The notes under the pieces were generated by a model that ran no database searches, had not been told where the DNA came from, and saw nothing but the letters and a program-made list of their open reading frames with translations. A DNA stretch of 27,561 nt. Source: a virus. A program made the position numbers and the translations under genes. Below are positions 1 through 27,561 of this stretch, piece by piece (the first letter of the stretch is position 1; the number at the start of each line of letters is the position of its first letter). Where the stretch lies: the IMG/VR virus record IMGVR_UViG_3300009034_000181, positions 1 to 27,561 of that record. The stretch is one strand, 5' to 3'.

Positions 1-221
1 GTTTCAGGATCATCAACGTAACCTTCTGCATAAATTCTTATTTTGTCTATGATAGCGCCCGCAGGTATCCCAGCCATATTAAAGTCGTACCAGTCGTTAT
101 GTTGAGCAACCTTCGACTCAGAAGCCCTCTGATTATCACTTGATACAGCATCTTCAGGATTGGACCAATCGGTATGATATTTACCCCATGAAGCAGGTGA
201 CAATTTTCCAGTTGTAGGCAT
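1..221 (-). CDS. Virion/tail-associated protein, N-terminal part (cut by window edge)
   Basis: The reading frame opens with ATG at 221, two bases after the stop of the upstream gene, and runs open off the left edge, so only about 73 N-terminal residues are visible. The segment around 'NDWYDFNMAGIPAGAIIDKI' has the alternating hydrophobic pattern and 'ip.ga.I..I.i' signature common in beta-sandwich (jelly-roll) domains of phage fibre and surface proteins. I infer a structural role from this pattern and from its place at the end of the capsid operon. No catalytic motif is visible and the true product is unknown. Confidence 0.6.
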   Translation of the reverse strand, partial: MPTTGKLSPASWGKYHTDWSNPEDAVSSDNQRASESKVAQHNDWYDFNMAGIPAGAIIDKIRIYAEGYVDDPE

Positions 222-222
222 C

Positions 223-612
223 TTAATCAGTCACCGTTCCTGTCCACACAGTTCCTTGACAATTTCCACTACTCGTCTTTTCTAAAAATAAATTCTCTGG
301 GGTTTCTCCTCCGCCACCACGTTCTAAGATGTTAATCAGGTTCATCGCTAAAATTCCTTTCGTGGGAAGCACTGCTATGATGTCGCCGGTAGCTCCTCCC
401 CAACGTAGACGGCAAATCTCATCACCATCTACCGATATGACAAATCCGAAAAGTTGTAAATGAGAGTTTGCAGATGGGGCAGCTACAATTTCTCCGTTTG
501 CCGTCTTATTAATTCTTGTTGCTGTTCCTTTTTCTGTTAATTTTGTTAAAATCTCTCCTAACTTATCGTGAATAGCTTTGTATGCCTCTGCATATCTACT
601 CCATTCAGCCAT
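223..612 (-). CDS. Small virion protein, hypothetical
   Basis: A 129-residue protein lying downstream of the major capsid gene in the same transcript. The N-terminal 30 residues look helical (AEAYKAIHDKLGEILTKLTE). The rest is rich in beta-strand and glycine (ISVDGDEICRLRWGG, then IIAVLPTKGILAMNLI, then EKTSSGNCQGTVWTGTVTD), which suggests a helix followed by a beta-sandwich. No signal peptide or membrane segment is seen. Its position and fold pattern suggest a capsid accessory or fibre-base protein, but I do not recognise a named family. The next gene starts one base after its stop. Confidence 0.6.
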   Translation of the reverse strand: MAEWSRYAEAYKAIHDKLGEILTKLTEKGTATRINKTANGEIVAAPSANSHLQLFGFVISVDGDEICRLRWGGATGDIIAVLPTKGILAMNLINILERGGGGETPENLFLEKTSSGNCQGTVWTGTVTD

Positions 613-655
613 TCAAAATCCCCGATCAGAAAAAGAATGGAAAGTTTCTGATTTC

Positions 656-672
656 GTCCGAATTCCACGGAC
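656..672 (-). terminator. Hairpin after the capsid gene, possible terminator or RNA processing site
   Basis: A GTCCG / CGGAC 5-bp stem with a 7-nt loop lies in the 72-bp gap between the capsid stop and the next gene. It is followed on the minus strand by pyrimidine-rich RNA with a short U run near 630. It could lower expression of the genes after the capsid gene. The stem is short, so this is weak evidence. Confidence 0.3.
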
Positions 673-684
673 TCTTCAGGAGGA

Positions 685-1725
685 TTATCCTGTACGGTCG
701 ATCCACGCAAGACCCGTTATTCCGTCTACTGCTTTTGATCCGTAGCGCATTGTGGCGATTAATCCTTCTTGCAGTTTTTCTTTGTACGGCTCAGTTGTGA
801 TGTCTCTTCTGATGCCTAAGGCAGCGCAAACGTCAGTGTCTACAAGCATCGGATCGTCAGCTGTTGCATCTGTTCCGCCTGTACCCATCAAATCAGTCTC
901 AACAATCTTGAAACCTAGGTAGGTTGTACCCAGTACACCCCTAGCTACGTCTACAAGGTTGCCGAAATAGAACTGATGGATGAATTTGTCGTCTTTGAAT
1001 AAGTCACCGACAACGGTTGGACTACAAACAAGGACCTTGCCTTTTCGTCCGCCGAGATCCTTCATCTTTGTCCAAACGTCTACAACGTCTGCCCATGCGA
1101 TCACATCACCAGCAGAAGCAACTTCGTTGGTTGCTGTCCTCAATGCTTCCAAGGTAGTCAAAACGTCAGTTGTGAGTTGTTCCTCTAGGAGTTGAGCGTT
1201 CTCTGCAACTTCATGCTCGATAACGCTGTATGGAACATCTTCAAGGTAGCTCTTGCTGAATAGTGCGTCTGTTCCTTTCTCCTTGTTTATGACTACGTCT
1301 ACGTAATCGTGTCTTCCGGGTGTCACCAATTTAGGACCGTCAACCATGTCCCAAACTTTCCCTCTCTTGCGCTTGTAGATTCTCACTGAGGTTTTCGTTG
1401 TTGGTATTGTCCAGATGATGTCTCTGGCAACAGCTATCTTTGTGCATGCTTGAACAACTACATCGTGCATGACACCTAGAGCAGAAGCAAGATCGCTAAG
1501 AACTGCTTCACTCATAACTCTTCGGAATAGAGTGTTGTTTTTAGCACCGCTAACCATCTCATTCCATTTCGGAGTGCCAAGTTCAGGATCGTTCTTGATA
1601 GATTCCATCAGATAGTTCTGGTAGTTGCCTTCCTTGATCAATCTAACAGATTCACTAAGGATATTCGGTTGCGAAAGTCTTTCTATTGCCCGTTTCCTTA
1701 TAGGGCTCATAACAACTTCGCGCAT
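685..1725 (-). CDS. Major capsid protein, HK97 fold
   Basis: A 346-residue protein at the place expected for the major capsid gene, directly after the decoration protein and downstream of the maturation protease. It has a helical N-terminal part, then an extended beta segment (TTKTSVRIYKRKRGKVW, like an E-loop), a long helix (EHEVAENAQLLEEQLTTDVL), a central 'DVIAWADVVDVWTKMK ... KVLVCSPTVVGDL' A-domain pattern and a C-terminal 'GSKAVDGITGLAWI' strand. That order is typical of HK97-like capsid proteins. I chose the ATG at 1725 because AAGGTG lies six bases upstream and it begins just after the previous stop. An in-frame ATG at 1752 would overlap the upstream gene. A cleaved N-terminal delta domain is possible but no site is evident. 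Confidence 0.85.
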   Translation of the reverse strand: MREVVMSPIRKRAIERLSQPNILSESVRLIKEGNYQNYLMESIKNDPELGTPKWNEMVSGAKNNTLFRRVMSEAVLSDLASALGVMHDVVVQACTKIAVARDIIWTIPTTKTSVRIYKRKRGKVWDMVDGPKLVTPGRHDYVDVVINKEKGTDALFSKSYLEDVPYSVIEHEVAENAQLLEEQLTTDVLTTLEALRTATNEVASAGDVIAWADVVDVWTKMKDLGGRKGKVLVCSPTVVGDLFKDDKFIHQFYFGNLVDVARGVLGTTYLGFKIVETDLMGTGGTDATADDPMLVDTDVCAALGIRRDITTEPYKEKLQEGLIATMRYGSKAVDGITGLAWIDRTG

Positions 1726-1727
1726 TT

Positions 1728-2150
1728 CTAACACCTTGAGGCGTTGATCCAAACTATCCCTGTGTCTCCGCTGGCTAGTGTTTGTAGTCCTCTGCCGATG
1801 ATTAGTGCAACTGTAGCTCCGCCAACTGTGTTCTCAACCGCTCCGTTTGCCGCACACTCAATTTCTTCTCCAAGAATTACTGTGCCGGCACCCGCTGTTA
1901 CTTTGATGATCCCTATGGTCAAGACTGGAATTGAGTCGCCTGTAACGCCAGTCTTCATGGCTATTCCCATAAATTTAGCCGACTGGTCTGTTCCGATCAC
2001 AACTGTTGGAACATCGTCATCTTGATGAGCGCTAGCGATCACAACGTCTCCTTTAGTAACGTTTCCTGCAAGCTTCATGTTCATCTGCGCTACTACTAAG
2101 ACTGCTTCGCCTAATGCGACTTGTGGAAATTTATCCGCCAATTTGGTCAC
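1728..2150 (-). CDS. Capsid decoration/cement protein (DUF2190-like)
   Basis: A 140-residue, glycine-, valine- and alanine-rich, almost entirely beta protein ('GDVVIASAHQDDD', 'FMGIAMKTGVTGDSIPVLTIG', 'GATVALIIGRGLQTLASGDTG'). The sequence style matches small decoration proteins of the DUF2190 type that trim HK97 capsids, and it sits immediately upstream of the capsid gene. The frame opens with GTG at 2150. A TTG at 2141 has a better spaced AAGGTGA motif five bases upstream and may be the real start. Family assignment is by pattern and context, not by alignment. Confidence 0.65.
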   Translation of the reverse strand: MTKLADKFPQVALGEAVLVVAQMNMKLAGNVTKGDVVIASAHQDDDVPTVVIGTDQSAKFMGIAMKTGVTGDSIPVLTIGIIKVTAGAGTVILGEEIECAANGAVENTVGGATVALIIGRGLQTLASGDTGIVWINASRC

Positions 2151-2231
2151 CTTATTTTGTTGAGTTCAGGTCTTTTCAGGCAAGTTAGTCCTTGCACTAC
2201 CTTACCAGTGTGATTTCTTATCACCGTGATT

Positions 2232-2465
2232 TTAGGGTTCTAAAGCTTTCAGAATTTTGTTAAGGATAGTTTCAGCGTTTGTAACGTTGAGTTCTAGAAG
2301 TCCATAAGCTTCCTTTTTAGCGTGGAGATCCCTCTTTTTCTCTGCAAGAGCTTCAAGTTGAAAGTTTAAGCCTTGAATGAAATCATTGAGAACATTTGCT
2401 GTCTCTGTTAGATTCGCTACTTCTTGTTGATCAACGATTAGAGTGTCTTTCTTCTTGTCGAACAT
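2232..2465 (-). CDS. Small coiled-coil protein of the capsid operon
   Basis: A 77-residue protein that is almost entirely predicted helix with heptad-like hydrophobic spacing (NVLNDFIQGLNFQLEALAEK, then LLELNVTNAETILNKILKAL). It starts two bases after the stop of the protease/scaffold gene and precedes the decoration protein gene by 81 bp, a gap with no further ORF. The composition suits a scaffolding helper, chaperone or minor head protein. No specific family is recognised. Confidence 0.65.
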   Translation of the reverse strand: MFDKKKDTLIVDQQEVANLTETANVLNDFIQGLNFQLEALAEKKRDLHAKKEAYGLLELNVTNAETILNKILKALEP

Positions 2466-2467
2466 CT

Positions 2468-4441
2468 TTATTCCTCAGGATTTAAGCCGACAGCATGCCG
2501 AATTTGCTTTACGAACTCCTGTGGACCCCAGCTCCAGCTACGCACAGCCATCTTAGGTGGCAAGATCTTTATGATGCTTTCGCGCAGGTTTTGATGTCTC
2601 TTCTTCTCAGTCTCAGTTTCCTTCTTAGCAGAGTTGATGATTCCTTCTTGCTTCACAAGTTCTTTTCTTAGCTCAACAAGTTCTTTAGTTTCAGATTCAG
2701 GAGTTTCCTTCTCAAGTTTGACGCACTGGCTTAAATCGGAATCCCACTTCTCTTCTCCGATCCTACATCCGTGACTGTCAACTTTTGCATCTTCAGGTGG
2801 CACTTGCTCCGCCATTGGATGTCCTGTAAGTCCGTAGAGGTTCGCAAGTAACCTCCCAAATTTCGCTAGTTCGTCATTCATCGCTGCTATTTTCTGTTCG
2901 ACAGTGACTGGACCAACAGGAACCATAGGTTGCGCCGGAATTTGTTCCTGCAACAGTTTAACAGATGCTTCTACGAATGAGTCTGTAGCTCCCACCTCTC
3001 TGAGTCGTTTCATCAATTCATTTCCAACATCTATCTTTCCTCTTGTCTCAATGTATTCTCGAATCCTGCCTTCTCCCATATTTGCAGGTTGTGGTTCGCT
3101 GATCTCGTCTATCAATCCGAATTCTAAAGCCTCTTTTGCTGACAACCAATAGTCTGTCTTCTTCGTCAGTTCGTTGATCTCTTCAACTGATTTTCCTGTG
3201 CGCTCTGCATAGATTTGGTTCAGCATGTTGTTGAGTTTTCGTAGTTCCTCAGTTCTCTCTTCCAACTTTGTTGTCTCTCCCCACTGCATGGTAGAGACTT
3301 CATGGATGAGGAATCGCGTGTGAGGAGTTGCTTTTCGCTCTGTTCCCGCTTGGAGAATGATCGAGCCCATGCTAGCTGCTAAACCTCTCGCTTCACAAAT
3401 GACTTCGATTCCTTGATCTCTCAGAGTTTTGATGGTGTCAAAGACTAATAGCCCGTCATAAACGCCTCCGCCAACACTGTTCAATATTATGTGGATTGGG
3501 TCCTTGTTTTCTTTAGCTAGAAACTCAAGGCGCCGAGCAGCTCGCTGACAAGCTTCTTCATACACTTTTCCATGGAAGATTATGGTTCTGTCTTCTAAGA
3601 GGGACATTTCTAGCTGTTCTTCAAGCGACAGTGATTTCTTAGCATCGTCATTTATGCCTTCTTTGATCTTTGACATGGCTCTTGTTTTCAATCCGGGTAT
3701 GATCTGACTTTCCCAGAGTTGAACGGTGGTTGAAGGATCGCCTGGCTTCATCTGTCTCAAGAAGGAGATGTGTCGCGCTTCAAATCCGAAAGGTGCTACC
3801 CCATTCACGAACTTTAAGCCTCCGCCGGGTACCATCCAATCGAACTCTATGCTTGTCTTCTTGATCTCTCCGTTTCGGACAATCTCTAAGACTTTGTCCT
3901 CTTTTGGAATGACAGCGTACTTCAATTCTCCGTCTGCATACTTTGTAGCTATTACTTTCCAACCTTCAATAGGAATCGTGTGGTCAAGATAAGGTGTCGT
4001 ACCAACATAGCCGGGCGCTACTCTTGCAAGTTCTTCTTCAAGATACACTCTCACATGAGGAAATTCGTGTGGATGGTAAGTCTTGACAGGATGAATTGCC
4101 CTTCCTGTTATTATTGGTCTGACTTCTTTAAGTTCGTCTGGAAGCCATTCCAAATCGGGGCTCTCATCTAATTCACCGATCCAGACAATCTTCTCTTCGA
4201 GTTTCTTGAGTGCCTCTTTTTCAGTTTTAGCTTTCACTGCTCCACACCAAGCTTCAGGATTGGTTATGCTCTTGTCTGCCTTAGCGTGTACCATGCAAGC
4301 GTTCCAGTCTTTGAAACCTCCAAAAGGTTCGCCTAACAGACCCGCTTCTTTTATTGCTTCCACGTATTTCTTAAGAGATTCTGGAGTATAGTCTGTTGGA
4401 AGAGGAACAACTTTAGGAACTTTAGGTTCTTCTTTAGACAA
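2468..4441 (-). CDS. Head-maturation polyprotein: XkdF/prohead-like protease, ClpP-like protease and scaffold
   Basis: With the TTG start at 4441 the protein has 657 residues. Residues 43-70 hold a two-Cys module (WNACM ... AWCGAV). Residues 85-235 resemble phage prohead proteases of the XkdF/S78 kind, with H154 in 'YLDH' and S197 in 'TSIEFDW' as candidate catalytic residues. Residues 280-450 are a ClpP-like serine protease with a full apparent triad: S357 in 'LAASMGS', H380 in 'FLIHEVS' and D430 in 'TDYWLSAKEA'. Residues 520-657 are helical and charged like a scaffold, and contain a second two-Cys motif (HGCRIGEEKWDSDLSQC). An ATG at 4531 would overlap the upstream gene by 89 bp. TTG at 4441 follows that stop by one base and has GGAGA eight bases upstream, so I prefer it. 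Its expected role is to process capsid and scaffold during head assembly. Confidence 0.82.
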   Translation of the reverse strand: MSKEEPKVPKVVPLPTDYTPESLKKYVEAIKEAGLLGEPFGGFKDWNACMVHAKADKSITNPEAWCGAVKAKTEKEALKKLEEKIVWIGELDESPDLEWLPDELKEVRPIITGRAIHPVKTYHPHEFPHVRVYLEEELARVAPGYVGTTPYLDHTIPIEGWKVIATKYADGELKYAVIPKEDKVLEIVRNGEIKKTSIEFDWMVPGGGLKFVNGVAPFGFEARHISFLRQMKPGDPSTTVQLWESQIIPGLKTRAMSKIKEGINDDAKKSLSLEEQLEMSLLEDRTIIFHGKVYEEACQRAARRLEFLAKENKDPIHIILNSVGGGVYDGLLVFDTIKTLRDQGIEVICEARGLAASMGSIILQAGTERKATPHTRFLIHEVSTMQWGETTKLEERTEELRKLNNMLNQIYAERTGKSVEEINELTKKTDYWLSAKEALEFGLIDEISEPQPANMGEGRIREYIETRGKIDVGNELMKRLREVGATDSFVEASVKLLQEQIPAQPMVPVGPVTVEQKIAAMNDELAKFGRLLANLYGLTGHPMAEQVPPEDAKVDSHGCRIGEEKWDSDLSQCVKLEKETPESETKELVELRKELVKQEGIINSAKKETETEKKRHQNLRESIIKILPPKMAVRSWSWGPQEFVKQIRHAVGLNPEE

Positions 4442-4442
4442 C

Positions 4443-4961
4443 TTAGTCTTCTCCAAGTGTCCCGAAAAGGAATTCACTGTACTCTCTTTTGACCTTCTTT
4501 GCTGTCTGTGGAAATCCAACTTTGTATTCATCCCATGTTAGAACGCTGTAGTTGAAGTATCGTTTTCCCTCAGGCTTTCCAAGCGGTAGGATTACTAAAA
4601 CTTGTCCAACAAGAGTTCCAAGTTTTGTAAGTCTCTCTCTTATCTGCTTGGCAAGCACTTGATGTCCAAGAGATACCATCGCTGAATTTCCTTTCTTGTC
4701 AATGACATCCATGACTTCCCATGGACCCTCTTTTGTACTGATGATTCTTGGATCTGCTACGACTTTGCACACGAAAGATTTGCCAACTTCGAACTCAACA
4801 GTTTTTGCACGTCTTCGACTTTCTGCTATCTTCATCAGTTCTTTATCGTCTACTTCTGCCTGCATCCAATCTTCTTTTGCTTCACGATAGACTACATAAG
4901 ACCCTGTTACTACGGTTTCTTCGTCTTGGGTTTGGGTTTTTCCCGTTTCTGTTTTTTCCAT
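4443..4961 (-). CDS. Unknown protein, possible OB-fold domain
   Basis: A 172-residue protein. After a low-complexity hydrophilic start, residues 50-150 alternate beta-strand segments with a helix: 'KTVEFEVGKSFVCKVVADPR', 'GPWEVMDVIDKKGNSAMVSL', a helix near 'LAKQIRERLTKL', then 'GQVLVILPLG...KRYFNYSV'. This order resembles OB-fold single-strand DNA-binding proteins, but no decisive motif is present and the operon around it is for head assembly. I chose the ATG at 4961 because GGGTGA lies seven bases upstream. An upstream in-frame ATG at 4982 lacks this signal. The gene ends one base before the preferred start of the protease gene, suggesting translational coupling. Confidence 0.6.
   Translation of the reverse strand: MEKTETGKTQTQDEETVVTGSYVVYREAKEDWMQAEVDDKELMKIAESRRRAKTVEFEVGKSFVCKVVADPRIISTKEGPWEVMDVIDKKGNSAMVSLGHQVLAKQIRERLTKLGTLVGQVLVILPLGKPEGKRYFNYSVLTWDEYKVGFPQTAKKVKREYSEFLFGTLGED
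4450..4454 (-). promoter_or_regulatory. Ribosome binding site deciding a TTG start
   Basis: GGAGA on the minus strand lies inside the end of the upstream gene, eight bases before TTG at 4441. It makes that codon a better start for the protease polyprotein than the unpreceded ATG 90 bases upstream. Confidence 0.5.
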
Positions 4962-4994
4962 TTTTTTTTCACCCGACCACAAAAAAAGGGTTTC

Positions 4995-5011
4995 GCCTGA
5001 GTTTCACAGGC
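4995..5011 (-). terminator. Stem-loop followed by U-tract, possible attenuator
   Basis: GCCTG / CAGGC pair with a 7-nt loop. In the direction of the minus-strand transcript they are followed by GAAACCC and seven T residues. The element lies between the acidic peptide gene and the next gene, so it could partly terminate the structural operon. Confidence 0.4.
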
Positions 5012-5025
5012 TCTTCGGGGGTGTG

Positions 5026-5118
5026 TTACCATTCCTCTTCTTCGTCTTCCTCTTCGTCTTCCTCTTCCCAATCTTCTTCGCCAGTTCTCTCGTTTTCTTC
5101 ACCTGTTTTCTCGCTCAT
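5026..5118 (-). CDS. 30-residue acidic peptide
   Basis: ATG at 5118 directly abuts the TAA of the upstream membrane-protein gene, and GGTGG lies five bases before it. The 30-residue product is mostly Glu and Asp: after 'MSEKTGEENERTGEEDW' it is a nearly pure Asp/Glu run that ends in Trp. Such tails mimic nucleic acid or bind basic proteins; in a head-assembly operon it might be an assembly helper or decoy. Tight coupling and a good ribosome binding site argue it is translated, but low complexity makes this uncertain. Confidence 0.45.
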   Translation of the reverse strand: MSEKTGEENERTGEEDWEEEDEEEDEEEEW

Positions 5119-5532
5119 TTAACCACCGCCAATTATTCCTACTTTCTTCAACTCGCTTGTAAGGAAATCAAGGACGACAATGATCACTATGAAGATTTCT
5201 TTGTATGGACTAGGTACAGGTAAGGACAATATTGTCCCAATAGAGCCGTAATAATAACACCATGTGGTGTAGAGCCTTGTCATGTCGTATGTTTCGTCTC
5301 CTTTGTTCCCGATCCAATTACGCAAGAATCCTATGAGGTTTCTGCCTAGAGAAATGGCGAATAGTCCGGCACCGCTAGACACAAAGACAACAATAGGTTC
5401 TACTGTTGGTCTCCATTCTTTGGGTAACGTTTCTACGTCTACTTGTTGCATCGCATAACCTAAACCAACAAGGACTATTGTTGTTATGAAGACAACTAGT
5501 GCAAATAATGTTGTCTTCTTGAAAGGATTCAT
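5119..5532 (-). CDS. Membrane protein with about three transmembrane segments
   Basis: A 137-residue protein. Hydrophobic segments lie near residues 9-27 (FALVVFITTIVLVGLGYAM), 46-70 (PIVVFVSSGAGLFAISLG) and 100-125 (SIGTILSLPVPS ... IFIVIIVVLDFL). A short extramembrane loop after residue 27 is charged. GGAGGTGG stands upstream of the ATG at 5532. Size and topology fit a holin or a virion membrane/injection protein, but nothing in the sequence distinguishes these. It lies between the portal gene (after a repeat-rich gap) and the acidic peptide. Confidence 0.65.
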   Translation of the reverse strand: MNPFKKTTLFALVVFITTIVLVGLGYAMQQVDVETLPKEWRPTVEPIVVFVSSGAGLFAISLGRNLIGFLRNWIGNKGDETYDMTRLYTTWCYYYGSIGTILSLPVPSPYKEIFIVIIVVLDFLTSELKKVGIIGGG

Positions 5533-5581
5533 TCAGCTTCCCACCTCCTATACGCCTTACGGGTTGTAATGGCGCAATTCT

Positions 5582-5672
5582 GAAGCATACGAAGCATACT
5601 AAGCATGCTATGTGTGCATGTCGTTATTACAGACCCTCGCATGCTATGCTTCAGATGCTTCGTATGCTTAGC
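5582..5672. repeat. Inverted pair of 9-bp-periodic repeats in the portal-downstream gap
   Basis: The 153-bp gap between the portal and the membrane-protein gene contains two arms, about 5582-5612 and 5642-5672. Each is built of 9-base units such as AAGCATACG and AAGCATACT; the second arm is the imperfect reverse complement of the first. The RNA could fold into a stem of about 30 bp with a loop of about 30 nt. The same units recur near 19258, 19508-19534 and 27184-27544. An ORF through it (5529-5792) is a repeat artefact. Confidence 0.8.
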
Positions 5673-5685
5673 GTTATTCATCCTC

Positions 5686-7014
5686 TTATTCCTCCGCGGG
5701 AGAAACAGGTTTTTCAAGAGGTTTTTCTTCAGGCTTCCCAGTTGGGATTGGTTTTTCGCCGGGAAGGAATTTCTCGGTTTTAGGTTCAGCAAACGGTAAA
5801 ACTTCGGGTGGTAACGTTTCCTGAATGTCTACACCAATATTGATCAAAATCTTTCTCCATTCTTCCGTTGTCATCCCTTTAGCCTCCCAAGTTCGGAACA
5901 ACAATGGAAGGAGATCTTCGACTTTAGGACGTTCCGGTAAACGCCAATTCAGTCTAACTTGAGCCTCAAACGGTTCAAGTCCAGCTTCTAAAACCCAGCG
6001 ATCAAACATGTAAGTTTCATCCATCCGCTTAAGGTATCGTTGCAGGCTGTAAATCTTCCGCTCCCCAAAAGCGACAGCTGCTTTAGCTGATGCTTCGGTA
6101 AAGCCGGGTGACGTAAAGAGTTTGGGAAGAGGAGTTTCCAAAGCAAGGAAATAACTGTTCCATAACGTCTCAACGTAAAAATCTAATCCCCTCATCCGCT
6201 CAGGAATAAGTTGAATAACTTTTGTGTCGGGTACATCCTTTCTCTTAGGATTAATTACAATCCGTCTTCCTTCTGATTTCTTGAGCCCTTCAATCTTACC
6301 GTAATATTCTTGTAATTTCTTGTCCGAAATTCCGCCTAAAACCCACAATTCATTATAAGCACCCATGTTCTCAATTTGATTTACCATAGAACGCTGAATT
6401 CTAGCTTTTATTTGGGCAAATGACGGACGCTCTCCATCACCGGTGTCTAGAGGCGTGCATAACGTTTGAAGAATGCCAACTCCTAAACCTGTCTTTCCTA
6501 TTCGGTTAAAAGAATACCAAAGTAGCTCGTCTGCTGAAAACTTCTCTCTATAAACAGTTACAACATTCAGGAGTTTCTGAATTCTTGCGGTTGTGTCCCA
6601 TTCAAAATTGCTTATGATGGCGGGAGAAATGCGAACTAACTCCTTTCCTGTTTCTCCTTTCCATACAAAACTGTTCCCGTAACCAACAAGGTCTCGACAT
6701 ACTTCTTGATGAAGTTCGTCTACACCATGTTCTTTACACTTTTCATCTACGATTTCTTTAGCCGTCTTTCCTTCAAGAGATTTAGTCTTATAATTAGGGT
6801 TCATTACTGTTTGAAACCCCATTCCAACAGCGATGTCTGTTATGAAGTCGATAGCCGCTCTTGTATCAGGATCTCCACGATGAACATTATTTAGTTCTGC
6901 CCATGTTACTTCAGGATATGTCCTTCCACCGTAAGGTTTAGCTCCTATGAAGAGTGAACCTTCTTTCAGTGTACCCGTTAAGATGTCTTTCCAACGTTTC
7001 AAATACTCACTCAC
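5686..7014 (-). CDS. Portal protein
   Basis: A 442-residue protein, first gene of the minus-strand operon. It shows features of portal proteins: 'DPDTRAAIDFITDIAVGMGF' near the N-terminus, 'VGYGNSFVWKGETGKELVRI' and 'LNVVTVYREKFSADELLWYSF' in the wing region, and a long stem/crown helix pair including 'VETLWNSYFLALETPLPKLF' and 'GFTEASAKAAVAFGERKIYSL'. The last 40 residues are Pro/Glu/Lys-rich and probably disordered. Two in-frame GTG codons lie at 7020 and 7014. AGGTGGT ends eight bases before 7014, so I prefer that one. It would form the DNA gate at the capsid vertex and dock the terminase. Confidence 0.83.
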   Translation of the reverse strand: MSEYLKRWKDILTGTLKEGSLFIGAKPYGGRTYPEVTWAELNNVHRGDPDTRAAIDFITDIAVGMGFQTVMNPNYKTKSLEGKTAKEIVDEKCKEHGVDELHQEVCRDLVGYGNSFVWKGETGKELVRISPAIISNFEWDTTARIQKLLNVVTVYREKFSADELLWYSFNRIGKTGLGVGILQTLCTPLDTGDGERPSFAQIKARIQRSMVNQIENMGAYNELWVLGGISDKKLQEYYGKIEGLKKSEGRRIVINPKRKDVPDTKVIQLIPERMRGLDFYVETLWNSYFLALETPLPKLFTSPGFTEASAKAAVAFGERKIYSLQRYLKRMDETYMFDRWVLEAGLEPFEAQVRLNWRLPERPKVEDLLPLLFRTWEAKGMTTEEWRKILINIGVDIQETLPPEVLPFAEPKTEKFLPGEKPIPTGKPEEKPLEKPVSPAEE

Positions 7015-7069
7015 GCACACACCACCTGTTTGATCAAAAACGATTCAATGTACCTTATTCAAAACACTT

Positions 7070-7077
7070 TATTTAAA
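7070..7077 (-). promoter_or_regulatory. TATA box of the structural operon
   Basis: TTTAAATA on the minus strand matches the archaeal TATA consensus exactly and lies about 55 bases before the portal start. A transcript starting some 25 bases downstream would carry a short leader containing the AGGTGGT ribosome binding site. Confidence 0.55.
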
Positions 7078-7094
7078 CATTTCGTTTGAAGGAA

Positions 7095-7133
7095 GAACAT
7101 TTAATGAGGAACGTTTAATGAGGAACATTCGAT
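7095..7133. repeat. Tandem 14-bp repeats in the divergent promoter, candidate operator
   Basis: GAACATTTAATGAG at 7095-7108 is followed directly by GAACGTTTAATGAG at 7109-7122 and a partial third unit (GAACATTCGAT). They lie between the TATA boxes of the two divergent operons, where a regulator could control both. No regulator gene is identified in this window. Confidence 0.55.
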
Positions 7134-7152
7134 TTTTTCCCGCAAAATTGTT

Positions 7153-7160
7153 TTTATATG
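7153..7160 (+). promoter_or_regulatory. TATA box of the plus-strand operon
   Basis: TTTATATG, preceded by the A-rich GCAAAATTG, which could serve as a TFB-recognition element. It lies 34 bases before the ATG at 7195, giving an expected leader of roughly 10-15 nt that includes GTGATC as ribosome binding site. Confidence 0.55.
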
Positions 7161-7194
7161 GTATTTGGCATAAGAATATATTGAATGTGATCGA

Positions 7195-7515
7195 ATGGCA
7201 TATTCAACTGTAGCAGAAGTAAAAGCCCTCTTAAGAATTACAGATGCTAAATACGATACAGAGATAGGTGTTGCCATTTCTGATGCTGATGTTAAGATTG
7301 ACATCAAACTTATGAATCTTGAATCTGTACTACCGCTTAATCCCATTCCAAATGGGATAGCGAAGGCAAGCAAATTTCTCGCTGCCGCTCTTTGGGCTCG
7401 TTTAAATCCCGGTTCAGAAGGAACTGAAAAACGCGCTGAAATCTACGAGAAGCTTGGGCTAGAATTTTTGGAAGAGTATATAACTGAAAAATACCATACA
7501 GGAACAGTTAAATAG
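7195..7515 (+). CDS. Head-tail connector protein (gp6-like)
   Basis: A 106-residue, mainly helical protein that begins 'MAYSTVAEVKALLRITDAKY'. Phage head-completion adaptors of the HK97 gp6 / YqbG kind have this opening, a short helix that starts with a Thr/Val-x-Glu-Val-Lys motif followed by several helices ('IGVAISDADVKIDIKLM', 'NGIAKASKFLAAALWARL'). It is the first gene of the plus-strand block and precedes the tail genes, the expected place for a connector. GTGATC, matching the archaeal 16S rRNA tail, precedes the ATG by two bases. Assignment is by pattern. Confidence 0.65.
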   Translation: MAYSTVAEVKALLRITDAKYDTEIGVAISDADVKIDIKLMNLESVLPLNPIPNGIAKASKFLAAALWARLNPGSEGTEKRAEIYEKLGLEFLEEYITEKYHTGTVK

Positions 7516-7526
7516 GAGGAAAGAAG

Positions 7527-7964
7527 ATGGTCGTAATTCAAGGGAATGTAACCGCCAAATTAGGTGCAAGCGCAGGAGATAAAGAAGACGTAACCAACGC
7601 GAAGCGTTGTGTTTACCGTTGGCAACCATCATCTTACACACCGCAAACCGTTATGAACACTGTTAATCCAATAGGATTCAACCGTCCACACAAGTTCCTC
7701 ATAGGCGAATTGCAGGTTTTGTCTGAAGCGTACCATGCCTTCTACCATAATGGGACAGGAAACGTAGCCTACATAAAACCTGACGGTGACAACGTAGAAA
7801 TTCCATACTTTGTAGTCACAAACAAAGACGCGAATGGAGACACATGGACCTACACCTTCACAGGTGTCGTTCCGGTAGACGAAGCGTTTGAAGCTGAAGA
7901 CGGAAGAGACGTAATTTTGGTTTATCCCTTCGTAGCCAAGAAAGTTGTAATAACACCACCATAA
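7527..7964 (+). CDS. Tail tube-like or tail-completion protein
   Basis: A 145-residue, beta-rich protein. The second half alternates strands ('NVEIPYFVVTNKDANGDTWT', 'YTFTGVVPVDEAFEAEDGRD', then 'VILVYPFVAKKVVI') in the way small tail-tube and tail-terminator proteins do. TAGGAGGA lies nine bases upstream of the ATG and should give strong translation, in keeping with an abundant virion protein. The position between connector and hub supports a tail role. Family not established. Confidence 0.6.
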   Translation: MVVIQGNVTAKLGASAGDKEDVTNAKRCVYRWQPSSYTPQTVMNTVNPIGFNRPHKFLIGELQVLSEAYHAFYHNGTGNVAYIKPDGDNVEIPYFVVTNKDANGDTWTYTFTGVVPVDEAFEAEDGRDVILVYPFVAKKVVITPP

Positions 7965-7974
7965 GGCGAACAAA

Positions 7975-8547
7975 ATGGCTCTTGAAGGCGGTATAGATCC
8001 AGCCTACATTGCTCAGCTGGAACAGGGACTTCAGCAACAGGAACAAAGGAATATTGAACAGGATTCTCGAATTGCAGAATTAGAGTCCGCCTTAGAATAT
8101 TTCTTAGAACGAGAGGAAAGAGGAGAAAAATTATACGGTGTAGGAAAAAAGGGTAAACCCAAAAAAGGTTGGGGAGTAGGAGGATTCTTCTATTGGGGAA
8201 GAACACGTCCGTTTCCAGCAACTTTTGTTGCTAGCCTTCTTGTTCGCCGGGTTGCTTTGAAAGGAATACGAGCCGCCTTAAAGGTAGCTAAAATTCCCAC
8301 AGTCTTCATAGGAATGTTTCTTATGGTTCTTATGCCTATTCTCTACGAGATTATGCGGGTTGAAATTCACAGACAAGTTTTCAATTACGGACAAATTTTA
8401 GAGGCAAAAGCAGAAAAAGAGCGAGAAGAACAATATGGAGAATTCGAAGACTTCATTAAAGAGGAAATTCCGAAATACGTCTCAAGACTCGGTATTGAGC
8501 GTGCAGAGAGAGAACAGCGGGATTACGTCTATCACAGAGGTCATTAA
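7975..8547 (+). CDS. Coiled-coil membrane-associated virion protein
   Basis: A 190-residue protein with an N-terminal coiled coil (residues 13-45, Gln/Glu-rich with Leu spacing), a basic Gly-rich linker (GKKGKPKKGWGVGGFF), a hydrophobic segment at about residues 113-132 (VFIGMFLMVLMPILYEIM) and a charged helical tail. This is the order of a very short tape-measure or DNA-injection protein, and it sits where a tape-measure gene belongs, between tube-like and hub genes. It is much shorter than usual tape measures, so a very short tail or another role is possible. Confidence 0.55.
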   Translation: MALEGGIDPAYIAQLEQGLQQQEQRNIEQDSRIAELESALEYFLEREERGEKLYGVGKKGKPKKGWGVGGFFYWGRTRPFPATFVASLLVRRVALKGIRAALKVAKIPTVFIGMFLMVLMPILYEIMRVEIHRQVFNYGQILEAKAEKEREEQYGEFEDFIKEEIPKYVSRLGIERAEREQRDYVYHRGH

Positions 8548-8549
8548 GG

Positions 8550-11198
8550 ATGACAACACCAACAAAGAATAGGATAAAGCTGGATTATGCGGGAACGCCT
8601 TACGACATAAGTAGCTTCGTTAAGCATGTGGACGTTTGGGGAAGGGGAATAGGAACATTCAAACTCCTTCTCAAGAAAGACGCAACATTAGACTTAACAA
8701 AATTCTTCGGAGATCAGACTATTCACATCGAAGTCAGTGTAGATGGAGGAGTAAATTATGCAACACTCCTTAAAGGATACTTAGACAGTGGTTTAACAGC
8801 TGCTGAGTCAACAGCGGATGCACATCATCTTGAAGGATATGAAGTGAAAGGAAGAAATGTTGCTCAAGATTTCAACAACAAGCAATTCACTAAAGTCTAC
8901 AAGAAACAACCAGCAGATGACATAGTCGAAGATATGCTAACAAATTCAGGAGCAGAAATAACTTTTACTAGTCCAAGTACCGCCCCAGAAATCGCTTTCA
9001 CAGTTAAAGACAAATATTTGGTTCAATCTATTGCAGAGATTTTGGAACAGATAGGATATGACGGGCGAGTAGACGACAGCAAAGTTTGGGATATGTGGCA
9101 ATCTGGAACAAAGAATTCTGGAGGAAACACTATCACACTCAAATCTGTAGCGGGAGAAACAGACAACAACATCATCTCACTCAAGAAGGGAAATTTTGAG
9201 GCGTCTCATATTTGGAACAAAATAAAGATGATTGGACCAAGAGTAAAAGATGGCTGGTCAGAGGAAAACTGTCTTACAGATTGGACTACTAGTGCAAATA
9301 ACGTCTTAACAGATGAATACGTTAAGATTAAAGGTGGATTAGGAATTGCTAGTCTAAGATGTCGCTCAAATCAGGAAGGTTCAACTCCTTACTTACAGCT
9401 GGATTTCCCGAAATTCAACTATGATTATTTGGATTGGCAACAATACGGTTCTGATAGCGCCGTCTTCTGGGTTTATCTGTACAGTTCAGAACTTTCGGAA
9501 CAGGTTCTTTTCTTCAGGCTTAAAGATACAAACGGAGATTGGATTCAATATAAGACAGAAAAGATCCCAAACAACACTTGGGTAAGGGTTTCCGTTCCAA
9601 TAGGAATCAACTGTAATATAGGAAGTGGGATACCCCCAGAAGGAGAATGGGCATTCTTAGATCCCTCAGATACTTTCAACTGGCAGATTAAAAGTATCAG
9701 AATAGGAATGATAACTGATGCGTTGAACGACTGGATAATTGTAGACGGTTTAATGCTCCCAGACGAGATGATCGCCATCGCTGAAGATTCAGGAAGTCAA
9801 ACAGATTACAAAAGACGGGACAAAACAGTCAGAAAATTCGATGTTGAGACTCAAGTACAACTTGACAAAGCATGCGAAGAATATTTGGCGAGGACAAAAA
9901 ATCCAGTCGAATTTTTGGAGATCATTGCTCGAGGTGATGCCGGCATAAAAAACGGTGTAAATTATTGGCTTGAGTGGTACATCGTCTACATTAATGCTCC
10001 AGCTGATGGAATCACCAGTGAGACTTACAGATTCGTAGATTTACACTTTGAGATCTCGGAAACTCCGTTAAGAGACGGATTTGATTTTCTGGTCGAAGTT
10101 AAAGTAATTAAACAATCTGTTCCTTGGAGCCTCGAAGTTTGGTCTCTGCTTATCTCACCTTATCTGGGTGTAGTATGGGGATTAGAATCTAGTCTTCTAA
10201 GTATAGAGCGAGGAGGAGAAATACCTACAGATTTCGTCTATAGCGGTCCAGCAACCCAGATCGTAACTGTCGCTTCTGAACATCTAACGGCTTGCGTGAT
10301 TGCTTCTACGCATGAAACTGTTGCTGTTATCGCTACTGCTCACGTAACCGTTACTGTTGTTGCAACCGCTCATTCAACCAGCTGTTCACTCACAAGTGCT
10401 CACTCAACAACCACTGTTGTTGCAACTGCTCACTCAACAATTACATCTATATCCTCTCCGCACGGAACCGTAACTGTCGTTGCTACGGCTCACGGAATTC
10501 AGACGGTAATTCAAACAAGTCACAGTACATCAGGAGCAATAGCTAGTGGATCAATAGGCTCTACACAAATAGCCAATACTGGGATGAGTGGCGATAATGT
10601 GGTTTCAGATTCTTGGGAGTTACTCCGAAACTTCACGATCAACATGAGTGGATATTCAGAGCCTCTGGTAATTCAGGTTGAGATTGATCGCCAATCTGAC
10701 TGGGCAGATATGTACTTTAGGCTCTATGAAGCAGCAACTATAAGGCATACGTGGCAAGAATATTGTGGAAGCGAACATCCTAACATCCGCAAACTAATAA
10801 TAGTTCCAACCTACTTTGGTTCTGCTACCGTTATTGCTCTGTACGGGCGTACACATGGAGGTCAAAGTGTAACGATTAAAGCCTGTCTTAAAGCCCGAGC
10901 ATACAATCTTCACACTCACGGTTTTTCTACTCAACCCTCAGGACATCCTGTTTCTACTCAACCTTCTAGTCACAGTGTTCAGACTCAACCTAGTGGACAT
11001 TCGATTTCAACTCAGCCTAGTGGACATCCTGTTGATACACAACCTAGTGGACATGGTGTGGCAGTACAACCCAGCGGACATCCTGTTGATACACAACCTA
11101 GTGGACACACGGTTAGTACTCAACCTAGTGATCATACGGTTACAGTTCAACCTTCGGGACATACCGTTACTAACCCATCTCATAGGCACATGCCGTAA
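8550..11198 (+). CDS. Tail hub / receptor-binding fibre protein with carbohydrate-binding-like insert and His-periodic repeats
   Basis: An 882-residue protein. Residues 1-235 resemble a baseplate/tail hub ('YEVKGRNVAQDFNNKQFTKV', 'KKQPADDIVEDML'). Residues 241-400 form a jelly-roll like a carbohydrate-binding module ('LTDWTTSANNVLTDEYVKIK', 'WVRVSVPIGINC', 'WQIKSIRIGM'), after which the hub fold seems to resume until about 540. Residues 572-661 are nine 10-residue repeats with one His each. Residues 670-790 form another beta domain. The last 92 residues are nine 9-residue repeats of the type V-S-T-Q-P-S-G-H-P plus a degenerate end. The architecture suggests a hub that carries its own host-binding fibre. 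The ATG is two bases after the previous stop. Confidence 0.72.
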   Translation: MTTPTKNRIKLDYAGTPYDISSFVKHVDVWGRGIGTFKLLLKKDATLDLTKFFGDQTIHIEVSVDGGVNYATLLKGYLDSGLTAAESTADAHHLEGYEVKGRNVAQDFNNKQFTKVYKKQPADDIVEDMLTNSGAEITFTSPSTAPEIAFTVKDKYLVQSIAEILEQIGYDGRVDDSKVWDMWQSGTKNSGGNTITLKSVAGETDNNIISLKKGNFEASHIWNKIKMIGPRVKDGWSEENCLTDWTTSANNVLTDEYVKIKGGLGIASLRCRSNQEGSTPYLQLDFPKFNYDYLDWQQYGSDSAVFWVYLYSSELSEQVLFFRLKDTNGDWIQYKTEKIPNNTWVRVSVPIGINCNIGSGIPPEGEWAFLDPSDTFNWQIKSIRIGMITDALNDWIIVDGLMLPDEMIAIAEDSGSQTDYKRRDKTVRKFDVETQVQLDKACEEYLARTKNPVEFLEIIARGDAGIKNGVNYWLEWYIVYINAPADGITSETYRFVDLHFEISETPLRDGFDFLVEVKVIKQSVPWSLEVWSLLISPYLGVVWGLESSLLSIERGGEIPTDFVYSGPATQIVTVASEHLTACVIASTHETVAVIATAHVTVTVVATAHSTSCSLTSAHSTTTVVATAHSTITSISSPHGTVTVVATAHGIQTVIQTSHSTSGAIASGSIGSTQIANTGMSGDNVVSDSWELLRNFTINMSGYSEPLVIQVEIDRQSDWADMYFRLYEAATIRHTWQEYCGSEHPNIRKLIIVPTYFGSATVIALYGRTHGGQSVTIKACLKARAYNLHTHGFSTQPSGHPVSTQPSSHSVQTQPSGHSISTQPSGHPVDTQPSGHGVAVQPSGHPVDTQPSGHTVSTQPSDHTVTVQPSGHTVTNPSHRHMP
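10263..10532 (+). repeat. Nine 30-bp coding repeats with one histidine per unit
   Basis: His codons lie exactly 30 bases apart at 10281, 10311, 10341, 10371, 10401, 10431, 10461, 10491 and 10521. The units read like V-V-A-T-A-H-S-T-x-T. The pattern suggests a fibrous beta structure with stacked His rings. DNA identity between units is partial, so the array is old or under selection at protein level. Confidence 0.9.
10923..11195 (+). repeat. 27-bp coding minisatellite (Q-P-S-G-H repeats)
   Basis: Nine full units of 27 bases (10923-11165) encode x-x-T-Q-P-S-G-H-x. A tenth degenerate unit ends in HRHMP at the stop codon. Units at 11031 and 11085 share long identical stretches, so unit number may change by slippage or recombination. 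Confidence 0.92.
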
Positions 11199-11227
11199 AT
11201 GTAAAAAGATAGGAGGAATGAAAAAAG

Positions 11228-11461
11228 ATGTCAAAGAAAAAACCGAGAATACGAGTCAAGCGTAGATGGACTCAAGGAGGACAGATCGTATTGAACACCG
11301 AGCTAAACTACGGGAACGAAGTAAAAAACGTGACAATGTCTTTTCCACTTGAAGTCATCAAGAACAAGGAACAATTCAAAGCCATGCTCGAAGATGCGTA
11401 TGAACAGAACAGGACAAGAAAAGATGTGGACTTAAGGTCGGTTCCAACAGAAATCGAGTAG
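11228..11461 (+). CDS. Small basic protein, hypothetical
   Basis: A 77-residue protein, basic at the start (MSKKKPRIRVKRRWTQGG), then a short beta segment ('QIVLNTELNYGNEVKNVTMS') and a helix ('KNKEQFKAMLEDAYEQNR'). AGGAGG lies 11 bases upstream of the ATG. It is the first gene after the tail fibre and may be nucleic-acid-binding, but no known fold is recognised. Confidence 0.6.
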   Translation: MSKKKPRIRVKRRWTQGGQIVLNTELNYGNEVKNVTMSFPLEVIKNKEQFKAMLEDAYEQNRTRKDVDLRSVPTEIE

Positions 11462-11473
11462 GAGAGGAAACGT

Positions 11474-11638
11474 TTGGACAAGAAAGTATTCAAAGATTTG
11501 GAAGGGATGACAAAACGATATAAGAAATTAGCGAAGAAACTAAAGCTTACATTAACTGAAACCTTGCTAGTCGTAATTTCAAGAGAATTGATAATACTGA
11601 ACGAGAAAACTCTCAAAGAAGAACTGGTGCTAGATTAG
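11474..11638 (+). CDS. 54-residue helical protein (TTG start)
   Basis: Opens with TTG at 11474 behind GGAGAGGAAA and ends one base before the ATG of the Cas4-like gene, so it fills the gap exactly. The product is a basic amphipathic helix followed by a hydrophobic helix ('LTETLLVVISRELIIL') and an acidic end. It looks like a small helical-bundle protein. Function unknown. The tight packing and ribosome binding site support translation. Confidence 0.5.
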   Translation: MDKKVFKDLEGMTKRYKKLAKKLKLTLTETLLVVISRELIILNEKTLKEELVLD

Positions 11639-12385
11639 ATGTCCATCTTCCGTTCTTTTCCTATTCAACCTTCTCATCTTGGTAGTTACAGGTCTCATCT
11701 ACTTGCATGGTGGTACTGGTGCGCTGAACAAGCATATTGGAAAGCTATGGGAATACGCAGACAGAAGAAACCAAGTGTAGAAATGCAGGTAGGAACAAAC
11801 ATCCATGATCTCATACATAAACTTGGAAGAAGATGGACGTGGGAAACTAAATTCCTTAAAGAGTTAGAGAAGTACCGAGATGAAGGATACGGGTTAATAC
11901 GCAAAGTAGGGAACGATCAGATTTACGAAGATATAGAAGGGCACCCAGACGAGTTTCAAGTCTCCATCTCAAAGTGGGTTTCTGTTGTTGAGTTGAAGAC
12001 AACCGCAATAAAGAACATGAAGTTCTATAATCGTTGGAAGCTGCCCGTAGCCATATTTCAGACGCAAGTCTATTGCTACATTCTTGATCCTATCCTACAA
12101 GAAATGGGTTATAGACTTGACAAGATGCACGTTGTAAGCGTCTGGTACACAAAATACAGGAAGAGAGCGGGAAAGAAGGAGTTAGCTGAGTACGGTCCTT
12201 TGCAGGACGTTCCAATATTTTACTACCCCAAGCAAACAGAGGAAGATATAAAGCGTGTTTTAAACGCTTTTCGTGATCCGTCACTCATCATCCCCCCAAG
12301 GAGTTTTCCTAGAGGTTTCAAGTGTAAGCAGTGTCCTAAAATCTACAAGGAGAGATGTCAGTTTTGGAACCAAAAAAGAAAATAG
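11639..12385 (+). CDS. Cas4/RecB-like PD-(D/E)XK nuclease with Fe-S cysteines
   Basis: A 248-residue protein with the signature of the Cas4/Dna2/RecB nuclease family: 'VGTNIH' with H56, 'GHPDEF' with D104, 'VVELKTT' with E118 and K120, and four cysteines placed like the Fe-S ligands of Cas4 (C28 near the N-terminus; C229, C232 and C240 near the C-terminus). Viral members process DNA ends in replication, recombination or packaging, or are used against host defence. There are no cas genes nearby, so a viral DNA-processing role is more likely than CRISPR adaptation. The next gene overlaps its end by 31 bases. Confidence 0.78.
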   Translation: MSIFRSFPIQPSHLGSYRSHLLAWWYWCAEQAYWKAMGIRRQKKPSVEMQVGTNIHDLIHKLGRRWTWETKFLKELEKYRDEGYGLIRKVGNDQIYEDIEGHPDEFQVSISKWVSVVELKTTAIKNMKFYNRWKLPVAIFQTQVYCYILDPILQEMGYRLDKMHVVSVWYTKYRKRAGKKELAEYGPLQDVPIFYYPKQTEEDIKRVLNAFRDPSLIIPPRSFPRGFKCKQCPKIYKERCQFWNQKRK

Positions 12386-12624
12386 TCGGTGAGATGTGTC
12401 GGTGCGGACACCTCAAGTTGGTGCACGACAACTTGCAATTTGCTGAAAGACATTTAGAAAGAGATAAAGAAGGCGGACACATAGTGCAGAGAAACGTTAA
12501 AGATTACAAGAATCAAGCAACTGTCTTAGGTCACGGCGCTTGTCAACTTTGTCCGTGTCCTAAGTTCACTTGGACAAAATTCATCTATGAAGGTGAGAAG
12601 TTATGGGAAAGAGGGAAGTGCTAG
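12355..12624 (+). CDS. Zinc-binding protein, hypothetical
   Basis: An 89-residue protein with two Cys/His clusters: 'CRCGHLKLVH' at residues 15-24 and 'HGACQLCPCPKF' at residues 60-71. Together they could hold one or two zinc ions. AAGGAGAG directly precedes the ATG at 12355. A later ATG at 12394 would drop 13 residues and remove the overlap with the nuclease gene. It probably binds nucleic acid or protein. It is one of a run of five very small genes before the modification cluster. Confidence 0.55.
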   Translation: MSVLEPKKKIVGEMCRCGHLKLVHDNLQFAERHLERDKEGGHIVQRNVKDYKNQATVLGHGACQLCPCPKFTWTKFIYEGEKLWERGKC

Positions 12625-12704
12625 CACAGATGGTTATAAAGGGAGTCATTCTTGGGCGTTATGCCTTCCTAGTCCACGCCCTCCCCAAGAAGGTGAAGAT
12701 ATGA
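12603..12704 (+). CDS. 33-residue protein, overlapping both neighbours
   Basis: ATG at 12603 has AAGGTGAG six bases upstream. The frame ends with TGA at 12702-12704, inside the ATGA that starts the next gene, a typical coupling in this operon. The product is a single hydrophobic/basic helix (MVIKGVILGRYAFLVHALPK). It overlaps the previous gene by 22 bases. Evidence is only positional, and chance is not excluded. Confidence 0.3.
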   Translation: MGKREVLAQMVIKGVILGRYAFLVHALPKKVKI

Positions 12705-12907
12705 AGACAGAAAAAGAAGGCTGGGCATACGTTCACTACCTATATGGTGTGACAAGGAAGGCTCACTACATTAAAGATAATCGTTCCTTGTGCGGACGCT
12801 ATATATGGCTTGGTGACGTTGAAGAAGGAAAAGATGACAGCCCAGATAATTGCGCGTCATGTAAGCGAAAACTGAAAAAGTTAAAAGAAAAGAAGGTGAA
12901 AAAGTGA
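12701..12907 (+). CDS. Small zinc-finger-like protein
   Basis: A 68-residue protein starting at the ATG at 12701, preceded by AAGGTGAAG; upstream in-frame codons lack such a signal. It has His and Cys at 'AHYI...SLCGRY' and 'NCASC' followed by a Lys-rich tail, a common pattern in small viral zinc proteins that bind nucleic acid. Its stop overlaps the GTG start of the next small gene (GTGA). Confidence 0.55.
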   Translation: MKTEKEGWAYVHYLYGVTRKAHYIKDNRSLCGRYIWLGDVEEGKDDSPDNCASCKRKLKKLKEKKVKK

Positions 12908-13041
12908 AAGTCTATTTTTGCAAGGAATGTTACTTGTTGTCTCCCTCTACGGCACGCACGTATCTAACAAAAGAAGCCCTGCTTGCCGATCATCCAGTAT
13001 TAAAAGATTATCCAGAGTTAATAGGGGAAAAGGAAGTGTAA
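12904..13041 (+). CDS. 45-residue protein (GTG start) before queE
   Basis: GTG at 12904 overlaps the previous stop by four bases and AAGGTGAAAA lies just upstream. The frame closes with TAA at 13039, three bases before the queE ATG. It has one CxxC-like pair (FCKEC) and a helical C-terminal half (LTKEALLADHPVLKDYPELI). It fills the space that a spurious upstream extension of queE would occupy. Function unknown. Confidence 0.5.
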   Translation: MKVYFCKECYLLSPSTARTYLTKEALLADHPVLKDYPELIGEKEV

Positions 13042-13043
13042 AA

Positions 13044-13721
13044 ATGCAAGTAAACGAAATCTTCTACAGCGTGCAAGGTGAAGGATTAAACATCGGTATG
13101 CCACAGATCTTCATTCGCCTGTTCGGCTGCAACCTGCGCTGTCCATGGTGTGACTCGAAATTCAGCTATGAAGGAGACAACTTTGAAACCTTGAATGTTC
13201 GCCAGATCATGGAAAGAATTGGAAAATATCCGTGCAAGGCGGTTTCGATCACAGGTGGAGAACCGCTTGTGCAAAAGGAAGAACTACTCAAACTTGTGAA
13301 ACAGTTGAAAGCTGATGGTTACTACGTCCAACTACACACTAACGGGACAATATGGGCACCTGAAATCTTTAAACTCTGTGACTTCATCTCGATGGACATG
13401 AAAGCGCCAAGTGCAGGAATGAAGAGTAACAGGGATTTCATGCAGGATTTATGGGAACTTCCCAACGCTTACGGTGATCGCATTAAGTTTGAAGTCAAAG
13501 TTGTCGTGCAGACAGGTCAAGACCTAGCGTTTGCTTTACGGACAGTTTATACAAAATGTCCAACCACACTGATCGTCCAACCTTGCGTGGTAAACCCAGA
13601 AAAGGAAATTCCTGAATTGCAGAAGTTGATAGAGAAAATCTTGACGTTCCGAGCACAAGACATTCGAATCCTTCCGCAACTACAGAAACTTGTCTATCCA
13701 AAATATTGGAGAGGAAAGTAA
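13044..13721 (+). CDS. queE: 7-carboxy-7-deazaguanine synthase (radical SAM)
   Basis: A 225-residue radical SAM enzyme. It converts 6-carboxytetrahydropterin to 7-carboxy-7-deazaguanine (CDG), the step that forms the 7-deaza ring. Visible features: 'IFYSVQGEG' at the N-terminus, the cluster motif CxxxCxxC as C29, C33 and C36 in 'CNLRCPWCDS', and 'TGGEPL' (residues 70-75) for SAM binding. Length is normal for QueE. The frame is open 126 bases upstream, but the ATG at 13044 matches the family N-terminus and follows AGGAAGTG, so the extension is rejected. It begins the modification cluster, with a 48-residue gene and queD following without gaps. Confidence 0.92.
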   Translation: MQVNEIFYSVQGEGLNIGMPQIFIRLFGCNLRCPWCDSKFSYEGDNFETLNVRQIMERIGKYPCKAVSITGGEPLVQKEELLKLVKQLKADGYYVQLHTNGTIWAPEIFKLCDFISMDMKAPSAGMKSNRDFMQDLWELPNAYGDRIKFEVKVVVQTGQDLAFALRTVYTKCPTTLIVQPCVVNPEKEIPELQKLIEKILTFRAQDIRILPQLQKLVYPKYWRGK

Positions 13722-13868
13722 TTGGGTTGTGAAGAGTGCGCACATCTCAGAATTGAACCAAGAGCTGTTCCGCCATGGGAATGTCACCTTCCAAATCTTA
13801 AGAATCGACCAAGGATAATTGAACGGAAACGATACAAGAAAGGATGCGAATATAGAAGTGAAAAATAA
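13722..13868 (+). CDS. 48-residue Cys-rich protein between queE and queD
   Basis: TTG at 13722 immediately follows the queE stop, with GAGGAAAG as ribosome binding site, and the stop shares one base with the queD ATG. The product has four cysteines ('CEEC' at 3-6, 'WECHL' at 21, 'KKGCEY' at 42) plus histidines, enough for one zinc site, and a basic middle. Its exact fit between two pathway genes suggests that it is translated with them. It may be a small nucleic-acid-binding or accessory factor; function unknown. Confidence 0.55.
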   Translation: MGCEECAHLRIEPRAVPPWECHLPNLKNRPRIIERKRYKKGCEYRSEK

Positions 13869-14242
13869 TGGAAATAACACTCATAGTTAGAGACCATTTC
13901 GAAGCGGCACACTTCATTCCAAAGCATAAGAAATGCGGGAAGATGCACGGACACAGCTACAAAGTAGAAGTGGAATTCATAGGAAAAATTCCATACGCCA
14001 AAACAATGCTGACAGACTTTGCTTATCTCAAGAGAATCCTAGCTAAAGTCTTGTCCCGTCTTGACCATAAAACCTTAAACGATGAACTTGCTGTTCCAAC
14101 AACTGCTGAGTTCATAGCGCGTTGGATTTACATGCAGATAAGAGAGAAGTTTGAGAGGGAAGGAACCAAGAAAATGCAAATCCTCAGCGTAACAGTTTGG
14201 GAAACAGACAAATACGGAGCAAGGTATGAGGGAGAAGAATGA
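13868..14242 (+). CDS. queD: 6-carboxytetrahydropterin synthase
   Basis: A 124-residue member of the PTPS/QueD family. It converts 7,8-dihydroneopterin triphosphate to 6-carboxytetrahydropterin. Zinc ligands are visible as H15 ('FEAAHF'), H27 and H29 ('MHGHSY'); the catalytic Cys is C23 ('KKCGKMHGH'). 'LDHKTLND' (65-72), E81 in 'PTTAEF' and E112 in 'VWET' complete the active site. Length is typical. The ATG shares a base with the preceding stop, and the next gene starts at the ATGA overlap at its end, so translation is coupled. Confidence 0.92.
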   Translation: MEITLIVRDHFEAAHFIPKHKKCGKMHGHSYKVEVEFIGKIPYAKTMLTDFAYLKRILAKVLSRLDHKTLNDELAVPTTAEFIARWIYMQIREKFEREGTKKMQILSVTVWETDKYGARYEGEE

Positions 14243-15072
14243 GAGCAGAATTGGAATATTACAGAGACATGTTACCGACACCTGTAAAGTATCTACCAAC
14301 ATACGGTTGTTACCTCAAGTGTGAGTTTCTGTTACCCAGCGGTTCACACAAAGACAGAGAGACAGTGTATTTGATTAAGTCTGGGAAAGAGAAAGGTCAA
14401 GATTGCGTGATCGCTACAAGTGGAAATGCAGGAATATCACTTGCATACTATCTAAAGAAGAAAGCGCATGTTGTTGTTCCTGAAACCTGCAGTTCAAAGA
14501 AGCAGGAAATCATACGCGGTTACGATGCAGACTTAATTATCTGGGGAAAAAGCTATGCTGAAGCGTGGATTGAAGCTGAAAAACTGGCAAAATGGAAGAG
14601 ATGGAGAAACGTGTCTGCAGGAGTTGAATCCCTCAGGTACGTGGGACACATGGGAATACCAAGAGAATTAAGTGGTGAAGGCAACTTTGATGTCATTATT
14701 GTTCCCGGCGGGAACCACACTTTAGCGTATGGAATAGCTGAAGGAGCAAAGATTTACATGCCACACACTCAGATAGTATCGGTTGTTTTGCCAAATCACC
14801 CATTCTTTATGAAGGATTCAAGAGGAATAGAATTGACACCTTCCCAGATTGCAGGTTACGAGTCAATAGCAGTAGGAAAGGAAGGCGTAGAATGGAGGTT
14901 CACAGAAAACAAGATGGTAGACTGTGCAACATGCTCTGTTGAATCTTTAGACAGAGTCAGGAAGAGACATGAGAACACAGCTCTTGATCTAGTTGTCTGT
15001 CTAGCTTTAGAAGTGTCTAAATTACTTAGTGGAAGAAAGAAAGTAGTAATAGGAACGGGATTAAGAAGATGA
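14239..15072 (+). CDS. Threonine-synthase-like PLP enzyme (fold type II)
   Basis: A 277-residue PLP-dependent enzyme. K38 in 'SGSHKDRE' matches the PLP lysine of the threonine synthase motif S-F-K-D-R. 'ATSGNAGISLAYY' (S61-G65) is the substrate-carboxylate loop, 'IVPGGNHTLAYG' (G157-N159) the PLP-phosphate loop, and 'VIGTGLRR' the C-terminal segment like the 'TGhGlK' end of threonine synthases. It is shorter than cellular threonine synthase (usually 350 or more residues) and lacks the N-terminal zinc ribbon and swivel region. It starts on the queD stop (ATGA) and ends on the queC start, so it is locked into the modification cluster. PLP chemistry is not part of the known preQ0 route. Substrate unknown; it could make or attach an amino-acid-like group. 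Confidence 0.85.
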   Translation: MRAELEYYRDMLPTPVKYLPTYGCYLKCEFLLPSGSHKDRETVYLIKSGKEKGQDCVIATSGNAGISLAYYLKKKAHVVVPETCSSKKQEIIRGYDADLIIWGKSYAEAWIEAEKLAKWKRWRNVSAGVESLRYVGHMGIPRELSGEGNFDVIIVPGGNHTLAYGIAEGAKIYMPHTQIVSVVLPNHPFFMKDSRGIELTPSQIAGYESIAVGKEGVEWRFTENKMVDCATCSVESLDRVRKRHENTALDLVVCLALEVSKLLSGRKKVVIGTGLRR

Positions 15073-15839
15073 TGCCACATCCATACTTTGGAAATCCATA
15101 CTACATACCGCGATTCCTAATGGCAAGACCAGAAGTCGTAGTCTTAACATCGGGCGGAATTGACAGTTGCGCTTTATGTGCATATCTGAAGCGGGAACGA
15201 TGGGACGTTTATCCTCTATTTGTGGATTATGGACAGTTAGGAAGCGCTGAAGAAGAACTGGCAGTTCGCACATTTTTGCAAGAAATAAATTTAAACGCAA
15301 AAATCGTCAGAGTGCGCAATCCAGAATTAAAAATCCCAATGACAGGACACGGAAGACAACCACAGAGTACAGATGAGGATTTCAAAGAGACAAAAGATCT
15401 CGACTGGGTTCCACATCGCAACTTCGTATTTCTGGTTCTAGCAGCTCAGTATGCAAGCTTGATCGGTACAAGAACGTTAGCTATCGGTTCACACAAAGAA
15501 GAATGGTGGGAGCAATTTCCAGATTCTAAACGGGAAACGTTAGATCAAATAGCGAAAGCTTTAACGTTATCCGAAGGAAAAGGAAAGAAATGGGAAATAC
15601 TGACGCCTTTCGTTGATAGAGGATGGTACAAATGGGATGTCGTTAAATGGTGTGCAAAGAATAAATTACCACTCAAATACACTTACACTTGCTTCAAAGG
15701 AAGACCCAAACTTAAGAGAAAGACTGAAGACGTTAGAAAGAAGTTGAAACACTGTGGTCTTTGCAGAGGATGTTACGACAGGAAAGCGGTCTTTATACGA
15801 GCAAAAGTTTCTGATCCAACCATGTATGAGGTGGAATAA
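15069..15839 (+). CDS. queC: 7-cyano-7-deazaguanine (preQ0) synthase
   Basis: A 256-residue PP-loop ATPase. It uses ATP and ammonia to turn CDG into preQ0. The PP-loop is 'SGGIDS' at residues 28-33. 'GSHKEEWWEQFPDSKRE' is the family substrate loop. The zinc knuckle is C208 with C229, C232 and C235 ('HCGLCRGCYDRK'). The first 17 residues (MMPHPYFGNPYYIPRFL) are longer than usual. An ATG at 15120 would give the standard start, but 15069 keeps the ATGA coupling with the previous gene. There is no glutamine-amidotransferase fusion, so it should stop at preQ0. Confidence 0.92.
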   Translation: MMPHPYFGNPYYIPRFLMARPEVVVLTSGGIDSCALCAYLKRERWDVYPLFVDYGQLGSAEEELAVRTFLQEINLNAKIVRVRNPELKIPMTGHGRQPQSTDEDFKETKDLDWVPHRNFVFLVLAAQYASLIGTRTLAIGSHKEEWWEQFPDSKRETLDQIAKALTLSEGKGKKWEILTPFVDRGWYKWDVVKWCAKNKLPLKYTYTCFKGRPKLKRKTEDVRKKLKHCGLCRGCYDRKAVFIRAKVSDPTMYEVE

Positions 15840-16937
15840 ATGAAACTCTACTTCGCTGTCGGCGCAAATTGGTACGCTTACAGAGCACTGCGATCAGTGG
15901 GAGGGAAGCGCATGCTCATCTCGTTTGCTTATGTTCCCCGCCAAGTGCTCTCTGGGAAGGAAACATTCTACAAGTTTTACGGAGAAGACATCGACCCATT
16001 CATAGACAGCGGAGCATACACAGTAAAACACACCGGCAAAGAAGTCAAATTAGAAGATTACATTGATTTCTTGAAACAGCACAACTTTCCCGTCTACGCG
16101 AACCTAGACGTTATCGGAAGCTGGGAAAAAACACTGAAAAACCAACAGTTAATGGAAAAAGAAGGGTTAAAACCGTTACCCGTATGGCACGAAAGAGATC
16201 CTTTTGAACAGTTGAAAGCTTACGTTGGAAGTTACGACTACGTAGCTCTAGGATTCAAGAGTAGAAGTAGCAAGGAAAGGGCGAACCTGTCAGCTACAAT
16301 ATTTGACCAATATCCCGACACGAAATTCCACATGTTCGCTATCACCCAACCCGAAGTTATGATGCAGTATCCCTTCTATTCAGTAGACAGCAGTACATGG
16401 TTAAATTCGATCAAGTATGGAGCACTACTGACACCATGGGGATACGTTCACGTAGCAAGGGAGAGACTAGGTGGAAAAAGACATGTTCGGAACATGACTA
16501 GGTTACAGAAGATAAAATGGGAAACCTATTTTGAAGGTTTCGGATTCAAGCTAGAAGACTTACTAGGAGACGACTACACAGTAAGGGCAGCTTACAGCGC
16601 AAAATTCTTCATAGCGTTAGAGACGGCTATCAACAACTATCCACTACCCAAGAAAACCCGTAGGATGTTAGACTCATTCTATAGGGAAAAGAAGATAGAC
16701 ACGATCAGTTACAGAATTTTAGAGTATGCACGCTTACACAAGACGTTCCATCAAGACGAAATTGCATTGTTAGCAGCTAACGAAGAATGGAATTGTCAGA
16801 TAGAAACGATCTTCCGCACGTTAAGAAAGCTTGCAGAAGATGAGAACGCAAGAGTAAGGCATGTAGGTGGGGGATATTGGAAATATCTGCTTCCACATGA
16901 CGACAAGACGGAGAGTTTAACACAATGGTTCGGATAA
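15840..16937 (+). CDS. dpdA: DNA 7-deazaguanine transglycosylase (phage DpdA-like)
   Basis: A 365-residue protein related to tRNA-guanine transglycosylases. D56 in 'FIDSGAYT' corresponds to the proton-shuttling Asp of the 'DSGGFQ' motif. D90 ('ANLDVIGSW') and D183 ('YSVDSSTWLN') lie where the base-binding Asp and the nucleophile are expected. The zinc motif of tRNA enzymes (CxCxxC...H) is absent, which marks the viral DpdA group. Residues 260-365 look like a helical/winged-helix DNA-binding part. It should replace G by preQ0 in viral DNA. The order queE-queD-PLP-queC-dpdA-folE is continuous. The next gene overlaps its end by 13 bases. Confidence 0.85.
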   Translation: MKLYFAVGANWYAYRALRSVGGKRMLISFAYVPRQVLSGKETFYKFYGEDIDPFIDSGAYTVKHTGKEVKLEDYIDFLKQHNFPVYANLDVIGSWEKTLKNQQLMEKEGLKPLPVWHERDPFEQLKAYVGSYDYVALGFKSRSSKERANLSATIFDQYPDTKFHMFAITQPEVMMQYPFYSVDSSTWLNSIKYGALLTPWGYVHVARERLGGKRHVRNMTRLQKIKWETYFEGFGFKLEDLLGDDYTVRAAYSAKFFIALETAINNYPLPKKTRRMLDSFYREKKIDTISYRILEYARLHKTFHQDEIALLAANEEWNCQIETIFRTLRKLAEDENARVRHVGGGYWKYLLPHDDKTESLTQWFG

Positions 16938-19591
16938 AAATTCCAACAAAACTTGGAGTGGCACTTGAAGACATGTTCAAAGACCTAGGAGCAAGTACAG
17001 AAGTTGTAGAACATACACCCGCAAGGTACATTAACGCATTATTGGAACTATTAGACGGATACGAACAAGACCCAGAAGAAGTATTAAAAACATTCGATCC
17101 GCCAAAACAGGGTGTAGTCGTTTATGAAACATGCGAGTTTTACAGCCTTTGCGAGCATCACATGCTACCATTCTTCGGAAGGGTTCATATAGGATACAGA
17201 TCAAGAACGAAGTGCATAGGACTCAGCAAATTAGCCCGTTTAGTAGACGTTTATGCTCATCGGTTACATTTGAATTGGAAAAAGTGGGCTAACAACGTAT
17301 TGCGAGAAAGCAGAACAGACATGAAGTTCTTTGCTCGCAAGTATTTCAACATGGGGCTAGCAGTCATTCCTATGGAGATCACTTGGAGCGAAGAAAAGAA
17401 GAAATGGGTGAAAATACCGCTTGTTGATAAGTGGGCACAGTGGAAAGAGACAGCGCAGACAGAAGAAGAATTCAATAATCAGCGATGGGACGAAGCAAAC
17501 GGTTTTGCAGTAATTCTTGGAAAGACAAAAGACGGACCATACTTAGGAGTAATAGATTACGACATCAAGGAAATAAGTGAAGAAGTCAAGGAAAAAGGAC
17601 TAAAGATCCTAAAAACCTTTCCCGAGACAAAGGTTGAGAAAACCGTTTCAAACGGGTTACATTACATCTACTTCTCTCTCGTTTCTGTTAAAGAACGCCA
17701 CACAGAGTTCCATGACACTTACGGTCTTGAACTTTTCGGTTCTGGACACCTAGTAGTCATGGCGCCAAGTAAGGGTTATTCAGTGTTAAAAGCGGACGCA
17801 CTGACAGTTAAAGACTTAACAAGTTTGTTTCTGAGTAGTATACCTAAGAAGAAGAAAAAGAGGGAAAGAAGGAGAAGGAAAAAAGAGGAGAAGAAGGAGA
17901 AGGTGCGTCCATGTGTGGAAGCTTTACTAGCCAGTAGCACAAATCTGCCTCACGATCACCGCTTAATAATAGCTTTTGAGTACTTAAATATTGGAATGAA
18001 GCTAGCAGATGTAGTCGCACTATTCAATAAACAGAAGGATTTCGATGAGAAGACAACAGCCAAAGCAGTGAAGCAGGCAATCAAAGCTGAGTATCAACCA
18101 TACGGCGAAGAAAGGCTCAAAGCTCTAATGACCGAATTAGGATTATGCTCACCAGAATGCAAAGAGTACGGAAAAGAGGTTGAGTACACGCCTGCAGCAG
18201 TCTTAAAAGACGGAACAATATGCGAGCAAGGGTATGACGGTGAAGACGTCTACTATATCGTCTACAATCCTGAGACCAAAGAGATCACAACAAGAGCGCA
18301 TATTGAGTTGGAAGATAAAGTCTACATGCCGATAATGAACGAAGACGTAAAAACTGGGCAAGTATTATTTCCTGTAGAGGCAATCGAGTATGAAACAGAC
18401 GCAAAATTAAGTAAGGAAATCAGAGATTATTTGAACCGATGGCATGAACAACTTGATCCGGTACAACGAGAGTTAGACGTGAACTACATAAAGGAAACAT
18501 GGATCAAAGATTTGCTTCCGCAAATAGGTTACAGAAGAGACTTAGCAAAATTTGGACACGGAAAGTCAACGTTCTTAGAGGTGTTAGGTTCAATTTGTTA
18601 TCGTCCATTCAACGTTGCAGGTTGCAGTACAGAAGCGGCAATACGCAGAACGTTCCACATGTGGAAAGGAACAGCAGTAATAGATGAAGCAGACTTTGCA
18701 AACAGTGATCTCTTCGCGGTTGTGATCAAGATTTTAAACATCGGATTCGACAGCAAACTTGGCTACTATCGGTGTTGTGACGATAAAGACCCCAAGAAAG
18801 TCCTTTCATTCTACGTCTACGGACCAAAAGTCATAGGGACAAGAGAAAGATATAGGGATCTCGCTCTTGAATCTCGTTGTCTCACCTTTTTCGGGAGGAT
18901 GAACATTCATCCGATGCCATTATTCAGAATGAAGCGATGGAAAGCAGAAGTCATGGAATTACAGGGTAAAATGCTCCTTTGGCGGTTCCGAAACTACCAT
19001 AAATTGCTTGAAAAGATGGATACATTAGAAGACATCAGTTCAAAAGAGAAGATTTACGGGCATGAATTAGACGTTTCAAGCAGAGTCAAACAGGTTGTTT
19101 TGCCACTTCTCTTGATCACAGAAGAAAAAGAGGTAATAAGAGGCTTAGTAAACTTTGCCCGCGCTTTCAACAGTAACCTCCAAAATTTGGATGAAGAGAA
19201 AGGATGGGAAGAACAACTTGAATTAGCCATCCAAAATCTGCAAGAGGAAGGATTGTTGAAGCATACCAAGGATATTAAGCATACTATAGGAGGGGGCAGA
19301 TTTTACGAAATTTATTTGGTAGACGCTGCTGAAAGTCTAGGAATCGAGGAAGTCAAAGACAGAACGTACTGGTCGAGAGGATTAGCGAAATACCTAAGAA
19401 AAAGGACTGATTTCCCCATCTTGAAAGGATACAAAAACAGGTCATACGTTCTTATACCCGCTTTCTTCGTTGAGAGTGTATTAAAAAAGCACGCAAGCGC
19501 TCCATACGATGCTTCAGATGCTTCGCATGCTTCAAAGCAAACAGAAGAGAAAGTTGATTGGGAGGAAGAAATAAGTGATTCTGATAGCTAA
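16925..19591 (+). CDS. Fusion: N-terminal half of GTP cyclohydrolase I + primase-polymerase + AAA+/SF3-like helicase
   Basis: An 888-residue protein. Residues 1-117 match the first half of FolE: 'TPARYINALLELLDGYEQDP', 'CEFYSLCEHHMLPFFG' with Zn ligands C76 and H79, 'GLSKLARLVDVYAHRL'. The second half of FolE, with its essential H-x-C-M zinc/catalytic segment, is missing. From M133 ('FFARKYFNMGLAVIPM') it continues as a bifunctional primase-polymerase with D211 and D213 ('VIDYDI'), H246 ('NGLHYIYF') and 'GSGHLVVMAPS'. A Lys/Arg-rich linker (about 310-330), a Cys pair ('LCSPEC') and a helicase domain follow, with P-loop 'FGHGKST', Walker B 'AVIDEADF' and a 'LESRCLTF' arginine motif. The P-loop has Ala instead of the first Gly. 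The C-terminus carries 9-bp repeat codons. It should prime and unwind at the viral fork. Confidence 0.82.
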   Translation: MVRIKIPTKLGVALEDMFKDLGASTEVVEHTPARYINALLELLDGYEQDPEEVLKTFDPPKQGVVVYETCEFYSLCEHHMLPFFGRVHIGYRSRTKCIGLSKLARLVDVYAHRLHLNWKKWANNVLRESRTDMKFFARKYFNMGLAVIPMEITWSEEKKKWVKIPLVDKWAQWKETAQTEEEFNNQRWDEANGFAVILGKTKDGPYLGVIDYDIKEISEEVKEKGLKILKTFPETKVEKTVSNGLHYIYFSLVSVKERHTEFHDTYGLELFGSGHLVVMAPSKGYSVLKADALTVKDLTSLFLSSIPKKKKKRERRRRKKEEKKEKVRPCVEALLASSTNLPHDHRLIIAFEYLNIGMKLADVVALFNKQKDFDEKTTAKAVKQAIKAEYQPYGEERLKALMTELGLCSPECKEYGKEVEYTPAAVLKDGTICEQGYDGEDVYYIVYNPETKEITTRAHIELEDKVYMPIMNEDVKTGQVLFPVEAIEYETDAKLSKEIRDYLNRWHEQLDPVQRELDVNYIKETWIKDLLPQIGYRRDLAKFGHGKSTFLEVLGSICYRPFNVAGCSTEAAIRRTFHMWKGTAVIDEADFANSDLFAVVIKILNIGFDSKLGYYRCCDDKDPKKVLSFYVYGPKVIGTRERYRDLALESRCLTFFGRMNIHPMPLFRMKRWKAEVMELQGKMLLWRFRNYHKLLEKMDTLEDISSKEKIYGHELDVSSRVKQVVLPLLLITEEKEVIRGLVNFARAFNSNLQNLDEEKGWEEQLELAIQNLQEEGLLKHTKDIKHTIGGGRFYEIYLVDAAESLGIEEVKDRTYWSRGLAKYLRKRTDFPILKGYKNRSYVLIPAFFVESVLKKHASAPYDASDASHASKQTEEKVDWEEEISDSDS
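19257..19292 (+). repeat. Degenerate repeat-family match inside the helicase domain
   Basis: GAAGCATACC and TTAAGCATAC lie 18 bases apart (two units of 9) and encode KHTKDIKHT. They resemble the KHTKHTKHS-encoding units at 27184. Degenerate and possibly coincidental, though the spacing fits the family period. Confidence 0.35.
19508..19534 (+). repeat. Three 9-bp repeats in the primase C-terminus
   Basis: GATGCTTCA, GATGCTTCG and CATGCTTCA in tandem encode DASDASHAS just before the acidic C-terminus of the primase-helicase. They are the reverse complement of the AAGCAT-type units at 5582-5672 and 27184-27544. Confidence 0.8.
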
Positions 19592-21746
19592 GAGTTTCAA
19601 TTCGGCGAAATACGGCACGTTAGTCGAACTTTGGCACGTTGGAAGTCAGAAAGTCAAGGTAATTAATCGCCCATTTGATCCATTCTACCTCTCATTAGTG
19701 AAGCTTGTGAACTCTCAACCTATTCAAGTCACATTCATAGAAGACCTCAAGAAACACACAGTTTACAAGAAAGAATTCAGAGACACACGCGAATTAAAGG
19801 CGGCAGTAGATAAATCATACACTTTCTTAGATGACATTCCATATATCCAACAGGTAGCAATAAAGAAAGGATTCAAAGTGTCAAGTCCTTTACCTTCACA
19901 CTACGCTTTCGACACCGAGTTTAATAAGGGGCGGTTAATAGCGTGTGGTTGGGGGACAGGAAAACATAGAGAAGTCTTCACAGGAAATCCAAGTACAATA
20001 CTCTGCAACTTAAATGATGTGATCCAAACTACAAATCCTGACATTCTCGACACTTATTGGGGTTCATACTTTGACGTTGGACGCCTACTTAAAGTCTCAA
20101 GGGAAACAAGAATACCTCTAACTTGGGGAAGAGACGGTTCTGAACCTTACATTTGGAGACGCGGTTACTCTCATGGTCCACATAGAGGCTACAAAAATCA
20201 GGTGCAAATTGCAGGTAGGATACATTTTGACGTCTACAACGAAGTAGAGATGGATCAGACATTATCAGGAATAAAGAATAAACGCCTGCAAACTGTTGCA
20301 GAGTGGTTCGGCTTTGGAAAAGCTTCAAAAATTGATCACTCTCGTCTACTTGATTACGGGATGGAAGTAGTTAAGAGTGAGTGTTCAGAAGACGTCAGAA
20401 AAACATGGTTGTTAAGTGAACATTATCTAAAAAATCTCTTTGTTCTCGCTGATGACTACCTCTATCTCCCACTTAATCTGTTAGTTGAACGTTCACCATC
20501 GCACATCCCAAACTACATCTACATGCGGGAATACGACAAATTAGGTGTAGTGTCAACCTGCTCAAACGCTGATCGCTACCGTGACTTCTTCGTGTGGCAA
20601 CGCAAGAGTTATGAAGGAGCTTTCGTGAAACTCTACAATCCCGGAATTTACACTGGTAATCTGAAAAAGATTGACTTCCGTTCTATGTATCCGTCAATAA
20701 TGGGTTGTTTCTTCCTTGATCCTTTAACTGTCGAGCTTCTACGAGTCAAGCATACAGATGAAGTCCCCAACTGGATTGTTCAGTTCAGAGGAGACGAGAC
20801 AGACATATACGATAAGAACCTTAGAGGAATCTTCACAGTCAGAATAAAGACTGAAGAAAGTGTGTCTCAACGCCTAATAAGACAATTCATGAGATGGAGA
20901 CAAGAAGTTAGAGAAGACAAATCATTGTCAGACACTGAGAAGAAGAGTAGACAGTGGGCAATCAAAGTTATGATGAACGCCATGTACGGGTATCACGGAA
21001 TGCGGTATGCAAGGTTAGGTTGCGCACCGATAGCAGCTTACGTCACAGCCATAGGAAGATGGTTTTTGCTGGAAACAATAAAGTATGTGGAACGAAAGAA
21101 GGTCGCAACGGAAAAGATTATTGAAGCGGACACAGACGGAGTATATATGGTGGGAAGAGATTATGCAAAAGAAGCGGAAGACTACATTAAGTCGTTGATT
21201 CCCTCCCGTTATGATTCTTCATTCATAAAGATAACAACTGACACTTATGATGGCGGAATCTTCTACGAAGAAAAAGGGTACGTCTTAAAGACTGGAGAGA
21301 GCCTAAAGTTTCATGGGAGCGGATTGGTAGGAAGACATCACCCTAAAATCTGCGATAAAGTCTTAGAAGAGACAGTTAACGGCGTGTTTGCAGGAAAGGA
21401 AATCAAAGATATCCTATGGAAGTACACAAAACTAAAGCGGTTCCCACCCGAAGATTTCATTATGACAGTCGAGTTGAGGAAACATCCTAACCAATACAAA
21501 GAAGGGACAATGCTTGGAAAAATGGTTAAACAACTAAGAAATGTCGAACTTGGCACTGAAATTCAGTATGTAAGAACAAAGAAGGGATTTAAACCAATAA
21601 CTGTAGTTGGATTCGGAGACAACTTAGATTACGACTATTATCGCGGGCGGATCGCTAAAGCTTTATCTCGAATCTTAAAACCCACAAAACGCTTATCAGT
21701 GAGCAGTATTGAGAAAATCATCAAAGAAGGGCAGATGGTGTTCTAA
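19575..21746 (+). CDS. polB: Family B DNA polymerase
   Basis: A 723-residue polymerase. Exonuclease motif I is 'AFDTEF' (D113, E115), with Exo II near 'DTYWGSYFDVGRL'. Polymerase motif A is 'DFRSMYPSIM' (D367), motif B 'KVMMNAMYGYHG', motif C 'EADTDGVYM' (D519, D521). The spacing between motifs A and B is about that of RNA-primed archaeal enzymes, leaving no room for the TPR2 insert of protein-primed polymerases. This agrees with the primase encoded just upstream. It starts with GTG at 19575, inside the last codons of the primase gene, behind GGAGGAAG. Proofreading and replicative synthesis are expected. Being viral, it must copy templates that contain 7-deazaguanine. Confidence 0.92.
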   Translation: MILIAKSFNSAKYGTLVELWHVGSQKVKVINRPFDPFYLSLVKLVNSQPIQVTFIEDLKKHTVYKKEFRDTRELKAAVDKSYTFLDDIPYIQQVAIKKGFKVSSPLPSHYAFDTEFNKGRLIACGWGTGKHREVFTGNPSTILCNLNDVIQTTNPDILDTYWGSYFDVGRLLKVSRETRIPLTWGRDGSEPYIWRRGYSHGPHRGYKNQVQIAGRIHFDVYNEVEMDQTLSGIKNKRLQTVAEWFGFGKASKIDHSRLLDYGMEVVKSECSEDVRKTWLLSEHYLKNLFVLADDYLYLPLNLLVERSPSHIPNYIYMREYDKLGVVSTCSNADRYRDFFVWQRKSYEGAFVKLYNPGIYTGNLKKIDFRSMYPSIMGCFFLDPLTVELLRVKHTDEVPNWIVQFRGDETDIYDKNLRGIFTVRIKTEESVSQRLIRQFMRWRQEVREDKSLSDTEKKSRQWAIKVMMNAMYGYHGMRYARLGCAPIAAYVTAIGRWFLLETIKYVERKKVATEKIIEADTDGVYMVGRDYAKEAEDYIKSLIPSRYDSSFIKITTDTYDGGIFYEEKGYVLKTGESLKFHGSGLVGRHHPKICDKVLEETVNGVFAGKEIKDILWKYTKLKRFPPEDFIMTVELRKHPNQYKEGTMLGKMVKQLRNVELGTEIQYVRTKKGFKPITVVGFGDNLDYDYYRGRIAKALSRILKPTKRLSVSSIEKIIKEGQMVF

Positions 21747-21747
21747 G

Positions 21748-22038
21748 ATGAAGGTTTTAAGAGAAGTAAGAGATTATTTAGATGAGCATAGTCGCGTACT
21801 GTTAAAATCCCTTAAGAGCAAGAAGAAAAGAAGAAGGTTTACGAGGGTAATGATCATAGACGCACTCTCAGCGGTTGTTTTTTGGGGTGTAGTCAACGCC
21901 CTTAAAGACATATTCATAGTTGGAATGCCTCTACAACAAGTTGCAGTAGCTGGAGCAACAGGGGCAATACTCACCTTGTCTTTAGGAGGAATTTACGGTC
22001 AGATATCAGACAGAATAAGGAGATGGACGAGATGTTAA
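21748..22038 (+). CDS. AlaE-like half-size membrane protein
   Basis: A 96-residue protein starting at the ATG at 21748, one base after the polB stop. After a basic N-terminus (residues 1-34) two hydrophobic segments carry a pattern I recognise from one repeat of the L-alanine exporter AlaE: 'DALSAVVFWGVVNALKDIFI', 'VGMPLQQ', then 'YGQISDRIRRW', matching the family's D-x-x-A-V-V ... V-V-N ... E-x-F ... G-M-x-x-x-Q ... Y-G-x-x-x-D. The cellular exporter has two such repeats in about 150 residues; here only one is present, so a dimer may form the full fold. Whether it transports alanine is unknown. A holin-like role is another possibility. Confidence 0.6.
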   Translation: MKVLREVRDYLDEHSRVLLKSLKSKKKRRRFTRVMIIDALSAVVFWGVVNALKDIFIVGMPLQQVAVAGATGAILTLSLGGIYGQISDRIRRWTRC

Positions 22039-22700
22039 GAGACAAAATGTTAAAAGTGACCCTCTATTTCAGGAGGATAAAAGGAAAATTATACCTAACA
22101 TTTGACTGTCCAAATGCGGAAGGAATAGAACACGGCTTACCAGCAAAAGAAGTGCTTGAGCTTATAAAGCAACAATTTAAAGGGAAAAAGAAGCCCTTCT
22201 ATGTCAGAGAGACCATCAAAAGAGTCATACGTTGGAAGAAGAAATTCAGATTCTACCTTGCAGGACCTATAAGTTGGGTTTCTGTAGAGGAAGCTGTAAC
22301 ATGGCGGGTGGACATGACAAAGTATCTTGAATCCATAGGACACGAAGCGGTTAATCCCCTAGCGAAATATCCTGTTCCAGCTGGAGAGAAGAAGAAAGTT
22401 GAAAAGTCAATAATGTGGGAAAAAGACGAAGAGGCAAGGGAGTATCTAAGAAGGAGAATAATGAATCCCGACATCGAGTTGTTGAAACAGTCAGACGGTA
22501 TCATCGCTTCTATACCGCGTTACAGCGTAGGAACATCAGCAGAATTAATGTATGCCTATCTTCACAACATGCCCGTCTATATCGTGACTGACATGCCCCG
22601 CAAGAAATGGAGTGGATGGTTCATGGGACTATCAACTTTAATCTTCACAAACTGGGACGATCTTAAGCGTTTTCTGAAATATATGAAAGAAGGAGTGTGA
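22023..22700 (+). CDS. Nucleoside 2-deoxyribosyltransferase-like protein
   Basis: A 225-residue protein. The N-terminal 70 residues are a small domain of unknown kind. Residues 75-200 fit the nucleoside 2-deoxyribosyltransferase/DUF4406 fold: 'FYLAGPISW' (77-85), a long helix, then 'DIELLKQSDGIIASI' and 'GTSAELMYAYLHNMPVYIV', where E174 is at the position of the catalytic Glu. Such enzymes exchange bases on deoxynucleosides or split nucleotides, and are frequent in viruses that use modified bases. The frame overlaps the previous gene by 16 bases. An ATG at 22032 has GGAG nine bases upstream and may be the real start. Confidence 0.72.
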   Translation: MDEMLRDKMLKVTLYFRRIKGKLYLTFDCPNAEGIEHGLPAKEVLELIKQQFKGKKKPFYVRETIKRVIRWKKKFRFYLAGPISWVSVEEAVTWRVDMTKYLESIGHEAVNPLAKYPVPAGEKKKVEKSIMWEKDEEAREYLRRRIMNPDIELLKQSDGIIASIPRYSVGTSAELMYAYLHNMPVYIVTDMPRKKWSGWFMGLSTLIFTNWDDLKRFLKYMKEGV

Positions 22701-22706
22701 TAGTAG

Positions 22707-23102
22707 ATGACTAAACGAATAAAGCGAGTAATCAAGAAATCAACGAAAGAAATATTGATCAACGCACTGCGAGAAGCTTGTCCATACGGCGATCCAGAAT
22801 TTTACAAGATCATCGTTGACCTCTGCGAACTGCACAACGACAAGAACTCTGACTACGCTTCTAAAGAAGCACCCTTAAGTAATTTCATTAACAACGGACG
22901 CGTTCTAGCTGATTTTAAGCTGATAACACCGGGTAGGAGTGCAACAAAGACTTCCTTGATCTACATGTGGAAACAGATAGCAGCCGCATACAAGTTAGTT
23001 GGAAGAGAAGAAAAAGGAAACGTTGAAGGCGTAGAAAAAAGACTTGATGACGTAGCAGTATACGCGATATTGACCAAAATACTCTATGGAAGAGGATTGT
23101 AG
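22707..23102 (+). CDS. Nucleotide-modification-associated protein (DUF1599/Nmad1-like)
   Basis: A 131-residue, all-helical protein. 'LHNDKNSDYASKEAPLSNF' (K46, N47, D49, Y50, N59) resembles the 'K-N-x-D-Y-G' signature of the DUF1599/Nmad1 group, relatives of all-alpha NTP pyrophosphatases found beside DNA-modification genes. 'EGVEKRLDDVAVYAILTKIL' carries the acidic helix expected for metal binding. It might hydrolyse a non-canonical dNTP or hold a modified one. It lies between the deoxyribosyltransferase-like gene and a small basic protein gene. The match is by motif only. Confidence 0.62.
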   Translation: MTKRIKRVIKKSTKEILINALREACPYGDPEFYKIIVDLCELHNDKNSDYASKEAPLSNFINNGRVLADFKLITPGRSATKTSLIYMWKQIAAAYKLVGREEKGNVEGVEKRLDDVAVYAILTKILYGRGL

Positions 23103-23359
23103 TGATCGAAGAGATAATCTACCGCTTAAGAGCTTTCCGACATAGAAGGCGAAGAAGGCGGAAAAAAGGACGACCGACAATTCAAGGACATCACATCCGT
23201 TATGCTGATCATTCGCTGGGTGAATGGATAGTTAAAGTCTATAAGGGCGAGCATTGGATCTGTACTCAGTTGAACAGGAGAAGGAAAATAAGTAAAGGAT
23301 TCATTCAATCGTTGAAGTGGTGGATTCTAGAGAATGAAGATAAGGCGGTGGAACTATGA
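23102..23359 (+). CDS. Small Arg-rich protein (GTG start)
   Basis: An 85-residue protein. GTG at 23102 shares a base with the previous stop. The first 25 residues hold a dense run of Arg/Lys (RHRRRRRRKKGRP). The rest has 'GHHIRYADHSLGEWIVKVYK' and 'GEHWICTQLNRRRKISKGF', several His and aromatic residues that recall small nucleic-acid-binding proteins. The next gene begins at its stop (ATGA). Probably DNA- or RNA-binding; family unknown. Confidence 0.6.
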   Translation: MIEEIIYRLRAFRHRRRRRRKKGRPTIQGHHIRYADHSLGEWIVKVYKGEHWICTQLNRRRKISKGFIQSLKWWILENEDKAVEL

Positions 23360-23460
23360 AAAAGAAGAGGAAATGGACACCTTGGGAGTGGCACCACGCT
23401 TACATATTAGGAGTTATCCAAGAACGCAGTAAAGCACGACATTTCTGGTGTGACAAATGA
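23356..23460 (+). CDS. 34-residue basic peptide
   Basis: ATG at 23356 overlaps the previous stop (ATGA), and its own TGA overlaps the ATG of the next gene in the same way, so it fills the gap exactly. AAGGCGGTGG lies just upstream. The product is Trp-, His- and Lys-rich ('KKKRKWTPWEWHHAYI', 'KARHFWCDK'). Too short to assign, but the double overlap strongly suggests translation. Confidence 0.55.
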   Translation: MKKKRKWTPWEWHHAYILGVIQERSKARHFWCDK

Positions 23461-23867
23461 GTTGGAAGAAAATCTTAAGAGACAAGATTGAACGTCTAAA
23501 AATTGAGACCCTACTTCGAAATGAAGACGACACTGTAGCTTTCTACATGCCACTCGAAGACAAAGTTCACATATTCATAGACGCATGGTGCTCCAACACT
23601 TACGAGTTGTGGAGATACTGCAGGAGAACTCTGAAACTAAAGTATCCATTAGAGGAGTTCTTAATCTTTAATATGAACAAAACCTACTTGCATGAGCTTC
23701 TTCACTGGGCAGGAGAAGAAGAAGTAGATGACTACATGGCTGACCGCATGGCTGTTAACCTTTCATTTCCGAAACCGTTATTATTCATCTACATCGCACA
23801 TCTCACTCTAAGGAAGAGGAAGAAAAAGGGGAAGAGAAAGCGTGAAAGAAGAAAAGCTAACACCTAA
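23457..23867 (+). CDS. HExxH zinc metallopeptidase-like protein
   Basis: A 136-residue protein with 'YLHELLHWAGEEEVDDYMAD': H79-E80-x-x-H83 is the zinc-binding motif of gluzincin/SprT-like peptidases, and D91 or D96 in 'DDYMAD' could serve as the third ligand or a helper residue. A helix before the motif and a Lys/Arg-rich tail complete it; it is a minimal peptidase core. A protease could act on host defence proteins or on virion proteins. The next gene starts 26 bases before its end. Confidence 0.65.
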   Translation: MSWKKILRDKIERLKIETLLRNEDDTVAFYMPLEDKVHIFIDAWCSNTYELWRYCRRTLKLKYPLEEFLIFNMNKTYLHELLHWAGEEEVDDYMADRMAVNLSFPKPLLFIYIAHLTLRKRKKKGKRKRERRKANT

Positions 23868-24177
23868 AGAACAGAAAGTTTATGCAAAGAGGAAAGCGAT
23901 GTTTGAGAAAGCTTACCCATACTTGAAAGAAGCGGGTATGCAGGTACTCTTACATCAAGTTGTCATTATCGAAATCTTAATAGAAAGGTTTGAGAAGAAG
24001 ATTTTAGGAGTGTCAGAAGAGGCGGGGAAGGACGACTTTAAAAATTATCAGTCGCTTACACGAACCTATGCACTTTTGTTGACCCGTATGGGAATATCAT
24101 TCGTAAGTAGAAAGCGGGTAAAGACAAAAACAAGACCAAAATCACCGTTACAGTTGTTGAAGGAGATGGAAGAATGA
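23842..24177 (+). CDS. Candidate terminase small subunit
   Basis: A 111-residue, all-helical protein with a GTG start at 23842. 'LTPKEQKVYAKRKAMFEKAY', 'LHQVVIIEILIERFEKKI' and 'YQSLTRTYALLLTRMGISFV' give a helical bundle with a basic C-terminus (SRKRVKTKTRPK). P27-like small terminase subunits have this layout, and the large subunit lies one gene downstream. No helix-turn-helix is convincing. The call rests on context and general shape, and another small helical protein is possible. Confidence 0.45.
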   Translation: MKEEKLTPKEQKVYAKRKAMFEKAYPYLKEAGMQVLLHQVVIIEILIERFEKKILGVSEEAGKDDFKNYQSLTRTYALLLTRMGISFVSRKRVKTKTRPKSPLQLLKEMEE

Positions 24178-24500
24178 TCATTAAACGTCTTCGTAAAGTC
24201 TTAGATGAGATCAACGAAATCTGGAAGGAATACGACAGCTTAAATAGTTGGATAGGTGTCGTCTGGTTAGTACGCAAACAGCTAGATGAGATTGAAGAAG
24301 CAGACTACGAAGCGTTAGCAGTCTTGAAAGAGATAGCAGATATTCTCATCATAATCGTCCGTTATCTTGACAAGATAGGAATTGATCCTGAGAACCTCAT
24401 GCTTTACCGTTTAAATACCCGTCACAGAGGAAAGGTAAAGGAGATAGTCGAAAAATATGCAAAGAAGTTTGAAGAAGAGAAAAAAGAGAAAACATCCTAG
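24174..24500 (+). CDS. MazG-like NTP pyrophosphohydrolase
   Basis: A 108-residue, helical protein. 'VRKQLDEIEEADYEALAVLK' followed by 'EIADILIIIVRYLDKIGIDP' matches the all-alpha NTP pyrophosphatase pattern E-x-x-E ... E-x-x-D with the 'G-x-D-P-E' turn and 'RLNTRHRGKVKE' end typical of MazG-like proteins. It should hydrolyse (d)NTPs to monophosphates and could remove non-canonical or host signalling nucleotides. It starts at the ATGA overlap with the previous gene, shortly before the terminase gene. Confidence 0.7.
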   Translation: MIIKRLRKVLDEINEIWKEYDSLNSWIGVVWLVRKQLDEIEEADYEALAVLKEIADILIIIVRYLDKIGIDPENLMLYRLNTRHRGKVKEIVEKYAKKFEEEKKEKTS

Positions 24501-24520
24501 AAGAAGGTGGATTGACGAAG

Positions 24521-24528
24521 AGGGTGGA
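24521..24528 (+). promoter_or_regulatory. Ribosome binding site deciding the terminase start
   Basis: AGGGTGGA ends seven bases before ATG 24536. The upstream TTG at 24512 has its GGTGG only one base away, which is too close for normal initiation. Confidence 0.45.
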
Positions 24529-24535
24529 TATTTCG

Positions 24536-25990
24536 ATGAGTAAACCTATTGGGTTTGGAAAGAAGCAATATCAACAGACACTTGTTGATCCAGTAGCGTT
24601 TCACAAGTACATTCTAGGAAATCCATTCAAACTTTCACCGCCACAAATAGACATTATGAGGGCAATAGCAAAGTATTATGAGACACTGGTAATCGCGGGA
24701 AGTAAAGGAGGGAAGTCAACACTCTCATCTGACGTCTGTTTGTGGAGAATCTATTTGCTACTTCAGATGAAAAGTCCTCAAGTGAAGTATGGGTTGAACC
24801 CCTACTCTAAACTTTACAATATGATAATAGCACCGAAAGAAGACACTGCGGTCAACATCACATTCAACTATACAGTTGGTTTCGCACACGACAGTTGGTA
24901 TCTCTCACAATTCATACACCAAGTGAAGTATGAAGAGTTAATCTTTTCTCACGGACAAGAAGGAATGGGGAAGATAATTGTACGAGCTCAAGGAAGCAGT
25001 TCAAAAGCGGGTAGGGGATATCAAATCTTCACAGTCATCGCTGACGAGTTCGCACACTTCTTAGACACGAAAGGCAATCAGTCAGGATTACAAGTTGTAA
25101 ATGCTTACATGCCACGTTTGCTACCTTTCGGTCGAGACGGAAGATTCATAGCGATAACGACACCAGCTGGCAGAAATGGTGTTGCTTGGGACATGTTCAC
25201 GACAGGAACAGTGTTAGACAAAAAATATATCCTTCAGCCACTACCCACTCAAGGACAACACGACTTCAGAGCAGTATTTCAGTTGCCAACATGGGAGTTG
25301 AATCCTCTCTATCCCATTGATCACCCATTCTTGATCAAAGAAAGGAAGCGGGATTCATGGTTCTTTGAGAGGGAATACGGGGCAAAGTTTGCAGACGTAG
25401 TCTCAGCGTTCTTCCCAGAACAACTTTTAGAGAGGTGTTTCAAGACTAACATTCCTATAGATAAATCTGCAGAGTACGTGATCGCTCTTGATCCTTCAGG
25501 CGGAGAAAAAGATCCTTACGGTTTAGCGATGGGATACATGGACGACAAAGGAAAAGTAATAATTACCTTAGTGATGAGATGGGTTCCAACAAGGGAGGAA
25601 CCACTAAACATAGTAGAAGTTGAAGAGACAGTAAGAGAATTATGTAAGCAGTACAGAGTAGTGGATATCATCATGGACAAACACTTAGGGTTGTCAACCA
25701 TTCAAAGGCTAGAACTCTGGGGATTACCAGTTCGTGGGTTGGCTTACTCTGCAAAGACAGACATACGCATATACCAGCCGTTTCTTGAATTGGTGCACAC
25801 AGGAGAAATTTGGTTGCCTGACATGCCTGAGTTGAAAGAAGAGTTGAAGATGTTGGAAAGAATTGCGCTGACAGATCGTTATCGAGTTAAAGCGCCGAGA
25901 GGTGGAACAGACGATATGTCCGACTGTATTGCCATGGTAATCTACGACTTAAAGATTGAAGGAGTAACCGGAGGGATGTTGATAATATGA
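24536..25990 (+). CDS. terL: Terminase large subunit
   Basis: A 484-residue packaging motor. ATPase domain: P-loop 'GSKGGKST' (residues 55-62), Walker B 'VIADEFAHF' with D170 and E171, coupling motif 'ITTPAG'. Nuclease domain: 'ALDPSGGEKD' with D319, 'DIIMDKH' and 'GGTDDMSD' (D459, D460, D463) as metal ligands of the RNase H-like fold. Length is typical. The ATG at 24536 is preferred over TTG at 24512 on ribosome binding site spacing. It packages DNA through the portal (encoded at 5686-7014). Its distance from the portal, on the opposite strand, is unusual, since the two are often neighbours. Confidence 0.92.
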   Translation: MSKPIGFGKKQYQQTLVDPVAFHKYILGNPFKLSPPQIDIMRAIAKYYETLVIAGSKGGKSTLSSDVCLWRIYLLLQMKSPQVKYGLNPYSKLYNMIIAPKEDTAVNITFNYTVGFAHDSWYLSQFIHQVKYEELIFSHGQEGMGKIIVRAQGSSSKAGRGYQIFTVIADEFAHFLDTKGNQSGLQVVNAYMPRLLPFGRDGRFIAITTPAGRNGVAWDMFTTGTVLDKKYILQPLPTQGQHDFRAVFQLPTWELNPLYPIDHPFLIKERKRDSWFFEREYGAKFADVVSAFFPEQLLERCFKTNIPIDKSAEYVIALDPSGGEKDPYGLAMGYMDDKGKVIITLVMRWVPTREEPLNIVEVEETVRELCKQYRVVDIIMDKHLGLSTIQRLELWGLPVRGLAYSAKTDIRIYQPFLELVHTGEIWLPDMPELKEELKMLERIALTDRYRVKAPRGGTDDMSDCIAMVIYDLKIEGVTGGMLII

Positions 25991-26295
25991 GTCCATGGCA
26001 AGAAGATAATAAGATTGAGTGGAGCGACCGATGTCCATGGAAATGTCCTAAGTGTGGAAGTCGTTGTGGAGGAATCAAAGGACATAAAGGAAAGCATCAA
26101 TGTCCAAAACACTACAAACCTCCCACGAAGGAAGTTGAATGTTGTGAGTGTGGGAAGATGGTGGAAGTTCCAGACGATTTAGATCCTGAAGAAACAGCTG
26201 TCTTCTGTTCTCAGCGTTGCGTAGAAGCTGAGGCAAGAGCGGTTTATAATCAGGAAATGAGTGAACAGTTTGATAAGGAGGTGGAAGATGAATGA
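25987..26295 (+). CDS. Double zinc-ribbon protein
   Basis: A 102-residue protein. 'CPWKCPKCGSRCGGIKGHKG' with 'HQCPKH' forms one Cys/His cluster; 'ECCECGKMVEVP' with 'AVFCSQRC' forms a second CxxC...CxxxC ribbon, of the type that ends in a short helix. Its ATG overlaps the terminase stop and its stop overlaps the next ATG. It may help terminase or bind nucleic acid; function unknown. Confidence 0.6.
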   Translation: MSPWQEDNKIEWSDRCPWKCPKCGSRCGGIKGHKGKHQCPKHYKPPTKEVECCECGKMVEVPDDLDPEETAVFCSQRCVEAEARAVYNQEMSEQFDKEVEDE

Positions 26296-26510
26296 GAATA
26301 CAAGTAAGGACCTATACAAGTTTGCGGGAGATCAACATCAACGTCCGAGGAACATGGGAAGAGTTTGTCTTAGTGCGGGAATTAGCAGAGGCGTTGAAGT
26401 CACTCAGTTGCTCAGACGTACCTAAAGATGTTCAAGAGTTTGTCTTAGAAGATTGTCTTGAAACCATCAAGGAACGAGTTGCAACTACAAAGAAAATTCT
26501 TGGGAGGTGA
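26292..26510 (+). CDS. Small hypothetical protein
   Basis: A 72-residue protein starting at the ATGA overlap. It begins with a beta hairpin ('MRIQVRTYTSLREININVRG') and continues as helices ('TWEEFVLVRELAEALKSL', 'VQEFVLEDCLETIKERV'). No recognised family. It ends four bases before the membrane-anchored surface protein, and its last codons carry that gene's ribosome binding site. Confidence 0.55.
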   Translation: MRIQVRTYTSLREININVRGTWEEFVLVRELAEALKSLSCSDVPKDVQEFVLEDCLETIKERVATTKKILGR

Positions 26511-26514
26511 GAAG

Positions 26515-26949
26515 ATGGATAAGAGGAAAGTGATCTTCGTAGTGGTTGTCGTTTGGATACTGATGATCATTGGTCTTGCCGCTCTTAATCTCCGCTATGC
26601 AACCATTAAGAATCGTGCAACTGTCAAAACTGTTGGTGTCGCTGTCTTCAAAGATGCCAACTTGACTGAGACGTTAGACTATATAGCATGGGGAGTGGTT
26701 GATCCAAATTCAGTCAACACTTATGATGGCTACCTGACAAGTGAAAGTAATGTTCCTATTACGGTTTCAATGACTACGATGAATTGGACACCGCCCAACA
26801 CAACTGATTTTGTCACCTGCACTTGGAACTTAGAGGGTGTAACAGTTGCACCTGAAGAGGTTGTACCTATGACTTTCACACTGTCAGTAGCGGCAAATAT
26901 CACCGGCATCAGAGATTTCGAGTTCGACATCGTCTTAGTTGGAGGATAG
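26515..26949 (+). CDS. Membrane-anchored extracellular beta-sandwich protein
   Basis: A 144-residue protein. The ATG at 26515 follows the strong site GGGAGGTGA; an upstream in-frame ATG at 26458 would run into the previous gene and has no such site. Residues 4-24 are a signal anchor (VIFVVVVVWILMIIGLAAL). The remainder is a small secreted beta-sandwich: 'KTVGVAVFKDANLTETLDYI', 'WGVVDPNSVNTYDGYL', 'VPITVSMTTMNWTPPNTTDF', then 'FTLSVAANITGIRDFEFDIV'. I associate this layout with secreted proteins common in Bathyarchaeia, from memory and not from a search. It may sit on the host surface or virion, for example in superinfection exclusion. Confidence 0.65.
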   Translation: MDKRKVIFVVVVVWILMIIGLAALNLRYATIKNRATVKTVGVAVFKDANLTETLDYIAWGVVDPNSVNTYDGYLTSESNVPITVSMTTMNWTPPNTTDFVTCTWNLEGVTVAPEEVVPMTFTLSVAANITGIRDFEFDIVLVGG

Positions 26950-26960
26950 GAGGTGGAAAG

Positions 26961-27182
26961 GTGAGTGAGAAAAAACCGTGGTATGAAGACATCAAAGACA
27001 AGATGGAAAAATTAGATGAGCGTTCACGAAAGGTCATTAAAGAAGTTGCTTATCTTAAAGGTAAGGTAGATGAGATGACACGCCATAACCAACGGACTAT
27101 AAAAATCTTAGCTGCTACTATTACCGGTCTCATCGCAGTGATCGGTGCTTTGCTAGGAGTAGTAGTGAGTCTATGTCCATGA
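26961..27182 (+). CDS. XhlA-like holin/membrane-anchored coiled-coil protein
   Basis: A 73-residue protein, GTG start at 26961 after GGAGGTGG. Residues 1-45 are a charged coiled coil ('KDKMEKLDERSRKVIKE ... LKGKVDEM'), residues 46-70 a transmembrane helix (IKILAATITGLIAVIGALLG). This is the layout of the hemolysin/holin XhlA family. It might permeabilise the membrane at lysis, but no endolysin gene is recognised in the window. Confidence 0.55.
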   Translation: MSEKKPWYEDIKDKMEKLDERSRKVIKEVAYLKGKVDEMTRHNQRTIKILAATITGLIAVIGALLGVVVSLCP

Positions 27183-27439
27183 CCACTAAGCATACGAAGC
27201 ATACGAAGCATAGCATACGAGGGGTCCTATTCCACATTATCGGTTTAGGTTGTCTCCTCGGCGCCTCTTTTTTCTACTTACATGTCCACTTAAGTATCGG
27301 TATTTACGGATTCTTTCCCAGAGCTGTTGAACCGAACAGTTTTATACTTTGGACGGAAGTAACCATCTCTATTATTGCTTTAATCTACACTGGTTGTCTA
27401 ATTATCTGGACCGTCCTATACTATGCTTCAGATGCTTAG
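27173..27439 (+). CDS. Repeat-bounded membrane ORF
   Basis: An 88-residue frame that begins inside the previous gene (ATG at 27173 or 27179). Codons 3-17 (TTKHTKHTKHSIRGV) are encoded by the repeat family and so are its last residues (YYASDA). Two hydrophobic segments lie between (IIGLGCLLGASFFYLHVHL and VTISIIALIYTGCLIIW). It may be a real two-helix membrane protein that acquired repeat-encoded ends, or the coding content of a small repeat-bounded element. Confidence 0.45.
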   Translation: MSMTTKHTKHTKHSIRGVLFHIIGLGCLLGASFFYLHVHLSIGIYGFFPRAVEPNSFILWTEVTISIIALIYTGCLIIWTVLYYASDA

Positions 27440-27447
27440 TATGCTTA
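27184..27447. repeat. Inverted repeat pair around the last ORF (MITE-like)
   Basis: Left arm about 27184-27213 (AAGCATACG units) and right arm about 27420-27447 are imperfect reverse complements, bounding roughly 264 bp. The left arm continues with AGCATACGAGGGGTC, which also follows the corresponding arm near 5640 on the minus strand (AGCATGCGAGGGTC), so the conserved unit is longer than the 9-mers. Confidence 0.65.
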
Positions 27448-27544
27448 GAAAAGTATCAACCACTGGCGAAATCCGCGAGCGGTTGATACTTTTCTAAGCA
27501 TACTAAGCATCTGAAGCATAGTATAGGACGGTCCAGATAATTAG
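27398..27544. repeat. Perfect 64-bp inverted repeat with 19-nt loop at the right end
   Basis: 27398-27461 is the exact reverse complement of 27481-27544. The loop is 27462-27480. The left arm contains the end of the last ORF (LIIWTVLYYASDA), so part of a coding sequence is mirrored. The arms could form a very stable hairpin. Confidence 0.92.
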
Positions 27545-27561
27545 TATGCTTAGAAAAGTAT
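27541..27561 (+). repeat. 21-bp direct copy at the contig edge
   Basis: The last 21 bases of the window are identical to 27436-27456. A terminal overlap of this length is what an assembler leaves when it stops at a repeated 21-mer. Confidence 0.85.

Follow-up and report, generated by a model that had tools for sequence, protein, structure and literature searches.

A PLP enzyme and a QueC-like ligase in a viral 7-deazaguanine operon: a single sighting of a gene pair that may yield a new type of modified DNA base

Analysis of a 27.6-kb linear fragment of viral DNA (hereafter the window, meaning the whole stretch analysed) revealed a gene for a fold-type II PLP enzyme (PALP) within a 7-deazaguanine DNA-modification operon, directly followed by a gene for a QueC-like ATP-dependent ligase with an altered substrate motif. 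The pair, seen in this one instance, may produce a DNA base modified in a new way. We tentatively favour the view that the two genes form a cassette, in which the PLP enzyme would supply an amine that the QueC-like ligase joins to 7-carboxy-7-deazaguanine (CDG) before insertion by DpdA. To our knowledge, no fold-type II PLP enzyme has been described in operons for 7-deazaguanine DNA modification. The presence of such an enzyme in this operon, proposed in a first-pass annotation, was confirmed by the Pfam PALP match and by verification of the que and dpdA neighbours.

Organization of the operon

The major head protein, head-maturation protease, terminase profiles and family B DNA polymerase (PolB) assign the window to a tailed virus. 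The genes in its middle part are arranged on the plus strand in the order nuclease-like gene, queE, queD, PALP, queC, dpdA, folE-primPol and polB. QueE (CDG synthase; 13038-13721, with an alternative ATG start possible at 13044) matches the PHROG QueE-like profile (3.4e-39) and aligns at the CxxxCxxC radical SAM motif. QueD (6-carboxytetrahydropterin synthase; 13868-14242) matches Pfam PTPS (9e-32) and is 56% identical to QueD of the related virus L173. The QueC-like protein (15069-15839; a second candidate start lies at 15120) matches Pfam QueC with 114 bits (7.6e-33). The DpdA-like DNA-guanine transglycosylase (15840-16937) matches the PHROG queuine tRNA-ribosyltransferase (6e-49), and its DSGA, LDVIG and SVDSS motifs align with those of phage DpdA. 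That a DpdA with conserved transglycosylase motifs adjoins QueD and QueE identifies the locus as a deazaguanine pathway.

Only the N-terminal part of FolE (GTP cyclohydrolase I; 16925-17275, plus strand) is encoded. Its Pfam match (1.1e-28) covers profile positions 17-111 of 179, the alignment shows that the third zinc ligand and the KHxCMxxRGV motif are missing, and no remnant was found elsewhere. The pathway is thus less complete than had been assumed: QueD, QueE, a QueC-family protein and DpdA are present, but FolE is truncated, and if the pathway runs at all, its first step has to be provided by another source.

The PALP open reading frame (14239-15072, plus strand) comprises 277 codons without internal stops. 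Its ATG at 14239 lies on the end of queD (...GAATGA, ending at 14242), and its TGA (15070-15072) overlaps the queC ATG at 15069. The gene and both of its borders are therefore as first annotated, and its deazaguanine neighbours were corroborated by Pfam and PHROG matches of QueE, QueD, QueC, DpdA and the FolE half-domain. Since overlaps of at least four bases are common in this genome (g23842/g24174, TerL/g25987, g25987/g26292, PrimPol/PolB and DpdA/FolE), those of PALP with the que genes indicate an operon and not a function. GC3 is alike in PALP (0.367) and QueC (0.362) and below that of the flanking genes; other window genes are lower still, so this likeness is no proof of joint transfer.

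The PLP enzyme belongs to a rare archaeal family

The PALP protein belongs to PF00291, as indicated by its Pfam score (106.8 bits against a cut-off of 35), K38, N63 and its fold. Distinguished motifs include the PLP lysine K38, SGNAG (61-65), R133, T273-G274 and a PGGNHTLAYG loop. The lysine and the SGNAG loop are kept, as previously noted, and an alignment of 24 PALP proteins shows no variation at K38, R40, G62 and N63. The annotated "GGN phosphate loop" exists as sequence, but it is not the usual glycine-rich loop, and the closest kin read PS[AG][ND][HL] at this place. An AlphaFold2 model (pLDDT 87.9, pTM 0.86) resembles threonine deaminase and serine racemase in a fold search (TM ~0.8), and the best profile matches among solved structures are L-serine dehydratases, followed by threonine synthase. 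PALP is an intact fold-type II PLP enzyme.

In a phylogenetic tree the protein joins seven archaeal members (100/99) on the threonine-synthase side (95/85), apart from IlvA/TdcB/serine dehydratase and CysK. The description "threonine-synthase-like" applies to this placement only, as assignment to threonine synthase was rejected by score (62.5 bits against an NCBIfam cut-off of 266; archaeal kin, 66-95 against 266-421). Serine/threonine dehydratase or racemase was likewise rejected (59.7 against 331 bits, and a position outside the IlvA/TdcB/SD clade, 100/99), although the nearest fold and PDB profile matches are of the dehydratase/racemase type; so was cysteine synthase (43 against 344 bits, with CysK in a separate clade). 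No NCBIfam model came near its cut-off with this protein. The protein shares its fold, PLP lysine and SGN loop with threonine synthase, serine dehydratase and threonine deaminase, and a C-terminal TG with threonine synthase, but differs from all three in being far under the curated cut-offs, shorter, provided with another phosphate loop and placed in its own clade. R133 aligns with an Arg of threonine synthase 2zsj, which we take to bind the substrate phosphate; serine dehydratases have Ile there. The substrate would be an amino acid, perhaps a phosphorylated one.

A genome collection was searched for relatives with a nucleotide pattern that encodes the motif E...P[ST]GSHKDR, which led to five archaeal chromosomal genes, four from Bathyarchaeota and one from Methanomethylicota. 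These proteins are short (about 280 aa) and share 35-39% identity with the window PALP over the full length (35-40% for the family). The family was found in five of 257 genomes of the class of genome G003 (four of them already reached by the pattern), where an E-value gap from about 1e-138 to 1e-26 separates it from any other PALP, and in three of 398 genomes of a phylum sample. It is thus rare and patchy, and resides on chromosomes of Bathyarchaeia and Methanomethylicia. This kinship suggests that the virus infects an archaeon near Bathyarchaeia; a PolB search of genome contigs found no provirus or host. The window gene thereby draws attention to a family of archaeal PLP enzymes that is uncharacterised.

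A role of this family as the threonine synthase of the cell was rejected, as a separate ThrC is present in five of six family-bearing genomes. None of the cellular genes has que genes beside it; their neighbours, as identified by eye from translations, include genes for arginyl-tRNA synthetase, FEN1, a PPC-domain protein and two kinds of transporter, one a polar amino-acid ABC transporter and the other of thiamine type. The seven archaeal genomes reached by the pattern, five of which carry the family, gave weak QueC-profile matches only; strong matches occur in 217 of the 398 phylum genomes. In genome G204, one cellular member heads a run of polar amino-acid ABC transporter genes (L330, 6611-10494), and a second copy (L331) adjoins a ThiT-like protein. 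A second archaeal PALP family, distinct from that of the window, was also observed (L266, L271, L272, L282, L283, L292 and L299; about 280-300 aa, with PTGSHKDRE and ASTGNAAIS motifs), and a Micrarchaeota genome (L270, 3606-5744) encodes a SHKDRE-type PALP domain fused to an ATP-grasp domain, PurD-like by eye.

The QueC-like ligase has altered substrate residues

Canonical QueC is characterized by SGGxDS, YxQxHxxE, VPxRN, YPDC, a conserved Lys and C(x)8CxxCxxC (PMC13329287). Alanine changes of the Tyr of YxQxHxxE, of YPDC or of the zinc region, or of the Arg of VPxRN, kill the activity; the latter two tyrosines are Tyr131 and Tyr189 of E. coli QueC, and Y131F leaves partial activity (PMC13329287).

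The ATP and zinc motifs are retained in the window protein: SGGIDS (S28-S33), VPHRN (V114-N118), K188 and C208, C229, C232 and C235, together with Y54 and Q56. The canonical substrate residues are not, with FPDS (150-153) in place of YPDC, F209 in place of the zinc-region Tyr and T157 in place of Phe, and 20 residues instead of about seven separate the first two cysteines. In a column survey of 157 other QueCs, F150, S153, F209 and T157 occurred in two, one, one and six proteins, respectively. The replacement of His58 of YxQxHxxE by Gly was discarded as an argument, since all 20 archaeal QueCs carry Ala at this position, which is hence not informative.

The protein scores 88 bits against TIGR00364 of NCBIfam (cut-off 150). 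Among solved structures, its best match by sequence is Cap9, with 43 bits, and QueC follows with 34 and 22 bits. The order is the reverse for the control QueCs: three from viruses and one from an archaeon score 85-112 bits to QueC and 52-59 to Cap9, and a phage Gat-QueC scores 55 and 42, respectively. A fold search with the model (pLDDT 81.5) likewise had Cap9 at the top and QueC next. In the tree, the branch of the window protein equals that of phage Gat-QueC in length (3.84 and 3.9; median 0.88). Identification as QatC was rejected (23.8 against 280 bits), as was identification as Cap9: the protein lacks both Cap9 motifs, H(x)4YxDC and CE(x)6C, even though its best match in the PDB is Cap9.

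The gene pair in related viruses and other deazaguanine loci

The nearest viruses found are L173 and L093, with identities of 61 and 58% for PolB, 56 and 43% for QueD, 44 and 42% for DpdA, and 68 and 50-54% for TerL, respectively. Both keep QueE, QueD, DpdA, FolE, PrimPol and PolB in the same order as the window, and PALP and QueC are absent from the gap between queD and dpdA, which holds no remnants of either, and from the whole of both contigs, which are incomplete. PALP and QueC thus appear, from incomplete contigs, to be present or absent as a pair across the three viruses, a pattern that fits gain as well as loss. QueC is also lacking within about 10 kb in 15 of 85 loci with DpdA, QueE and QueD, some of these loci being copies. 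The QueC-less DpdA phage Bipper has been suggested to carry CDG (PMC6884629). L173 and L093 represent a small lineage of archaeal-type tailed viruses without QueC, whose DNA may carry 7-carboxy-7-deazaguanine.

Scans of viral contigs for PALP, DpdA, PolB, QueC and QueE yielded 157 loci that each carry two or more deazaguanine genes; some of these loci are overlapping copies of one contig. A PALP of the window type was absent from these approximately 157 other loci and from all 173 loci fetched via deazaguanine genes or PolB (searched with both the family and the general PALP models). Twenty archaeal queC loci, covered to about 1.5 kb on each side, contained no PALP of any kind. Single-protein scans of viral contigs with PALP and TerL found no kin, and the single, weak match of the DpdA scan was spurious. 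The PALP-queC pairing in a deazaguanine operon is therefore a single instance, and the recurrence in other viruses expected by the first-pass annotation was not borne out: two relatives and about 157 loci without the gene are, literally, the outcome which that annotation had named as speaking against its proposal. Nor did a search of the literature turn up a viral threonine synthase associated with preQ0.

One locus, L075, was considered as a second case and rejected, as its PALP is an ordinary CysK. There, cysteine synthase adjoins QueD, QueE and FolE (9944-13592; gene content marine-type by eye), with no QueC or DpdA in that stretch.

Possible functions of the PALP-QueC pair

QueC activates the carboxylate of CDG with ATP and adds ammonia, and in its relatives Cap9 and QatC the amine joined to this carboxylate comes from a protein (PMC13329287). 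On cytosines of DNA, CmoY attaches glycine to a carboxylate; a glutaminase domain is present in some CmoY relatives, which would use ammonia (PMC12783734). With these precedents, the predicted cooperation of PALP and QueC would proceed as follows. QueD and QueE, both present, should make CDG. The PLP enzyme would act on an amino acid, perhaps phosphorylated, and supply either an amino acid or, by elimination, ammonia. The QueC-like ligase would adenylate the CDG carboxylate and join the amine as an amide, and DpdA would insert the resulting base into the viral DNA, hiding it from host nucleases. The cassette would then sit in one member of an archaeal tailed-virus lineage, the other known members of which have enzymes predicted to reach CDG only. 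The earlier annotation had proposed that an unusual amino acid or amine is joined to preQ0, or that a pathway intermediate is decorated; the paired absence and the altered QueC motif favour the latter version, as the joining of an amine to an intermediate, with CDG, the direct precursor of preQ0, as the predicted intermediate. A narrower form of the proposal, in which the amino group that is joined to CDG belongs to an amino acid made by the PLP enzyme, would yield amino-acid amides of 7-carboxy-7-deazaguanine, an undescribed class of DNA bases; we regard this form as rather unlikely.

The cassette reading is favoured by the adjacency of PALP and QueC with an ATGA overlap and their common absence from L173 and L093, by a QueC that keeps its ATP and zinc sites while its changed substrate residues each recur in at most six of 157 others, by Cap9 preceding QueC as the best solved relative, unlike in the five control QueCs, and by the kept catalytic signature and good model fold of PALP. 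It is weakened by the single instance, by the cellular family lacking que neighbours, by the about 157 deazaguanine loci without PALP, by a QueC with neither the Cap9 nor the QatC signature and by the incompleteness of the relatives' contigs. Almost as likely is that PALP is an unlinked, host-derived auxiliary metabolic gene, co-transcribed between queD and queC and altering amino-acid supply, and that QueC is an ordinary, though fast-evolving, preQ0 synthase; a normal QueC that evolves fast would look similar. The closest kin of PALP are indeed chromosomal genes of Bathyarchaeia and Methanomethylicia, one of them heading a polar amino-acid transporter operon; the window protein retains the motifs of that cellular family, recurrence with deazaguanine genes is lacking, overlaps are normal in this genome, and many phages carry PALP genes such as CysK. 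The pairing of PALP with QueC relative to the two related viruses, and the changed QueC substrate residues, argue against such a separate role.

In some thymidine hypermodifications, PLP-type action takes place after insertion into DNA. Action of the window enzyme directly on the base, the nucleotide or a DNA-linked amino acid after insertion, and not before QueC, would agree with its position in the operon and with an R133 that could bind an anionic group, but its signature is shared with cellular enzymes, to which such a substrate is not available, and the compact 277-aa protein carries no DNA-binding addition; we regard this course as very unlikely. We also consider it improbable that the operon is decaying and makes nothing. 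The missing C-terminal part of FolE, the loss of essential QueC residues and the very long QueC branch would fit decay; nevertheless, all frames are open, the motifs of QueD, QueE, DpdA and PALP are kept, QueC still has its ATP and zinc residues, and the host could supply dihydroneopterin triphosphate.

Comparison with known systems

DNA modification by preQ0/DpdA 7-deazaguanine systems is found in phages and archaeal viruses, e.g. CAjan, Rosebush and HVTV-1 (PMC6884629, PMC8651126). Like these, the window has QueD, QueE, a QueC-family protein, DpdA and a FolE sequence clustered in a tailed virus; it differs in the extra PLP enzyme between queD and queC, the altered QueC substrate motif and the truncated FolE. 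Gat-QueC of phage 9g and BSTP-type phages resembles the window protein in being a diverged QueC with a similar branch length and a dedicated nitrogen source (in the window, a proposed one), which is a fused glutaminase domain in Gat-QueC and would be a separate PLP enzyme here. Cap9 and QatC, of CBASS type IV and Qat defence, respectively (PMC13329287), are likewise QueC-family ATP-dependent ligases, and Cap9 is the nearest solved structure; however, they modify protein N-termini in defence, have no PLP partner, and possess motifs that the window QueC lacks. The CmoA-CmoX-CmoY cytosine hypermodification shares the logic of a carboxylate handle, an ATP-dependent ligase and an amine (glycine or ammonia), but involves a different base, a different ligase family and ligation on DNA, and the available part of its description reports no amine-making enzyme (PMC12783734).

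If a QueC-family ligase with an amine-making partner does join other amines to CDG, the chemical range of viral DNA modification would be wider, and would be linked to the defence enzymes Cap9 and QatC, which perform the same chemistry on proteins. The DNA 7-deazaguanines known to us so far are confined to small variations on a single nitrile, amide or amidine group.

Other features of the analysed genomes

In the window, the FolE piece is fused in frame to a PrimPol-type primase (17321-19591, plus strand; Pfam Prim-Pol, 9.6e-08), the joined frame spanning 16925-19591. L173 and L093 have a complete, separate FolE and another PrimPol, to which the window PrimPol gave no tblastn match. The FolE-PrimPol junction would either mark a recombination event or be a fusion that serves a new role. 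Upstream of queE, L093 contains two ORFs (5971-6495 and 6778-7245) that by eye resemble LAGLIDADG homing endonucleases. A long tail-type gene of the window (8550-11198) contains blocks of tandem repeats, with units of about 30 nt at 10270-10498 and of 27 nt at 10905-11168.

Follow-up and report, generated by a model that had tools for sequence, protein, structure and literature searches.

Half of a GTP cyclohydrolase I fused in frame to a viral primase most likely marks a loss rather than a new function

Why should the primase of a virus begin with the first half of a GTP cyclohydrolase I (FolE), and does the joined protein represent a gain of function or a loss? The window, by which we mean the whole 27,562-base record analysed here, encodes a terminase and a family B polymerase as well as a series of preQ0/7-deazaguanine genes, and comes from an uncultivated tailed virus. 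An earlier note on this DNA had described half of FolE joined in frame to the primase, and as sequence this fusion is real, since one open frame of 888 aa matches both Pfam domains. The frame is composed of the following parts, where L082 denotes the closest relative.

16925..19591, plus strand: whole fused open frame, comprising the FolE N-terminal part, a linker, a Prim-Pol domain and an ATPase
16925..17266, plus strand: FolE-derived segment, residues 1-114, up to VYAHRL, with C76, H78 and H79 kept (Pfam and PHROG matches)
17267..17320, plus strand: linker, residues 115-132 (HLNWKKWANNVLRESRTD), with no FolE signal and a low-confidence structure prediction
17321..17782, plus strand: Prim-Pol domain (Pfam PF09250) from M133, which corresponds to the TTG at which the L082 primase likely starts
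18176..19180, plus strand: P-loop ATPase/helicase-like region, with FGHGKST at residue 543 and VIDEAD at residue 585

The Pfam profile GTP_cyclohydroI aligns with residues 24-116 of the fused frame (E = 1.1e-28) and scores 100.4 bits against a family cut-off of 27, over positions 17-111 of its 179 only. To place the end of the FolE segment, 69 other viral FolE sequences were aligned with it and positions were looked up. Clear homology ends at L114, the last residue of VYAHRL (residues 109-114), and past this point the near-invariant Gln positions of FolE are His and Asn in the fused frame. The three residues C76, H78 and H79 are present as claimed earlier, while the FolE part had been drawn slightly too long (to residue 117) and the linker, which counts 18 residues, too short (15). 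The absence of the C-terminal half was correctly recognized: the H-x-C motif is missing from the fused frame, and no second match to FolE or FolE2 was found in the record, which is itself probably incomplete. The linker and the start of the Prim-Pol domain were also considered as a degenerate FolE C-terminal half, which was rejected given the missing motif and a Prim-Pol match that runs from the first profile position.

This match covers residues 137-286 (E = 9.6e-8, profile positions 1-144 of 158) and is a full-length one, with a score of 33.1 bits where the cut-off is 22.8, or of 37.3 bits when the part is tested apart. Sequence motifs of the family were located at residues 209-214 (VIDYDI, with D-x-D) and 242-250 (SNGLHYIYF, the H motif), which we take to be the catalytic acidic pair and the histidine motif, respectively. 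M133 aligns with the starts of two other Prim-Pol proteins. As judged from these alignments, the primase is complete from M133 and has not lost its start. The earlier proposal that a deletion took both the end of folE and the start of the primase is therefore borne out only in its first part.

No orthologue of the whole primase was found in viral contigs or plasmids, and the phage records yielded only weak matches, to MetMV and Rctr41k. The Prim-Pol part is 27% identical to the primase of Methanosarcina virus MetMV, and the ATPase part shares 29% identity with the ATPase of virus Rctr41k; unlike the window's protein, neither of these two viral proteins is preceded by a FolE segment. The ATPase part is also 31-34% identical to proteins in Chloroflexota genomes (L175-L185) of 1.0-2.1 Mb, which have several copies per genome and a different N-terminal part. 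Motif scans returned mostly chance matches, except for one MetMV-like contig and one Chloroflexota contig, the latter of which led to these Chloroflexota relatives. An internal deletion near the ATPase P-loop was dropped as a candidate, since the alignment with Rctr41k is gapless there.

To what extent the FolE half can still be an enzyme is indicated by its residues. Compared with GTP cyclohydrolase I (PF01227), it has the N-terminal part with the C-E-H-H motif and is approximately 50-52% identical to the intact FolE of L082, but it stops at profile position 111 of 179. When the half is aligned with E. coli FolE (residues counted without the initial Met), counterparts of Cys110, His112, His113, Lys136 and Arg139 are kept, whereas those of Gln151, Glu152, His179, Cys181 and Arg185 are missing. 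In E. coli FolE we take the cysteines to bind zinc, the Gln-Glu pair to bind GTP and His179 to be catalytic; accordingly, the first zinc Cys and its His are found in the FolE half, and the second zinc Cys, the Gln-Glu pair and the catalytic His are not.

FolE forms a decamer whose active sites each lie between three subunits, and its zinc site contains two conserved cysteines (PMC6718149). A structure was predicted for residues 1-330 from an alignment that held FolE rows only. Residues 8-113 were modelled with confidence as helices, one hairpin and one helix (block pLDDT ∼83-92), while the linker is unsure; beyond residue 116 the model is poor because the alignment had only FolE rows, and it thus carries no information on the Prim-Pol domain. 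The modelled half superimposes on the FolE structure 1wm9 with an rmsd of 2.9 over approximately 110 residues (Foldseek) and, in a second comparison, with a Z of 8.3 and an rmsd of 3.6 over 114 residues. It retains the N-terminal helices, the first hairpin and the first T-fold helix. Half a T-fold is thus encoded, and a normal catalytic pocket cannot form. By its sequence, the FolE half is most likely dead as a GTP cyclohydrolase. It nevertheless scores 122 bits, compared to 121 for the intact FolE of L082, so that long decay is not apparent, and either the event is recent or the half has been retained.

The fused frame lies directly behind genes of the 7-deazaguanine pathway and in front of the polymerase gene.

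12918..13721, plus strand: queE (phrog_2076, E = 3e-39)
13868..14242, plus strand: queD (PF01242, E = 9e-32)
15069..15839, plus strand: queC (PF06508, E = 7.6e-33)
15840..16937, plus strand: DpdA-like transglycosylase gene (phrog_887, E = 6e-49; 44% identical to L082), overlapping the fused frame by 13 nt
19575..21746, plus strand: family B DNA polymerase gene (PF00136, E = 1e-27; 61% identical to L082), its start overlapping the end of the fused frame

Viral 7-deazaguanine clusters comprising folE, queD, queE, queC and dpdA are known from Enterobacteria phage 9g and archaeal tailed viruses (PMC6884629, PMC8651126). The window resembles them in having queE, queD, queC and the DpdA-like gene in a row just before the folE remnant, and differs from them in that its folE is truncated and fused to a primase and in that a gene for a PLP-dependent enzyme stands between queD and queC. 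This gene (PF00291, E = 1.8e-30; 14239-15072) has no tblastn match in the L082 record. Known clusters do not all include folE, so that having only its N-terminal part is compatible with membership. A nucleoside 2-deoxyribosyltransferase-like gene, 57% identical to L082, was also observed at 22023-22700 in this virus with 7-deazaguanine genes. Elsewhere, at 2468-4531 on the minus strand, the window encodes a 687-aa protein, perhaps a prohead protease, in which a Clp-type protease domain (PF00574, E = 9.6e-40) is flanked by long regions.

QueD requires dihydroneopterin triphosphate, the precursor of the DNA modification that FolE makes from GTP. Given this need and the lack of any other FolE or FolE2 in the record, the host would reasonably be the likely source of the compound if the FolE half is dead. 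Viruses that rely on host steps of this pathway have been published (PMC6884629; HRTV-29 in PMC8651126). A search for TerL relatives among viral and genome contigs returned none.

The earlier note had suggested related viral contigs as a check, and L082 is informative in this respect. It has the same gene order as the window, and its complete folE of 196 aa is followed by a separate primase gene and then by the polymerase. Its terminase is 68% identical to that of the window, the protein at the portal position 60%, QueD 56% and QueE 47%. The two primases have no tblastn match and are the only large replication gene without one; their Prim-Pol domains share weak pairwise similarity (25%), and their C-terminal parts differ, PriCT_1 being found in L082 only and the ATPase in the window. 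From the conserved flanks and the unmatched primases it follows that the segment between the middle of folE and the start of the polymerase gene is the exchanged or the fastest-changing part. Measured from the R-L at which the FolE part ends, the primase starts after 54 nt in the window, compared to 262 nt in L082. The two records also differ in queC: the window has this gene and a broken folE, while the 24-kb record of L082 (G001) contains queE, queD, the DpdA-like gene and the complete folE with no match to queC.

In L082, the folE stop codon (6896-6898) is followed 4 nt further on by the most likely primase start, a TTG at 6903, and the primase ribosome site (AAGGAG, –8.2 kcal/mol) lies within the last folE codons. 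The distance from the start to the conserved I-P agrees exactly between L082, counted from this TTG, and the window, counted from M133. However, the ribosome site of M133 in the window, at –3.0 kcal/mol, is not above chance (random median –2.9 kcal/mol), compared to –6.9 kcal/mol for the folE start. The window's primase is therefore probably translated from the folE start, as a fusion with the dead FolE half. This is not proof against internal initiation at M133, as weak ribosome sites are also found in several other genes of the window. The loss of the folE end may have taken the primase ribosome site with it, or the gene may have arrived without one, and the in-frame join would have let the gene survive.

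Among the best 80 viral FolE loci, 79 continue past the window's break into a normal C-terminal half, and none of the 80 has FolE fused downstream to a replication protein. The exception is L034, an unrelated record in which folE (3066-3491) stops at profile position 115 of 179, unfused and with no remainder in the record. This truncated folE clusters with queD and queE and is followed by a ParB/GmrSD-like gene instead of a primase. Neither our literature search nor the relatives searched yielded another fusion of half a FolE with a primase.

How did the joined gene arise? We lean towards the reading that it is a recombination scar, left when the primase was exchanged with a left breakpoint inside folE, the enzyme half being dead. 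The ancestor would have had a complete folE directly before a separate primase gene, as L082 still has. Non-homologous recombination may then have swapped the primase gene for a different Prim-Pol/ATPase gene, with the left breakpoint after codon 114 of folE. The same event would have removed the folE stop codon and the ribosome-binding site that L082 has in its last folE codons, and since the product was in frame, translation of the primase would begin at the folE start codon and yield a fusion protein. The FolE half, its cyclohydrolase activity presumably lost, is probably just carried along, and QueD, QueE, QueC and the DpdA-like enzyme could remain functional provided that dihydroneopterin triphosphate is delivered by the host. 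Such an exchange describes the event better, since among the large replication genes that of the primase alone has no tblastn match in L082, and one exchange would account for both the truncation and the different primase. On the other hand, the fusion is seen in one genome only, and the L082 primase is not orthologous, so that the order of events is not fixed. The undecayed FolE half also fits retention for a function, and the weak ribosome sites of other window genes lessen the weight of the one at M133.

Alternatively, the virus may always have had its own primase beside folE and simply have lost approximately 200 nt, that is the end of folE and a few intergenic bases, the primases differing for an older, separate reason. 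Both the gene order common to L082 and the window and the shorter distance between the FolE part and the primase would fit such a deletion, which accounts for the truncation only; a second event would have to be assumed for the dissimilarity to L082 that is confined to the primase, and we regard this scenario as unlikely. It is quite unlikely that the junction is an assembly or library artefact, with two real pieces misjoined and a complete folE and a separate primase in the actual virus. There is a single record only, and the junction did not recur in a codon-wise scan of viral contigs, a search in which near-identical records may be missing. However, no repeat longer than 12 nt, which is the chance level, occurs near the junction, the frame is open across the join, and the DpdA-like and polymerase genes on either side are the neighbours expected from L082. 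L034 moreover provides a second case of a truncated folE.

The FolE half could also have been kept as a working domain, for example for oligomerization or docking, either by binding the FolE of the host or by linking the primase with the supply of modified bases. It is well conserved and confidently modelled, and L034 has retained a FolE that ends only a few residues away from the window's break. Yet the catalytic and GTP-binding residues are gone, the fusion does not recur in the other 80 viral loci, the truncated FolE of L034 stands alone, and half a T-fold would hardly assemble in the manner of FolE, which makes this reading very unlikely. Least of all do we expect its specific form, in which the half docks onto host FolE or self-assembles, thereby coupling a replication enzyme to where the modified-base precursor is made. 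The earlier note had suggested, as one option, a coupling of precursor synthesis with replication through the fusion; we found no evidence of it, and a new bifunctional enzyme is unlikely.

With L034 and the window, there are two viral preQ0 clusters whose folE breaks off at almost the same position, a hint that folE is the step that can be dispensed with where dihydroneopterin triphosphate is available from the host. The fusion of half a FolE to a primase thus most likely marks a loss and not a new function. It illustrates how, in a compact viral operon where a gene has its ribosome site within the preceding gene, gene exchange can join the remnant of a metabolic enzyme to a replication protein.
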